A stretch of 56,086 nt of DNA from Chitinophagaceae bacterium (GTDB lineage Bacteria > Bacteroidota > Bacteroidia > Chitinophagales > Chitinophagaceae), in contig JACSRV010000100.1 in assembly GCA_014879545.1 (NCBI GenBank), forward strand, positions 1-56,086, read 5' to 3'. A program made the translations under genes and the position numbers. The notes under the pieces are model-generated. The model ran no database searches, was not told the origin of the DNA, and saw nothing but the letters and a program-made list of their open reading frames with translations. Shown here one piece after another: positions 1-56,086 of the stretch; the stretch's first letter is position 1; each line of letters starts with the position of its first letter.

Positions 1-39
1 ATATGGGCTTATATCTTCAACCTTTAAAATCATCTATAA

Positions 40-1011
40 ATGCAGGCTAAGGTTATCCGTCTTTTATCGGTACTATGCGTTGCGGTAGTTATGAGTATTC
101 CCGCTACAGCGCAAAAATTCAGGCCGTCTCGCGTATACATCGAACCCGATGGCTGGTCTATCGGTACCAACATTGGTAAGACTGATATGTGGGGAGATGT
201 GGGCACAAAAGGTCCTATCGATCACTATACCAACAGCAAATATTTCGACAAAGTCTCCATGATGGGGGGGCTGTTCGGCAGGTATTCATTCCACCCGAGT
301 TTCGCCACCCGTTTCCAGCTCAATTTCGGTAGCCTGTTCGCAACTGACGAATGGAACTACGATGGCGTGAAAGGAAAAAACCTGCTCGAAGGAAAAGATT
401 ACGTTCAGCGCTACCTCCGTGCACAGAACGCAAAAGCGATCGTAGTCGAGGCATCAGCAATGTTCGAGTATACGCCGCGTCGCTTCAACCTGCGCGGCAA
501 AGCATACAAACGCCGCCAGCCATATCTGGCAGCCGGTCTTGCTGTGTTCCATTACACACCGTACAGCACTGTTGGCAAAAGCCCTACTTGGGTAAAAACC
601 TACGATCTGTCTCTCGAAGGTCAAGGTTGGGAGGGTGCTTCTTATCCTAAAAAGAACTCGCGCTGGCAACCGGCAGTACCCCTCGCATTCGGCTATCGTT
701 GGGATCTCGGCGACCACCTGAACCTCGGCATAGAATACATGTACCGCATGACCATGTTCGACTACCTGGATGGCGTAAGCGGCAAGTATGTTAGCGCGTT
801 CGAATTCAACCAGAACCTCGGACCAAAAGAAGCAGCAACTGCAATTCAGGTGGCCGATAAAACTCCTTACTACAACAACTCCTTGTCCAACAAACCTGGC
901 TCTCTGCGCGGCAACCCGGGAAACAACGATGGTTACTCAACCTTCACCATCACTTTCTCGTACAAGGTTCCATCAAGAAACCGCATCTGGTGGCAGCCTA
1001 AACAGTTCTGA
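40..1011 (+). CDS. Outer-membrane beta-barrel protein, DUF6089-like
   Basis: A 323-residue exported protein. The first 24 residues form a signal peptide (short basic start, hydrophobic core, ATAQ before KFRPSR). The rest is rich in alternating polar/aromatic strands (LNLGIEYMYRMTMFDY, FTITFSYKVPS), as expected of an outer-membrane beta-barrel. The early segment WSIGTNIGKTDMWGDVG resembles the DUF6089/PorT-like barrels of Bacteroidota. The family name is from memory of this pattern, not from alignment. It sits alone, convergent with the adenosyltransferase gene; a small hairpin (TAGCAT/ATGCTA arms, 1054-1070) lies between the two stops. No specific function can be assigned. Confidence 0.8.
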   Translation: MQAKVIRLLSVLCVAVVMSIPATAQKFRPSRVYIEPDGWSIGTNIGKTDMWGDVGTKGPIDHYTNSKYFDKVSMMGGLFGRYSFHPSFATRFQLNFGSLFATDEWNYDGVKGKNLLEGKDYVQRYLRAQNAKAIVVEASAMFEYTPRRFNLRGKAYKRRQPYLAAGLAVFHYTPYSTVGKSPTWVKTYDLSLEGQGWEGASYPKKNSRWQPAVPLAFGYRWDLGDHLNLGIEYMYRMTMFDYLDGVSGKYVSAFEFNQNLGPKEAATAIQVADKTPYYNNSLSNKPGSLRGNPGNNDGYSTFTITFSYKVPSRNRIWWQPKQF

Positions 1012-1073
1012 TCCGGAACACTCGCAACCGGAAACAGTGTGAACTTAGTTTGATAGCATTTCTTATGCTAGCA

Positions 1074-1631
1074 TTATACACGTGCCCGCCACGGTATCTC
1101 GCTGGCGTTATTGATATGGCTGATGTAGCGGGATAAAACAAAAAGGAAATCTGATAAGCGGTTCAGATACTGCAGCACTATCGGTGGTATCTCCTCGTTC
1201 TGTTCCTGCATGGCCACACAAATGCGTTCTGCCCTGCGGCACACGCAGCGGGCCACATGACAGGTTGAAGAAGCCAGATTTCCACCCGGCAATATAAAAG
1301 AGCGCATCTCCGGCAACACTTCATTCATGCTGTCAATCTGCTGCTCCAACCAGGTTACATCAGCGTCATGCAGATCTGGCAGTTTCATCTTCACCTCCTT
1401 CCCGGGGTCTGTAGCCAATACCGAACCTATGGTGAATAAACGGTCCTGGATCTCTCGCAACCATTCGCTGATCTTTTCATTGCCCGCCATGTCGTTTACC
1501 ATACCTATGTACGAATTCAATTCGTCCACAGTACCGTAACTCTCTATCCTGATATGGCTCTTCGGCACACGCACACCACCTATCAGGCTGGTACCCCCCT
1601 TATCTCCTGTCTTTGTATATATCCTGAACAC
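1074..1631 (-). CDS. Cob(I)yrinic acid a,c-diamide adenosyltransferase, PduO type
   Basis: Transfers the 5'-deoxyadenosyl group from ATP to cob(I)alamin to make coenzyme B12; cytoplasmic. The 185 residues match the usual length of the PduO/MMAB family. The N-terminal TKTGDKGGTSLIGG is the ATP-binding signature, followed by SYGTVDELNSYIG. The C-terminal half has the helical CRRAERICVAM and LNRLSDFLFVLSRY segments typical of the trimeric enzyme. The track start is GTG, with a purine-rich AAGGAAAG a few bases upstream that supports it, which is unusual in this window. It follows the LolD-like ATPase gene by 26 nt on the same strand, so the two may be co-transcribed. Confidence 0.93.
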   Translation of the reverse strand: MFRIYTKTGDKGGTSLIGGVRVPKSHIRIESYGTVDELNSYIGMVNDMAGNEKISEWLREIQDRLFTIGSVLATDPGKEVKMKLPDLHDADVTWLEQQIDSMNEVLPEMRSFILPGGNLASSTCHVARCVCRRAERICVAMQEQNEEIPPIVLQYLNRLSDFLFVLSRYISHINNASEIPWRARV

Positions 1632-1657
1632 TGCTTTCCTTTTTATTTGTGTAAAGA

Positions 1658-2362
1658 TCAGGCATGTACTGCCTGCTTGTTCTTTCTGATGTCTGTCTCC
1701 ACAACGCCGTCCCTTATCCTGATCACCCGTTGTGTATAGTTGGCAATATCTTCCTCATGGGTCACAAGTACCACCGTATTGCCATGGCAATGTATGTCGC
1801 CGAACAACTCCATTATTTCTACCGATGTCCTCGTATCAAGATTACCCGTCGGTTCATCAGCCAGCAAGATAGACGGGTTATTGATCAATGCCCGCGCTAT
1901 CGCCACACGCTGGCTCTGTCCACCCGATAGCTCATTGGGCTTGTGATGCGCTCGCTCACTCAGCCCCACCTTATCCAACATGGCCCGCGCGCGCTCTTCA
2001 CGTTCTTTGCGCGATGCGCCCGAATAAATAAGCGGCAACGCTACATTCTCCCAAGCGGTCAGGCGCGGCAACAGATTGAATTGCTGAAACACAAAGCCTA
2101 TCTCCACATTACGCACATCGGCAAGCTGATCGTCCTGCATATTGCTCACGTCCTTACCGTTCAGAATATACTGCCCGCCAGACGGGGTATCAAGGCATCC
2201 CAGAATGTTCATCAATGTCGATTTCCCCGACCCCGATGGCCCCATAAGCGCCACATACTCATTCTCCATTATCAGCAACGATATTCCCTTCAGTACTTGC
2301 AGTTCCTGCTTTCCCATAAAATAACTCTTGCGTATATCGTTCAGCCTGATTACTTCTTTCAT
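1658..2362 (-). CDS. ABC transporter ATP-binding protein, LolD/MacB family
   Basis: A 234-residue ATPase subunit of a MacB/LolD-type system, which drives a FtsX-fold permease in lipoprotein release or export of peptides and drugs. Walker A is GPSGSGKST, the signature is [15 protein letters not shown], and Walker B is [12 protein letters not shown] followed by the H-loop [10 protein letters not shown]. The Q-loop [18 protein letters not shown] is typical of this subfamily. No permease gene is adjacent, so the partner must be encoded elsewhere. A TATTTTTG -7-like box lies about 30 nt upstream of the ATG, in the space shared with divergent ispE. Which substrate it serves cannot be read from the sequence. 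Confidence 0.9.
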
Positions 2363-2420
2363 CGGTCACGGCACATTAGCTCCGCTTAATTTCAAAAATA
2401 CGCATAATTTCACCCTCATA

Positions 2421-3218
2421 ATGATTTGCTTCCCAAATTGTAAGATCAACCTCGGGCTGTTCGTCACCGCCAAACGTGCAGACGGATACCATGATCTCGA
2501 AACTGTTTTTCTCCCCGTTTCAGACAATACTTCGGTTGCTGAACCATATCAGAGCATCTTGCACGATGTACTTGAAGTAGTACCCGCTGCAACCACCTCG
2601 CAAATGCACCTCAGCGGCCTGCCGGTTCAGGGCGAAACCAACAACAACCTGGTGTGGAAAGCATACCAACTACTCAACGATACTTACCCGGGAAAGATTC
2701 CCCCCGTAGATATCTATCTGCACAAGGTGATCCCCATGGGTGCCGGCCTGGGTGGTGGCTCAGCAAACGGAGCATGGATGTTGCGCCTCCTCAACGACAT
2801 GTTCTCATTGCAATGCACTCAGGAACAACTTGCAGCATTCGCATTGCAACTCGGGTCCGATTGCCCGTTCTTCATCTACAATACTCCTCAGTTCGCTGCA
2901 GGTCGTGGCGAAAAAATGTCTCCTGTCGCACTCTCACTTACCAACTATGAGATACGGGTCATCTGCCCCGGCATTCATGTATCTACCCGCGATGCATTCT
3001 CCATGATCGCACCTAGGCCTGCACCTTTCGATCTCCGCGCCATTGCAGACCTGCCGGTATCAGAATGGAAACACCACATCAGCAACGACTTTGAACAAAC
3101 GGTTTTCCCTATTCATCCGCATCTGGCCGGGCTTAAAAATAAGCTGTATGATGACGGCGCTTTGTACGCCTCTATGAGCGGCACAGGCTCTGCCGTTTAT
3201 GGCATTTTCAACAAATAA
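2421..3218 (+). CDS. ispE: 4-diphosphocytidyl-2-C-methyl-D-erythritol kinase
   Basis: Phosphorylates the 2-hydroxyl of CDP-methylerythritol in the MEP pathway to isopentenyl diphosphate. The ORF track starts at 2328, but homologous proteins begin close to the CFPNCKINLGL segment, so I place the start at the ATG at 2421 (265 residues). The GHMP-kinase ATP loop is clear as PMGAGLGGGSANGA, followed by LGSDCPFFIY. The C-terminal MSGTGSAVYGIF matches the third GHMP motif. It is transcribed divergently from the LolD-like gene across a short AT-rich spacer. The downstream 48-bp palindromes belong to the next gene. Confidence 0.95.
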   Translation: MICFPNCKINLGLFVTAKRADGYHDLETVFLPVSDNTSVAEPYQSILHDVLEVVPAATTSQMHLSGLPVQGETNNNLVWKAYQLLNDTYPGKIPPVDIYLHKVIPMGAGLGGGSANGAWMLRLLNDMFSLQCTQEQLAAFALQLGSDCPFFIYNTPQFAAGRGEKMSPVALSLTNYEIRVICPGIHVSTRDAFSMIAPRPAPFDLRAIADLPVSEWKHHISNDFEQTVFPIHPHLAGLKNKLYDDGALYASMSGTGSAVYGIFNK

Positions 3219-3226
3219 CGTTTATT

Positions 3227-3274
3227 TATATCTCGCCAAATCTACCATTTCTAAGCCACTTTTGGCGAGTTATA
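3227..3274. repeat. 48-bp palindromic element, copy A (upstream of ATPase gene)
   Basis: A 48-bp imperfect palindrome. CTCGCCAAA (3232-3240) is mirrored by TTTGGCGAG (3261-3269) across a 20-nt centre. The outer bases TATAT and TTATA are also roughly symmetric. It is 44/48 identical to copy C (4784-4831) in direct orientation and has the same layout as copy B. The long centre and lack of a U-tract argue against a terminator. A protein-binding or recombination site is more likely. Confidence 0.85.
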
Positions 3275-3281
3275 CAAATTC

Positions 3282-3329
3282 TATATTTCGCCAGAACTCA
3301 CCGTTTTTTACTACTTTTGGCGAAATATA
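3282..3329. promoter_or_regulatory. 48-bp palindromic element, copy B (just before ATPase start)
   Basis: The most symmetric of the three copies: 15-bp arms TATATTTCGCCAGAA and TTTTGGCGAAATATA with one mismatch across an 18-nt centre. It ends 12 nt before the ATG of the ATPase gene, a position suited to an operator. Copies A and B are separated by only 7 nt. Autoregulation by the winged-helix-like region of the downstream protein is an inference. Confidence 0.75.
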
Positions 3330-3341
3330 ATATCCCATAAT

Positions 3342-4778
3342 ATGGAAGTATTGGCTGGACGGCATGAAGAAAAGCTACTTCTGCAAAAGATCTCTGGCTC
3401 CGGCGAACCCGAGCTGGTTGTTGTTTATGGCCGCCGCAGGGTTGGCAAAACATATCTCGTTCGGCATGTGTTTGCAAAACAACTTGCTTTCGAAGTTTCC
3501 GGCATGCACAACGCCACGCTGAAACAACAGCTCCTCAATTTCAGTATGGCACTATCGGGCAAAAGAACCAAACTAAAATTGGCTCCTCCCGAAAACTGGA
3601 TGGAAGCTTTCAACCAACTCATCGCCCATCTTTCTCCTATCATACGGAAACAACGCAAAGTCATTTTTTTCGATGAGTTCCCCTGGCTTTGCTCTCCTCG
3701 CTCAGGCTTCATGCAGGCTTTCGAGCACTTCTGGAACACATGGGCCTCACGTCAGAAAAACCTTCTGGTGGTTATATGCGGATCGTCAGCAGCGTGGATG
3801 ATACAAAAGGTCATCAACAACAAAGGCGGACTTCACAACAGGGTCACACGCAGTATCCGGTTACAACCGTTTTCACTCAGTGAGACCGAAGAATTCCTCA
3901 AAGCAAGAAAAATCAACCTCGACCGCTATCAGATACTGCAGTTATACATGGTAATGGGCGGCGTCCCGCAATACCTGAAAGAAGTGGAAAAAGGCGAAAG
4001 TGCTGCACAGGCCATAGATCGCAACTGCTTTACAAAAGACGGACTGCTGCACAACGAGTTCAAAAATCTCTTCCTGTCGTTGTTTGGAGAGGCTACGGCA
4101 CACATAAACATCATCCGGGCTCTGGCAGCACATGGCTCCGGCCTCGACCGCACCGACATTATCAGAACATGCAAACTAACCTCAGGTGGCGGCACCTCAC
4201 TCATTCTCGATGAGCTTTCCCAGTCGGGTTTTATCACACCCTATATCCCATTTGGTAAAACAGCAAAAGACTATCTCTATAAACTTACTGATGAGTATTC
4301 CCGATTTTACATGAAATTCATCGACAACAACCGTATTTCAGGTGCCGGCTCATGGATACGCTTTTCCACTGGTCAGTCTTGGAAAAGCTGGAGCGGATTC
4401 GCGTTCGAAAGCATTTGCATGAAGCACACACAACAACTGAAAAACGCACTCGGCATCGGCGGTGTCTATACCGAAACTTCAGTCTGGCAGAGTAAAACCA
4501 CCGATAAAAAATCCGGCGCCCAGATCGATCTCGTCCTCGACCGCCAAGATCATTGTATCAATATATGCGAAATGAAATTCGCAAACTCCCGTTTCGAGAT
4601 CACTAAAGACTACGCGAAAACTCTTGAAAATAAATGCGCCGCTTTCCGTGAAGAGACCGGCACTTCAAAGTCGCTCCTTATCACAATGGTAACAACCTTC
4701 GGGCTTAAAAATTCAGACAAATATTCCGGGCTCATTCAAAGAGAAGTCAGTATGGACGGCCTTTTCAATCCATTATAA
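3342..4778 (+). CDS. AAA ATPase with winged-helix-like region and PD-(D/E)XK-like C-terminus (DUF234-type)
   Basis: A 478-residue protein of the archaeal-ATPase/DUF234 type. Walker A is GRRRVGKT near residue 30; Walker B is VIFFDEFPWL near residue 110, followed by a sensor-like VVICGSSAAWM. The middle (LDRTDIIRTCKLTSGGGTSL to ELSQSGFI) reads as a winged helix. The C-terminus has AQIDLVLDR followed by INICEMKF, the D...ExK spacing of PD-(D/E)XK nucleases. Such proteins are common in Bacteroidota and archaea but poorly characterised. The gene is isolated between ispE and recG and is enclosed by three copies of a 48-bp palindrome. I suggest a self-regulated, possibly mobile ATPase/nuclease; enzymatic activity is not proven here. 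Confidence 0.85.
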   Translation: MEVLAGRHEEKLLLQKISGSGEPELVVVYGRRRVGKTYLVRHVFAKQLAFEVSGMHNATLKQQLLNFSMALSGKRTKLKLAPPENWMEAFNQLIAHLSPIIRKQRKVIFFDEFPWLCSPRSGFMQAFEHFWNTWASRQKNLLVVICGSSAAWMIQKVINNKGGLHNRVTRSIRLQPFSLSETEEFLKARKINLDRYQILQLYMVMGGVPQYLKEVEKGESAAQAIDRNCFTKDGLLHNEFKNLFLSLFGEATAHINIIRALAAHGSGLDRTDIIRTCKLTSGGGTSLILDELSQSGFITPYIPFGKTAKDYLYKLTDEYSRFYMKFIDNNRISGAGSWIRFSTGQSWKSWSGFAFESICMKHTQQLKNALGIGGVYTETSVWQSKTTDKKSGAQIDLVLDRQDHCINICEMKFANSRFEITKDYAKTLENKCAAFREETGTSKSLLITMVTTFGLKNSDKYSGLIQREVSMDGLFNPL

Positions 4779-4783
4779 TATAT

Positions 4784-4831
4784 TATATCTCGCCAAAACT
4801 ACCTTTTCCAACCCACTTTTGGCGAGTTATA
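4784..4831. repeat. 48-bp palindromic element, copy C (downstream of ATPase gene)
   Basis: Starts 5 nt after the ATPase stop codon. CTCGCCAAAA (4789-4798) mirrors TTTTGGCGAG (4817-4826) across an 18-nt centre. It matches copy A at 44 of 48 positions in the same orientation, so the gene is bracketed by direct repeats about 1.56 kb apart. It lies in the convergent space before the recG stop. Confidence 0.85.
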
Positions 4832-4870
4832 AAACTTATCTTACCTGCTTTCGTTGAGTGTAAAACCTTA

Positions 4871-7006
4871 TCAGCTTATCTTTCCCCAATGCGATTGTTT
4901 GCCCTGCTGAGACAATACATACCGCAGCGGCTGGTGCTGTGCTGACGTGAGGCCGGGGTCATTCGTCAGCATGTTCAGTGCCGCAACCCTTGTCTCTTCC
5001 AGTATTCCGCTATCCTGCACTATGTCTGCCAGCTTGAACTTTATGAGACCACTCTGCTTGGTGCCATACATATCGCCGGGGCCGCGCATAGCCAGGTCTT
5101 CTTCCGCTATCTTGAATCCGTCATTGGTCGACACCATTATCTGCAGGCGTTTGTAACTCTCGTCCGATACCTTTGACCCGGCCAGCAATATACAATACGA
5201 CTGTTCCGCACCCCTGCCCACGCGGCCGCGCAGCTGGTGCATCTGAGATAACCCGAACCTTTCCGCACTCTCTATCAGCATCACCGATGCGTTCGGCACA
5301 TTCACACCCACTTCTATCACAGTTGTTGCCACCAGCACATTCGCCTCTCCCTTCGCAAATCGCTGCATATTGCGCTCACGCTCTGCTGCTTCCTGCCGGC
5401 CGTGTACCATCGCTATCCGGTATTTATTCTCATCAAACCATATCTTCACCTGCTCATATCCGGCCATCAGACTTTCATAGTCCATCTTCTCCGACTCCTC
5501 TATCAGCGGATACACGATATATGCCTGCCGTCCCTTGTCCACTTCACTTCTCATGAACTGCATCACCCTCGCACGCTCCATATCGCGCGCCAGTATTGTC
5601 TTTATCGGCTGGCGGCCCGGCGGCAACTCATCTATCACCGACACATCCAGATCGCCATACATGGTCATGGCCAGCGTTCGGGGTATGGGTGTTGCCGTCA
5701 TTACCAATATGTGTGGCGGCATCTCATTCTTCTTCCAAAGACGCGCCCGCTGGCCCACACCAAACCGGTGCTGCTCATCTATCACAGCAAGTCCCAGATT
5801 TTTGAACTGCACGTTATCTTCAAGCAGCGCATGCGTGCCCACCACTATCCGCAGCGACCCGTCTGCAAGCTGCTCCAGTATCTCTTTTCTTGGTTTTCCT
5901 TTTACGTTTCCTGTAAGCAGCCTAACCTCTATACCCATATCGCGCAGCATACCCGATATGCTGAAATAATGCTGCTGTGCCAAAATCTCTGTCGGTGCCA
6001 TGATACAGGCCTGAAATCCGTTGTCCAGCGCCAGCAACATAGACATCAGTGCCACTATCGTCTTTCCGCTGCCCACATCTCCCTGCAGCAGGCGGTTCAT
6101 CTGCTTGCCGGTACCTGTATCCTGCCTTATCTCCTTCAGCACGCGCTTCTGTGCATTGGTAAGTGGAAACGGAAGATGTTTGCTGAAAAACTCATTGAAC
6201 GTATCTCCTACCTTTCCAAAATGCCATCCCTGCTGTGCCGTATGCTGCAGCCTCAGTCTACCTATTTTCAACTGAGAAAGGAACAGCTCCTCCCACTTCA
6301 TCCGGTGCCTTGCTGCCTGCTCGTGTTCTTCAGTATCCGGAAAATGTATCCACCTCAGCGCCTGAAACCGACCACACAATTTGTATTGGTTACGTAATTC
6401 TTGCGGCAATATCTCCATCACATCACCCGGTTGCAGCTTCTCAAACAATGCCTGCGTCAGCTTTGCAAACGAACGGTTGGTCACTCCTCTGACTTTCAAC
6501 TTCTCCGTTGTCGGGTACACCGGTTGCCTGCCGGGTATGGAAGTCTCCGCATTCAGCAGCTCTATCTCCGGATGTGCTATGTTGACCACTCCGTTGAAGT
6601 AATTCAACTTGCCATATACAATGTACCGGACATTCTCCTTCAGTGACTTCTTCATCCACTGCGCACCCTGAAACCACAACAGATCTATCCGGCCGGTGTC
6701 ATCATACAGTGTTGCTATAAGTCGCTTCTTCCTCCCCTCTCCTTCCTCAGAAATATTCACCAATGTACCCACCAGTTGCACATATTCTGTCTTAGGGTCT
6801 ATGAACCCTATCCGCGTCACCTGCGACCTGTCGGCATACCGGTAGGGATAATGATACAGCAGGTCCTCAAACGTGCTTATCTCCAGTTCTGTACGCAGCA
6901 ATTCACCGCGTTGCGGACCAACTCCCTTCAGGAATTCTATGGGCGACTCTAATATGGACTGATTGCTGCTGATTCCACAAAAATAACTGTTTGTAGCATA
7001 GAACAT
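4871..7006 (-). CDS. recG: ATP-dependent DNA helicase RecG
   Basis: A branch-migration helicase for stalled forks and recombination intermediates. The 711 residues are full length. The N-terminal wedge/OB region (SPIEFLKGVGPQRGELL, then HYPYRYADRSQ) precedes the helicase core: Walker A LLQGDVGSGKT, motif II AVIDEQHRFGV, motif III TATPIPRTLAM, and motif VI LRGRVGRGAEQSYC. The order is that of RecG and not of PriA or Mfd. The downstream SGNH and porin genes share its strand, but a terminator at 7025-7050 separates them. Confidence 0.97.
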   Translation of the reverse strand: MFYATNSYFCGISSNQSILESPIEFLKGVGPQRGELLRTELEISTFEDLLYHYPYRYADRSQVTRIGFIDPKTEYVQLVGTLVNISEEGEGRKKRLIATLYDDTGRIDLLWFQGAQWMKKSLKENVRYIVYGKLNYFNGVVNIAHPEIELLNAETSIPGRQPVYPTTEKLKVRGVTNRSFAKLTQALFEKLQPGDVMEILPQELRNQYKLCGRFQALRWIHFPDTEEHEQAARHRMKWEELFLSQLKIGRLRLQHTAQQGWHFGKVGDTFNEFFSKHLPFPLTNAQKRVLKEIRQDTGTGKQMNRLLQGDVGSGKTIVALMSMLLALDNGFQACIMAPTEILAQQHYFSISGMLRDMGIEVRLLTGNVKGKPRKEILEQLADGSLRIVVGTHALLEDNVQFKNLGLAVIDEQHRFGVGQRARLWKKNEMPPHILVMTATPIPRTLAMTMYGDLDVSVIDELPPGRQPIKTILARDMERARVMQFMRSEVDKGRQAYIVYPLIEESEKMDYESLMAGYEQVKIWFDENKYRIAMVHGRQEAAERERNMQRFAKGEANVLVATTVIEVGVNVPNASVMLIESAERFGLSQMHQLRGRVGRGAEQSYCILLAGSKVSDESYKRLQIMVSTNDGFKIAEEDLAMRGPGDMYGTKQSGLIKFKLADIVQDSGILEETRVAALNMLTNDPGLTSAQHQPLRYVLSQQGKQSHWGKIS

Positions 7007-7024
7007 CCGCTACCTGCGCACAAC

Positions 7025-7050
7025 AAAAAAGCTCCCCGTTCGGAGAGCTT
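7025..7050 (-). terminator. Intrinsic terminator after the SGNH lipoprotein gene
   Basis: Read on the minus strand, AAGCTCTCC-GAAC-GGGGAGCTT forms a stem with one non-Watson-Crick pair, followed by TTTT. It lies between the SGNH gene stop (7075) and the recG start (7006), so it would end the upstream transcript. Confidence 0.75.
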
Positions 7051-7074
7051 CTCTGCTTGGAAAATATCTTGCCA

Positions 7075-8451
7075 TTACGGATACTTTACGCCCGGATATT
7101 TGTTGGCGTCAGTAAGCGGAACGGTTGAGTGGTAGTAGGTATTGATCGTGTTTAGCACATAATTCGCTATCAGCGCATTACCCCTTGCGTTCATATGAAC
7201 ACCGTCAAGCGAGAATGCACCACCCGAAATATATTCTGCTGAATATTTGATGCCGTTGTATGGCATACCTGTAGCCAATGTCTTCATGAACGCATTGATG
7301 TCCACATATGCCAGCTTACGGCGGATACACTGCTGACGGATGTTCTCGTTGTACTTGTCCACCATAGTACGGATGTTCTGCAACTCATCTGTTGTAAGCA
7401 CGTACTCTTTAGGAATTGGCTTTACACTTCCCCAACCTGCACAAATGATCGAATCGCGTGGTATCGTCATCAGGATCAACTCACCCGGCACCGATTGACG
7501 TGTTTTGTCATCATTGTCCTTGATCACGTACTGATTCTTACCCTCCTGGAAAACGATGTCAAAACCCCTGCTCTTGTACAACGCCTGCAGACTGTCTGCC
7601 TGCGACTGACGCGTGATCACCAATCCGTTCGATGGTACTGCAGTGAAGTATGGAAGTGCAGTAATGTCCGGAACATTCAGCAATGCGCCCGATGCCGATG
7701 TGCTCGATACTGCCGTAACTACGCTATCGTAGTAGTCGGCAAATACCTGGAAAGGCGTAATGTCATTTTGGTTGTAGTAGTTGCCCAGTACAGGTGTTGC
7801 TGTGCCGGTTCCATTACCCTGGCCACCTGCAAGCGCATAACCCAATACATCTGTTGCTCCCAGCCATACGGTGAAGAACGTAGGATGCAAGTTGAACACA
7901 CGTGAATACAGTTCATCCAACGGACGCTTATTAGCATCGTAGTAGAACCTTTTAGCCAACATGTTATTGTTGTTCGCATAGCCTGCAACAGCATAGTCAG
8001 CAACGCGAATGAACGGTACCGCTATATTATTGATCTGACCATTATTCACAGGGCTTGTATAATGCCAACTTCCATTAGAATCAAGCGGCAGTGTGCTCAC
8101 CACCGGACCTATCGAAGAGGTACCGTCACAGTAATATTTAGTACCTGCAACAAGCTTTGGAGTGGGGTAACCATTGTCACCTGTCACCAGCGGCTGTATG
8201 AACGGACCTGTTGCTCCGTTACCCGACTTGATGGTCTCCATCTGCTCAAACAAACGCTGAGGATATGAGTTCAACTGACCCGATACTGTAAGTGCGTCAT
8301 CAGCATAACCCGAGGTGAACGAACAACCCACAGCCAGATAGTTGGTGAACACCGCCTCTCCCGATGTTGGCGGGGTAGTAACGTTGGCACTTGGTCTGCA
8401 TGCCGAGAACAATACTGTAGCGAGCGCACCTATGGTATATAATTTTTTCAT
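7075..8451 (-). CDS. SGNH/GDSL-type hydrolase lipoprotein
   Basis: A probable cell-envelope esterase/lipase. The track's start is a TTG; the ATG at 8451 gives MKKLYTIGALATVLFSAC, a textbook lipoprotein signal with cysteine at about residue 18. The serine block appears as GCSFTSGY, block III as WLGATDVLGYA, and the catalytic Asp/His block as DGVHMNARGNALIANY. The mature chain is about 440 residues, longer than minimal SGNH enzymes, with an insertion between blocks. It is followed on the minus strand by an intrinsic terminator and preceded by the FadL-type gene 21 nt upstream, suggesting a two-gene unit for an outer-membrane transporter and a lipid-active enzyme. The substrate is unknown. Confidence 0.88.
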   Translation of the reverse strand: MKKLYTIGALATVLFSACRPSANVTTPPTSGEAVFTNYLAVGCSFTSGYADDALTVSGQLNSYPQRLFEQMETIKSGNGATGPFIQPLVTGDNGYPTPKLVAGTKYYCDGTSSIGPVVSTLPLDSNGSWHYTSPVNNGQINNIAVPFIRVADYAVAGYANNNNMLAKRFYYDANKRPLDELYSRVFNLHPTFFTVWLGATDVLGYALAGGQGNGTGTATPVLGNYYNQNDITPFQVFADYYDSVVTAVSSTSASGALLNVPDITALPYFTAVPSNGLVITRQSQADSLQALYKSRGFDIVFQEGKNQYVIKDNDDKTRQSVPGELILMTIPRDSIICAGWGSVKPIPKEYVLTTDELQNIRTMVDKYNENIRQQCIRRKLAYVDINAFMKTLATGMPYNGIKYSAEYISGGAFSLDGVHMNARGNALIANYVLNTINTYYHSTVPLTDANKYPGVKYP

Positions 8452-8472
8452 TTTTCGCTTTTTATTCAATTT

Positions 8473-9717
8473 TTAGAAACTATAGTACAGACCTATTGCC
8501 GGTGTGGCAGCTGCTGTTTTGTAAACACCATTAAAGCCTGCATATACATACTCCCCGTTACGCTTCACAGAGTTTACACCCTCAAACGCGCCCATGATGG
8601 TAAGACCCGGCAATGGCTTTACTGTGATACCACATGAAAGCACAATGCGGTCTGCATCCGGAAGGTCAGGAGAAACGATGTCGTTCACAACAGGAGTAGG
8701 ATCGTAAGCACCACCTGCCATCAGCGCCACTACGCGACTGATCTTGTAGTGCATACCCAGCCTTGGTGTGAATGTGTTGCGATACAACCTTGGCGCACGC
8801 ATGTTGGTGAGCGATGTTGTTGTCTGCTTGAAGTCTATGCGCAGCGAATCATACGCACTCCATGCTGTGTAGCTGAAATCCATCTGCAACGTGAAGTCGC
8901 CACGGCGCCAGCCGAAACCTGCTGTAGCTACTGCAGGCATTGGTAGCCTTGCGCTGAATGTAGTGCCGGGGAAAGAATCTTTCAACGAAGTTGGCACCCT
9001 GAACTTAGCAGCTCCGCCATCTATGTCCATGTTCACCTGCGAACGGTAAGTAAGACCCAATTGCAGGTTCTCGCTCATCTTTATCTGTGCACCTACATTG
9101 AAACCAACGCCGGCTGCATTGCCGTGCAGGCTTGCTTTTCCGTCGTCAAGACCCGGTCCTTGTGCACCATGTACAGGCAGTGCGCGCTGCATATCCAATG
9201 ATCCGGTACCTACAACAAATCCTGCTCCCACCGATAACCATTCAGTTGCACGGTAGCTCACGGTAGGTTGGAAGAATACTGTCTTCAACTCCACTGACTG
9301 AACAATGTATTTACCCATCCAGTTGTCATTCCATTTCATGCCGGTTCCAAACGGACTATATATGCCCAGACCAACACCTATCCTGCTATCTTCATGCACC
9401 GGACCACCTATGTAAAGGTTGAACGGCATAAACGTTTGTTTTGCAGTCTGCTCGTTCGACGATACCACACCGGAATTATCCCTGTTGCCATATGCTGTTG
9501 TCGGCATGATCATCGCTGTGCCGGCATATATCTGGATTCCCTTCAGGCGCGTAAGTCCGCCCGGGTTGTAAAATATAGTCGAAGCATCCCATGGCCAGGC
9601 AGTTCCCGAACCACCCATTGCCATTTGCCTCAACCCCTGAAGGTTGAGTTGGTAACCGCCACCAAATGTCGTCATCGCTGACAGTAACAATGATGCCGTA
9701 ATTACGTGTTTCTTCAT
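8473..9717 (-). CDS. OmpP1/FadL-family outer-membrane transporter
   Basis: A 414-residue outer-membrane barrel for hydrophobic compounds such as fatty acids. The signal peptide ends near MTTFGGG. The mature N-terminus YQLNLQGLRQMAMGGSGTA followed by STIFYNPGGL is the hallmark hatch segment of the FadL family (compare the NPAG motif). The C-terminus ends in aromatic YYSF, as expected for barrel insertion. A TATATTTG -7-like box at 9825-9832 (minus strand) would give a leader of about 100 nt. It is probably co-transcribed with the SGNH lipoprotein gene that follows. Confidence 0.92.
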   Translation of the reverse strand: MKKHVITASLLLSAMTTFGGGYQLNLQGLRQMAMGGSGTAWPWDASTIFYNPGGLTRLKGIQIYAGTAMIMPTTAYGNRDNSGVVSSNEQTAKQTFMPFNLYIGGPVHEDSRIGVGLGIYSPFGTGMKWNDNWMGKYIVQSVELKTVFFQPTVSYRATEWLSVGAGFVVGTGSLDMQRALPVHGAQGPGLDDGKASLHGNAAGVGFNVGAQIKMSENLQLGLTYRSQVNMDIDGGAAKFRVPTSLKDSFPGTTFSARLPMPAVATAGFGWRRGDFTLQMDFSYTAWSAYDSLRIDFKQTTTSLTNMRAPRLYRNTFTPRLGMHYKISRVVALMAGGAYDPTPVVNDIVSPDLPDADRIVLSCGITVKPLPGLTIMGAFEGVNSVKRNGEYVYAGFNGVYKTAAATPAIGLYYSF

Positions 9718-9939
9718 AATTGGTCTGTTAAATATTCAATGAATCCTTCTCAGGTTTTCAATAATCGGGTATTAAGGTATAGTGAAATAACTATAAAAAC
9801 AAATACCAGAGCCAAAAACCTCCGCAAATATAAGTGTTACCCAACGAGGATAAAAGCATCTGCTACACTATGTATAAGTTTTTTTAGGGGCTTTGAATTC
9901 TTTCATATGCACGATAATCCACATGTGCTGGCGCGCCCG

Positions 9940-10638
9940 CTACACCGTTATCCCTATCGTGGCAATGCTCACCCGGGCCCCCGCAGCTTCCAAAACTGCC
10001 AATGCGCAGGCTTCTATGGTAGCTCCCGTCGTCAACACATCGTCAACTATCAAAATGTGTTTGCCTTCCATTCCCTTTTTATCTTTCAACCCGAACGCGC
10101 CGGCCATATTTTCGGTTCGCTCGGCCCGGTTCTTATTGGTTTGGCTCTCTGTGGCCCGCACACGCACCAGGTTCCCCTCACTGACGGGTTTATGCAATAC
10201 CGCTCCCATTGTCAGACACAGAAGGTGACTTTGATTATATCCTCTTGCCGCCTCCTTATCAGGGTGCAGGGGCACGGCTATTATTTCATCAACCGTTGAT
10301 ATCCAATCAGTTACAGCCAGCTGCTGCGCGAAACGCTTGCCCAGAAAATCAGCTATGTCTTTTTTGGTGGTGTATTTCAACCCATGCAGCAAGTGCTGCA
10401 ACAATCCGTCTTCAGTAAAATAACAGTAAGAGGTCGCTCGCACAAACGGGAACCTACCTGCAAATCGCTGCTCGGTCTCATTTCCGGCTATAGCATGGTA
10501 CCCGGTTTCGGGCAACTCGGTGGCGCAGCCTATACACAGCACTTCCTCCCCTTCCAACAATTGACGGTTGCACCCCTCGCAAAGGCGGGGATACAACAGA
10601 TGCATGATGCCCTGCTTCAGTTCGTTCAGTGTCAGCAC
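9940..10638 (-). CDS. ComF-family phosphoribosyltransferase-like protein
   Basis: A ComF-type protein, linked to natural transformation in other bacteria. The N-terminus has two CxxC pairs (LCEGC and LCIGC), a predicted zinc site. The C-terminus has the PRPP-binding loop HILIVDDVLTTGATIEA. The track uses a TTG at 10644; I prefer the in-frame GTG at 10638 because relatives begin a dozen or so residues before the YPRLCEGC segment. About 232 residues, normal for ComF. It is followed by a 222-bp non-coding stretch upstream of the FadL-type gene and stands as a single gene. Confidence 0.9.
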   Translation of the reverse strand: MLTLNELKQGIMHLLYPRLCEGCNRQLLEGEEVLCIGCATELPETGYHAIAGNETEQRFAGRFPFVRATSYCYFTEDGLLQHLLHGLKYTTKKDIADFLGKRFAQQLAVTDWISTVDEIIAVPLHPDKEAARGYNQSHLLCLTMGAVLHKPVSEGNLVRVRATESQTNKNRAERTENMAGAFGLKDKKGMEGKHILIVDDVLTTGATIEACALAVLEAAGARVSIATIGITV

Positions 10639-10705
10639 TCCCAATTACAAGAAAATTATATGCGTCAAGCGCCAATGATCTATTAAACTTTAAAAACTGC
10701 AATCC

Positions 10706-11422
10706 CTACTTAGGCTGCTTCAGAAAGTACTTCACACCACTCTCCTCCAGTATCATTTCTCCGTCCTGGCAGCGTAGCACCTTAAACGTCCTTGGTCTGC
10801 GACCCTCACATACCAGCGATTGTCCTCCTCCCAGTTCCCGCACCGTCCACGATGGGGCATTGTCTGCATCTGCACCGCTATACACAAAACCCTGCTTCCC
10901 ATCTGTCGATGGGCCGGTTATATATACCGATCTTATGTTATCAGCCGCATCCAACGTTCCGGGACCTTCGGTTTTTCTCTTATACACCGACCAACGCCCT
11001 ATCATCTCTTCCAGGCTGTTCACCGGGCGGGCAGAATCTTCTTTCTTTATCACAATGGCCGCGGCTGTGTCGCTCAGATCCGGCCCGAAATGGTGGATAC
11101 CTTTCTGGTTCATCAGCACCATTTGTTCCCCTTTGCGCAGCAGCACCTTGAATCGCACAGTTCCCATGTCCAGAATGCTGTCTTCGCTTAATCCGTAAAC
11201 ACCCTCATATATAAATCCCTTTCGGTAATGATAGGAAAATGAGTCTTTGGGAAGAAATGCCACATAAAGCGTATCGTCATATTCCTGCACCGTACTGTCG
11301 GGTGTCATTCGCTTCACTTCCTTCCACCGTCCCGGTATGATCAGCTTTTTCTTTTTGTCAATGCCGTGCACCACCGCCGGCAACAGCAGTAGCAACAGAA
11401 TGACTATTTTTGATCGGTGCAT
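10706..11422 (-). CDS. Exported protein of unknown function
   Basis: A 238-residue protein with a clear signal peptide (MHRSKIVILLLLLLPAVVHG). The remainder contains several short beta-rich segments around repeated phrases such as YDDTLYVAFLPKDSFSYHYRKGFIYEGVYG and ends VKYFLKQPK. I recognise no family. A TACATTTG box (11428-11435, minus strand) ends 5 nt before the ATG, so the transcript should have almost no leader. It is divergent from the nitrilase gene at 11492 across about 70 bp. Confidence 0.8.
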   Translation of the reverse strand: MHRSKIVILLLLLLPAVVHGIDKKKKLIIPGRWKEVKRMTPDSTVQEYDDTLYVAFLPKDSFSYHYRKGFIYEGVYGLSEDSILDMGTVRFKVLLRKGEQMVLMNQKGIHHFGPDLSDTAAAIVIKKEDSARPVNSLEEMIGRWSVYKRKTEGPGTLDAADNIRSVYITGPSTDGKQGFVYSGADADNAPSWTVRELGGGQSLVCEGRRPRTFKVLRCQDGEMILEESGVKYFLKQPK

Positions 11423-11491
11423 TGTTACAAATGTAAGGAAACCAACTAATTGCCTGTTAGCCTTTGCTTTTGTTCATTTTTAAGTTTACGC

Positions 11492-12271
11492 ATGTCCTCA
11501 CAGCTACATATAACGCTCATTCAGCCCCATATAGTATGGGAAGACAAAACCGCCAACCTGGCTCATTACGAAACTTTGCTTCATTCCATCACCGGACCTC
11601 GTCATGTGGTAGTGCTGCCCGAGATGTTTAGCACCGGTTTCAGTATGGCTCCCGAACGCCTTGCCGAACCCATGACCGGAAACACGGTGCAATGGATGAA
11701 AGACATGGCACTGAAACACCGCTGCATACTGGCAGGTAGCCTCATTATCGAAGACGATAACAACCACTACAACAGATTCCTTTGGGTACAGCCCGACGGC
11801 GCCATAATACATTACGATAAACGCCACCTTTTCGCCTATGCCGGCGAAGACGAACATTATGCCGCCGGCAGCCACCGCGTTATAGCACAGGTGAACGGCT
11901 GGCGCATCAACCTCATGGTATGTTACGATCTCCGCTTCCCGGTATGGGCGCGCAACAAAGATGCGGAATATGATGTGGCCATCTATGTAGCCAACTGGCC
12001 TCGTGTACGCAGCCTTGCATGGCGCACACTACTGCAGGCACGCGCCATAGAAAATCAGTGTTATGTAGTGGGGGTAAACCGGGTGGGCACTGATGCCAAA
12101 GGAAATGACTACAGCGGCGACAGCAGTGTCTTCGGCCCCCTCGGCGATCTCATCTGGCAACACACCGAAACAGAGGCCGTGCGCACCGTAACACTCGAAA
12201 AGGACAACCTCTCACAGATTCGCGAGAAGTTGCCCTTCTTGAAAGATGCCGATAAGTTTATGTTACTGTAA
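11492..12271 (+). CDS. Carbon-nitrogen hydrolase, omega-amidase/YafV-like
   Basis: Probably hydrolyses small omega-amides such as alpha-ketoglutaramate, a metabolite-repair role. The ATG at 11492 (MSSQLHITLIQ) is preferred over the track start because the nitrilase fold begins there. The Glu-Lys-Cys triad is visible: LPEMFSTGF, YDKRHLFAY, and MVCYDLRFPVW. The phrase IYVANWPRVRSLAWRTLLQARAIENQ is characteristic of the Nit/YafV branch. 259 residues, normal length. A TAAGTTTA box ends 3 nt before the ATG. Branch assignment is by motif resemblance. Confidence 0.93.
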   Translation: MSSQLHITLIQPHIVWEDKTANLAHYETLLHSITGPRHVVVLPEMFSTGFSMAPERLAEPMTGNTVQWMKDMALKHRCILAGSLIIEDDNNHYNRFLWVQPDGAIIHYDKRHLFAYAGEDEHYAAGSHRVIAQVNGWRINLMVCYDLRFPVWARNKDAEYDVAIYVANWPRVRSLAWRTLLQARAIENQCYVVGVNRVGTDAKGNDYSGDSSVFGPLGDLIWQHTETEAVRTVTLEKDNLSQIREKLPFLKDADKFMLL

Positions 12272-12307
12272 CGATACGCCGGTCAAATCCCCGGACATAC
12301 CTACTGT

Positions 12308-13039
12308 TTACTTGATGTTGATCGTGTACACCGTGCTGCCAATGGCAGTCTCTCCCGTGGCGTCCTTTACAATTACTTTGAACTTGATGGTTTTGCCCGC
12401 GGCACTGCTCATGATGGTTCCACGCACAATACCGGCCGATTCATCTACCGTCAATCCCGCGCCTGTCAGAGCAGAGCTACCTGCATAACTCGCATCCAGC
12501 AACCAAGAGTAGGGTGGTGTACCGCCGGTAACATACAACGATGCTCCGTAAGACTTGCCCGCCACTCCATCTACCAGCGTAAATGGCGCTCCTATTTGCT
12601 GCAACAATGCTGCCGGGCCAGGGGTATATCCTGTTATCTTCAGGTCTATCGATCCTGTAGCGGTGCTCGTACCGTCACTTACTTTCACTTTAAACGTCTT
12701 TGTGCCGGTGCTCAAACCGGTTGCAGCATGACCCGCTCGGTTCACAACTCCGGTAAGTGGCGTTATCGTAACGCCTGACGGCGGAGTAGGGCTCAACTCC
12801 AAAGACCACGTATAAGAATGCAACGGATTTCCGCCATCAGCCATCAACTGCTGCGCATTGAAATTCACATAACCGTCAGCATCAATGTTGGCACTCATGG
12901 TCTGGTTCTGTCCTGTCGGGCTTTTTAATACCCTCAGGGTGCTGCCTGCGGTAGAACTTGATGAACTATTATCTTTCTTCTTACATGATACGCCAAACAG
13001 CGTTGCACCAAGCATAACTACCACTAACGTCTTCTTCAT
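12308..13039 (-). CDS. Lipoprotein with two putative Ig-like (He_PIG-type) domains
   Basis: A 243-residue lipoprotein. The signal MKKTLVVVMLGATLFGVSC has its lipobox cysteine at residue 19, followed by a Lys/Ser-rich linker. Two similar domains of about 95 residues each carry the pattern 'SYTWSLE...PPSGVTITPLTGVV' and 'PYSWLLD...GAGLTVDESAGIV', typical of cadherin-like He_PIG folds, each ending in a FKVKVSDGT-like or FKVIVKDATG-like strand. The likely role is surface binding or structure. A TAATTTTG box lies 16 nt before the ATG. Confidence 0.85.
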   Translation of the reverse strand: MKKTLVVVMLGATLFGVSCKKKDNSSSSSTAGSTLRVLKSPTGQNQTMSANIDADGYVNFNAQQLMADGGNPLHSYTWSLELSPTPPSGVTITPLTGVVNRAGHAATGLSTGTKTFKVKVSDGTSTATGSIDLKITGYTPGPAALLQQIGAPFTLVDGVAGKSYGASLYVTGGTPPYSWLLDASYAGSSALTGAGLTVDESAGIVRGTIMSSAAGKTIKFKVIVKDATGETAIGSTVYTINIK

Positions 13040-13117
13040 ATTCCGGGATTTTGCACAAAATTAGCCCCGCATATCCTTAGACTCCGTGATGGCTGTCATT
13101 GCCCCTAATGACGCTTA

Positions 13118-14428
13118 TCACCCCTTACCCAACCCCTCTTTATACACTTTCAGGCATCTGTCCCTTGCCATATCATGTGCCACTATCGGGCGCGCATAGG
13201 TCAGTTGGTCATACTCAGGCACCCATTTCCGCACATACCTCAACTGTGGATCGAATTTCTGTGTCTGCAACTCCGGATTGAACACCCTGAAGTAGGGTGC
13301 CGCATCACAGCCGCAACCGGCCGCCCACTGCCAGTTACCATTGTTGGCCGACAGATCATAATCCAATAGCTTCTGTGCAAAATATGCCTCTCCCCACCTC
13401 CAGTCCACCAGCAGGTCCTTCGTCAGGAAACTGGCTACTATCATACGCACCCTGTTATGCATGAAACCTGTTTCATTCAGCTCCTTCATGCCCGCATCCA
13501 CTATCGGATAACCTGTTTGCCCCTCACACCATTTCCTGAATTCATTTTCATTGTTGCGCCATACTATGTTGTCATACTCCTTCTTGAACGCACCGTGCAC
13601 CACATGCGGGAAGTGCCACAAGATGCACATAAAGAACTCCCTCCATATCAGCTCGCTCAGGTACACAGGGTTCAATGCCATCGCTCTTGCAGCAAGGTAG
13701 CGCACACTCACCGTCCCAAATCGCAGGTGAATGCCCATTTTTGTAGTGCCGTTTATCGCAGGCACATCGCGCGTCTTGTCATAATCTCCGGCAATGCGTT
13801 CATCCAGCACCATTGGCAACATGCCGTGCGGTGCCGGTTCAAAACCTATTTCTGCAAGCGAGGGCATCTGCTGCCGCTCCATCTTCAGAAAATGATCAAA
13901 GTAATTCTCGGTAGGGTAGGGCTTCAGATAAAAACTATTCAGTTTGTCTTTCCACTTCTTGCTGTAGGGCGTGTACACCGTATAGGGTGTACCATTGTCC
14001 TTCATCACTTCCTCCTTTTCAAATATCACCTGGTCTTTGTACGTATTGAATCCCACACCCCTGCTTGTCAGCAATTGTCGCACCGCCTCATCTCTATTTT
14101 GGGCATACGGTTCGTAATCATGGTTGGTATATACACCCTTCACATCATACGCCTGCGTCAATTGTAGGAATGACTCTTCAGGCGTACTGTAAAGAACTGT
14201 CAGGGTGCTGCCCATCTGCACCAGCTGCTCCTGTATGCCGGCAAGCGCGTCATGTATGAATTGTACCCGCTTGTCTTTTTTGTCTGTAAGGTCATTGAGA
14301 ATGTTCTTGTCAAAAATGAAGATAGGTACCACCGGCACTCCGCTCTTCAGCGCATGATACAATCCCGCATTATCACTCAGGCGCAGATCGCGCCTGAACC
14401 AGAAGATATTCACACTCTTTTGCTGCAT
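13118..14428 (-). CDS. Cryptochrome/deoxyribodipyrimidine photo-lyase
   Basis: A blue-light FAD flavoprotein that probably repairs cyclobutane pyrimidine dimers. The 436 residues begin with the photolyase domain (FWFRRDLRLSDNAGL). The FAD-binding half has LRFGTVSVR, WREFFM, YPIVDAGMKEL, HNRVRMIVASF and the core NNGNWQWAAGCGCDAAPYFR. The Trp-rich segment and the absence of a long C-terminal tail fit class I photolyase better than a signalling cryptochrome. A TAGTTTTA box ends 4 nt before the ATG. It is divergent from msrB. Confidence 0.94.
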   Translation of the reverse strand: MQQKSVNIFWFRRDLRLSDNAGLYHALKSGVPVVPIFIFDKNILNDLTDKKDKRVQFIHDALAGIQEQLVQMGSTLTVLYSTPEESFLQLTQAYDVKGVYTNHDYEPYAQNRDEAVRQLLTSRGVGFNTYKDQVIFEKEEVMKDNGTPYTVYTPYSKKWKDKLNSFYLKPYPTENYFDHFLKMERQQMPSLAEIGFEPAPHGMLPMVLDERIAGDYDKTRDVPAINGTTKMGIHLRFGTVSVRYLAARAMALNPVYLSELIWREFFMCILWHFPHVVHGAFKKEYDNIVWRNNENEFRKWCEGQTGYPIVDAGMKELNETGFMHNRVRMIVASFLTKDLLVDWRWGEAYFAQKLLDYDLSANNGNWQWAAGCGCDAAPYFRVFNPELQTQKFDPQLRYVRKWVPEYDQLTYARPIVAHDMARDRCLKVYKEGLGKG

Positions 14429-14515
14429 AAGGTAAAACTATGGAAGATTTCCTTTCGCCAACTTTAACAATTTCAAATACACCTATCATCCCTATCTTTA
14501 CTGTAATACCTTCTT

Positions 14516-15037
14516 ATGCGTAAACTGACTTTGGCAACCGCTATGTTATGCACCCTGCTTTTTGTAGAGTGTACCAACGCGCAAAACAAGAAAACAATGA
14601 GCACTAACAACAACAATCCATACTACTCCCGCACCGACACCAACAAGCTGCGGGTATCAAATAGCGAATGGCGCAAGATCCTCTCTGCCGGCGTTTACAG
14701 TATAGCCCGCGAAAAAGGCACCGAATATGCCTTCTCCGGAAAATACTGGAAAACCGATGTGAAGGGGATGTACTACTGCGCGGTATGCGGCAATCCGTTG
14801 TTCAGGTCGGGCTCCAAGTTTGCCAGCTCATGTGGCTGGCCCAGCTTCTACGAGGCCATCCGCCCCAACAGTGTCATCTACCTGCCCGATGACTCCCATG
14901 GCATGGAGCGTATTGAGGTACAGTGCGGACGGTGCGAATCTCATCTCGGCCACATCTTCGACGACGGGCCACCACCCACCGGCAAACGCTTCTGCATGAA
15001 CTCAGCGGTACTCGACTTCGAACCGGACTCGCAATAG
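14516..15037 (+). CDS. msrB: Peptide-methionine (R)-S-oxide reductase, exported
   Basis: Reduces methionine-R-sulfoxide in oxidised proteins. The N-terminus (MRKLTLATAMLCTLLFVECTNAQ) is a signal sequence, possibly a lipoprotein signal with Cys at position 19, so the enzyme acts in the envelope. The MsrB domain follows: structural zinc pairs CAVCG and CGRCE, the GWPSFYEA segment, and the active-site RFCMNSAVLDF. 173 residues. A bidirectional terminator follows directly. Confidence 0.95.
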   Translation: MRKLTLATAMLCTLLFVECTNAQNKKTMSTNNNNPYYSRTDTNKLRVSNSEWRKILSAGVYSIAREKGTEYAFSGKYWKTDVKGMYYCAVCGNPLFRSGSKFASSCGWPSFYEAIRPNSVIYLPDDSHGMERIEVQCGRCESHLGHIFDDGPPPTGKRFCMNSAVLDFEPDSQ

Positions 15038-15048
15038 ACAAAAACAAA

Positions 15049-15080
15049 AACAGGAAGCCCGAACCGGACTTCCTGTTTTC
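15049..15080. terminator. Bidirectional intrinsic terminator
   Basis: AACAGGAAG (15049-15057) pairs perfectly with CTTCCTGTT (15069-15077) across an 11-nt loop, with A-rich sequence on the left and a T-run on the right. It lies between convergent msrB and the small lipoprotein gene and can serve both. Confidence 0.85.
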
Positions 15081-15102
15081 ACTTTTATGAATATGGTATC
15101 TG

Positions 15103-15285
15103 CTACCAGTATCCTCCGTTGTGGTTACGCGGACGGGCACCATGACTATGCCAGAAATGATAGCGTTGTTTCGCCTTCACGTACTTGTTGCTCTTATACA
15201 CCTTGCCCCGGTATATGGTACGACCGCAGCCCGATGCAATGATCAACACCGCCAATGCTGCCAATAAAACGATCCTGTTTTTCAT
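15103..15285 (-). CDS. Small lipoprotein, unknown function
   Basis: A 60-residue product if started at the ATG at 15285 (MKNRIVLLAALAVLIIASGC). The lipobox cysteine is at residue 20, leaving a 41-residue mature peptide that is basic and Tyr/His/Trp-rich (YRGKVYKSNKYVKAKQRYHFWH) and ends GGYW. No family is recognised. It ends in the terminator shared with msrB. A second tiny lipoprotein with a basic, aromatic tail occurs at 41266-41496; the two may be of one kind. Confidence 0.7.
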   Translation of the reverse strand: MKNRIVLLAALAVLIIASGCGRTIYRGKVYKSNKYVKAKQRYHFWHSHGARPRNHNGGYW

Positions 15286-15346
15286 ACTTATGCTATGCAA
15301 AATACTTTATTATTTAATATTCAGGTAGTGTCGCGCCTTTTTTCTT

Positions 15347-15895
15347 TTATCGCCGGGCCTGTTTCCATTCCTGCCGCAGCAGTCCCGTCACTACCACGTC
15401 TTCCGCCACGCCATTGCGCATAGCACTCTGTCTTATCAGACCCTCTGTCAGAAATCCCAGCCGGTTAGCCAGCGCTCCGCTGCGTTTATTCGCTGTTACA
15501 TAGTGGATCTCTATCTTGTTCAATCCCACCGTCGAAAACAAATAACCTAAAAATCCCTCCAGCGATCGGGTAACTATACCTCGCCCCTCATGATCCTTAC
15601 TTATCCAGTAACCAACCTGAGCACGTTTTGTATCATGCTGCCACTCGTGCATGCCCACGCCGCCTACCAGCTCACCATCATAAAACACACCCATCACCAG
15701 CGATTGTTGGTCGTGCAGCTCCTGCATAGATCGCTGAATAAACTCCATCGAATGCTCCGGTCTTGTGGTCGCGGCCACCCATGGCAGCCACTTGCCCAGA
15801 TGTTGGCGCGAGCGGTCCACTGTTGCAAACAATGCTTCAAAATCTGCCACCTCATAGGGCCGCAGTATCAGATGTTCATCAATAGCGATCATCAA
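15347..15895 (-). CDS. GNAT N-acetyltransferase, RimJ/RimL type
   Basis: An acetyl-CoA-dependent acetyltransferase, 182 residues, cytoplasmic. The order of segments is that of RimJ/L enzymes: LRPYEVADFEALFATVDRSR, then GYWISKDHEGRGIVTRSL (acetyl-CoA loop R/Q-x-x-G-x-G/A variant), then NKIEIHYVTANKRSGALANRLGF and LRQEW near the end. Two ATG codons are adjacent (15895 and 15892); either may be used. It is downstream of lpxD by 15 nt and likely co-transcribed. The substrate is unknown. Confidence 0.88.
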   Translation of the reverse strand: MMIAIDEHLILRPYEVADFEALFATVDRSRQHLGKWLPWVAATTRPEHSMEFIQRSMQELHDQQSLVMGVFYDGELVGGVGMHEWQHDTKRAQVGYWISKDHEGRGIVTRSLEGFLGYLFSTVGLNKIEIHYVTANKRSGALANRLGFLTEGLIRQSAMRNGVAEDVVVTGLLRQEWKQARR

Positions 15896-15910
15896 CGGGC
15901 TTATAGGGTG

Positions 15911-16864
15911 TTAAATGTCTTTGTTTCCATACACCTTCTCCCACAATTCCGGTATCCGTTTGATCCATGCCAGTTCTTTCATCTTTGGCCGCGCCTCTCC
16001 TACCGGAGACCCAAAATAAGACCTTCCTCCTTCTATGCTTGCCGGCACACCGCTTTGTGCCATTACCACAGCACCCTTACCCACTACCAGGTCTTTGCTC
16101 ACACCCACCTGTCCCCACAATATCACTTCATCTTCTATAATAGCCTTTCCGCCAATGCCCACCTGTGCGGCAAACAGACAGTTCTTACCTATCACGGCTC
16201 CATGACCCACATGTATGTGGTTATCCAGCTTGGTACCGGCACCTATTATCGTATCTCCGCTCACACCCTTGTCGATAGTGCAGCCTGCACCTATCTCCAC
16301 ATTGTCCTGAATGATCACCCTTCCGCAGCTTTCCATCTTATCATACTGCATCTCCCTATCCTTCCTGCGCTTGAAGTAGAATGCGTCAGCACCAAGCACG
16401 GTCCCGGCATGAATGATAACATTGTCACCGATTACCGTATGGTCATAGATCGTCACATTCGGGTGGATAAGGCAATTCCTCCCTATACGCACTTTATTGC
16501 CCACAAACACCCCCGGTTGCAGATGCGTTCCCTCACCGATAACCGCTGTGTCGCTTATCATCTTATTGGCCGGCTCAAACGGGCGGAAATGCTTCACCAG
16601 TTTCACATACGCGCTAAAGGGGTCTGCCGTTACCAGCAACGTCTTACCCTCCGGACAATCAACCTCTTTATTGATTATTATAATGGTCGCCGCCGAGTTC
16701 AGACAGGCGTTATAATATTTCTCAAAGTCAACGAACGAAATATCTCCGTTTGTCACCTTATGTATCTCATTGATGCCGGTAGCCATTTGGGTGGCATTTC
16801 CCACTAACTTGGCTCCGGTAAATTCAGCCACCCACTGCACGGGCACCGCTTGTTCAAACTTCAT
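15911..16864 (-). CDS. LpxD-like UDP-3-O-acylglucosamine N-acyltransferase
   Basis: An acyltransferase of lipid A synthesis or a close paralogue, 317 residues. The N-terminal domain (VQWVAEFTGAKLVGNATQM) precedes about ten left-handed beta-helix hexapeptide repeats (VFVGNKVRIGRNCLIHPNVTIYDHTVIG...), with the catalytic-type histidine region LDNHIHVGHGAVIG. This is slightly shorter than canonical LpxD (about 340), and the C-terminal helix is modest, so an LpxD-like paralogue is possible. The start is supported by AAGGGAT before the ATG and a TATTTTTG box about 17 nt further upstream. Confidence 0.85.
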   Translation of the reverse strand: MKFEQAVPVQWVAEFTGAKLVGNATQMATGINEIHKVTNGDISFVDFEKYYNACLNSAATIIIINKEVDCPEGKTLLVTADPFSAYVKLVKHFRPFEPANKMISDTAVIGEGTHLQPGVFVGNKVRIGRNCLIHPNVTIYDHTVIGDNVIIHAGTVLGADAFYFKRRKDREMQYDKMESCGRVIIQDNVEIGAGCTIDKGVSGDTIIGAGTKLDNHIHVGHGAVIGKNCLFAAQVGIGGKAIIEDEVILWGQVGVSKDLVVGKGAVVMAQSGVPASIEGGRSYFGSPVGEARPKMKELAWIKRIPELWEKVYGNKDI

Positions 16865-16959
16865 ATCCCTTCTATTTGAAACAAAAATACAGTATCTGTT
16901 TTGTATAATTTTTTTGATTGTCTACATTCGTTTTACCATCAAACTTATCCTCACCTGCC

Positions 16960-17481
16960 ATGAAAATGATCTCTGCCATCGAAAACAAGATATATGAGCT
17001 CAGGAGCGTACGTGTCATGCTCGATTATGATCTCGCAGACCTGTATGAAGTGCCCACTAAAGCATTGAATCAGGCAGTCAAACGTAACATTAAAAGGTTT
17101 CCCGACGATTTTATGTTCAGGCTCTCCATTGAAGAATGGAACCTGATGCGGTCACAGATTGTTACCGCATCGCAAACCAAAAGAAATACCGGTGTTACTC
17201 CTTTTGCCTTTACAGAGCAGGGGGTCGCAATGCTTAGCGGAATCCTGAACTCCGACAAAGCAATTAACATGAATATCGCCATAATGCGCGCCTTTGTTGC
17301 CATAAAGCGGGCAACCATCCTTCACATGGACATTCATGAGCAATTGAAGGAAATAAAACAGCGTATCAGCGAACACGATTCGCAACTCTCCGGCATATAC
17401 GATGCCATTGAAAATCTGCTTGACGAAAAGGCAGAACAGAAAACCTGGGAAAACAGAAAGAGGATCGGCTTCAAACCATAG
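16960..17481 (+). CDS. ORF6N-domain (KilA/antirepressor-like) DNA-binding protein
   Basis: A 173-residue protein that opens with ISAIENKIYELRSVRVMLDYDLADLYEV, the ORF6N domain found in phage antirepressors and in many Bacteroidota chromosomal genes. The signature continues with TKALNQAVKRNIKRFPDDFMF and the TEQGVAMLSGIL segment; the C-terminus is a predicted coiled coil (IHEQLKEIKQRISEHDSQLS). The ATG at 16960 is preferred because the domain begins within a few residues; the track start is a TTG. No phage genes are adjacent. It probably regulates its own or neighbouring genes. Confidence 0.9.
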   Translation: MKMISAIENKIYELRSVRVMLDYDLADLYEVPTKALNQAVKRNIKRFPDDFMFRLSIEEWNLMRSQIVTASQTKRNTGVTPFAFTEQGVAMLSGILNSDKAINMNIAIMRAFVAIKRATILHMDIHEQLKEIKQRISEHDSQLSGIYDAIENLLDEKAEQKTWENRKRIGFKP

Positions 17482-17515
17482 TAACTTACCGTGGGCATCG
17501 GCATACCCGTAACTA

Positions 17516-19321
17516 TTACTTCACTTGCTGCATCTCCACAAGGCGTTTGTAGATACCACCTGCCTCCAGAAGATTGTAGTGTGTGCCTCGCTCCACTATC
17601 CTGCCCTTCTCCATCACTATGATCTCATCAGCATGCTGCACGGTCGACAGGCGGTGCGCTATCACTACACACGTCCTGTTTTTCATCAACGTATGGATAG
17701 CATCCTGCACAATACGCTCGCTTTCCGTATCCAGCGATGAAGTGGCCTCATCCAGTATCAGGATCGGCGGATTTTTCAAAACCGCACGTGCTATAGTTAT
17801 CCTCTGTCGCTCACCACCACTCAACCTCGCGCCACGGTCACCGGCATAGGTCTGATATCCCTCAGGCTTTTGCTGAATGAATTTGTCGGCATGCGCAATC
17901 TTTGCCGCTTCCTCTACTCGTTCCTGTGTAGCGCCGCCTGTACCCAATGTGATGTTGTTATACAGCGTATCGTTGAACAATATTGGGTCCTGACTCACCA
18001 CGCCTGTCAGCCTGCGCAGATCTTCTATCTTGCACTGCTTCACATTCACACCATCTATCAATATCTCTCCTCCGCTCACATCATGAAAGCGCGGTATAAG
18101 ATCCACTAGTGTCGACTTACCCGCACCCGAAGCACCCACCAGTGCCACAGTCTTTCCCTTGGGTATCGTCAGGTCTATTCCTTCCAACACCTTGCGCTCG
18201 CCATAAGAAAAGCTCACATTCCTGAAGGTTATCTCACGCTCAAACGAATGTATCGGTTTCGCATCCGGTGCATCGGTAATAGCGTTCTCTACCGCCAGCA
18301 GTCCTTCTATCCTGTCCAGCGCCGCCGTACCTTTCTGCACATTAGAGAATGCGGACGACAGGTTCTTAAATGGCGCTATGATCATCCAGAACATGCCGAT
18401 GTAGGTAATGAATGCAGGTCCCGAAAAACCTGTGCCCGAAAACACGATGCGACCGCCAAACCACAATATGATGCTCGCAACAATTATTCCCATTGTCTCA
18501 GACAGTGGCGAGGCAAGTTCGCGACGGGCCGCTATCTGATTCCGGGTACGGAATAGATTATTGTTCAGCTTCATGAACTTCAGCTTCTGATGCGTTTCCG
18601 CACCAAACGCCTTCAGCACGCGCATACCCACCAGCGACTCATCTATCACTTCCATAATGGAACTGAGATGCTGCTGCGCCTCATTCGACGATTTGCGCAG
18701 CGACTTACTGATCCTACCGATTATGAGTCCTGCCACCGGCAGAAATACGAATAGGAACAACGTAAGCTGATAGTTCGTCACCAGCATCATGGTGATATAA
18801 ACGATGATGGTAAGCGGTTCTCTGATGAACACCTCCAGCACACTCATTATAGACAGCTCCACTTCGTTGATGTCATTTGTCATCTTCGAAATAAGGTCTC
18901 CCTTGCGCTCCTCTGTAAAAAAACCTATCGGCAGCGACAGTGTCTTAGTGAACAGGTCATTGCGCAACCTGCGCAGCACGGCGTTGCGCAACGGGTTCAG
19001 GATATACACCGCTATATACAGGAACAAGTTCTTCAGCACAGTAAACACCACCACAGCAACACACACATAGGCAAGAGCGGTCATCTTGTCTTGCTTCATG
19101 ATGATTTCATTGATGTATGCGGTCACCTGCTGCTGCACTCCTGTCGATGCGCCCGGCTTCACATTAGGTACACTGGCATTGAACAGTACCTGCAATACCG
19201 GACCTATCATTATGATAGTGAGCAGACCAAAAAGTATGCCCAGCAAGTTTGCCGCGAAGTACAATAATATCTTCCCCTTATACTCCGAGAGATATTGAAG
19301 AAGCCTTGATATTTTTTTCAT
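17516..19321 (-). CDS. ABC exporter, fused permease/ATPase (MsbA-like)
   Basis: A half-size exporter of 601 residues: six transmembrane helices in residues 15-310, then a nucleotide-binding domain with Walker A LVGASGAGKST, signature LSGGERQRITIARA, Walker B ILILDEATSSLD and H-loop VIAHRLSTV. The family flips lipids or exports hydrophobic molecules; MsbA-like lipid A export is plausible in this Gram-negative setting but not proven. A TAATTTTG box lies 11 nt before the ATG. It is a single gene, convergent with the ORF6N gene. Confidence 0.93.
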   Translation of the reverse strand: MKKISRLLQYLSEYKGKILLYFAANLLGILFGLLTIIMIGPVLQVLFNASVPNVKPGASTGVQQQVTAYINEIIMKQDKMTALAYVCVAVVVFTVLKNLFLYIAVYILNPLRNAVLRRLRNDLFTKTLSLPIGFFTEERKGDLISKMTNDINEVELSIMSVLEVFIREPLTIIVYITMMLVTNYQLTLFLFVFLPVAGLIIGRISKSLRKSSNEAQQHLSSIMEVIDESLVGMRVLKAFGAETHQKLKFMKLNNNLFRTRNQIAARRELASPLSETMGIIVASIILWFGGRIVFSGTGFSGPAFITYIGMFWMIIAPFKNLSSAFSNVQKGTAALDRIEGLLAVENAITDAPDAKPIHSFEREITFRNVSFSYGERKVLEGIDLTIPKGKTVALVGASGAGKSTLVDLIPRFHDVSGGEILIDGVNVKQCKIEDLRRLTGVVSQDPILFNDTLYNNITLGTGGATQERVEEAAKIAHADKFIQQKPEGYQTYAGDRGARLSGGERQRITIARAVLKNPPILILDEATSSLDTESERIVQDAIHTLMKNRTCVVIAHRLSTVQHADEIIVMEKGRIVERGTHYNLLEAGGIYKRLVEMQQVK

Positions 19322-19396
19322 GTATTACGCGGCAAAATTACAGTTAATCAGCATAGCGATATGTTAGAATTATCACGATTCCACATATTTCGACAT

Positions 19397-20506
19397 TCAC
19401 ACGTCAAGGTTCAACGTATAGCTGGTGCTGCGGCCCCCTCCTGTAACCGTTATAGCGCCTATTTCCGCCAGATATTGCAGGTCCCTCGTCGCCGTTGCCT
19501 TCGAAACTTTTGTTATCGACATGTACTTGGTGGCATTCATCCCCCCTTCAAACGGCTCCACACCATCGCCCGTCATCTTTTTCACCACTTTTATCTGCCG
19601 TTCATTCAGCAGTGTACTGTACTTGTCAAAAAACCGGGTCTTCCTTAATACCTGGTCCACAGTCTGCTGCGTCTGCCGCTGAGCCTCCAGCAACACGCCC
19701 GAAAAGTACTTTACCCACTTCGTCACATCATTGCTCAGCGAGGCTTCCTTCAGTGCCGCATAGTATTTCTTCTTGTCCGCCTCTATGGTCCGCGACAGGC
19801 TCAGCAGCAGCGGCCGACCCAGTGTCTGTGCCAGCGCCTTTTCGGCTATAGCCCGGCCTATCCGCCCGTTGCCGTCTTCAAACGGGTGTATCGACTCAAA
19901 ATACAGATGCGCTATCGCTGCCCGCACCGGTCCTTTCTTTATCTCTTTTTTGCCTCCGGGGGCCGTATCGTTGAACCAATGCACAAATGCCGTCATCTCT
20001 TTCGCCACCTGCATCGAGGGCGGAGCCTCAAACTGCACCTTCTCTTTTCCCAGCGAACCCGATACCACCTGCATCGGGTCTTTGTGCGACCGCCATTTGC
20101 CCACCTGGATATTCCTCGAATCTGCCATCAGCAGCTCATGCCAGCTCCACAGTATCTCTTTGGTCAGTGGCTCGGCATACGTGGCCCGCACTTCTACCAT
20201 CAGCTTTCCCACGCCTTGTGCCATCTTACTTTTCACAGGCACCGGCTTTTTGTTCAGCCCCAATCCATTCCTTATCGAAGACATCACATCTACACGGCTG
20301 AAATGTTCCCCCTCTATTTCCGATGTCTTTATCGCCTCAGCAACCATCAGATCCACCACAGTATCCAGTTTCAGATGCTCCGGCAGCGTCTTTATTATAC
20401 CCGACACATGACCGGTCTCCTCCGCAAAAGCGAAGAGAACATCCTCAATTTCATTGCTGTCATAGCTGAAATGTGGCCAGTCCGGTAGCTGCCAGTTATA
20501 CTTCAT
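19397..20506 (-). CDS. Fic-family AMPylase-like protein 1 with C-terminal winged helix
   Basis: A Fic enzyme predicted to transfer AMP (or another nucleotide part) to a protein target. The ATG at 20506 gives MKYNWQLPDWPHF, a DUF4172-type N-terminus (369 residues). The inhibitory helix TSEIEG matches (S/T)xxxE(G/N) near residue 65, and the catalytic loop HPFEDGNGRIGRA lies near residue 210, both intact. The C-terminus (SITKVSKATATRDLQYLAEIGAI, then GGGRSTSYTL) reads as a winged helix, as in the SoFic structure. Two 29-bp palindromes lie directly upstream and the first touches the start codon. It follows the GT2 gene on the same strand. Target and trigger are unknown. Confidence 0.92.
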   Translation of the reverse strand: MKYNWQLPDWPHFSYDSNEIEDVLFAFAEETGHVSGIIKTLPEHLKLDTVVDLMVAEAIKTSEIEGEHFSRVDVMSSIRNGLGLNKKPVPVKSKMAQGVGKLMVEVRATYAEPLTKEILWSWHELLMADSRNIQVGKWRSHKDPMQVVSGSLGKEKVQFEAPPSMQVAKEMTAFVHWFNDTAPGGKKEIKKGPVRAAIAHLYFESIHPFEDGNGRIGRAIAEKALAQTLGRPLLLSLSRTIEADKKKYYAALKEASLSNDVTKWVKYFSGVLLEAQRQTQQTVDQVLRKTRFFDKYSTLLNERQIKVVKKMTGDGVEPFEGGMNATKYMSITKVSKATATRDLQYLAEIGAITVTGGGRSTSYTLNLDV

Positions 20507-20534
20507 GAGCCAAATGTACAACTTATTCGGCTCA
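20506..20534. promoter_or_regulatory. Palindrome 1 at the fic-1 start codon
   Basis: An 11-N7-11 inverted repeat: TGAGCCAAATG and TATTCGGCTCA (two mismatched pairs). Its first base is the complement of the A of the fic-1 ATG, so a bound protein would cover the start codon and any nearby -7 box. It has the same layout as palindrome 2. Confidence 0.75.
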
Positions 20535-20549
20535 CATTCTCCAATTTTA

Positions 20550-20578
20550 TGAGCCGAATAACCACTCTATTCGGCTCA
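20550..20578. promoter_or_regulatory. Palindrome 2 upstream of fic-1
   Basis: A perfect 11-N7-11 inverted repeat: TGAGCCGAATA (20550-20560), ACCACTC, TATTCGGCTCA (20568-20578). Centre-to-centre distance to palindrome 1 is 44 bp. It ends 6 nt before the stop of the upstream GT2 gene. Predicted operator for the Fic winged helix (inference). Confidence 0.8.
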
Positions 20579-20584
20579 CACCAC

Positions 20585-21451
20585 CTAACTCCGGGCCCCC
20601 TTCAGTGCCAGCCACACACGTTTAAAGTAGTCTTTGGCCCGCTTCAGAAAGGGTACATTGTTGTCCATGCCATTGCCACCCATATTCAGGGTATATTTCA
20701 TGAACGTAGAATTGGACATACCCCACTTGAACAGGAAGGTCACCGCCCCATTGTTGCGCTTCACCCTGCTGGTGGTCTTCGACATGAAGTGGTATGCCCT
20801 TGCCTTCGACACCCCCTTGAAGGTGCGCACACCATAATGCCACAACTTCATCATAAAGTCAGGGTCCGAGTACATACCGGGGCTGAACTCCACACTCAGA
20901 CCGCCCACGGCACACCACAGTTGCCGTGGCAACACCATAGGATACCAGTTCGATCCCTGCCAATCGGCAAACGATATCTTGTCAAATTCGCGCAGCAGCC
21001 CCTCCTCATCAAAATTGGCCTGGTCGGAACCAAAGTTGTACGGTGCGATCACGCAGGTGTTCTTGGTCACTTCGCGCTCTATGAGCGTGCCCGATACGCA
21101 CCACTTGATACCTTTCTGCTTTTGCACCTCTTCATACAAGTACTTGTCCCAGCCGGGGCAGAAGTAGTTATCGTCATCCGAAAGCACCAAATGGTCACAG
21201 GTGGCCAGCGATGACGGCAGATTGAATCCGTAGCATACCCCCACATTACCCTCAGAATGGGTGTGCAGGATGTTATTTGCCCTAACCCACTCCAGCGTGC
21301 CATCTGTTCCTTCGTTCACATGCACGATCACCTGATGCGGATAGACCGAGTTCTTCCGGATGCTTCCAAGGGTGATTTTCAGTATTTCCAGATTATTCCA
21401 CGATGGGATCAGGATGCTGAATAGGGGTAAACCGGTAGTTGGTGCGTTCAT
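20585..21451 (-). CDS. Family 2 glycosyltransferase
   Basis: A 288-residue GT-A fold enzyme that transfers a sugar from a nucleotide-sugar. The N-terminus FSILIPSWNNLEILKITLGSI is the GT2 start, with the metal-binding acidic motif LVLSDDDNYF near residue 95. No transmembrane segments are evident. It is divergent from the DegT-type aminotransferase at 21527 with about 75 bp between them, so both may serve one surface-polysaccharide pathway. Donor and acceptor are unknown. Confidence 0.9.
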   Translation of the reverse strand: MNAPTTGLPLFSILIPSWNNLEILKITLGSIRKNSVYPHQVIVHVNEGTDGTLEWVRANNILHTHSEGNVGVCYGFNLPSSLATCDHLVLSDDDNYFCPGWDKYLYEEVQKQKGIKWCVSGTLIEREVTKNTCVIAPYNFGSDQANFDEEGLLREFDKISFADWQGSNWYPMVLPRQLWCAVGGLSVEFSPGMYSDPDFMMKLWHYGVRTFKGVSKARAYHFMSKTTSRVKRNNGAVTFLFKWGMSNSTFMKYTLNMGGNGMDNNVPFLKRAKDYFKRVWLALKGARS

Positions 21452-21526
21452 TTAACAAATGGTTTCTCTTAACAGATGGCAAAAGTCATAAATTTGCCGT
21501 TACTAAAAAACGATATTAGTTTTTTC

Positions 21527-22678
21527 ATGAACAAAATTAACCCGGCCAATGATCTGCCACTTATGGCCACCGGCGACGGTATTGTGCTCTTTCATCCGCA
21601 CATGCCCAAAAATGCCAAACAATATGTTTGCGACGTACTCGACACCCGCTGGATCGGTCAGGGTCCCCGCGTGGAACAGTTCGAGAACGAATTTGCGCAA
21701 CAGTTTGGCGGTGGTTGTGCGCCGCTGGCCGTAGGTTCCGGTACCGATGCCCTGCACCTTGCCTACCTTCTGGCCGATGTGAAGGAAGGTGACGAGGTCA
21801 TAGCGCCTGTCTTCACCTGCACCGCCACCAACATTCCCTTCCTCTACATGGGCGCAAAGATCCGCTTTGCTGATGTGGAGAAAGACACCTTCAATATTGA
21901 TACCGACCACGTAAGGTCACTCATCACACCCAAAACAAAGGCTATAGTTTGTGTGCACTATGGTGGCCTGCCCTGCAATATGGACGAGCTGCACCAGATG
22001 GGTCGCGAACACGGTATTCAGATCATTGAAGATGCCGCGCATGCGCTGGGTGCCACCTACAAAGGCAAAAAAGTAGGCGAGATGTCCGACTTCACCATGT
22101 TCTCTTTCCAGGCCATCAAGCATATCACTACGGCCGATGGGGGCATGCTCCTCATCAAAGACCGCGAGCTGCTTGAGAAGGCAAAACGCCTCCGTTGGTT
22201 CGGCATTGATCGCTCTGCCAAACAAATGGGTATCTGGGAGAACGACATTCGCGAAATAGGCTATAAATACCAGATGAACGATGTGGCCGCCGCCATGGGT
22301 ATTGCCGCGCTCGAAGAGTTTGAAGAGACCCTCGCGCTGCGCAAACGCCTGCTGCAACGTTACTTCGACAACCTGAAAGGTTTTGATGGCGTGCACTGTG
22401 TAGGTGCCGGCTATACCGACCGCGAACACGCCGCATGGATGATGACGGTGCTCGTTGAAGACCGCGCCCGCTTCCAGACCTATCTGCGCAGCCACCGCAT
22501 AGAAAGCGGACAGGTGCATTACCGCAACGACCGGTATTCCATATTCGGTGGTCGTCAGGAAGGTGCGTTCCCCAATATGGATAAGATAGAGAACAACTAC
22601 CTGGTCTTGCCACTACATACTAAAATGAATGAGGCCGATGTTGACTACATCTGCGAAAAGATAAAGATGGGCTGGTAA
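21527..22678 (+). CDS. DegT/DnrJ/EryC1/StrS-family PLP aminotransferase
   Basis: Makes amino sugars from keto-sugar nucleotides, typically for surface glycans. PLP contacts are visible: GSGTDALHLAYLL (phosphate-binding loop), EDAAHALGATYKGK, and the Schiff-base lysine in FSFQAIKHITTADGGM. The track starts at 21476, but a TAAATTTG promoter box lies at 21489-21496, downstream of that ATG. The ATG at 21527 (MNKINPANDLPLM) is therefore the better start: 383 residues, normal for the family. The neighbouring divergent GT2 supports a glycan role. Confidence 0.92.
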   Translation: MNKINPANDLPLMATGDGIVLFHPHMPKNAKQYVCDVLDTRWIGQGPRVEQFENEFAQQFGGGCAPLAVGSGTDALHLAYLLADVKEGDEVIAPVFTCTATNIPFLYMGAKIRFADVEKDTFNIDTDHVRSLITPKTKAIVCVHYGGLPCNMDELHQMGREHGIQIIEDAAHALGATYKGKKVGEMSDFTMFSFQAIKHITTADGGMLLIKDRELLEKAKRLRWFGIDRSAKQMGIWENDIREIGYKYQMNDVAAAMGIAALEEFEETLALRKRLLQRYFDNLKGFDGVHCVGAGYTDREHAAWMMTVLVEDRARFQTYLRSHRIESGQVHYRNDRYSIFGGRQEGAFPNMDKIENNYLVLPLHTKMNEADVDYICEKIKMGW

Positions 22679-22696
22679 CAGCCCTTTTTTATTGGG

Positions 22697-24406
22697 CTAC
22701 GCGCACGGCTTCACGTCCACCACCCGCACTTGTAGTCGGGTAGTGCCGTTATATTCGTTCTCTTCTATGTTGTACAACATATCGAACGGACCACCACGCA
22801 CGATGTCTATTTTTTCGCCCAAACCAAAACCAATGCCATCCACAATAGAGCCGTTGCGCTGATGCGCCACCAGCCTCAGGTGTTGGTCCTTTACCACCGA
22901 CGATGAACCCTGATAGTCATACATGCGACGGGTAAGGAACACAGGTTTCATATTGGCCGGACCAAACGGCTCAAACTGCTTCACAATGTTGTAGAATGAC
23001 GGCTTCACCAGCGACAGCGGTATCTCTGCGTCAATCTCTATTTCGGGCACTTGCTGGTCAGCAGTGATGCGCTCGGCCACTATCTCTTCAAACTTGTCTA
23101 TGAACTCGCCTACACGCTTTTCGTCAAGGGTCATACCTGCGGCAAAGCAGTGTCCGCCGTAGTTCTCCAATATGTCGCGGCACTCGTGTATGGCTTCATA
23201 AATATTGAAACCCGATACCGACCTCGCCGATCCCGTAGCCTTGCCGTTGGCCGATGTAAGCACTATCGTGGGCCGGTAATAATGATCTATAAGGCGAGAG
23301 GCCACAATACCCACCACTCCCTTGTGCCAGTGCGATCTGAACAACACGGTCGACTTCTTCAGTCGTTCGTCTTTGTGGTCATTCAGTATGGCCAGCGCCT
23401 CTTCTGTTATATTCTTGTCTATCTCTTTGCGGTCATCGTTGTCCGAGTGTAGTGCGGCTGCCAGTGCAGGTATCTTCTCGGGGTCGCACTCTATAAAGAA
23501 CTCCACTGCCTTCTTGGCATCGTCCATACGGCCGGCTGCATTCACGCGCGGACCTATCACAAACACCAGGTCTGAAATAGACAATGCCTTCTGCACACCA
23601 CCCAGGTCCTTCAGCGTGGCAATGGCCAGGCAAGGCGATTCGTTGATCTGCTTCACACCATAGTGCGCCAGTATCCTGTTCTCACCGTCTATCGGCACTA
23701 TGTCGGCGGCAATACTCGTGGCCACAAGATCCAGGTATTGATATACCTTTTCCATCGGCAGTTTCCACTTTATTGCCAGTCCGCTTATCAGCTTAAAACC
23801 TATGCCACATCCGCTCAGCTCCTTATAAGGATACGGACAGTCGCTTTGTTTGGGGTTCAGTATCGCATAGGCCGGCGGCAGGGTGGCATCGGGTAAGTGG
23901 TGATCGCACACGATCACTTCTATACCCAGCGACTGCGCATAGGCTATCATCTCCACCGACTTGATCCCGCAGTCCAGCGTTATCATCAGTGTGTAACCGT
24001 TGCGGTGCGCATGGTCTATGCCGGCTTTAGAGATACCATATCCTTCGCGGTACCTGTGCGGTATGTAATAAGAAAGTTCGCCCTTGTAGTTATTCTTAAG
24101 GAAGCTGTACACCAGCGATACAGCGGTAGTGCCATCCACATCGTAGTCGCCATAAACAAGTATACGCTCATGCCACTCTATAGCCTCGCTGATGCGGTCC
24201 ACCGCCTTCTTCATCCCCTTCATCAGAAACGGATCGTGCAGGTGCGATAACTCGGGGCGAAAGAACAGTCTTGCGCTTTCGTAGTCCTTTATACCACGCA
24301 CAGCAAGCAACCTGCAGAGTGCGGGCTGCACCTGCAGGGCATTATACAGTTCGTTCACCACTGCCTCATCGGCCGGCTTTATCGTCCATCTCTTATCGGG
24401 CTTCAT
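22697..24406 (-). CDS. recJ: Single-stranded-DNA-specific exonuclease RecJ
   Basis: A 5'-3' ssDNA exonuclease of recombination and mismatch repair. The DHH phosphoesterase motifs are intact: DYDVDGTTAVS, LDCGIKS, CDHHLPD, and the DHHA1 motif GGHCFAAGMTL. The ATG at 24406 (MKPDKRWTI) is preferred over the TTG at 24412; it overlaps the 3' end of kmo by 14 nt, implying translational coupling. 569 residues, full length. The C-terminal OB-like domain ends with LQVRVVDVKPCA. Confidence 0.96.
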   Translation of the reverse strand: MKPDKRWTIKPADEAVVNELYNALQVQPALCRLLAVRGIKDYESARLFFRPELSHLHDPFLMKGMKKAVDRISEAIEWHERILVYGDYDVDGTTAVSLVYSFLKNNYKGELSYYIPHRYREGYGISKAGIDHAHRNGYTLMITLDCGIKSVEMIAYAQSLGIEVIVCDHHLPDATLPPAYAILNPKQSDCPYPYKELSGCGIGFKLISGLAIKWKLPMEKVYQYLDLVATSIAADIVPIDGENRILAHYGVKQINESPCLAIATLKDLGGVQKALSISDLVFVIGPRVNAAGRMDDAKKAVEFFIECDPEKIPALAAALHSDNDDRKEIDKNITEEALAILNDHKDERLKKSTVLFRSHWHKGVVGIVASRLIDHYYRPTIVLTSANGKATGSARSVSGFNIYEAIHECRDILENYGGHCFAAGMTLDEKRVGEFIDKFEEIVAERITADQQVPEIEIDAEIPLSLVKPSFYNIVKQFEPFGPANMKPVFLTRRMYDYQGSSSVVKDQHLRLVAHQRNGSIVDGIGFGLGEKIDIVRGGPFDMLYNIEENEYNGTTRLQVRVVDVKPCA

Positions 24407-25772
24407 TCCCAAAATCCAGTTGTTGCACCTCTGCGTGATATGCTGTTATCCATTGTCCCAGCGACTCGCAGAAACTGCTGTTCTCTATATTCACAAAATA
24501 ATCACCCTGCTTCATTATCTGTTCCAGCAGCTTGTCTTGTGCCTGAATGCACTGTATAGCGGTATTATACGGTATGTGGCTGAACGACACCATCTCATAC
24601 ACCGATATGAATCGGTCGGGATAACGGTTGCCCAGCTCTTTTTCTATCTTCTTGCGCTCCAGGAATTTCGGATCGGCCACCTTGTCGCGCATCTCTGTAA
24701 AATTGTTCAGTGCGAGGTTGGCAACAGCGTCTCCGTTGGGTTTCCGCTTGCGTTCATATTCTTTCAATATTGTGGCCCAGTCGTCGCCATATGTTTCCAT
24801 AAGAGAGGCCAGCACCGTGCAGTCCTCAAAACCCGCGTTCATACCCTGGCCGTAGAAAGGCACTATGGCATGTGCCGCATCGCCTATCAGCGCGCTCTTG
24901 TCTTTATAGTGCCACGGGAAGATGTGCGTGGTGATGAGCGATGATGTAGGATTGGTGAAGAAGTCTTCTATCAGTCCCGGCATCAGCGCTTTCGCGTCGG
25001 CAAACTGTGTGTCGAACAGTTGATGCACATCCGCTTCGGTCTTTAGCTTTTCAAAAGACACTTCTCCTTCAAACGGCATGAACATCGTACACGTAAATGT
25101 GCCGTCTGTGTTAGGCAGCGCTATCATCATGTACTTGCCGCGCGGCCAAATGTGCAGCGCCTCTTTCTCCATCATCCACTCGCCGTTGTTGCCCGGCAAT
25201 ATGGCCAGTTCTTTGTAGCCATACTCCAGGTAGTGCTGCGAACTGTTCACACGGTCCATGTGGCTATAGCTGTTGCGCAGCGCCGAGAACGCGCCGTCTG
25301 CACCAAACAGCAGATCGGCATGTACTGTCTTTTCTTCTCCGTTGTGGTTGAAGCGCAGCGTATTGGTTGCTACATCCACATGCGCACACCTGTGCTCAAA
25401 ATGGATCTTCGCACCATGTTCCTCCGCCAGCGTCATCAGCTTGCGGTTCAGTTCGCCGCGGCTCACCGAGTAGATGGCCTCATTGTTTCGGCTATATGGC
25501 TGAAACGCGGTCTGCCCGTCGGGCTGATGCAGGTAGCGACCATACATCGGTATGGCCAGTGGCTCCATTTCCTGCCTCAGTCCGGCAAGGTCCAGTGCTT
25601 TCCATCCGCGGGCACTCATGGCCAGATTGATGGAGCGACCTGCCGAGATCGACGCCTTGCGCATATCGGTGCGGCGTTCATACACCGACACCTCATAGCC
25701 TTTCTTCCTCAGTATTATTGCAAGCAGCGACCCCACGAGTCCTGCACCAAGTATTGTTACGTTGCGTGACAT
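24393..25772 (-). CDS. kmo: Kynurenine 3-monooxygenase
   Basis: An FAD- and NADPH-dependent hydroxylase converting kynurenine to 3-hydroxykynurenine in tryptophan degradation and the tryptophan route to NAD. The N-terminal Rossmann motif is ILGAGLVGSLLAIILRKKG, with the adjacent SVYERR. The flavin ribityl site LIGDAAHAIVPFYGQGMNAGFEDC is intact. KMO-typical phrases include RSINLAMSARGW and HIWPRGKYMMIALPN. 459 residues, family length; the C-terminus carries the hydrophobic region seen in KMO. A TACTTTTA box lies 12 nt before the ATG. It is coupled to recJ by overlap. Confidence 0.94.
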   Translation of the reverse strand: MSRNVTILGAGLVGSLLAIILRKKGYEVSVYERRTDMRKASISAGRSINLAMSARGWKALDLAGLRQEMEPLAIPMYGRYLHQPDGQTAFQPYSRNNEAIYSVSRGELNRKLMTLAEEHGAKIHFEHRCAHVDVATNTLRFNHNGEEKTVHADLLFGADGAFSALRNSYSHMDRVNSSQHYLEYGYKELAILPGNNGEWMMEKEALHIWPRGKYMMIALPNTDGTFTCTMFMPFEGEVSFEKLKTEADVHQLFDTQFADAKALMPGLIEDFFTNPTSSLITTHIFPWHYKDKSALIGDAAHAIVPFYGQGMNAGFEDCTVLASLMETYGDDWATILKEYERKRKPNGDAVANLALNNFTEMRDKVADPKFLERKKIEKELGNRYPDRFISVYEMVSFSHIPYNTAIQCIQAQDKLLEQIMKQGDYFVNIENSSFCESLGQWITAYHAEVQQLDFGNEAR

Positions 25773-25871
25773 ATTATCAGTTGGTAAAAGTATAAAAAAT
25801 CAAGGCACGGCACGCATGACATCTGTCACCACACACATATATACTGCGTCTATACAGTTGATGTGTCTGTT

Positions 25872-26777
25872 TTACGGCACATAACTATACGTTGCATAGA
25901 TCATGGGGTTCAGAAAGTAGCCGCCCTTGCGGGGTGCGGCAGCATCGTCAAACCATTCCCACTCTTTGGAAAAGGGCTTGCGGCTATACGTGCGCGATGG
26001 TTTGCCATAGCCTGTTGTAAGGCCCGGCACCTGGCCGTTATAGGCCGTCACCTCAGGGTGCTTCTCCGATCCCAGCACCTGCTGTGTATTGCCATGACCC
26101 GATATCCACTCCATAGATATGAACAGACCTTCGTTCACCGGTATGCGCAGTGCCGACAGGTCCACACGCACCCACGAATCCGGCCTGGTGGCGGCAACAA
26201 TTATGTTGCTGTCGGTCAGCTCACGGCCCGGCAGCGAGTCCCACTCATACACATGCACCCTGAAGCGGGTGCGCCAGTCGCCATCGCCGGTTATGTATAC
26301 AAACACCTCTTTCAGCACACCATCGTGCGCGGTATCGGCTTTCAGTTTTATGGCCGTCTCGGCGCCATAGTTGCGGTAGCACTCGCCATCGTGGTGCAGT
26401 TGCCTGCGGCTGTTGCCCAGCGTGGCGGTGCGTGCTTTTCCCTTGCGGCCCGTTATCGCTACTTCGCGCAGTGCGGTTGCCTGGCTGTTCAGCGTCACCA
26501 TTATCGAATCTGCCGGCAGACCGGCAACCGGCAGCTCTTTCTTTTCATAGCCCATGCAGAAGAACACCAGCGTCTGCACCTCTGCCGCATCGGCGGTGAA
26601 TGCAAAGGCGCCGTTCTCATCGGTATATACGCCCTGCGCCTTGTCCTTTACCTGCACTATGGCAAAGGGTATGCCCCGGTGCTGCCGGTCGGTGATGCGG
26701 CCCACAAACACCCTGGGCTGCGCAGCGGCAGTAAGGGCAAGCACCCACAGACTGATAATGAGGATCGTACGCATCAT
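25872..26777 (-). CDS. Exported CarboxypepD_reg-like domain protein
   Basis: A 301-residue envelope protein. The signal peptide MMRTILIISLWVLALTAAAQ is followed by a carboxypeptidase regulatory-like/Dpb-type beta sandwich (VFVGRITDRQHRGIPFAIVQVKDKAQGVYTDENGAFAF), the same plug-linked module found at the start of SusC-type proteins. No TonB box or barrel follows; instead there is a second beta-rich domain with YVYITGDGD and RFRVHVYEWDSLPG segments, which may bind ligand. The TPR gene lies 24 nt upstream on the same strand. Function unknown. Confidence 0.85.
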   Translation of the reverse strand: MMRTILIISLWVLALTAAAQPRVFVGRITDRQHRGIPFAIVQVKDKAQGVYTDENGAFAFTADAAEVQTLVFFCMGYEKKELPVAGLPADSIMVTLNSQATALREVAITGRKGKARTATLGNSRRQLHHDGECYRNYGAETAIKLKADTAHDGVLKEVFVYITGDGDWRTRFRVHVYEWDSLPGRELTDSNIIVAATRPDSWVRVDLSALRIPVNEGLFISMEWISGHGNTQQVLGSEKHPEVTAYNGQVPGLTTGYGKPSRTYSRKPFSKEWEWFDDAAAPRKGGYFLNPMIYATYSYVP

Positions 26778-26801
26778 AAATTATTTGGGTTCACGGCCGC
26801 A

Positions 26802-28625
26802 TCACAACTGTGTGCGCATCTCGGCCAGTCGGTGGCGGGCTACCTGCACAAATGTGCTGCCCGGATAGTCTATCACCAATTGTTCGTAATAGGTTTTTGC
26901 TTCCTGCGGTTGGTGCAGTTCTGTGTCATAGATCTCTGCCATCTTAAAGACAGCATCATCGCCCAGCACATCCTTGCCATGCTTGTTCACCACTTCCCTC
27001 AGGTAGGTAATGGCCGTGGGGAAGTCGCGGTGTTTTATGGCCAGTCGGGCATGCATCATCACTATATCATCGGCCAGCGGATGTTTGGGCCATGCCTTGG
27101 CTATGCTGTCTATCAGCGCCGCGGCCTGTGTATCCTTGTTCTGGAACATCAGCAGTCCGGCGGTGGCAAACCGTTGCAGCGGCGCGGTATTGCTGTCTTC
27201 CACATTCTCGGTTATCAGCACCGACAGGTCTATCGCGTCATTGGCTATCAGGTTCGATGTGCCCGACTTCAGTATGCCCAGCAGCTTCTGTGCCAGATCG
27301 AAGTCGCCGCGATAAAACGCCAGCCGCGCATTGCGGAAGCGGGCATCCTCGGCTGCTACGTCCTGCTTGTAGTCTTTTTCCACCTGACTATACGTGAGCG
27401 ATGCGTCCCATATCTTGCCGTCCAGCAAGTAGTAGTCGCCCAGTTGCAGTTTGAAGACAGACATCATGTTGCGGCGGGTATCCGGCTCGGCCACACTGCG
27501 CTTCAATGCCTCTATGGCTTTTTTCACATTATGTCCATACAGTGCCAGCAGCTTCGCGTAGTCCGATGCCGTCTTCATCGTGTAGTGCTTCGGATAGTCG
27601 GTCAGGAAGGTATCATACATGGCCGTCAGTGCGGCAACATCCTCGGCCGTGCGTGCCTCGTTCAGCTCCAGGCGGTTCAGTGCCGCAGCCAACTTCTCGC
27701 TGCGTGCCATTATGAAATAAGGCGCCTCGGTGCCCTTGGCAATGATGCCGTCGAACGCGCGTGTAGCAATATCAAACTGGCGGGCGGCAATAGCGGTGCG
27801 TGCAAAATCCATCACCCTGCGGCCTCCCTCCTGGTTACGTTCGTCTATGGCCTCTATCTGCATCAGCGCGCCATCCCAGTCGTCTTTCTGTGTATATACC
27901 CAGGTCAGTATCTCGCCATAGTAGCTGTTGGATGGCTCCTTGTTGATCTTCGCCACAATGGCTTTCTGCACCTGCTGCAGCTTTTTTTGGTCGGTGCCCA
28001 CTATCTCCAGCAGCATTTCCTTGGCCTGGTCGGCGGTCATAAACACACTGGGACCACCACGCAGCAACGACTCCACTGTCTTTTCCATGTTGCCGGTCTT
28101 GGCATACAGCATGGCCAGCGGCCTGCCATACATCGGCGGATTGCCCAGCAACTGCAACGCCCGCTCGTAGGTGAGAATGGCGTAATCATCGCGGCCTATG
28201 TCAGTGAACATCTTCGCTATGTTACCCGTGAAGATATCATCACCATTCAGCATATTGATGACGCTGTCATACTGCACTTTCGACTTTTCGGGTTTGCCCG
28301 CCTTGTCATATACCTGCCCCAGTTCCAGGTTCATCTCCGGACTGCGAATACCCCTCGGGTACATGGCGGCCTTCTTTTCCACCAGCTTTTCGGCCTGTTT
28401 GAATTTACTTGCCTCCAGCAGCGTATTCAGGTAGTCGTGATATACCGAATCGGGTTTGGTCTTATACAACTCGGCAAAAATGCCGATGGCCTCATCATAT
28501 TTCTTTTCCGCGGCATAGCGGCGGGCCGTTTCAGCGTCCTGCTGCGCCCACGCACTGCCGCCCGAAAGCAGCAGCACCCACACACATATCCCTATCCATT
28601 TTGCTATGTTTCCCCTGGTTGTCAT
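26802..28625 (-). CDS. Exported TPR-repeat protein
   Basis: A 607-residue periplasmic protein. The signal peptide (WIGICVWVLLLSGGSAWA) precedes about twelve TPR-like helical hairpins, for example ARRYAAEKKYDEAIGIFAELYKTKPD and GRPLAMLYAKTGNMEKTVESLL. The final repeats (EAKTYYEQLVIDYPGSTFVQVARHRL) resemble YbgF/BamD-type repeats. Likely a scaffold for envelope complexes. A TACATTTG box lies 10 nt before the ATG. The gene ends 24 nt before the CarboxypepD_reg-like gene, suggesting an operon. Confidence 0.9.
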   Translation of the reverse strand: MTTRGNIAKWIGICVWVLLLSGGSAWAQQDAETARRYAAEKKYDEAIGIFAELYKTKPDSVYHDYLNTLLEASKFKQAEKLVEKKAAMYPRGIRSPEMNLELGQVYDKAGKPEKSKVQYDSVINMLNGDDIFTGNIAKMFTDIGRDDYAILTYERALQLLGNPPMYGRPLAMLYAKTGNMEKTVESLLRGGPSVFMTADQAKEMLLEIVGTDQKKLQQVQKAIVAKINKEPSNSYYGEILTWVYTQKDDWDGALMQIEAIDERNQEGGRRVMDFARTAIAARQFDIATRAFDGIIAKGTEAPYFIMARSEKLAAALNRLELNEARTAEDVAALTAMYDTFLTDYPKHYTMKTASDYAKLLALYGHNVKKAIEALKRSVAEPDTRRNMMSVFKLQLGDYYLLDGKIWDASLTYSQVEKDYKQDVAAEDARFRNARLAFYRGDFDLAQKLLGILKSGTSNLIANDAIDLSVLITENVEDSNTAPLQRFATAGLLMFQNKDTQAAALIDSIAKAWPKHPLADDIVMMHARLAIKHRDFPTAITYLREVVNKHGKDVLGDDAVFKMAEIYDTELHQPQEAKTYYEQLVIDYPGSTFVQVARHRLAEMRTQL

Positions 28626-29178
28626 ACCTCGTTCTCAAATGTAGCATTTATTGCCATTGGTGTCTCTTAGCGAATTTATAAATATGGTCGCCCAACCGGC
28701 GGGGCTACCTCAAAAACTCCCGTTTTTAAAAAAGTTGTTGCGGGTAAAATATGCCAAACCAGCGCTGAAGATCAATGCCTTACACAACTCCCGCCGGTAC
28801 AAAAACTCTCAAAAAACTCCCACGCTATCAGCGGTGTACTGTATGCGGCCCCGGGCCACAAACGGCATACACCATGCCTGCGCGCGCTAAAGGTAACTCC
28901 ATGCCTCAAAACAGGCAATTCAAATATCTGTGATACTACGAAAAGTGCCATGTCATAAAAACGGCGGTTTGTCTGTTGTTCAGCCACCCCTATCCCCTCC
29001 CTGCCTACCGGTCAGGCAGGCTTCGCAGCAGGGGGAGTGGGAGAATGAGCGCGGTTGTGACCTGAAACATCCTGCCTTCGGCAGGCAAGGCGACCTGCGG
29101 CAGACGGGTCTATCTGCGGCAGGCAAGTTGCGCTAAAAATAATTGTCCGTTACTACGCCTTTGTGTAAATTTATATTT
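28626..29178. other. Gene-free stretch with GC-rich short inverted repeats
   Basis: No credible gene in about 550 bp. The left half (28680-28930) shows nothing I can name. The right half (28997-29130) has CCTGCCT...AGGCAGG (29000-29020), CCTGCCTTCGGCAGG (29071-29085), and two direct copies of CTGCGGCAG. This is the style of REP-like chromosomal repeats. It ends at the conserved 5' block of the NHL array. Confidence 0.6.
29000..29128. repeat. Cluster of CCTGCC/GGCAGG short inverted repeats
   Basis: Palindromes CCTGCCT-N7-AGGCAGG and CCTGCC-TTC-GGCAGG, followed by CTGCGGCAG twice. The core CTGCC/GGCAG is shared by all. The cluster is intergenic, next to the tandem NHL genes. Possibly a REP-type element; no transposase is present nearby. 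Confidence 0.6.
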
Positions 29179-29250
29179 GTGCGCATCCTTCAAAAACTCT
29201 ACCTCACTATTTTGCCGGCCATATTTGCCGTCATGGCGCATGCACAAGTG
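29127..29250 (+). repeat. Shared 5' block, copy 1 (promoter plus signal-peptide cassette)
   Basis: From TTGCGCTAAAAATAATTG to the end of the signal-peptide codons this block closely matches 36057-36180. The strongest match is 29161-29190, TTTATATTTGTGCGCATCC. The genes it leads are otherwise unrelated (NHL propeller versus another T9SS protein). Confidence 0.8.
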
Positions 29251-30522
29251 AATATTATTACCACAATTGCAGGGAAGACTCCTTATGGGTTTAGTGGCGA
29301 TGGCGGACCGGCAACTAATGCACAGTTGAAAGCGCCATATAGGATTTGCCCAGACCAATTAGGGAATATACATATTGCTGACGCATTAAATCATAGAATA
29401 CGGTCAGTATCAGCATCCGGTGTTATCGCAACTACTGTGGGCAAAGGCTCTGCGGGGTTCTCTGGTGATGGTGGTGATGCGATAAGCGCTGAAATAGAAG
29501 TTCCTCAAGGAGTATTTGTTGACAAAAACAATAATCTGCTCATTTGCGATGGAGTAAATAACAGGATACGGAAAGTCGATTTGTCAACTGGCATAATCAG
29601 CACAATAGTTGGCACTGGCATTGGAGGAAACGGGGGAGATGGAGGAGCGGCAACGAGTGCGGAGTTAAACGGACCCGTTGGCATATGTACGGATAAGGAT
29701 GGAAATATTTTTATTGCTGATTGGAGAAATAAGAAAGTGAGAGTAGTGAAATCTCTAACGAATGAAATCACAACTTTTGCCGGAACAGGTGGTGGTGGTT
29801 TCTCGGGAGATGGTGGGCCAGCTAATAACGCTACAATCGATGGGCCAGAGCAAGTATTTGCTGACACAAATGGAAACATACTTATTGCAGACCAATACAA
29901 TCATCGCATCAGAAAGGTCGATCGCGTTACTCAAATTATCACAACCATAGCAGGAAACGGAACCGCAGGATATTCAGGAGACGGAGGACTTGCGGTAAAT
30001 GCCAAACTGAATCAGCCGACTGGACTATTTGTAGATAAGCAAAACAATATTTACGTAGCAGAATATGGCAATGGAACTGTCCGAAAAATAGATGGATCAA
30101 CAGGCATCATAACAACCGTTGCCGGTACCGGTGTTACCGGATTCTCCGGCGATGGTGGGCCCGCAACTAATGCGAAACTATTTTGCAGTGATGTATTTGT
30201 AGATAGTTTTGGCAACCTCATCATAGCAGACTATGAGAATAACAGAATAAGGAAAGTTAGTAGCGGTGTTGCCGTGACAGATATAGATAAAGCGGTTGAG
30301 GCGAAGTTGTTTCCCAACCCTACAACCTGTATGTTTTCGGTGCAGGTACCAGCTGGTCTTGCACTGCTTACTATTTACAATATCGGAGGGGTGGCCGTTC
30401 TCTCACAAACCATAACTACAGGCACTGCTGAGGTAGATCTTTCGGGTTTTCCATCCGGCATTTACCTGGTGTATGTGCGGAGTGGTGATAAGCTTTATGC
30501 AAATAAGGTATTGAAACAATGA
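29179..30522 (+). CDS. NHL-repeat beta-propeller with T9SS sorting domain, copy 1
   Basis: A secreted six-bladed NHL propeller, about 447 residues. Each blade of roughly 54 residues follows TTIAGxGxxGFSGDGGPATNAxL...GNIxIADxxNxRIRKV. The C-terminal sorting domain (KLFPNPTTCMFSVQVPAG to YANKVLKQ) targets the T9SS. The track start is a TTG; GTG at 29179 gives MRILQKLYLTILPAIFAVMAHAQ, a good signal peptide. However, that GTG overlaps the TATATTTG box at 29172-29179, so the true start is unsettled. Its FPNPTTC differs from FPNPTTG in copies 2 and 3. It overlaps copy 2 by 4 nt. Ligand or enzymatic role unknown. Confidence 0.85.
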   Translation: MRILQKLYLTILPAIFAVMAHAQVNIITTIAGKTPYGFSGDGGPATNAQLKAPYRICPDQLGNIHIADALNHRIRSVSASGVIATTVGKGSAGFSGDGGDAISAEIEVPQGVFVDKNNNLLICDGVNNRIRKVDLSTGIISTIVGTGIGGNGGDGGAATSAELNGPVGICTDKDGNIFIADWRNKKVRVVKSLTNEITTFAGTGGGGFSGDGGPANNATIDGPEQVFADTNGNILIADQYNHRIRKVDRVTQIITTIAGNGTAGYSGDGGLAVNAKLNQPTGLFVDKQNNIYVAEYGNGTVRKIDGSTGIITTVAGTGVTGFSGDGGPATNAKLFCSDVFVDSFGNLIIADYENNRIRKVSSGVAVTDIDKAVEAKLFPNPTTCMFSVQVPAGLALLTIYNIGGVAVLSQTITTGTAEVDLSGFPSGIYLVYVRSGDKLYANKVLKQ

Positions 30523-31850
30523 TAAGGACTATCCTGATATTGATATTTTCCTGTACCTGCTTCATAAGCCAGGCACAGGTGAATATTATTACGACCATAG
30601 CGGGAAATGGAAATGCTGCATATAGTGGTGATGGAGGACCGGCAACGAGTGCGGAGTTTAACAGGCCGAGTGCGGTGTGTTTCGACAAGTTCGACAATGC
30701 TTATGTGACCGATGCTTTTAATCATAGGGTCAGGAAGATAACCTTAACAACAGGTATAGTGACGACATATGCAGGCAACGGAGTTGCCTCATTTTCGGGA
30801 GATGGAGGAAATGCAATAGATGCAGAATTTTATGTTCCTCAAGGTGTTCTAGTTGATGATGACGGCAATGTATATATCTCAGATGGCGGTAACTATAGAA
30901 TTCGTAAAGTGAATGTTGCAACAAATATAGTAACTACGATTGCGGGAAATGGTTTTTCGGGACTCGCAGGTGACGGCGGTATCGCGATAAATGCTGAACT
31001 GGGGCAACCTATTGGACTTGCAATTAAAAACAACGAGTTGCTAATTGGCGACTACGATAATGGAGTTGTCAGGAAATTGAACCTAACAACGGGCGTTATT
31101 ACTAGAGTGGCAGGAAATGGCATTCCCGGATATTCGGGAGATGGTGGTGCTGCAGTATTGGCACAGCTAAATGGTGTGTCAGATATCTTCGTTGATCAAT
31201 CCGGGAACATATTAGTAGTGGAGCAGTGGAATGGTGTAGTGAGAAAAATAGACGCCGCAAATGGTGCTATCACAACCGTCGTAGGTAAAGGGACTTTGGG
31301 GTATTCGGGCGATGGCGGTGCTGCCATCAACGCGGAACTAAATGAACCTACAGGAATTTTTGTAGATAAGCACAATAATCTATACATATCCGACTACCGC
31401 AATGGTGCCATAAGAAAAGTAGATGCAGCAACAGGTATTATTACTACGTTGGCAGGTGGTATTTCTGGATATGGAGGCGACGGTGGCCCGGCTACTAACG
31501 CAAAACTAAAATGTACTGATGTTTGGGTAGATGACAATGGGAATATTTATATAGCAGACTATGTAAACAACAGAATAAGAAAAGTCAGCAGCGGTGTAGC
31601 TGTAACTGATGTAGACAAAGGTGTTGAGGCGAAGTTGTTTCCAAATCCTACTACCGGTGTGTTTTCGGTGAAGGTACCGGCAGGTATTTCGTTGCTTACT
31701 ATTTACAATATAGGAGGCGTGGAGGTTCTCTCTCAAACGATAACGACCGGAACGGCTGAAGTAGATCTCTCAAGTTTTCCTTCCGGCATCTACCTGGTGT
31801 ATGTGCGGAGTGGCGATAAGCTTTATGTGAATAAGGTGATGAAGAATTGA
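30519..31850 (+). CDS. NHL-repeat beta-propeller with T9SS sorting domain, copy 2
   Basis: 443 residues; the ATG at 30519 overlaps the previous stop (ATGA). Signal peptide MIRTILILIFSCTCFISQAQ, nearly identical to that of copy 4 but different from copies 1 and 3. Six NHL blades follow, then a sorting domain (KLFPNPTTGVFSVKVPAG to YVNKVMKN). The central blades are the most divergent of the four copies (for example NNELLIGDYDNGVVRKLN). Probably one translationally coupled operon with the other copies, acting at the cell surface. Confidence 0.92.
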   Translation: MIRTILILIFSCTCFISQAQVNIITTIAGNGNAAYSGDGGPATSAEFNRPSAVCFDKFDNAYVTDAFNHRVRKITLTTGIVTTYAGNGVASFSGDGGNAIDAEFYVPQGVLVDDDGNVYISDGGNYRIRKVNVATNIVTTIAGNGFSGLAGDGGIAINAELGQPIGLAIKNNELLIGDYDNGVVRKLNLTTGVITRVAGNGIPGYSGDGGAAVLAQLNGVSDIFVDQSGNILVVEQWNGVVRKIDAANGAITTVVGKGTLGYSGDGGAAINAELNEPTGIFVDKHNNLYISDYRNGAIRKVDAATGIITTLAGGISGYGGDGGPATNAKLKCTDVWVDDNGNIYIADYVNNRIRKVSSGVAVTDVDKGVEAKLFPNPTTGVFSVKVPAGISLLTIYNIGGVEVLSQTITTGTAEVDLSSFPSGIYLVYVRSGDKLYVNKVMKN

Positions 31851-32149
31851 GGGTAAGCGAACAAAGACCAACTATTAAACCAACTACTACAGATTGGCAG
31901 GGACAAATTTATTCTTTGTACCCCAATCCTAACGATGGTAATCTGACTCTGGTGCAGTTGATCCAAGATACATCAGTTATTTCAATCGACATTTCAGATG
32001 TTTTGGGAAGAAGTGTACTTAAGGAACAAGTAGTATTCAGAGAAAAAAGTCATGATTTACATCTTGAAAATATTACTGCCGGACTGTATGTGGTCAGTAC
32101 AATAGACTCAAAAGGCAGGACGTTTATCTTTAAATTTGTAAAACAATGA
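31847..32149 (+). pseudogene. Orphan T9SS sorting-domain remnant
   Basis: 100 residues starting at a TTG that overlaps the stop of copy 2 by 4 nt and ending with a 4-nt overlap into copy 3. The content is one T9SS type-A sorting domain (SLYPNPNDGNLTLVQL, GLYVVSTIDSKGRTFIFKFVKQ) with no signal peptide and no passenger. It differs in sequence from the sorting domains of the neighbours, so it is probably the 3' end of a gene whose propeller was deleted. Without a signal peptide it should not reach the T9SS. It could still be translated because the overlaps are kept. Confidence 0.65.
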
Positions 32150-33483
32150 TTAGATGTATTTTATTAGTAATTTTCACTTGCTCTTGCATATTCGCGCAGG
32201 CGCAGGTGAATATTATTACCACAATTGCCGGAAAATCTATTTATGGGTTTAGTGGCGATGGAGGACCTGCAACTGATGCACAGTTAAAAGCCCCTTACAA
32301 GATATGTACCGATCAGGCAGGGGATATTTACATCGCAGACGCCTACAATCATAGAATTAGAAGAATCATCTGTGCAACAGGTACTATTACAACCATTGCG
32401 GGTAATGGTGTTGGAGGTTTTTCTGGCGATGGAGGACCTGCAACAAACGCCCAGTTTGCAGTCCCTCAAGCAGTGACAATAGACGCTCAAAATAATATAT
32501 ATATATGTGACGGTCTTAACCACAGAGTTAGGAAAATATTTGCTGCAACTGGTATAGTGATAACCATTGCAGGCACAGGCATTGGCGGAGGTAATGGAGA
32601 CGGAGGTCCAGCGACAAATGCAGAATTAAATCAGCCTGGTGGAGTTTTTGTTGATAAAAACGGAGATGTTTACATCGCAGACTGGGGGAACAATAAAGTA
32701 AGGAAGATTACATATTCTACCGGAATAATTAAAACAATTGCAGGTACGGGAGTTGGTGGATATTCTGGTGACGGAGGAATTGCTACGAACGCAAAAATAT
32801 CGAGACCAGTAGATGTTTTCTGTGACACTTCCGGCAATATTTTGATTGCAGAGTTGGATAATAATTTGATAAGAAAAGTCAATTTTATCACAAATATTAT
32901 CACCACAATTTCCGGCGATGGATCTGTAGGTTACTCTGGCGACGGAGGACTTGCGATAAATGCTAAACTGAATCAACCGACAGGGCTATTTGTAGACAAG
33001 CAAAACAATATTTACGTTGCGGAATATGGCAATGGAACTGTCCGAAGAATAGATGGATCAACAGGCATCATAACAACCGTTGCCGGGACAGGCGTTACCG
33101 GTTTTTCCGGAGATGGTGGGCCTGCTACTAATGCAAAACTATTTTGCAGTGACGTATTTGTAGATAGTTATGGCAATCTGATCATAGCAGATTATGAGAA
33201 TAACAGAATCAGAAAAGTGAGTAGCGGTGTAGCTGTAACTGATGTAGATAAAGGTGTTGAGGCGAAGTTGTTTCCAAATCCTACAACCGGTGTATTTTCT
33301 GTGCAGGTTCCTGTCGGCATTTCGCTGCTTACTATTTACAATATCGGAGGAGTGGCCGTTCTATCACAAACCATTACGACCGGAACGGCTGAAGTAGATC
33401 TTTCGGGTTTTCCTTCCGGCATCTACCTGGTGTATGTACGGAGTGGTGATAAGCTCTACGTGAATAAGGTGATGAAACAATGA
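32146..33483 (+). CDS. NHL-repeat beta-propeller with T9SS sorting domain, copy 3
   Basis: 445 residues; ATG at 32146 in a 4-nt overlap with the orphan sorting domain. Signal peptide MIRCILLVIFTCSCIFAQAQ, distinct from copies 2 and 4. Six NHL blades; the last two blades and sorting domain (GSTGIITTVAGTGVTGFSGD to YVNKVMKQ) are nearly identical at DNA level to copies 1 and 4, a sign of recent duplication or gene conversion. Secreted or surface-bound via T9SS. Confidence 0.92.
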   Translation: MIRCILLVIFTCSCIFAQAQVNIITTIAGKSIYGFSGDGGPATDAQLKAPYKICTDQAGDIYIADAYNHRIRRIICATGTITTIAGNGVGGFSGDGGPATNAQFAVPQAVTIDAQNNIYICDGLNHRVRKIFAATGIVITIAGTGIGGGNGDGGPATNAELNQPGGVFVDKNGDVYIADWGNNKVRKITYSTGIIKTIAGTGVGGYSGDGGIATNAKISRPVDVFCDTSGNILIAELDNNLIRKVNFITNIITTISGDGSVGYSGDGGLAINAKLNQPTGLFVDKQNNIYVAEYGNGTVRRIDGSTGIITTVAGTGVTGFSGDGGPATNAKLFCSDVFVDSYGNLIIADYENNRIRKVSSGVAVTDVDKGVEAKLFPNPTTGVFSVQVPVGISLLTIYNIGGVAVLSQTITTGTAEVDLSGFPSGIYLVYVRSGDKLYVNKVMKQ

Positions 33484-34817
33484 TAAGGACTATCCTGATA
33501 TTGATATTTTCCTGTTCCTGCTTTTTAAGCCAGGCACAGGTGAATATTATTACAACGATTGCGGGAAAAGACACCTATGGGTTTAGTGGCGACGGAGGCC
33601 CGGCAACTAATGCAAAACTGAAAGCACCTTACAGAATTTGTCTTGATAAAGGTGACAATATATTTATTGCTGATGCACTTAATCACAGAATACGCAGAAT
33701 TTCAAAAGCTGACGGATATATTTCCACGATTGTTGGCACTGGTTCTCCTGGTTTCAATGGTGACGGTGGGACAGCCACTGATGCAAAGCTGGAAGTTCCA
33801 CAGGGGATATTCATCGATGATAATGGCAATTTGTTTATTTGCGATGCAATAAGCGAGCGAATTAGAAAGGTTGAATTGTCTACCGGTATCATTACTTCAA
33901 TTGCAGGAACCGGTTCAATTGGAAACGGTGGCGACGGTGGGGCGGCGACCAATGCCGAATTTTACTATCCTGTGGGTTTGTTCGTAAATAAGACAGGAGA
34001 GATCTTTATTGCAGACTGGGGCAACAAAAAGATAAGAGTCATAAATCCCACTTCAGGCGTCATAACTACATTCGCGGGAACAGGGACTGGGGGGTATTCG
34101 GGTGATGGAGGTCCCGCAATTAATGCAACACTAGATGCACCGTTAGATGTGTATGCGGACACCAATGGCAATATATTGGTTTCAGAACAATATAATCATA
34201 GAGTAAGGAAGGTAGACGCGGTCACAGGTATTATCACAACGATTGCCGGGAATGGAACTGCGGGATATTCGGGTGACGGTGGTTTGGCAATAAACGCTAA
34301 ACTAAACGAACCAGATGGTCTTTTTGTTGACAAGCACAACAACGTATTTATTACGGATTATTACAACGGATCGATACGAAAAATAGATGGATCAACTGGC
34401 ATCATAACCACCGTTGCCGGAACGGGCGTAACGGGATTCTCGGGTGATGGTGGGCCTGCTACTAATGCGAAACTATTTTGTAGTGATGTATTTGTAGATA
34501 GTTATGGAAATCTGATCATAGCAGATTATGAGAATAACAGAATAAGAAAAGTGAGTAGCGGTGTAGCTGTGACTGATATAGATAAGTCTGTTGAGGCGAA
34601 GTTGTTTTCCAATCCTACTACCGGTGTGTTTTCGGTGCAGGTACCAGCTGGTATTTCGTTGCTTACTATTTACAATATTGGAGGTGTGGCCGTTCTCTCT
34701 CAAACCATTACTACCGGAACGGCTGAAGTAGACCTTTCGGGTTTCCCTTCCGGCATCTACCTGGTGTATGTGCGGAGTGGTGATAAGTTGTATGTGAATA
34801 AGGTGGTGAAGCAATGA
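33480..34817 (+). CDS. NHL-repeat beta-propeller with T9SS sorting domain, copy 4
   Basis: 445 residues; ATG at 33480 overlaps the previous stop. Signal peptide MIRTILILIFSCSCFLSQAQ, close to copy 2 at DNA level, while blades 1-3 look more like copy 1 (YGFSGDGGPATNAKLKAPYRIC). The sorting domain begins KLFSNPTTG, with Ser in place of the conserved Pro of FPNP, which may weaken sorting. It is the last gene of the array; the fic-2 operator region follows. Confidence 0.92.
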   Translation: MIRTILILIFSCSCFLSQAQVNIITTIAGKDTYGFSGDGGPATNAKLKAPYRICLDKGDNIFIADALNHRIRRISKADGYISTIVGTGSPGFNGDGGTATDAKLEVPQGIFIDDNGNLFICDAISERIRKVELSTGIITSIAGTGSIGNGGDGGAATNAEFYYPVGLFVNKTGEIFIADWGNKKIRVINPTSGVITTFAGTGTGGYSGDGGPAINATLDAPLDVYADTNGNILVSEQYNHRVRKVDAVTGIITTIAGNGTAGYSGDGGLAINAKLNEPDGLFVDKHNNVFITDYYNGSIRKIDGSTGIITTVAGTGVTGFSGDGGPATNAKLFCSDVFVDSYGNLIIADYENNRIRKVSSGVAVTDIDKSVEAKLFSNPTTGVFSVQVPAGISLLTIYNIGGVAVLSQTITTGTAEVDLSGFPSGIYLVYVRSGDKLYVNKVVKQ

Positions 34818-34867
34818 GCACCCTAAATTCGTTTTAATTCCCCCTTTTGCGGCGATTACCACCCAAA

Positions 34868-34890
34868 TTCACCGCACAATGTGCGGTGAA
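34868..34890. promoter_or_regulatory. Perfect palindrome upstream of fic-2
   Basis: TTCACCGCACA (34868-34878), one central A, TGTGCGGTGAA (34880-34890): an exact 11-bp inverted repeat. A half-site TGCGGTGAA follows at 34901-34909 and a weaker one (TGCGGCGA) precedes it near 34848. Centre is 53 bp from the second palindrome, about five helical turns. Predicted operator. Confidence 0.82.
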
Positions 34891-34920
34891 AAGACGCGCA
34901 TGCGGTGAATAATCCGTATA

Positions 34921-34943
34921 TTCGCCGCACAATCTGCGGAGAA
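34921..34943. promoter_or_regulatory. Second palindrome overlapping the fic-2 start codon
   Basis: TTCGCCGCACA-A-TCTGCGGAGAA, the same layout as the upstream copy with two mismatched pairs. Its last base is the A of the fic-2 ATG, so binding would block initiation directly. Confidence 0.75.
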
Positions 34944-36043
34944 TGTTTATCCATGAGCTAAAAGGCTGGCCGGCTTTTGAATGGGACGACCATCACATCA
35001 CCACGCTGCTGGCACGCGTGCGGCACCGGCAGGGACTGCTGTGCGGCCGCATGAGCGCGCTTGGCTTCGACCTCAGGCAAGAAGCAGCACTGCGCTCGCT
35101 GACCCTGGAGGTGGTAAAATCGAACGAGATAGAAGGCGAACTGCTCGATAAAGCACTGGTGCGGTCGTCTATAGCGCGCCGCCTGGGCATGGATATAGCA
35201 GGGCTGCTGCCCGCCGACAGAACGGTGGAAGGAATTGTAGAAATGATGCTGGACGCCACCCGACACTATGACCAAACCCTTACCGATGACAGACTCTTTG
35301 CCTGGCACGCCACCCTTTTCCCCACAGGTCGCAGCGGACTGTACAAAATAACCACCGGCCAATGGCGCGACGGGCACAACGGGGCCATGCAGGTAGTATC
35401 GGGGCCTATGGGCCGAGAGCAGGTACACTTTACCGCACCCGACGCCCACCGACTTGCCGCCGAGATGAGCGCATTTCTGCATTGGTTCAACACCCCGTCT
35501 TCTCATGACCCGGTGCTGCGTGCGGCCGTGGCCCATCTGTGGTTCATCACCATCCACCCGTTCGATGACGGCAATGGCCGCATAGCACGCGCCATAACGG
35601 ACATGCAGCTGGCACGTGCCGATGGCGACCCGCAACGCTTCTACAGCATGTCCGTTCAGATAGAAAAAGAGAAACAAGCCTACTACAACATTCTGGAGCG
35701 CACACAACGCGGCACACTTAACATAACCGATTGGATGGTATGGTTTCTTGAGTGCCTGGAAGGTGCCCTGCAACAGGCCGAGGTGACTTTGGCATCGGTG
35801 CTGAAACGTGCCGCATTTATGGACCGCATAGCCGGCATAGTGCTCAACGAGCGCCAGCAACACATGATCTTGCGTCTCACCGACGATTTCTTCGGCCGAC
35901 TGACATCATCAAAATGGGCCAAACTGACAAAGTGCTCACAAGACACCGCGCTGAGGGATATTCAAGACCTGATGCAAAAAGGCATTGTGACAAAAGACGA
36001 CATGGGCGGCAGAAGCACCGGATATGTGCTGAAAGATTTTTAG
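34943..36043 (+). CDS. Fic-family AMPylase-like protein 2 with C-terminal winged helix
   Basis: A 366-residue Fic enzyme, cytoplasmic. The N-terminal domain (MFIHELKGWPAFEW) is DUF4172-like. The inhibitory motif SNEIEG lies near residue 60; the catalytic loop HPFDDGNGRIARA near residue 205 is complete. The C-terminal KWAKLTKCSQDTALRDIQDLMQKGIV with a GGRSTGYVL wing is a winged helix. The ATG follows directly from palindrome 2. It lies between two T9SS genes and has no partner gene, so it is presumably self-controlled through autoinhibition and its operator. It shares only the general layout with Fic 1. Confidence 0.92.
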   Translation: MFIHELKGWPAFEWDDHHITTLLARVRHRQGLLCGRMSALGFDLRQEAALRSLTLEVVKSNEIEGELLDKALVRSSIARRLGMDIAGLLPADRTVEGIVEMMLDATRHYDQTLTDDRLFAWHATLFPTGRSGLYKITTGQWRDGHNGAMQVVSGPMGREQVHFTAPDAHRLAAEMSAFLHWFNTPSSHDPVLRAAVAHLWFITIHPFDDGNGRIARAITDMQLARADGDPQRFYSMSVQIEKEKQAYYNILERTQRGTLNITDWMVWFLECLEGALQQAEVTLASVLKRAAFMDRIAGIVLNERQQHMILRLTDDFFGRLTSSKWAKLTKCSQDTALRDIQDLMQKGIVTKDDMGGRSTGYVLKDF

Positions 36044-36056
36044 ATCCTTCTACCGC

Positions 36057-36180
36057 TTGCGCTCAAAAATAATTGCTAGTCAATACCCGTTTGTGTAAAT
36101 TTATATTTGTGCGCATCCTTCTAAAACTCTACCTCACTATTCTGCCGGCCATCTTTGCCTGCATGGCGCATGCACAGGTG
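36057..36180 (+). repeat. Shared 5' block, copy 2 (promoter plus signal-peptide cassette)
   Basis: Begins TTGCGCTCAAAAATAATTG and runs through the signal-peptide codons. Best match to copy 1 is TTTATATTTGTGCGCATCC at 36101-36119. It leads a T9SS protein with an unrelated body. Confidence 0.8.
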
Positions 36181-37656
36181 CCACAGCCAGAACTTTTATG
36201 GATGAGGAGCATTGGTGGTAGCGCATCAGAGTCCATTTCATCGTGGGTGCACCCCACACCTGACGGAGGGTTTATTACGCGAATCGAATCAACCTCACCT
36301 GCGGGTACCGGTAATATTGACTCTTTTTGTTCGCCGGTTGAAAGGCGAATGATTTTTACCAAATTTAATAACGATGCAACAGTAGCAGAATGGAGCAATT
36401 GCTTCGGGACGCAAGGTGATAGTTTTTTACTTTTTTTATATTCACAGGCCGATGGGTCTTACATATTGTTAGGGGATTTTAAAGGAAGCGGTGCGCTGAT
36501 AAAAAAGTATAATCCTGCCGGCGGGGAGGTGTGGCAAAAGAACTACAGCAAGGGTAATGCTGGCAAGCTGTATTCTGCCTTGCCAGTAGCTGACGGAGGG
36601 TATATTTTGTTATGTTCACGCCATTATACTGATACAAATGTTCTGGTACATTATGGGTCTTGGGAAACGGGAGACTATTGGCTGGCGAAGCTGGATAGCA
36701 ACGGGAATAAAGTATGGAGTAAAGTGATAGGTGGAGCGGATGAGGAAGACAGAGGCATGCTGGTTCAGGGGGAAGGAAGAAATTATTATATTGTAGGGAT
36801 TACGTCATCAAATGATAATGATTGTATTGGTAATCATGGCGGTGCCGACATATTTGTTGCCCGTTGCAACGATACAGGAGGGGTGATTTGGAAGAAATGT
36901 TTGGGCGGGTCTGACAATGAAACGGCAGTGGTGGGATGCCGCAATGCTAATGGCGGGATAATTATTTGCGGAAGCACGAAATCTACTGATGGCGATGTCC
37001 ATCACCATATTGGCGGGGAAGATTACTGGTTATGCGCTCTGGATTCTAATGGCGTGTTTGAATGGGACAACTGCTTTGGAACCACGGAGAATAATGAACA
37101 ACCACAGGCTGTATGTTTGGGATCCGATGGTACTATCTGGGCCAATGGGCAGAGCTTTACACCGAACCGTGATGTATATTTAGTACACACAAGCAGCAGC
37201 GGGGGGCTATTGCATCAAAGAGTTTTACAAAGTACCTACGAAGACGAGGGCCAAATGCTTTTCCCTATCTCTGGTGGCAAAACCCTGGTTGGGGGCTATT
37301 CTGTTAATTTAAATGGCGACTTTTCAGCTATTCCCTACAGGGGGGCGTGGGATGTATTTCTTGCGGTGTTCGCGCCGTGGGATGCAGGAATAGATGACAT
37401 GGCTACTAAGGAACTTTATCACATTTTTCCCAATCCGACGCGCGGGGAATTGACAATAGAAACAAAAGAGACAAGTGTCTCGCATCGGGTAACGCTAACG
37501 GACGTTTTTGGCAGGGTGGTTATGCGTGGGTTCATTCAAAAGGGCGTATCAAAAACATCTCTATACACCGGTTCATTGCCACAAGGCATTTACAACGTCT
37601 CTGTGGTTACCGAACAAGGAAACGTATTCCACAAAATGATAGTGGCGGGAAATTAA
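36109..37656 (+). CDS. T9SS-sorted secreted protein with repeated beta-strand modules
   Basis: About 515 residues from the GTG at 36109 (MRILLKLYLTILPAIFACMAHAQ signal). The body has seven or so repeats of a WxxxxGGSxxE...TxDGGFI type motif, for example SIGGSASESISS, VIGGADEEDRG and CLGGSDNETAVV, each followed by a G-Y/F-I-x-x-G strand, reminiscent of beta-propeller or BNR-like repeats. The C-terminal sorting domain reads YHIFPNPTRGELTIETKE to VFHKMIVAGN. The same start-codon uncertainty as NHL copy 1 applies. Exported to the cell surface; function unknown. Confidence 0.85.
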   Translation: MRILLKLYLTILPAIFACMAHAQVPQPELLWMRSIGGSASESISSWVHPTPDGGFITRIESTSPAGTGNIDSFCSPVERRMIFTKFNNDATVAEWSNCFGTQGDSFLLFLYSQADGSYILLGDFKGSGALIKKYNPAGGEVWQKNYSKGNAGKLYSALPVADGGYILLCSRHYTDTNVLVHYGSWETGDYWLAKLDSNGNKVWSKVIGGADEEDRGMLVQGEGRNYYIVGITSSNDNDCIGNHGGADIFVARCNDTGGVIWKKCLGGSDNETAVVGCRNANGGIIICGSTKSTDGDVHHHIGGEDYWLCALDSNGVFEWDNCFGTTENNEQPQAVCLGSDGTIWANGQSFTPNRDVYLVHTSSSGGLLHQRVLQSTYEDEGQMLFPISGGKTLVGGYSVNLNGDFSAIPYRGAWDVFLAVFAPWDAGIDDMATKELYHIFPNPTRGELTIETKETSVSHRVTLTDVFGRVVMRGFIQKGVSKTSLYTGSLPQGIYNVSVVTEQGNVFHKMIVAGN

Positions 37657-37670
37657 TACAACAATAGCGC

Positions 37671-38168
37671 TCATTTCCCCCTCAACACAAAGTGTTGTTT
37701 TTCTCTGAAGGCGGGGCTATTGAAGATAAGGCCGATGCCGTAAATATCAATACTCATATATACCTGCGGCAGTTCGCAGATGGCGCGCCATGATGCCGAT
37801 GCCTGTGCCTTGCTGTGTATGTGTGGTATCACTATCATGCCGCCATCGCTCAGGGCGTACAGGGCATCTTGCACAAGCTGTGTGGTGCAGTCTTTCGCAT
37901 CGGGCAGCACCAGTACATCAAAAGTCCCTTCAAACAACTCATATGCCTCTACCCGCAACACCGAGTTGTAGTGCCTCCATGCGGCTATGCGCTGCAGCAG
38001 GTGTGCATAACGCGAGCCCGGCAACGGGTCTATGGTGGCCGATGCGTAAGTGGCGCGGCCCTCTATCACATCCTCCACCAACTCATACACAAACGGCGAG
38101 TGGGTGCCATGCCTTCCCCGGGCCTTCCATCGGTAGGCTATCCAGGCAGCTATGGAGTGTAGTGTCAT
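37671..38168 (-). CDS. Degenerate class I methyltransferase-like protein
   Basis: 165 residues. The start (RWKARGRHGTHSPFVYELVEDVIEG) matches SAM-dependent methyltransferases common in Bacteroidota, which run to about 230 residues. Here the expected glycine-rich SAM loop is missing: after the AAWRHYNSVLRVEAYELFEG segment the sequence goes directly to FDVLVLPDAKD and then GGMIVIPHIHSKAQASASW. I infer a shortened, probably inactive form. It follows folA by 10 nt on the same strand. Confidence 0.65.
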   Translation of the reverse strand: MTLHSIAAWIAYRWKARGRHGTHSPFVYELVEDVIEGRATYASATIDPLPGSRYAHLLQRIAAWRHYNSVLRVEAYELFEGTFDVLVLPDAKDCTTQLVQDALYALSDGGMIVIPHIHSKAQASASWRAICELPQVYMSIDIYGIGLIFNSPAFREKQHFVLRGK

Positions 38169-38178
38169 GTGGCGGCAA

Positions 38179-38679
38179 TTACATTTCTACACGTTCGTAG
38201 GTCTCGAACGTATAATCGAATTTGTTCTTCTCGTCGGCCTTGTGTTCTTCCTGAAACTTCAGCGTCCAGTGTGTGTGGTCTATGGCGGGGAAGAAAGTAT
38301 CGGCACCTTCTATGCGGGTATGCACGCGGGTGATGTACATCCTGTCTACCAGCGACGCGGCCTGTCGGAATATCTCGCCACCGCCCAGCACCATGGCCTC
38401 TTCGGCGTTCAGTGCTTCGGCATGTGCAATGGCGGTCTCCAGTGTGCGGCACAGCACCACGCCTTCCGGCAGTTCCATATTGCCCCTCGACAGCACTATA
38501 TTGGTGCGCCCCGGCAGCGGCTTGCCCAGCGACTCATACGTCTTACGCCCCATGATCACCGGCTTGCCCAGCGTGGTGCGCTTGAAGAATTTCAGGTCTT
38601 CGGGCAGGTGCCACGGCAACGTATTGTTCACGCCAATGGCATTGTTTTCGTCGGCTGCAACTATGAGAGACAGTATCAT
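38179..38679 (-). CDS. folA: Dihydrofolate reductase
   Basis: NADPH-dependent reduction of dihydrofolate to tetrahydrofolate. From the ATG at 38679 (MILSLIVAADENNAIG) the product is 166 residues, normal for chromosomal DHFR. Visible motifs: NTLPWHLPEDLKFFKRTT (substrate site with the acidic residue), GRKTYESLGKPLPGRTNIV (NADPH), GGGEIFRQA. The track start at 38817 would add 46 unrelated residues and override the promoter. TACCTTTG at 38684-38691 ends 4 nt before this ATG. Divergent from priA. Confidence 0.96.
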   Translation of the reverse strand: MILSLIVAADENNAIGVNNTLPWHLPEDLKFFKRTTLGKPVIMGRKTYESLGKPLPGRTNIVLSRGNMELPEGVVLCRTLETAIAHAEALNAEEAMVLGGGEIFRQAASLVDRMYITRVHTRIEGADTFFPAIDHTHWTLKFQEEHKADEKNKFDYTFETYERVEM

Positions 38680-38683
38680 GCGC

Positions 38684-38691
38684 CAAAGGTA
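38684..38691 (-). promoter_or_regulatory. folA -7 box, leaderless-type placement
   Basis: On the minus strand TACCTTTG-GCGC-ATG: an exact TAnnTTTG box four bases before the folA ATG. It settles the folA start and predicts transcription beginning at or next to the A of the ATG. Confidence 0.7.
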
Positions 38692-38736
38692 GAAAGTTAC
38701 AGCTACAAAACAGGTAACCCCCGTCAGCCGCATTTG

Positions 38737-38766
38737 TTGCGCATGCGGCAGAATGCCGTTACTTTG
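38737..38766 (+). promoter_or_regulatory. priA promoter, leaderless-type placement
   Basis: TTG at 38737-38739, 19-nt gap, TTACTTTG at 38759-38766 (one mismatch to TAnnTTTG), then CAGC and the ATG at 38771. The track ATG at 38753 lies inside the promoter, so 38771 is the likely start. Confidence 0.65.
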
Positions 38767-38770
38767 CAGC

Positions 38771-41212
38771 ATGTTCGCCGACATCATCCTCCCGCTCAAT
38801 CTGCCCCAGGTGCTCACCTATGGTGTGCCTGTAGATATGCAGGACCGCCTGCGGCCGGGCATGCGTGTGGAGGTGGCACTGGGCAAGAACAAACAATATG
38901 CCGGCATCGTAGAGCGCCTGCACAATCACCGCCCGGATGGCTATCAGGTAAAACCCGTGCGCAACATCATAGACGAAGAACCTGTGGTGAGCGAACGGCA
39001 ACTGCAGTTCTGGCGCTGGGTGGCCGGTTACTACATGGCATCGCCCGGCGAGGTGATGCAGGCCGCACTGCCCGCCCACCTGAAACTGATGGGCGAGACC
39101 CGCCTCGAGTGGGCCGGCGACGAAAGTGTGGTGTATGACTGGACCGATGCCGCCTGGCATGCCGCCGATGCGCTGCAACTGCGCAAAGAGATAACCATAA
39201 GCGAGCTGCGCGCCCTCACCGGTGCCGACCATTTTGCCGCCGTACTCAACGAGCTGCTGGAAAAGGAAGCCGTCATCATCAACGAAACGCTGGAGACCGC
39301 CTACCGGCCCCGCCGCGAAAAGGTGGTCACCATGGCAGCCCGCTACAAAGAAGAAAAGGAACTCATAGCCCTGTTCGATCAGCTGGGGCGTGCACCCCGC
39401 CAGTTGCAACTGGTGATGGCCTATACCGAACTGAAAATGAAGAACGGCATCGTGCGCCAGACCGATCTGCTGGAACGTGCACAGGCGACCGCTTCGCAAG
39501 TGAGCTCGCTGGTAGACAAAGGTGTCTTTGTCATCTCTGAGCAGCAGGTAGACCGACTGCCCTATACCGGCTCAGAAGATGTGCGCGACATCCGCTTCAC
39601 ACCTGCGCAGCAAACCGCTTTCGAAGAACTGAACAAAGGCCTTGCCGAAAAGAAAGTAGCACTGCTGCATGGGGTCACCGGCAGTGGTAAGACACTCCTT
39701 TACATTCAAAAGATACGCGAGTGCCTGGCACAGGGCAGGCAGGCCATTCTGCTGCTACCCGAGATAGGCCTCACCACACAACTGGTGAGCCGCCTCAATG
39801 CCTACTTCGGTGCCGAGCTGGGAGTGTATCATTCGCACTTCAGCAACAACGAGCGGGTGGAGATATGGGAGAAGGTGCGCAAGGGCACCTACAAGGTAGT
39901 GGCCGGTCCGCGGTCGGCACTGTGGCTGCCCTACAACGACATTGGCCTCATCATTGCCGATGAGGAACATGATTCTTCCTACAAACAAAAAGACCCCGCG
40001 CCCCGCTTCCATGCCCGCGATGCCGCCATCTACATGGCCCGCCTGCACGATGCCGGGATCATACTCGGTTCGGCAACACCCGCTGTGGAAACACTCTACA
40101 ACGTGCAGCAGGGCAAGTATGCCTATGCCGCGCTCAAAGACCGCTACCAGGGCGTGAAGATGCCCGAGATAAGGATCATAGACGCCCGCTCGCTGAACGC
40201 TGCCGGAAAGGGATCGCAACAGATGCTGACACCCGAACTGCAGCAGGCCATCACCGAGGCACTGTCTGAAAAGAAACAGGCCATCCTCTTCCAGAACCGC
40301 CGTGGTTATTCACCTTTCCAGTTGTGTACCACCTGTGGCTGGTCGCCCCGCTGCAAGAACTGCGATGTGTCGCTCACCTACCACAAAAGCACCGACAAGC
40401 TGCACTGCCACTACTGCGGCTACAAGGCACCCGTCATGAGCGCCTGCCCGCAATGCGGCAGCCAGAGTGTCACCAGCAAAAGTTTCGGCACCGAGCGCAT
40501 TGAAGAAGAGGTGCAGCAAATGTATCCCGATGCCCGCGTGGCCCGCATGGATGTGGACAGCATGAAGGGCCGCAACAGCATCTCCGAACTGCTCACCAAG
40601 CTGGAGAAACGAAAAATAGATATCCTCACCGGCACACAAATGGTGGTGAAGGGGCTGGACCTGGAAGCCGTGGCGCTGGTGGGCATCATCAGTGCCGATA
40701 GCCTGCTCACCTTCCCCGACTTCCGCGTGAATGAACGCGCCTTCCAGCTCATGGAGCAGGTGAGCGGACGGGCCGGACGGGCCGACGGGGTGGGCCATGT
40801 GCTCATTCAGGCATTCAACATTCAGCACCCGGTGCTGCAATGGGTGAAACAGCACGATGTGCAGGCCTTCTACCGCCACGAGATCGCCTACCGCGAACAT
40901 TTCTTTTATCCGCCCTTCAGCCGCATCATCAAGATCATCTTCCGCCATGCCGACGAAGACAAGACCATAGCCGCAGCGCAGCTCATGGCCGATGCGCTCA
41001 CTACCATCACCAACATTTCAGTGCAGGGGCCCGGCCCGGCCATTGTGCCACGCGTACGCAATCAGTACATCCGCGAGATATGGATCAAGTGCCCCCGCGA
41101 CCAGCGCCTTATCGAGTCGGTCAAGCAGTTCCTGCGCGCGCAGCGCCAGCACATCCTGAGCCTCAAGGGCAATACAAGTGTACAGGTGGTCTTCGACGTA
41201 GACCCCATGTAA
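38771..41212 (+). CDS. priA: Primosomal protein N' (replication restart helicase PriA)
   Basis: Reloads replisomes at collapsed forks. 813 residues from the ATG at 38771 (MFADIILPLNLPQ). N-terminal 3'-DNA-binding domain, then helicase motifs Walker A LLHGVTGSGKT and II IIADEEHDSSYK, with DSRAIG-like GSATPAVETL. The zinc region with CTTCGWSPRCKNC, CHYCG and CPQCG supplies the eight cysteines. Motif VI region: QVSGRAGRADGVG. Full length. It is followed by a hairpin at 41221-41240. Confidence 0.96.
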   Translation: MFADIILPLNLPQVLTYGVPVDMQDRLRPGMRVEVALGKNKQYAGIVERLHNHRPDGYQVKPVRNIIDEEPVVSERQLQFWRWVAGYYMASPGEVMQAALPAHLKLMGETRLEWAGDESVVYDWTDAAWHAADALQLRKEITISELRALTGADHFAAVLNELLEKEAVIINETLETAYRPRREKVVTMAARYKEEKELIALFDQLGRAPRQLQLVMAYTELKMKNGIVRQTDLLERAQATASQVSSLVDKGVFVISEQQVDRLPYTGSEDVRDIRFTPAQQTAFEELNKGLAEKKVALLHGVTGSGKTLLYIQKIRECLAQGRQAILLLPEIGLTTQLVSRLNAYFGAELGVYHSHFSNNERVEIWEKVRKGTYKVVAGPRSALWLPYNDIGLIIADEEHDSSYKQKDPAPRFHARDAAIYMARLHDAGIILGSATPAVETLYNVQQGKYAYAALKDRYQGVKMPEIRIIDARSLNAAGKGSQQMLTPELQQAITEALSEKKQAILFQNRRGYSPFQLCTTCGWSPRCKNCDVSLTYHKSTDKLHCHYCGYKAPVMSACPQCGSQSVTSKSFGTERIEEEVQQMYPDARVARMDVDSMKGRNSISELLTKLEKRKIDILTGTQMVVKGLDLEAVALVGIISADSLLTFPDFRVNERAFQLMEQVSGRAGRADGVGHVLIQAFNIQHPVLQWVKQHDVQAFYRHEIAYREHFFYPPFSRIIKIIFRHADEDKTIAAAQLMADALTTITNISVQGPGPAIVPRVRNQYIREIWIKCPRDQRLIESVKQFLRAQRQHILSLKGNTSVQVVFDVDPM

Positions 41213-41220
41213 CAACAAAA

Positions 41221-41240
41221 CAGCCGGCGGTTGCCGGCTG
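41221..41240. terminator. Hairpin between priA and a small lipoprotein gene
   Basis: CAGCCGGC-GGTT-GCCGGCTG is a perfect 8-bp stem. On the minus strand it is followed by TTTTGTTGTT, so it fits best as the terminator of the small lipoprotein gene; on the plus strand no U-run follows. Confidence 0.75.
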
Positions 41241-41265
41241 CTGAAAATATGATCTGTTATTGTGC

Positions 41266-41496
41266 TTACTGACGGTGCCAGCCACGGTGGCCGTGTGGCC
41301 TTGGCCCGAAACGCTTCTTACCCCACAACGCCTTACGCTGCCATATGCTCCTTTTGGCACCATAGCTCCTGTTGTTCCTTACAGGTGTACTCATCTTCTT
41401 GTAAGACGGCGCCTTGGCATATCGCATACGACATCCTGTTTCGGTCAACAGTATGATGCCCAAAAATGCGAACAGGAGGAATAATTTTCTTTTCAT
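41266..41496 (-). CDS. Small basic lipoprotein, unknown function
   Basis: 76 residues from the ATG at 41496 (MKRKLFLLFAFLGIILLTETGC). The lipobox cysteine is at residue 22. The mature part is strongly basic with many Arg, Lys and His (YKKMSTPVRNNRSYGAKRS, then GPRPHGHRGWH). Comparable in size and style to the product at 15103-15285. It ends at a strong hairpin. No family is recognised. Confidence 0.7.
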   Translation of the reverse strand: MKRKLFLLFAFLGIILLTETGCRMRYAKAPSYKKMSTPVRNNRSYGAKRSIWQRKALWGKKRFGPRPHGHRGWHRQ

Positions 41497-41597
41497 CAGC
41501 GTTTCGTTTCCTAAGAGCACTAAAGATATAAAAGTATTTCTTTAAAATAAAAGCCCTATGACCGTCACTGCAATGCATCGGCCATACTGCCGGGCAC

Positions 41598-42164
41598 TTA
41601 TTCTTCAGTTTTCTTTTTGCGGGCTGTCTTTTTCGCAGGCTTTTCTTCTGCTGCCGCTTCAGTACCCTCCTCGGCTACTTCAGCTTTTTTCTTCTTTGCT
41701 GCTGCTTTCTTTGGCTTTTCCGCAGGCTCTTCTGCCGGTGCTTCTTCAGCTGCTACTTCTTCAACCGCTTCCTCTTCAAAGTTCAGCAGGTCGTTGCCGT
41801 TCAGTATCTCGAACCACTTGAGCATTTTTTTCATGTCGCTCACGTACACGCGCTCTTCGTCAAACTCAGGGAAGATGTTCTTAAAGTATGCCTTGATCGC
41901 TTTAGCGTCGTTGGCGTTCACTGCCGATGGGGCGTGAGCGCCGGCATTGTCTTTCATTTTCTGAAAAACCACCTGAAGGCGCACATTATCGCCTGTTGTA
42001 TATACTTCAATGCTCTCCAGCGGGGTCACATTGTGCTGACGCGCCGAAATGAACTTTGTTGTTTTGTCTGAAACACTGCGCACTATAGCGCCGTCGCTTT
42101 TTGTGCTCAATAACTGGAACAATCCGCTGAGACCTGTTACCGCTACTATTTCTCTATATTGCAT
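41598..42164 (-). CDS. DUF5606-domain protein with Lys/Ala/Glu-rich tail
   Basis: 188 residues. The N-terminal two-thirds (MQYREIVAVTGLSGLFQLLS to LKWFEILNGNDLLNFEEE) match the DUF5606 family of Bacteroidota, which has no assigned role. The C-terminal 60 residues are low-complexity AAEEAPAEEP and KKAAAKKKK type, like histone-H1-like or ribosome-associated tails. A TATTTTTG box lies 20 nt before the ATG. It is divergent from dcd. Confidence 0.85.
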   Translation of the reverse strand: MQYREIVAVTGLSGLFQLLSTKSDGAIVRSVSDKTTKFISARQHNVTPLESIEVYTTGDNVRLQVVFQKMKDNAGAHAPSAVNANDAKAIKAYFKNIFPEFDEERVYVSDMKKMLKWFEILNGNDLLNFEEEAVEEVAAEEAPAEEPAEKPKKAAAKKKKAEVAEEGTEAAAEEKPAKKTARKKKTEE

Positions 42165-42265
42165 AATATGTTTTGAAAGGGCGACAAAAATATCATTTTT
42201 ATGCAGAATCGCCCCACTTTCATCAAAAAACTTGCAAGTATGCCGCCCGAGGCAAGGGAAAATTA

Positions 42266-42273
42266 TATATTTG
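42266..42273 (+). promoter_or_regulatory. dcd -7 box, leaderless-type placement
   Basis: TATATTTG, then CCCT, then the ATG at 42278. It is an exact TAnnTTTG match at the same 4-nt spacing seen for folA, metH and the Panacea gene. No clear -33 TTG at the usual distance. Confidence 0.6.
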
Positions 42274-42277
42274 CCCT

Positions 42278-42814
42278 ATGATACTGTCAGACTCCCGGAT
42301 ACTGGAAGAAATAGAAAAAGGCACCATCGTTATTGAACCGTTCGACCGCAAAAATCTCGGTTCCAATTCCTACGACGTGCACCTGGGCAAATACCTGGCT
42401 GTGTATAACGACACCACCCTCGACGCCAAAAAACACAATAAGATCACCCATTTCGAGATACCGGAAGAAGGTTATGTGCTGCAACCGCACATGCTGTACC
42501 TGGGTGTTACGCTTGAATATACCGAGACGCACGCACATGTACCGTTTCTGGAAGGGAAGTCCTCTACCGGTCGCCTGGGTATAGACATACACGCCACTGC
42601 CGGCAAGGGCGATGTGGGCTTCTGCAACGCCTGGACGCTCGAGATATCTTGTGTGCAGCCCGTGCGTGTTTACGCGGGTATGCCCATCGGTCAGCTCATC
42701 TACTTCCCGGTGGACGGCGAGGTGCTGAACGCATACAACAGCAAGGACAATGCCAAGTACACAGGCCGAACCGACAAGCCCGTGGAAAGCATGATGTGGA
42801 AGAACAAATTCTGA
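42278..42814 (+). CDS. dcd: dCTP deaminase
   Basis: Deaminates dCTP to dUTP for thymidylate synthesis. 178 residues from the ATG at 42278 (MILSDSRILEEIEKG). Signature phrases: DRKNLGSNSYDVHLG, PFLEGKSSTGRLGIDIHATAG, DVGFCNAWTLEISCVQPVRVYAGMPIGQLIYF. Catalytic Glu lies in the LEIS segment. The track start 35 residues upstream is not supported. It precedes cdsA by 22 nt; the two may be co-transcribed. Confidence 0.95.
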   Translation: MILSDSRILEEIEKGTIVIEPFDRKNLGSNSYDVHLGKYLAVYNDTTLDAKKHNKITHFEIPEEGYVLQPHMLYLGVTLEYTETHAHVPFLEGKSSTGRLGIDIHATAGKGDVGFCNAWTLEISCVQPVRVYAGMPIGQLIYFPVDGEVLNAYNSKDNAKYTGRTDKPVESMMWKNKF

Positions 42815-42836
42815 TATTTCCTCTTTATACGTACGT

Positions 42837-43685
42837 ATGGCACTGAACATGCCCACATTTTACAAGCGCACAGGCAGCGCCATCGTGTTTGCCGCAGTGA
42901 TGCTTACCGGTCTGCTGTGGGATAGCCCCTGGCCGTTCCTGGCGCTTATATGCATCATTAACGTGCTGTGTATCAAGGAGTTTTTTACCCTGCTCGAGAA
43001 AATGGCCGGCGACGAACCATGGCCGGTATGGTTGCATGCCACCATGCAGCTGCTCAGTCTGTTCCTGCTGGTAGCACTGTCGCTGCCATCAGGTGTCAAT
43101 CCGGTGCAGCAGCCCACCAATCTGGTTTTCGCGCTGCTGCCGCTTGCTGCACCCTTGCTGCTTTTGGCGGCCACACTTCCCGTAAAAAATGTGCTACCAC
43201 AGCTCCTAAAGGCCACCGGGGCGCTGTTCTACATCACATTACCGCTGATACTGCTGGCAAAAATGCGCCAGTTCGACATACTACTGCCCATGGCCATCAT
43301 CGCCCTCATCTGGATCAACGATACCATGGCCTATATAGTGGGGTCCTTCATCGGCAAAACCCCGTTTTCGCCCATATCACCCAAAAAGACGTGGGAGGGA
43401 ACCGGCGGCGGTGTCTTGCTCACCATCATCGCGGCAGGCATTTATGGTTATCTGCCCGTGCTCTACACCATTCACAACAGCTCGCTTACCGACTGGATGG
43501 CCATTGCCCTGTGTGTGGCTGTAGCAGGTACCCTCGGCGATCTGCTTGAATCGAAACTGAAACGCCTGGCCGATGTAAAAGACTCGGGTGCCATCATGCC
43601 CGGGCACGGTGGTGCACTCGACCGGTTCGACTCCCTGCTCATCGCCATTCCGGTGGTGTATGTCTATTTTACTTTTTTCATGTAG
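42837..43685 (+). CDS. cdsA: Phosphatidate cytidylyltransferase
   Basis: Makes CDP-diacylglycerol from phosphatidate and CTP for phospholipid synthesis. 282 residues, seven or eight hydrophobic segments. The CdsA signature is at the C-terminus: SPKKTWEGTGGG and GDLLESKLKRLADVKDSGAIMPGHGGALDRFDSLL, with the metal-binding acidic residues in place. Inner membrane. The second ATG (42849) is an alternative start. Confidence 0.95.
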   Translation: MALNMPTFYKRTGSAIVFAAVMLTGLLWDSPWPFLALICIINVLCIKEFFTLLEKMAGDEPWPVWLHATMQLLSLFLLVALSLPSGVNPVQQPTNLVFALLPLAAPLLLLAATLPVKNVLPQLLKATGALFYITLPLILLAKMRQFDILLPMAIIALIWINDTMAYIVGSFIGKTPFSPISPKKTWEGTGGGVLLTIIAAGIYGYLPVLYTIHNSSLTDWMAIALCVAVAGTLGDLLESKLKRLADVKDSGAIMPGHGGALDRFDSLLIAIPVVYVYFTFFM

Positions 43686-43716
43686 GTTGTACCTATCCAC
43701 ATTTTTTGCGTTCGTA

Positions 43717-43746
43717 TTGGTGTTTGATTGCTTATGTCTACCTTTG
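43717..43746 (+). promoter_or_regulatory. Promoter of the Panacea operon
   Basis: TTG at 43717-43719, 19-nt gap, TACCTTTG at 43739-43746, a near-perfect Bacteroidota promoter. The ATG begins 4 nt later. The short inverted repeat TACC-TTTGT-GGTA spans 43739-43751, from the -7 box to the A of the ATG, and TAGGT-TGT-ACCTA lies at 43683-43695; either may be an operator. Confidence 0.7.
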
Positions 43747-43750
43747 TGGT

Positions 43751-44296
43751 ATGAATTTTAAAGTAAATATTGATGCCGCTATCGAAGCCTCTGTTTATGT
43801 ATTGAACAGAGTGCCGTCGTGCGATATCCATAAGCTGTTTAAGATTCTCTACTTTGCCGAAAAGGCTCATCTGGCAAAATATGGCCGTCCCATAACTGGA
43901 GACTACTTCGTGGCCATGAAAAACGGACCTGTGCCGTCTTTTGTTTACGATCTCGTCAAATTCGTCAGAGGCGACAAGGCCTACTTTAATATTGGAAAAG
44001 ACGTAGCTAAAGATTTCCAGATAGTTAATGGCATTTACATCGGAACCAACAGAGCCGCCGACACCGACTATCTGGCGGCATCTTCCATTGAATGTCTGGA
44101 AGAGTCTATTGAAATCTGTGCCTCTCTGAACTTTGACGAGCTGACAGAATTATCGCATGATGATGCGTGGATGAAATCTGACACAAACAGTGAAATGAAT
44201 GTGTTGGATATTGCAAGTGCTGCCGGTGCCAATATCGGCATGCTTAGTTACATCCAGAGCAATATGGAAAATCAAAACTCTTTCTCATGGCGATAG
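43751..44296 (+). CDS. Panacea-domain (DUF4065/SocA-like) protein, likely antitoxin
   Basis: 181 residues from the ATG at 43751 (MNFKVNIDAAIEAS). The central segment KLFKILYFAEKAHLAKYGRPITGDYFVAMKNGPVPSFVYDLVKF, read in pieces, contains the hallmarks of Panacea/SocA: helix with YFAEKAHL, then GPVPS. Panacea proteins neutralise varied toxins encoded in the same operon. The next gene overlaps by 10 nt, fitting that layout. Promoter and putative operator touch the start codon. Antitoxin role is inferred from family and context. Confidence 0.85.
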   Translation: MNFKVNIDAAIEASVYVLNRVPSCDIHKLFKILYFAEKAHLAKYGRPITGDYFVAMKNGPVPSFVYDLVKFVRGDKAYFNIGKDVAKDFQIVNGIYIGTNRAADTDYLAASSIECLEESIEICASLNFDELTELSHDDAWMKSDTNSEMNVLDIASAAGANIGMLSYIQSNMENQNSFSWR

Positions 44297-44709
44297 ATGA
44301 CCGCCTTGCAGTAGGTTCTGTACTTTTTGAGTTTGTTACTACCACCATCCCTCCAAAGAACAAATATTACATTGTGGTAGGTATTTCAGGAAATGAAGTG
44401 GCGTTGGGAACCGTTTACATCAATAGTGAGATCAACCCCAATATTTTCAACACCCCCCAATTACGTGGTTATCATATTCCGATAAGCGCTGAAGAGTACC
44501 CTTTCCTGAAATATGACTCGTTTATTGATTGTTCTCACATCGAAGAGCGGTCAGTGTCCGATGTGTTGCAATGTCTTAATAACGACAATAAGAGATACGG
44601 CTACTATGCCTCGATCTCTGCAATAGAATTGGATACCGTTCTTCAAACCCTCGACAATGCGCATACCATTGCACCCGTTGTGAAAAGGAAATTCGGAATC
44701 AGGAAGTAA
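44287..44709 (+). CDS. Panacea-linked partner, candidate toxin
   Basis: 140 residues, ATG at 44287 overlapping the Panacea gene by 10 nt. I recognise no firm family. The N-terminal part (VGSVLFEFVTTTIPPKNKYYIVVGISGNEVALG) is built of short strands as in SH3-like MazF/PemK folds; next comes IPISAEEYPFLKYDSFIDCSHIEE. Charged, no membrane segment, no signal peptide. Context makes it the presumed toxin of a two-gene addiction module, possibly an RNase; this is inference. It is convergent with arfB, 6 nt between the stops. Confidence 0.7.
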   Translation: MAIDDRLAVGSVLFEFVTTTIPPKNKYYIVVGISGNEVALGTVYINSEINPNIFNTPQLRGYHIPISAEEYPFLKYDSFIDCSHIEERSVSDVLQCLNNDNKRYGYYASISAIELDTVLQTLDNAHTIAPVVKRKFGIRK

Positions 44710-44715
44710 CGGCTT

Positions 44716-45114
44716 TTACTCTGCCGATGGTCTGCGGCGCCATTGTTTCTTGGCAGCTTCATGTCTTTTGCTTTCCAACCTTGCTTCCTTCGCCGCCCTG
44801 TTAGGTTTTGTAGCCTTGCGCACCTTGGGTATCACCAGCGCCCGCTCCACCAGCTGCAGCATATTGGCAGTGGCTATTTGTTTGTTCTCCAACTGCGAAC
44901 GGGTCTCGCTGCAGCGCACATGCAAAAAGCCTTCTTTGTTCATGCGGTGCGCCAGTTTCAGCGCTATCCGCTCCTTTTGCGCGTCAGTAAATAGTGTCGA
45001 GGTCGCCACGTGCCACAGCGCCTCCACAAGGGTTTCCACCTTGTTCACATTCTGTCCGCCCTTGCCACCACTGCGTGCGGTGCGGTAAATGATCTCGGTT
45101 GTAAAATCGGTCAT
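44716..45114 (-). CDS. arfB: Peptidyl-tRNA hydrolase ArfB (ribosome rescue)
   Basis: Frees stalled ribosomes by hydrolysing peptidyl-tRNA in the A/P site. 132 residues, normal for ArfB/YaeJ. The catalytic GGQ loop is in SGGKGGQNVNKVET; the basic C-terminal tail (KKQWRRRPSAE, with RAAKEARLESKRHEAAK) inserts into the mRNA channel. It lies 12 nt downstream of mgtE and shares its strand. Confidence 0.94.
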   Translation of the reverse strand: MTDFTTEIIYRTARSGGKGGQNVNKVETLVEALWHVATSTLFTDAQKERIALKLAHRMNKEGFLHVRCSETRSQLENKQIATANMLQLVERALVIPKVRKATKPNRAAKEARLESKRHEAAKKQWRRRPSAE

Positions 45115-45126
45115 GGCGGGCGCTTA

Positions 45127-46497
45127 TCAGATGCCGAGCATGATAGCGGCAATAGTGAAATAAATGACCAGACCTGTAACATCCACCAGCGTGGCCACAA
45201 ACGGTGCCGATGACGTGGCCGGGTCCAGGCGGAAACGTTTCAGTATCATAGGTATCATAGATCCCGTCAGGGTTCCCCATAACACTATCCCTATCACCGA
45301 CAACGATACCGTCACACCCACCATCACCCAGTTGAAGTGGGTACCGTAGTTATACCAGCCCAGGTATTGCCAAATAGCTATCCTTATAAAACCTATGATG
45401 CCGAGAATAGCACCCAACGTGAGGCCCGACAATACTTCGCGGCGCATTACATACCACCAGTCTCGGTAAGAAAGCTCCTTAAGTGCCATCGCGCGGATGA
45501 TCAGCGTTGCTGCCTGCGATCCCGAGTTGCCCCCGCTTGAAATGATAAGCGGTATGAACAGTTGCAAAACTATGGCCTTAGACAGCTCCATCTCAAAGAA
45601 AGCCATGGCTGTTGCTGTGAACAGCTCGCCTATGAACAGTACGATCAGCCAGCCGGCACGTTTCTGTATCATGGTAAAGAAACCCGTCTTCACATACGGA
45701 AGGTCCAGCGATTCCACACCACCAAACTGTTGCATGTCCTTGGTGTCCTTTTCTTCCGCCTCATCTATCACGTCGTCAATGGTCACAACCCCCATCACCA
45801 CATTGTTGCTGTTGGTAACAGGTATGGCCACACGGTCATATTCCTTAAACTTCTGGATGGCGTCGTCTATCGAATCCTGTATTTCCAGTTTCACATAGAA
45901 ACCATCCATTATGTCCTCTATCTTTTTGTTCTGGTCGTTCAGTACCAGCCTGCGTATCGGCAGATCGTCCACCAGCTTCCCGTTGTTGTCCACCACAAAT
46001 ATCACGTTGGCATCGGGCGTGTCCGAGTAAAACCTGCGGATGTGTTCCACGGCCTGCCCCAGCGTCCATTCTTTGCGTACTGTTGTAAAACGGGTATTTA
46101 TCAGTCGGGCCACACTCTGCTCCGGATACCCCAGCAGGTCATAGGTAGCCAGGCGGTTCTTATCGCTCAGCAGGGCCAGGTATTCGGTCACCTCCACCCC
46201 GTCCAGCGAGTCGAAGAAAGACACCCGATCATTCGATTCCAGATTGTTCAGGATGTTCGACCGCTGCGGACCCGGCAATTCCTCCATGATACCCAGTTGT
46301 ATCACGTGGTCAAAAAAGGAAAACGTCTTTACTTTGAGATCATCGGGCAGGGCTACAAACACATTGATAGCCTCCTCGTTGGTGAACGATTGCAATAAAC
46401 GGGCTACCTCAGCCGGAAAATCTTCATCTCCGCTGTGGCGCAGCAACTCGGTAAGGTCGCCCTCCAGAATATTCTCCCTCAGTTCCTCTGCCAGCAT
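45127..46497 (-). CDS. mgtE: Magnesium transporter MgtE
   Basis: A Mg2+ channel of the inner membrane, 456 residues. N-domain of helical repeats (residues 1-130), two CBS domains (about 135-255: FTTVRKEWTLGQAVEHIRR, then IQDSIDDAIQKFKEYDRVAIPV), then five membrane helices with the pore motif ISSGGNSGSQ and DPATSSAPFVATLVDVTGL, which carries the Mg2+-binding aspartate. Complete. Likely operon with arfB. Confidence 0.96.
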   Translation of the reverse strand: MLAEELRENILEGDLTELLRHSGDEDFPAEVARLLQSFTNEEAINVFVALPDDLKVKTFSFFDHVIQLGIMEELPGPQRSNILNNLESNDRVSFFDSLDGVEVTEYLALLSDKNRLATYDLLGYPEQSVARLINTRFTTVRKEWTLGQAVEHIRRFYSDTPDANVIFVVDNNGKLVDDLPIRRLVLNDQNKKIEDIMDGFYVKLEIQDSIDDAIQKFKEYDRVAIPVTNSNNVVMGVVTIDDVIDEAEEKDTKDMQQFGGVESLDLPYVKTGFFTMIQKRAGWLIVLFIGELFTATAMAFFEMELSKAIVLQLFIPLIISSGGNSGSQAATLIIRAMALKELSYRDWWYVMRREVLSGLTLGAILGIIGFIRIAIWQYLGWYNYGTHFNWVMVGVTVSLSVIGIVLWGTLTGSMIPMILKRFRLDPATSSAPFVATLVDVTGLVIYFTIAAIMLGI

Positions 46498-46647
46498 TGC
46501 CGCTCATGTGTTTTAGATTTAGACCCCGAAGCCGCATTTTCAGGTATGCGCGCTCCTGCAAAAAAGCACGCAAAGGTACTTCAATTATGCCAAGATGCAC
46601 CTACTAACGGCCACCCGGCATTAAATTTATGTGAAGAACCCTTAGGT

Positions 46648-47058
46648 CTACTTACGCTGTGCGCGCCATGCGGTCAGGTCCATCAGGCTATCCTTCACCA
46701 CATCGTAGTACATTATTTCATACGAAGTCTGCTTCAGGAAGAAGTTGTACAGCTCGGCATACTCGCCGCCAACAGGCTCATGCACCTTCACCCAGTAATA
46801 CGGTATCGACTCATCGGGTTTTCGGTGTAGTTCAAAACGCACCTTCTGTTTGCCGCGGGTGCGTGCGTTCACTTCCTGCATCTTGGCTTGCACCTCCGGC
46901 AGATCGGTCACCCGCTTCACTATATTGTTCTCGCGCGATGATATGTCCGCTCGTTCACCATTATCCCTGCGCGACTGGGCCATCGCTTCGGTAGTGCAGC
47001 AACAGACTGCCAGAACCAATGCCGCCAAACCTGTTTTTATAGTCAAAAGGTGTTTCAT
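46648..47058 (-). CDS. Exported protein of unknown function
   Basis: 136 residues from the ATG at 47058 (MKHLLTIKTGLAALVLAVCCC...AMAQ signal). The mature part has many charged residues and ends with LYNFFLKQTSYEIMYYDVVKDSLMDLTAWRAQ, a compact alpha/beta domain I cannot name. The promoter at 47078-47106 supports this start. Divergent from the lipoprotein gene at 47158. Periplasmic. Confidence 0.8.
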   Translation of the reverse strand: MKHLLTIKTGLAALVLAVCCCTTEAMAQSRRDNGERADISSRENNIVKRVTDLPEVQAKMQEVNARTRGKQKVRFELHRKPDESIPYYWVKVHEPVGGEYAELYNFFLKQTSYEIMYYDVVKDSLMDLTAWRAQRK

Positions 47059-47077
47059 GAAAATGGTATTAATGGCA

Positions 47078-47106
47078 GAAAGATAGTGTTTATTGTAGTA
47101 AAACAA
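47078..47106 (-). promoter_or_regulatory. Promoter of the exported-protein gene at 46648
   Basis: On the minus strand TTG (47104-47106), 18-nt gap, TATCTTTC (47078-47085; one mismatch to TAnnTTTG). The ATG lies 19 nt downstream. Confidence 0.6.
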
Positions 47107-47157
47107 ACCCAAACACATGAAGATTGATTGTCAATTGTTTCGTAACTTTCAACTCTT

Positions 47158-47874
47158 ATGAAAAGATCCGCCCTGTTTGTCTTTTTCCTTCTTGTCGTTT
47201 TAGCATCTTCCTCATGCCGGCGCAAACCTGTCGCAGAGGTTTTGCCTCCCATCGATACCGTGGTCGCGGTGCCACCCGATAGCTCGTTGAAAGATTTTAG
47301 ATTCATTCCGGCCACCAATGCCCGATGGGTCGTCAAGATGCGAGGCATTTCCTACTACGACAACACACTCGGTTGGTACATATACGATTCCGCCTATTTC
47401 AAGACCACCACCATTGTTGCAACCACCGAAACCACGATACACCAATCGCGCAACTATCAGGTGTTCAAATTCAGCACCCTCTATTACGGCCAATGGTGGC
47501 CACACACCGATACCGGCTTCATCTACCTGCGCGATGACCCCGCCAGCCAACGGGTATACGCCTGGGTGCAGACAATGAATGTTACCTACCCCAACGAAAC
47601 AATACTGGTTGACTACAGCCTGAAAACGGGAGACACCACCGGTTACAGCGGCGGTGCTGTGGTTTCCATAGTTGCTATCGACAGTTTCCCGGTTGCCGGC
47701 CAATACCTCAAACGCTGGCTCGAAAGTAAAACCGGAGGCAAGAGTTATTTCAAACAATCTTTCGGCGTCGGCAACCGCACAGGCATCCTTCCGTGGGTGC
47801 TGTCCGCCTCCTCCGGAGAGAGATTAGTCTCCACCGATTTCTACTACAAGAACGATAGTGTGCATATTGAGTAG
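47158..47874 (+). CDS. Lipoprotein of unknown function
   Basis: 238 residues. Signal MKRSALFVFFLLVVLASSSC with lipobox cysteine at residue 20. The mature part is beta-rich with aromatic strands (FKTTTIVATTETTIHQSRNYQVFKFSTLYYGQW) and short turns, ending DFYYKNDSVHIE. A TAACTTTC box (47143-47150) lies 7 nt before the ATG, with TTG 16 nt further up. No family recognised. Confidence 0.8.
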   Translation: MKRSALFVFFLLVVLASSSCRRKPVAEVLPPIDTVVAVPPDSSLKDFRFIPATNARWVVKMRGISYYDNTLGWYIYDSAYFKTTTIVATTETTIHQSRNYQVFKFSTLYYGQWWPHTDTGFIYLRDDPASQRVYAWVQTMNVTYPNETILVDYSLKTGDTTGYSGGAVVSIVAIDSFPVAGQYLKRWLESKTGGKSYFKQSFGVGNRTGILPWVLSASSGERLVSTDFYYKNDSVHIE

Positions 47875-47901
47875 GGAGTTTCTTACTGTTGTAATTGGGT
47901 T

Positions 47902-49224
47902 TTATCTATCGGTGTTCACCGATCTCACCAGCTCTTCAAATTTCTCAGACCTTATAAAACCATTTTTCTTTTTGTCAAGATCTATCAACGATAAGTATCC
48001 CATTTCCACAAGATGCATCAGGTTCTTTCTGGCTGCTACAGTGGATACTGCCAATCTGTTCTCCGCTTCTTTTGATGTAAGCATCAAAGCCGGCTCTTTA
48101 TAGAACCATTCCAGAATAAGTGCCTGCTTGTACGTTATGCTGTCTATTTTCATGAAGTTAGACAGTTTCATTTTTTCCTCGTTCTTCCGCTGTATGTAAG
48201 ACCGCAACTCTTCAAACGAAAGTTTCATCGTTTTAAGGTTGAACAATATGAAGTAGGTGAGGTCGTGATCGTCTATCTCCGTGTATTGGTATGCCCTTGC
48301 ATACTGCGCTTTGGCGCGCAATATCAGCCTGGATATGGAAAGATATTCTGTCAGCCAATATCCTTTGCGCAGCAGATACCAATAAAACAGCGCTCTCGCC
48401 GTTCTTCCGTTTCCATCGGCAAATGGGTGAATGTATCCTATCATAAAATGAATGATACAACCCTTTATCAGCGGATGAATGAATTGATCGTCATTGTCCT
48501 CATTAAAGAACACATACAGGTCATTCAGCAGCGCGTCTATCTCCACCACGTCCGGCGGATGGTGTACCACTTCTCCTGTTGCCGCGTCTATCACGTCTAT
48601 ATCATTATCGGCTCTGAAAGCCCCTTCCTCCGATGCCGCAACCATGGTGTTGGCGGTGACCAGTTTATGAAGGGCCAGCAGATTTTCTTTGTTCAACGGC
48701 TCCGCTTTTATCTCTAAGATCTTCTGGATGGTCACGTAATTATTCATGATCATCTGCTCAGACTTGTTAGTGGGTTTGGCATTTTTTCGCAGCATCTCCT
48801 TGGCTTTCTGCCGGGTAGTTGCCGCCCCCTCTATCTGGCTCGATGCGATAGCCTCTTCCATTATGGAGCTGATGAGGTACCGGTTCTTATCCTCTCTCGA
48901 TACTATTGAAGTAGATTCAAGACTACCCCCTATATTCAGATCAAGGAAATGCAGGTATCCCTGCAGCATATCATTCACCGTCCACCTGAACTGATAACCG
49001 CCAAACTTCAAATGGGTGTAGCCCCCCATTCTTTTCAGTTTGGCCATCATCCATATATCTTCTGCCGGTATGTCTCCAACGGGCTTGTGTTTTACCTTAT
49101 CCCAGAAATTATACTGCTCATGTATCTCCGATAAAACCTTTTGCGCGGCTTCATTCCCGGCTATAGAAGCATACTTGCTTAATATGGCCGGGTTAAATAC
49201 AGGAGCTCTTTCCAACTTTCTCAT
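47902..49224 (-). CDS. Fic-family AMPylase-like protein 3 with C-terminal winged helix
   Basis: About 440 residues from the ATG at 49224 (MRKLERAPVFNPAIL). A longer version starting at 49272 (MRNFLSKFPIISKSGE) is possible but its first residues are encoded by the operator repeat. Inhibitory motif SSQIEG, catalytic loop HPFADGNGRTARA, then a long helical region. The C-terminus (LMLTSKEAENRLAVSTVAARKNLMHLVEMGYL) is a winged helix. All key residues are present. It differs from Fic 1 and 2 in length and N-terminus. It stands alone between a lipoprotein and metH. Confidence 0.92.
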   Translation of the reverse strand: MRKLERAPVFNPAILSKYASIAGNEAAQKVLSEIHEQYNFWDKVKHKPVGDIPAEDIWMMAKLKRMGGYTHLKFGGYQFRWTVNDMLQGYLHFLDLNIGGSLESTSIVSREDKNRYLISSIMEEAIASSQIEGAATTRQKAKEMLRKNAKPTNKSEQMIMNNYVTIQKILEIKAEPLNKENLLALHKLVTANTMVAASEEGAFRADNDIDVIDAATGEVVHHPPDVVEIDALLNDLYVFFNEDNDDQFIHPLIKGCIIHFMIGYIHPFADGNGRTARALFYWYLLRKGYWLTEYLSISRLILRAKAQYARAYQYTEIDDHDLTYFILFNLKTMKLSFEELRSYIQRKNEEKMKLSNFMKIDSITYKQALILEWFYKEPALMLTSKEAENRLAVSTVAARKNLMHLVEMGYLSLIDLDKKKNGFIRSEKFEELVRSVNTDR

Positions 49225-49242
49225 TTCACCACTTTTGGAAAT

Positions 49243-49276
49243 TATTGGAAACTTTGACAAAAAGTTTCTCATTTTT
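49243..49276. promoter_or_regulatory. Fic-3 operator repeat, copy 1
   Basis: The 34-bp repeat contains the inverted repeat GAAACTTT-GACAA-AAAGTTTC (49248-49268). Its reverse complement encodes an ATG (MRNFLSKFP), so the repeat itself can act as a decoy start codon. It begins 18 nt upstream of the preferred fic-3 ATG. Confidence 0.78.
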
Positions 49277-49295
49277 CAACACGAAAATAGCAAAC

Positions 49296-49329
49296 TATTG
49301 GAAACTTTGACAAAAAGTTTCTCATTTTT
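49296..49329. promoter_or_regulatory. Fic-3 operator repeat, copy 2
   Basis: An exact 34-bp direct copy of the repeat at 49243-49276, shifted by 53 bp (about five helical turns). It carries the same GAAACTTT/AAAGTTTC inverted repeat (49301-49321). Confidence 0.78.
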
Positions 49330-49473
49330 TCGCAAACCGGGGGCAACGATTGTTGCGGAGTAAAAAGTACCATATACCGCAGGTTACATATCATACCTAC
49401 AAAACGTACTACCATAAAACTATCTTTTGCCGGTTTTGGCGCACGGTTGTAACTTGTATAGTGGATCAGGAAA

Positions 49474-49644
49474 ATGGAGCAATTTGGCTTGTATGATAAT
49501 TTTATTTCACTTCTCACTTGGGAAGCGGATGAGAAGAAGTGCGCAATTTTTGCGCAGTTTTGGGAAGTACAATTGCACGGATCACGGCCATTTTCATTGA
49601 TTATCAATAAAAACCTTCGCAGAAGAAAAATTGCTGCGCAGTGA
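49474..49644 (+). CDS. Possible small ORF, 56 residues
   Basis: An open frame beginning MEQFGLYDNFISLLTWEADE and ending NLRRRKIAAQ, with a plausible mix of hydrophobic and charged residues. It is too short for the supplied track and no promoter box is obvious. The inverted repeats TGCGCAA and ACTTCTCACT fall inside it, so it may be only a by-product of repeat sequence. Kept as a candidate, not a firm gene. Confidence 0.25.
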   Translation: MEQFGLYDNFISLLTWEADEKKCAIFAQFWEVQLHGSRPFSLIINKNLRRRKIAAQ

Positions 49645-49699
49645 GAAGTTCCCTGACCATCTATACTCTTTTTAACCTTTACTCAATTGCCCTATTCAC

Positions 49700-49707
49700 T
49701 ACCTTTG
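49700..49707 (+). promoter_or_regulatory. metH -7 box, leaderless-type placement
   Basis: TACCTTTG followed by TTGC and the ATG at 49712. Upstream TTT at 49678-49680 sits 19 nt away, a degenerate -33 element. Confidence 0.6.
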
Positions 49708-49711
49708 TTGC

Positions 49712-50737
49712 ATGAATACAGATAGTAAACTGAGGAAACTGCTGAACGAGCGTATTTTGATCATCGATGGCGCCATGGGTACCATGATACAACGCTACAA
49801 ACTGAACGAGGCCGATTACCGCGGCGACCGTTTCAAAGATTGGCATACCGATGTGAAAGGAAATAACGACCTGCTCTGTATCACCCGCCCCGACATCATC
49901 AAGGCGATCCATAAAGAATACCTTGCCGCCGGGGCCAACATCATCGAGACCAACACCTTCAACGGTCAGCGTGTATCCATGGCAGATTATGACATGCAAC
50001 ACCTGTCTGCCGAAATTAATGCCGCTGCTGCTCGCGTAGCTCGCGAGGCCATTGAAGAATATGGCCGCGAGACCGGCACCGATGTGAGCGACCGCTTTGT
50101 AGCCGGCGCCATAGGGCCTATGAATAAAACACTGTCGCTGTCGCCCGATGTGAACAACCCGGGTTACCGCGCCATCACCTTCGACGAAGTTGCCGATGCC
50201 TACTACGAACAGATACAGGCGCTGGTAGAGAACGGCACCGACATATTGCTTATCGAAACGATCTTCGATACGCTGAATGCCAAAGCCGCTATCTATGCGG
50301 TGAACAAATACTTCCGCGATACCAACCGCGAAAAACTTCCGGTAATGATCTCCGGCACCATCACCGATGCCTCCGGTCGCACCCTCAGCGGACAAACATT
50401 GGAAGCGTTCTATATTTCTGTCATGCACGCCAACCCCATCAGCATCGGTCTGAACTGCGCGCTGGGAGCTGCCGAGATGCGCCCGCACGTGGAAGAACTG
50501 TCTGACCTGGCAGCTTGCTATGTAAGTGCATATCCTAACGCCGGCCTGCCAAACGCCATGGGCGAATATGACGAAACGCCGGAACAGACCGCCGCCATTG
50601 TGGCCGAGTGGGCTAAGGAAGGTTGGGTGAACATGCTGGGTGGCTGCTGCGGCACCACTCCGCCACACATTGCTGCCATCGCAAAAGCTGTAAAGGGTAT
50701 TGCACCTCGTCCGCTTCCGGTACTTGCCGAAATGTAA
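49712..50737 (+). CDS. metH: MetH N-terminal homocysteine-binding module (split methionine synthase)
   Basis: Carries the homocysteine S-methyltransferase domain of B12-dependent methionine synthase: [39 protein letters not shown], and the zinc ligands in GLNCALG and [11 protein letters not shown]. 341 residues, then a proper stop; the folate- and cobalamin-binding parts (about 900 further residues in fused MetH) are absent. Split metH genes are usual in several Bacteroidota, but the second half normally follows and here does not. Its cobalamin would need the adenosyl-independent B12 supply; the adenosyltransferase at 1074 is a separate branch. Confidence 0.93.
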
Positions 50738-50750
50738 TAATGTTGCCGTC

Positions 50751-52184
50751 ATGCTGCTCCGCCTCTCAACCCTGTTCTCTTTGTGCGTCGCTCTTTTGGG
50801 TGCGCCCCGCAACACTTGGGCAACGGTGAAACTCAGCGGCATCGTTACGAATAAGGTCAGCGACAGTATTTCAGTATCGTTCAGCAACAACAAACTGGCA
50901 TACTATCCGCAAGACCATTTTGCACACCCCGATGGGCAGGGACGGTTCACAATGGAATTTGCTTTTCCGGCGGGGATGTTTGTTCAGGCCGAGATAAAGC
51001 ACGGCCGCCACATTTGCGAGGTCATGCTGCAAGATGGTGACAGCCTGGTATTGCAGGTAGATACCAAACGCTTCGATAGCAGTATACGCTTCTCGGGTCG
51101 TGGGGCTGCCATTCAGAATTTTGTGGCACAGCATACACTGGCGCGGGGCCGCATCAACCAATACAATACGCGCCTGCGCAACCATGTGGGTCTCGCCCCC
51201 GATGCCTACGTTGCCGCGATAGAAAAAGAGAAAAAAGATGAGTTCGACTTCACCAACGCGCATCGCAAGGGTCTGCCTGAGAATTTCGTCTCCTTCTGGA
51301 ATGCGCACTTCACGTATTTCAATTATTTCTTCCTGCAGCAATACCCGCAGATGCACGAGATATTTGTGAAGAACCGCTACACCGACACAATACCCGATGC
51401 GAACTACGCGGTGATAAAAGAGCTGCCCGTCCGCTTCGATGACAAGCTCATTCATGTGCCGGCATATCTTCTATATCTGTCGGGCATATTCGAAAGTAAA
51501 CTGAAGGCTGCCGGATATGCACAACCACTGAGCACCGGCAACAACGCAACGCTCTTTCTCGATAGTGTGAACAGCCTTGCAGCACAACAGATGCCGCCAA
51601 AGAGTGCCGAGTATTTTTTCGCGCAGAGCCTCTATGGAAGGGCCCGCAACCAGCCAATAGAACGCACACGCGCACAACACGCCGATTTCAAAAAACGGTG
51701 GCCCGTAAGTGAGTATGCTGAAATGGTTGATAAGCAGGTGGCCCTTGCAGAGCGGCTTTCGCCGGGGCAGCCCGCACCCGATCTCGATATCACCATGGCC
51801 AATGGCGCTCACAAAAAACTCAGCGACCTCAAGGGCAAGGTTGTTTACCTCAGCTTCTGGTCGGCAAAGGTGAAACAAACGGTTGGCCTCATGCGCGCCG
51901 ACAAAAAGATACGCGAGGTGTTCGTGAACAAACCGGTTGAGTTTGTGTACGTATGTATAGACGATGACTCGGCCGGTGCCAAGGGCGTTCTGGAACAACT
52001 GAAGCTGGAAGGCAATTTTGTTTGGACAACAGGTAACTGGTATGCACCCGAAGCGCTGGCCTATGGCGTGCAGGGGTTGCCGGCACATTACCTCATAGAT
52101 ACCAACGGCAACTTTGCGGTGCAGAACCCACCCAACGCCATGCAGAAGACGGAGCTCATCGTGGCCATCTCAAAACTGTACTGA
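50751..52184 (+). CDS. TlpA-like thioredoxin-fold protein lacking the CxxC
   Basis: 477 residues from the ATG at 50751 (MLLRLSTLFSLCVALLGAPRNTWA signal). An N-terminal DUF4369-like beta domain and a helical middle precede a thioredoxin fold: PAPDLDITMANGAHKKLSDLKGKVVYLSFWS. At the active site, where WCxxC is expected, the sequence is FWSAKVKQTV: no cysteines. The cis-Pro loop is kept (LPAHYLIDTNG). Probably a structural or binding protein of the envelope, not a redox enzyme. It starts 13 nt after metH; co-transcription is likely. Confidence 0.85.
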   Translation: MLLRLSTLFSLCVALLGAPRNTWATVKLSGIVTNKVSDSISVSFSNNKLAYYPQDHFAHPDGQGRFTMEFAFPAGMFVQAEIKHGRHICEVMLQDGDSLVLQVDTKRFDSSIRFSGRGAAIQNFVAQHTLARGRINQYNTRLRNHVGLAPDAYVAAIEKEKKDEFDFTNAHRKGLPENFVSFWNAHFTYFNYFFLQQYPQMHEIFVKNRYTDTIPDANYAVIKELPVRFDDKLIHVPAYLLYLSGIFESKLKAAGYAQPLSTGNNATLFLDSVNSLAAQQMPPKSAEYFFAQSLYGRARNQPIERTRAQHADFKKRWPVSEYAEMVDKQVALAERLSPGQPAPDLDITMANGAHKKLSDLKGKVVYLSFWSAKVKQTVGLMRADKKIREVFVNKPVEFVYVCIDDDSAGAKGVLEQLKLEGNFVWTTGNWYAPEALAYGVQGLPAHYLIDTNGNFAVQNPPNAMQKTELIVAISKLY

Positions 52185-52192
52185 TCCTTTTA

Positions 52193-53215
52193 TCAGGCCA
52201 GTTTTTTCACAGCGTTCAGAAAAGCTTCAATGTCTTTTTCGGCTGTGTCCCAGGCACACATCAGGCGTACCTCGTGAGTGCTTTCTTTCCACACATAAAA
52301 CGGAAAGTGCTCTTGCAGCGGTTCGTACCAATGGCGCGGAATCTCAGCAAATACGGCATTGGCCTGCGTCGGTTTGGTGATAGTCACACCGGGAATTGCG
52401 CCCAGCCCAGCATGCAGTTTTTGTGCCATCGCGTTGGCATGACCCGCTGTTGTCTTCCAAAGTTCCGTGCGCAGCATGGCGTCAAACTGTGCTGCTATGA
52501 AACGTGTTTTGGAGGCGAGCTGCATCACCTGCTTGTGTTTGAAGGCTATGTGTTTTGCCAGGTCTTTATTGAAGACCACAACCGCCTCGCCAAACATCAT
52601 ACCGGCCTTGGTACCGCCCAGCGAAAGTATGTCCACACCGGCCGCCGAGCTGATATCGGCCAGACTGCAACCCAAAGAAGCGGCGGCATTAAAGAACCGC
52701 GAGCCGTCCATGTGCAAGTACAGTCCATGCTCGCGACACAGTGCCGAGATCGCTTTGATCTCTTCGGGTGTGTAGATGGTGCCGTATTCGGTGGCCTGTG
52801 TTATGGATAGCAGTGTGGCTTGTGCATAGTGCACATCGCCCTTGCGAATGAGGCGTGTTTTTATTGTCTCCACATCCAGCTTGCCGTGGTCGTTGGCGGT
52901 GAGCGGGAAGAAGCGACAACCGGTGAAGGTTTCAGGTGCTGAAGATTCATCGCAGTATATATGAGATGTGTCGGCACAGAGTATGGCATTATATGATTGA
53001 GTGGCACTGCTGATGCTCAGTACGTTGGCACCGGTGCCGTTGAACACAAAGAACACCTGAGCCTCTGCACCAAAGATCTCTTGGAATAGTTGTGTGGCGC
53101 GTGCGGTTACTTCATCGGCACCGTAAGAACGGGCGTGAGCGGTGTTGGCTGCTGCCAATGCTTCCATGATCTGTGGCAATACACCTGCGTAATTATCGCT
53201 TGCGAAACTCTTCAT
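52193..53215 (-). CDS. Threonine aldolase family PLP enzyme
   Basis: Cleaves L-threonine or L-allo-threonine to glycine and acetaldehyde. 340 residues, normal. The internal aldimine lysine is in LSLGGTKAGMMFGEAV; other contacts are FNGTGANVLSIS and DTSHIYCDESSAPE. N-terminus SFASDNYAGVLPQIMEAL matches the family. Convergent with the TlpA-like gene, 8 nt between the stops. A TAATTTTA box lies about 20 nt before the ATG. Confidence 0.94.
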   Translation of the reverse strand: MKSFASDNYAGVLPQIMEALAAANTAHARSYGADEVTARATQLFQEIFGAEAQVFFVFNGTGANVLSISSATQSYNAILCADTSHIYCDESSAPETFTGCRFFPLTANDHGKLDVETIKTRLIRKGDVHYAQATLLSITQATEYGTIYTPEEIKAISALCREHGLYLHMDGSRFFNAAASLGCSLADISSAAGVDILSLGGTKAGMMFGEAVVVFNKDLAKHIAFKHKQVMQLASKTRFIAAQFDAMLRTELWKTTAGHANAMAQKLHAGLGAIPGVTITKPTQANAVFAEIPRHWYEPLQEHFPFYVWKESTHEVRLMCAWDTAEKDIEAFLNAVKKLA

Positions 53216-53286
53216 CGGTTGGTTATTTGCGGCTAAAATTAGTTGATTTCCTTACTTTAGTGTGGATAACAAAAATAAGCCACAAT

Positions 53287-53790
53287 ATGACCCGGATACT
53301 GTTGCCTGTATTGTTATTATTATCTGTCTGCTGCTGCGGACAGCGCACCGTTACTATGAACAGGTTGTGGGAAGAACCTCAGGTACATGTAGCATTCCAG
53401 GGATATGTGATCTCCTTCCGCATAAAGGATATTGACAAAGCGCTGCTGTTACTTGCCGAGACCGGTGACTCTACCTACGGACTCAGTTCGCGCCTCGATA
53501 CCTTGGGCAGATATGAACTGGAACTGTATCCTGCCATAAGGAACCAATACCGCACCCGGCTGGAACCGTTGCTACAACGGGGTGTAGGTGCATTTCTTAT
53601 TTTGTCGGGCAGGGCCGAGATAAGGAATCCCAAACATAAAAATGTACCATCCGTTACCGCCGACATCACCGATGGCACACGCGATGAACCGACCATGTTA
53701 GTTAACTTCTACGACCCTAAAAACAACCGCCTGCTATTTATGGGTCACATGGCCACAGAGATGTATAACAAAGACCCGGGGTTGGATTGA
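53287..53790 (+). CDS. Putative lipoprotein, unknown function
   Basis: 167 residues from the ATG at 53287 (MTRILLPVLLLLSVCCCGQR), a lipoprotein-type signal. The body has one beta-rich domain with IKDIDKALLLLAETGDST and ADITDGTRDEPTMLVNFYDPKNN; no family recognised. The track start at 53173 lies inside the divergent aldolase gene and is rejected. A terminator follows at 53882-53912. Confidence 0.75.
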   Translation: MTRILLPVLLLLSVCCCGQRTVTMNRLWEEPQVHVAFQGYVISFRIKDIDKALLLLAETGDSTYGLSSRLDTLGRYELELYPAIRNQYRTRLEPLLQRGVGAFLILSGRAEIRNPKHKNVPSVTADITDGTRDEPTMLVNFYDPKNNRLLFMGHMATEMYNKDPGLD

Positions 53791-53881
53791 GTTAACTTGT
53801 CAAGTCACAATCGAGTGTAACAGTTCGTGTCTCGATAATAATATATCTGAACGTTTATTAGAGCGAGAGCAACGTGTAAAT

Positions 53882-53912
53882 AAAAACGGAGAGGCCGTTG
53901 CTCTCCGTTTTT
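53882..53912. terminator. Strong bidirectional terminator
   Basis: AAAAACGGAGAG-GCCGTTG-CTCTCCGTTTTT: a perfect 12-bp stem with A-run and T-run flanks, between convergent genes ending at 53790 (+) and 53968 (-). Confidence 0.9.
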
Positions 53913-53967
53913 ATTTGAGTGCGGCTGTGTTGTTAATGTGCGAAATGTTTTATTGAGGATTTTACGG

Positions 53968-54327
53968 CTATTGAGATTTTTCTTCAAGGTTTTTGATCAT
54001 TGTGTACAACATCTTTGACTGTTCCTCATAACTGGCTCTCAATTCCCGATATTGCTCTTCGGAAATTTCTCTTTCAACAAATAGAAATTCGATTAGCGAG
54101 GCACATTCGAGTGCGGAACTTCTAGCTGTTACAAAAAAATTTCTGCGGTCTTTTTTAGCAAATCGCCCCGAACCCTCCGCAATATTCAACTGAATACTCA
54201 AACTCGCTCTGCCAAGCTGATCTTTGAAATATCGTGGAATTGCAATATCGGTCTTAAGTAGTCGGTATATCTTTTGATTTTGAGCAAAAGCCCTTTTGTA
54301 AACTTCAAGGTTTTCAAATGTGAACAT
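53968..54327 (-). CDS. S23-type four-helix-bundle protein
   Basis: 119 residues. The start FENLEVYKRAFAQNQKIYRLLKT, then RASLSIQLNIAEGSGRFAKKDRRNFF and SALECASLIEFLF match the four-helix-bundle family first seen in 23S rRNA intervening sequences. Here it is a free chromosomal gene with no rRNA nearby. Its role is unknown. All four helices are present. The region between it and the tRNA gene carries the repeats at 54390-54462. Confidence 0.93.
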   Translation of the reverse strand: MFTFENLEVYKRAFAQNQKIYRLLKTDIAIPRYFKDQLGRASLSIQLNIAEGSGRFAKKDRRNFFVTARSSALECASLIEFLFVEREISEEQYRELRASYEEQSKMLYTMIKNLEEKSQ

Positions 54328-54389
54328 TGTATAAAAGTAATATCAGTAGGGAAAAAGGAAAAGCCGTAAAACAGAAAGGAAAAAGGAAA

Positions 54390-54462
54390 CAGAAACAGTG
54401 CGAGTGAACAGGAAAGAACAGAAACAGGCTACGCACTGTTGCTTCGCACTGTTTCTGTTCTT
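54390..54462 (-). terminator. Overlapping alternative hairpins downstream of tRNA-Leu
   Basis: Two perfect stems share their tRNA-proximal arm: AAGAACAGAAACAG (54414-54427) with CTGTTTCTGTTCTT (54449-54462), and ACAGAAACAGTGCGA (54390-54404) with TCGCACTGTTTCTGT (54444-54458). Only one can form at a time. On the minus strand the shorter-range stem is followed by pyrimidine-rich sequence, which suits a terminator. Confidence 0.65.
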
Positions 54463-54463
54463 G

Positions 54464-54545
54464 TGCGGGTGGAGGGACTCGAACCCCCAAGCCTCGCAGC
54501 ACCAGATCCTAAGTCTGGCGTGTCTACCAATTTCACCACACCCGC
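54464..54545 (-). tRNA. tRNA-Leu(TAG)
   Basis: On the minus strand GCGGGTG pairs with CACCCGC; the anticodon stem CCAGA/TCTGG encloses CTTAGGA, giving anticodon TAG (reads CTA). The long variable arm (GCTGCGAGGCTT region) and the T-loop GGTTCGAGTCC fit a class II leucine tRNA. 82 nt including the discriminator A; the full CCA is not encoded. Confidence 0.93.
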
Positions 54546-54594
54546 ATTTGGGACTGCAAATGTAGTCAAATGAACGAGAAAACCCCGTTTTTTT

Positions 54595-55145
54595 GGGTTT
54601 TGTGAGTTACTGCGGGTTTGCCAACGTGTTATTCACAATTAACTGCTTCATTTTCAACAAACTGGTGGAATGCGCCGTAAAAGTTACATTACCATTATCT
54701 TATTGTTAGATAACACTTAATTGCTGTTGGTAAGTGCATACTTAGGCGTAAGTAACTAACACACAAACGGCAGAAAGTACTTTTCAGATAATGAGGGCGG
54801 GAAAATTTTTTCGGTTGTTAGACCTAATCCACACCGTGCTACGATATTAACCTACTCTTATTTGCCAACATCAATGTTTATTCACAATCCACATCAATGC
54901 TGTGAGATAGGCTATTTTACTACATTCTACGGTGTTGATAACCATAGAGCGCTATGTGTATAAAGTCAACTTCTGATAATAGCAATAGGGATAACCCTAA
55001 TTATTCCCCTAATCCACCACCGTAATAGTAATAGTCCTTTTTTTAAAAAAATTTTGATTTACTATTATTACAGATGTGGAAATTGTGAAGTGGTACGGAA
55101 TTTGTGTTCTAATTTTGTTGTTATTTCATTCTTTAGAACTGTATC
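54595..55145. other. AT-rich gene-free region with clustered DnaA boxes (candidate oriC)
   Basis: About 550 bp with no credible gene. Three exact TTATNCACA boxes occur: 54629-54637 (TTATTCACA), 54878-54886 (TTATTCACA) and 54955-54963 (minus, TTATACACA). Near matches: 54825-54833 (TAATCCACA), 54885-54893 (CAATCCACA), 54933-54941 (minus, TTATCAACA) and 55075-55083 (minus, ATTTCCACA). Then come TAATAGTAATAG (55023-55034), similar to DnaA-trio triplets, and an extreme AT tract (55038-55061) that could open first. TAATAGTAA and TTACTATTA (55059-55067) form an inverted pair around that tract. Alternatively it is just the nadA promoter region; a TAATTTTG box lies at 55110-55117. Confidence 0.5.
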
Positions 55146-56086
55146 ATGAGTCAGACGTTGGAAGAATTGGGTTATCTGGATATTGAAGTAGATCCTACCT
55201 TGGATCTTTTTGCTGAGATAGAAAAACTAAAGAAGGAAAAGAACGCTGTTATCCTGGCGCACTATTATCAGGAGCCTGACATACAGGACATTGCAGATTA
55301 TATTGGTGACAGTCTGGGTTTGGCCAGAAATGCGGCTAAGACCGATGCTGACATTATAGTTTTTGCCGGTGTTCATTTTATGGCTGAAACAGCCAAAATT
55401 CTCAATCCAACAAAAAAGGTATTGATACCTGATCTGAAGGCAGGTTGTTCTTTAAGCGATAGTTGTCCACCAGATCTGTTCAGGAAGTTTAAGGAACAAC
55501 ATCCGGAACATACTGTAATTTCTTATATCAACTGTTCAGCAGGAATAAAGGCTCTAAGTGATATTATTTGTACTTCTTCTAATGCGAAAGCAATAGTTGA
55601 TAGTTTGCCTATTGACGAGAAGATAATATTTGCTCCAGATAAGAACCTGGGTGCTTATATTAACAAGGTTACCGGGCGTGATATGTTGTTGTGGAACGGC
55701 ACTTGTATGGTACATGAGCTGTTTTCGTTAGAGAAGATAACAAAGTTGAAGACGAGACATCCAGAGGCGAAACTTATTGCTCATCCTGAATGTGAAGAGG
55801 CTGTATTGAGGATAGCAGATTTTGTGGGTAGTACTACTGCATTGCTGGAGTATTCGCAGAATGATAGTTGTGATACGTTTATTGTAGCTACTGAATCCGG
55901 TATATTACATAAAATGATACAGGGTTCTCCTACGAAGACGTTTATTGCCGCTCCTCCTGACAATGCTTGTGCTTGCAATGATTGTCCTCACATGAAACGA
56001 AATACTTTAGAGAAGATCTACGTTTGTCTGAAGTATGAGCAACCTGAGATACTGATGGATGAGTCTTTGAGCTGTCTCTTATACAC
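55146..56086 (+). CDS. nadA: Quinolinate synthase, 3' end missing
   Basis: Condenses iminoaspartate with dihydroxyacetone phosphate to quinolinate, the first committed product of the aspartate route to NAD. Translated from the ATG at 55146 ([16 protein letters not shown]). Motifs: [59 protein letters not shown], and [16 protein letters not shown], which carries Fe-S cysteines. The genomic part ends at 56071 after LMDESL, about 15-20 residues short of a usual C-terminus; the last 15 bases look like adapter. Not in the ORF track because no stop is reached. Confidence 0.93.
56072..56086. other. Sequencing-adapter remnant (Tn5/Nextera mosaic end)
   Basis: CTGTCTCTTATACAC is a 15/15 match to the start of the reverse-complemented Nextera transposase adapter (CTGTCTCTTATACACATCT). 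Lying exactly at the contig end, it is almost certainly library adapter, not genome sequence. Confidence 0.92.

Follow-up and report, generated by a model that had tools for sequence, protein, structure and literature searches.

PDC-S27 is described as an ATPase plus a PD-(D/E)XK domain and, together with PDC-S01, ranks among the putative defence genes met most often in archaea and bacteria, neither of them validated and its role still that of a candidate only; the PDC systems derive from a guilt-by-embedding screen, and most of them still await validation (passages on these systems in PMC12988326). The gene analysed here, which lies in a 56,086-nt stretch of DNA from a Chitinophagaceae bacterium (hereafter the window), resembles that family in its full-length profile match, in the fusion of an ATPase to a PD-(D/E)XK domain and in its patchy distribution, but a palindromic DNA element is its nearly constant companion, whereas the PDC-S27 passages of two papers that name the family mention no cognate palindrome. 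A literature search, with most subscription journals and preprints outside its range, yielded no account of these elements. The locus shares with autoregulated modules of the type of the AbiE antitoxin AbiEi (PMC7319586) that inverted repeats lie in tandem over the promoter of a gene with a putative role in defence or as a toxin; it differs from those in that the putative binder is an AAA+ nuclease with no separate antitoxin gene, that a copy of the site can sit behind the gene, and that the sequence of the site is hypervariable. The pairing of a protein with palindromic or repeated DNA sites also occurs in REP elements with their RAYT transposases and in the ends of Tn7 with TnsA and TnsC. 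TnsA has a PD-(D/E)XK fold, and the window protein unites a TnsC-like ATPase (by Foldseek) with a nuclease of that fold; unlike in REP/RAYT and Tn7, no Y1 or DDE transposase occurs here, and the elements are not dispersed and usually do not stand at both ends. Archaeal Orc1/Cdc6 initiators, which bind inverted repeats, and the P. abyssi ATPase 2QEN have the same AAA+ plus winged-helix fold (Foldseek), although the window protein differs from both in its PD-(D/E)XK end, and the comparison does not imply an origin of replication.

In the window, a single gene (3342-4778) sits between ispE and the convergent recG and is accompanied by three 48-bp imperfect palindromes of common layout, with TATA at the outer ends, a GCC core and a T-rich centre. 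The distal upstream element A (3227..3274, no strand assigned; arms TATATCTCGCCAAA / TTTGGCGAGTTATA; covariance model E=7e-10) starts 8 nt after the stop of ispE, the gene-proximal element B (3282..3329, plus strand; E=1.3e-10) ends 12 nt before the ATG, and the downstream element C (4784..4831, no strand assigned; E=4e-10) starts 5 nt after the stop codon of the gene. A and C are direct repeats that differ at 4 of 48 positions (44/48 identical), and the span from A to C, with the gene and B inside, is 1605 bp. The common layout, the 44/48 match of A and C, the unit of about 1.6 kb and the copy just past the stop codon had been described in an earlier note on this DNA and were confirmed by direct reading and a repeat search. 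The layout is beyond chance, because a 15-nt half-site with at most two mismatches matched 7 times in the window compared to 0.46 times expected from dinucleotide shuffles; six of these matches are the half-sites of A, B, and C. The genome-wide search for further copies that the note had proposed found the paired layout in the 3.5-Mb assembly at the places of A, B, and C only, barring one chance-looking match with another spacing, and the PDC-S27 protein occurs once in this assembly.

The gene is on the plus strand and encodes 478 aa. Residues 1-475 align to positions 1-473 of 474 of the PADLOC profile PDC-S27 (E=3.9e-201); by this alignment the window protein is a full-length member of PDC-S27, a PADLOC defence candidate of the untested class. 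The earlier suggestion of a protein with ATPase, DNA-binding, and PD-(D/E)XK-like parts agrees with the Pfam match to ATPase_2 (PF01637, 2.4e-15; DUF234 was sub-threshold) and with an AlphaFold2 model of high confidence (pLDDT 90.8), which shows a winged helix and a PD-(D/E)XK fold. The order of domains, all read from the plus strand, is an AAA+ ATPase core (residues about 1-178, 3342..3875; Walker A GRRRVGKT at 30-37, Walker B FFDE at 109-112), a lid, a winged-helix DNA-binding domain (residues about 251-305, 4092..4256; Orc1/Cdc6 and 2QEN matches, weak MarR_2 match), and a PD-(D/E)XK nuclease domain (residues about 345-478, 4374..4775; E356, D396, and E410-x-K412; weak DUF234 match). The Foldseek neighbours comprised P. 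abyssi 2QEN, Orc1/Cdc6, STAND ATPases, RuvB, and TnsC. The key Walker residues as well as E356, D396, E410, and K412 were invariant in an alignment of 35 sequences, in which the relatives were 46-68% identical to the window protein. A sequence search of solved structures yielded weak matches only, and the DARPin matches among them were taken as spurious; a close search of viral contigs yielded no relative of the window protein. The Pfam search revealed no recombinase domain in the protein, and no transposase, recombinase or reverse transcriptase is present with the single-gene unit.

The occurrence of the palindrome was counted with one definition within 300 nt upstream of the gene at 92 loci (80 relatives sampled from Bacteroidota genomes, and further copies in the genus). 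Between one and five elements were found upstream in 86/92 relatives, as against 15/172 shuffled regions and 55/756 control windows taken at these loci (7-9%; Fisher p about 1e-71). The palindrome is a feature of the family, not a peculiarity of the window. The spacing between successive upstream copies is usually 51-56 nt, and in most cases the last one ends within 40 nt of the ATG. Among 35 genomes of the genus, the covariance model detected elements in all 17 gene-bearing genomes and a convincing one in just 1 of the 18 gene-less ones (G016), and with a loose pattern that allowed eight spacings, the GCC..GGC spacing was exactly 32 nt in all gene-linked matches. Comparable palindromes lie upstream of plasmid-borne relatives in Emticicia, Segatella, and Butyrivibrio and stand at a copy in Wolbachia phage WO; for more distant relatives, the evidence of palindromes is thin. 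The arms vary highly between loci (e.g., CTCGCCAAAA, TCAGCCAAAA, TCGTCCAAAA, TTGCGGAAAG, and TGACTTAAA). A dispersed REP-like element was ruled out, since the copies lie at the gene, with all three copies of the window genome at this locus and few orphans in the genus.

Some upstream regions are more elaborate. Arrays of at least five elements extend across about 800 bp upstream of L025, at G003:C86 7178-7844 and at G023:C958 4322-5140, with a spacing of about 135-157 nt, not 54. In one locus of G037 (L140, G037:C46), a dense run of short copies (GAGTTATCGCCGAAAATG..GGGCGATAAGTG) precedes one PDC-S27 copy, the repeat form being shorter than at other loci.

TAnnTTTG is the -7 box of Bacteroidota promoters. 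The right arm of B holds a match to it, TACTTTTG (3312-3319), so that a protein on B would, going by the consensus, cover the predicted promoter; a -33 box was not identified ahead of this match in the window. Across the family, TAnnTTTG was present in the right arm of the proximal element at 42/86 loci compared to 10/86 in the mirror arm (p about 1e-7), and in the right arm of 7/63 distal elements (p about 1e-6 against the proximal ones). One test of arm similarity against protein similarity gave the highest partial correlations for the lid (0.17) and the winged helix (0.15) and the lowest for the nuclease (0.02); single residues gave no confirmation.

In an alignment of 45 elements, which extends over 48 columns without a gap, 89.7% of the cells were paired, and two-sided changes greatly exceeded one-sided ones (144 versus 12 cells); the covariation score was 0.488, compared to 0.147 for shuffled and 0.03-0.08 for slid alignments. 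The elements have perfect-looking stems with a T-rich centre and stand in tandem upstream of a nuclease gene, as might be expected of RNA hairpins that act as attenuators or terminators or as the repeat RNA of a type III toxin-antitoxin system. An RNA stem would be expected to change by way of G-U pairs, and G-U states are nearly absent among the paired cells, which argues for a double-stranded DNA palindrome read by a symmetric protein. There is also no Rfam match, one copy lies past the stop codon, and the proximal copy carries the -7 box in its right arm, so that it would mostly not be transcribed. We regard the hairpin reading as extremely improbable; the terminator variant falls with it, because the two-sided changes are almost without G-U states and Rfam gave no match.

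The earlier note held that an operator explains A and B but not C. The part on A and B is retained as the best reading, and the part on C is weakened by genome G010, which carries the gene at the same ispE-recG site (protein 68% identical). There, A, B, and C all have ACGCC-type arms (mostly TTACGCC), as against CTCGCC/TTCGCC in the window, i.e., C shifts in step with A and B, and these sequences argue that one protein may read C as well. Downstream copies were also found in the near-identical relative, G007, G014, the L051/L052/L064 group, L080, L083, L132, and L137, and in L024 the downstream copy precedes the apparent start of a second gene copy. The majority of relatives have upstream copies only, and the direct-repeat bracket is a minority arrangement.

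The gene is distributed patchily (17/35 genomes of the genus, at about ten different insertion places) and is also found on phage and plasmid records. According to the earlier note, an empty ispE-recG junction with one remaining element would betray excision or insertion. This junction is filled in G000, G034, and G010 and indeed empty in G002, with ispE following recG by about 45 nt, but no element is present there; single elements turned up instead at another junction and in WO phages. A second junction, between lpt and a response regulator gene, carries A, B, the gene, and C in G007 and G014 and is empty, again without an element, in G010 (where the gap is very short) and G018. The absence of an element from these two naive-looking junctions implies that the element is not an insertion target there. 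A third place, upstream of serS, is filled in G001, G004, and G021, and G005 has the gene there too. In G016, the serS site lacks the gene and holds a single element, which is in register with C of the filled relatives and has a decayed right arm; on its left side, the flanking sequence aligns with that of A in G001.

A comparable case is found in Wolbachia phage WO. In the wRi phage, a PDC-S27 relative (40% identity) is situated between capsid genes and accompanied by two tandem TAACCGCGG-type palindromes. In six gene-less WO records, the element pattern matched once per whole record, at the junction of the wRi gene; the five checked in sequence have one or two elements there (wKue has a second, partial copy), and the sixth has one element and another insertion. 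The WO palindrome, TAACCGC(C/G)G..GCGGTAA, lies in L197 (MN180249.1) at 2890-2995 and in KX522565.1, MN180250.1, MN180251.1, AB161975.2, AB036666.1, and HQ906663.1; it is conserved, with a fixed length of 37 nt, between the minor capsid and head decoration genes. In viral contigs, the Wolbachia query recovered identical copies only. Judged by sequence, the solo elements at serS and in WO are what a deletion between direct elements would leave; in WO, the gene could alternatively have been inserted beside a pre-existing element.

Orphan elements in gene-bearing genomes are few (G008:C251 and G020:C216 with two each, G001:C21, and G004:C12) and often match the arm type of the resident gene. At G008:C251 2195-2296 (L260), two near-identical tandem elements and a third half copy stand without a gene and agree in arm type with the resident gene, which is on another contig. 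In L268 (G026:C14 66000-71000), a PDC-S27 pseudogene interrupted by stop codons and frameshifts still has elements upstream, of two arm types (TCGTCC and TCGCC). G023:C996 was rejected as an orphan site, being probably the upstream end of one locus split over contigs (its flank matches the flank of the G003 gene), and in G032:C84, G022:C424, and G022:C696 the matches resemble common hairpins or an artefact of a contig end.

These observations bear on the suggestion of the earlier note that the locus resembles a minimal mobile or homing unit. On such a reading, A and C would be the ends or copies of the site, the nuclease would cut at or near them, and the block would move, its excision leaving one element. 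Filled and empty sites in close relatives, the single-element sites in G016 and the gene-less WO phages, the many insertion places, the phage and plasmid copies, the orphans of the resident type, and an excess of convergent neighbours (27/75 loci versus 40/270 background pairs, p=1e-4) all speak for it. Elements at both ends, however, occur in a minority, among them G010, G007/G014, and the clades of the window and of L051, most relatives lacking the downstream copy; the single gene brings a nuclease and neither transposase nor recombinase, and the naive-looking junctions have no element that could have served as a target. The data do not show the element as a transposon end. Moreover, there is usually one copy of the gene per genome, the elements are nearly always beside it, and the solo element of G016 with its decayed right arm may equally be a deletion scar. 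The mobile-unit reading thus has partial support. We consider mobility of this kind unlikely, and more doubtful still a defence or addiction module, in which the elements would hold the nuclease at its own locus as a DNA sink until phage or loss of the locus released or activated it. The match to a common putative defence candidate (PMC12988326, passages on PDC-S27) is consistent with such a module, as are the tandem sites plus a downstream site, which exceed the need of one promoter, and some neighbouring defence genes (Druantia-like, SoFic-like, and PDC-S13), but most of the sampled neighbours are housekeeping genes, the ispE and recG of the window included, genomes that have lost the gene are found, and guilt by embedding would flag any freely spreading gene too.

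The reading that we favour, and hold to be probably correct, is that of a self-contained PDC-S27 gene that spreads horizontally together with DNA sites cognate to it, A and B being autoregulatory operators and C an auxiliary site. The PDC-S27 protein would sit on the 48-bp palindromes as a symmetric dimer or a larger oligomer, and its binding at B, over the predicted -7 box and start of transcription, as well as at the adjacent A would repress the gene; C might serve the same protein in looping or in closing the locus off from the convergent recG. Each protein would recognise its own arms, so that site and protein diversify together, and this may be why copies in one genome differ in their arms (five different arms in the five copies inspected in G037). 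As A and C are direct repeats, recombination between them would delete the gene and leave one element as a scar. The data fit, at the level of sequence, a gene that brings its own operators, co-diversifies with them, spreads horizontally and is lost via direct copies, and palindromes that vary from gene to gene with matched halves suggest a protein that recognises and controls its own locus. Several points stand against the operator: no -33 box was recognised, a plain autoregulator needs neither a nuclease, which may serve defence, nor a site past the stop codon, and a few of the elements are orphans with no gene beside them. A bolder idea, which we think rather unlikely, is that palindrome and ATPase-nuclease form a self-recognition pair, in which the site would mark the locus of the gene and the nuclease would act on, spread or be lost through the sites, and site and enzyme would diverge into mutually orthogonal types, comparable to plasmid incompatibility or homing, throughout Bacteroidota and possibly in several phyla. 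Should the pair turn out to be selfish and not protective, the defence label, which comes from guilt by embedding, would have to be revised. A cognate hypervariable site at nearly every Bacteroidota copy examined, and similar palindromes at some copies elsewhere (Wolbachia phage WO, a Butyrivibrio plasmid, and other plasmids), offer a substrate for tests of binding, cleavage, and expression, and the solo elements left in gene-less relatives allow its gain and loss to be followed.

Other repeats were encountered in the same genomes. GCCAAAACTCGCCTTTTTCTTTGTTACTTTCTTTTTGGC is dispersed with small variations (G013:C2, C8, C15, and C17; G004:C55; G021:C69; G001:C191) and is unrelated to the gene. 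At L020, L021, L022, and L023, the gene lies near dispersed repeats with GGGGCGAATTGAATTCGCCC or a similar sequence, which are common to these loci and possibly represent another repeat family.
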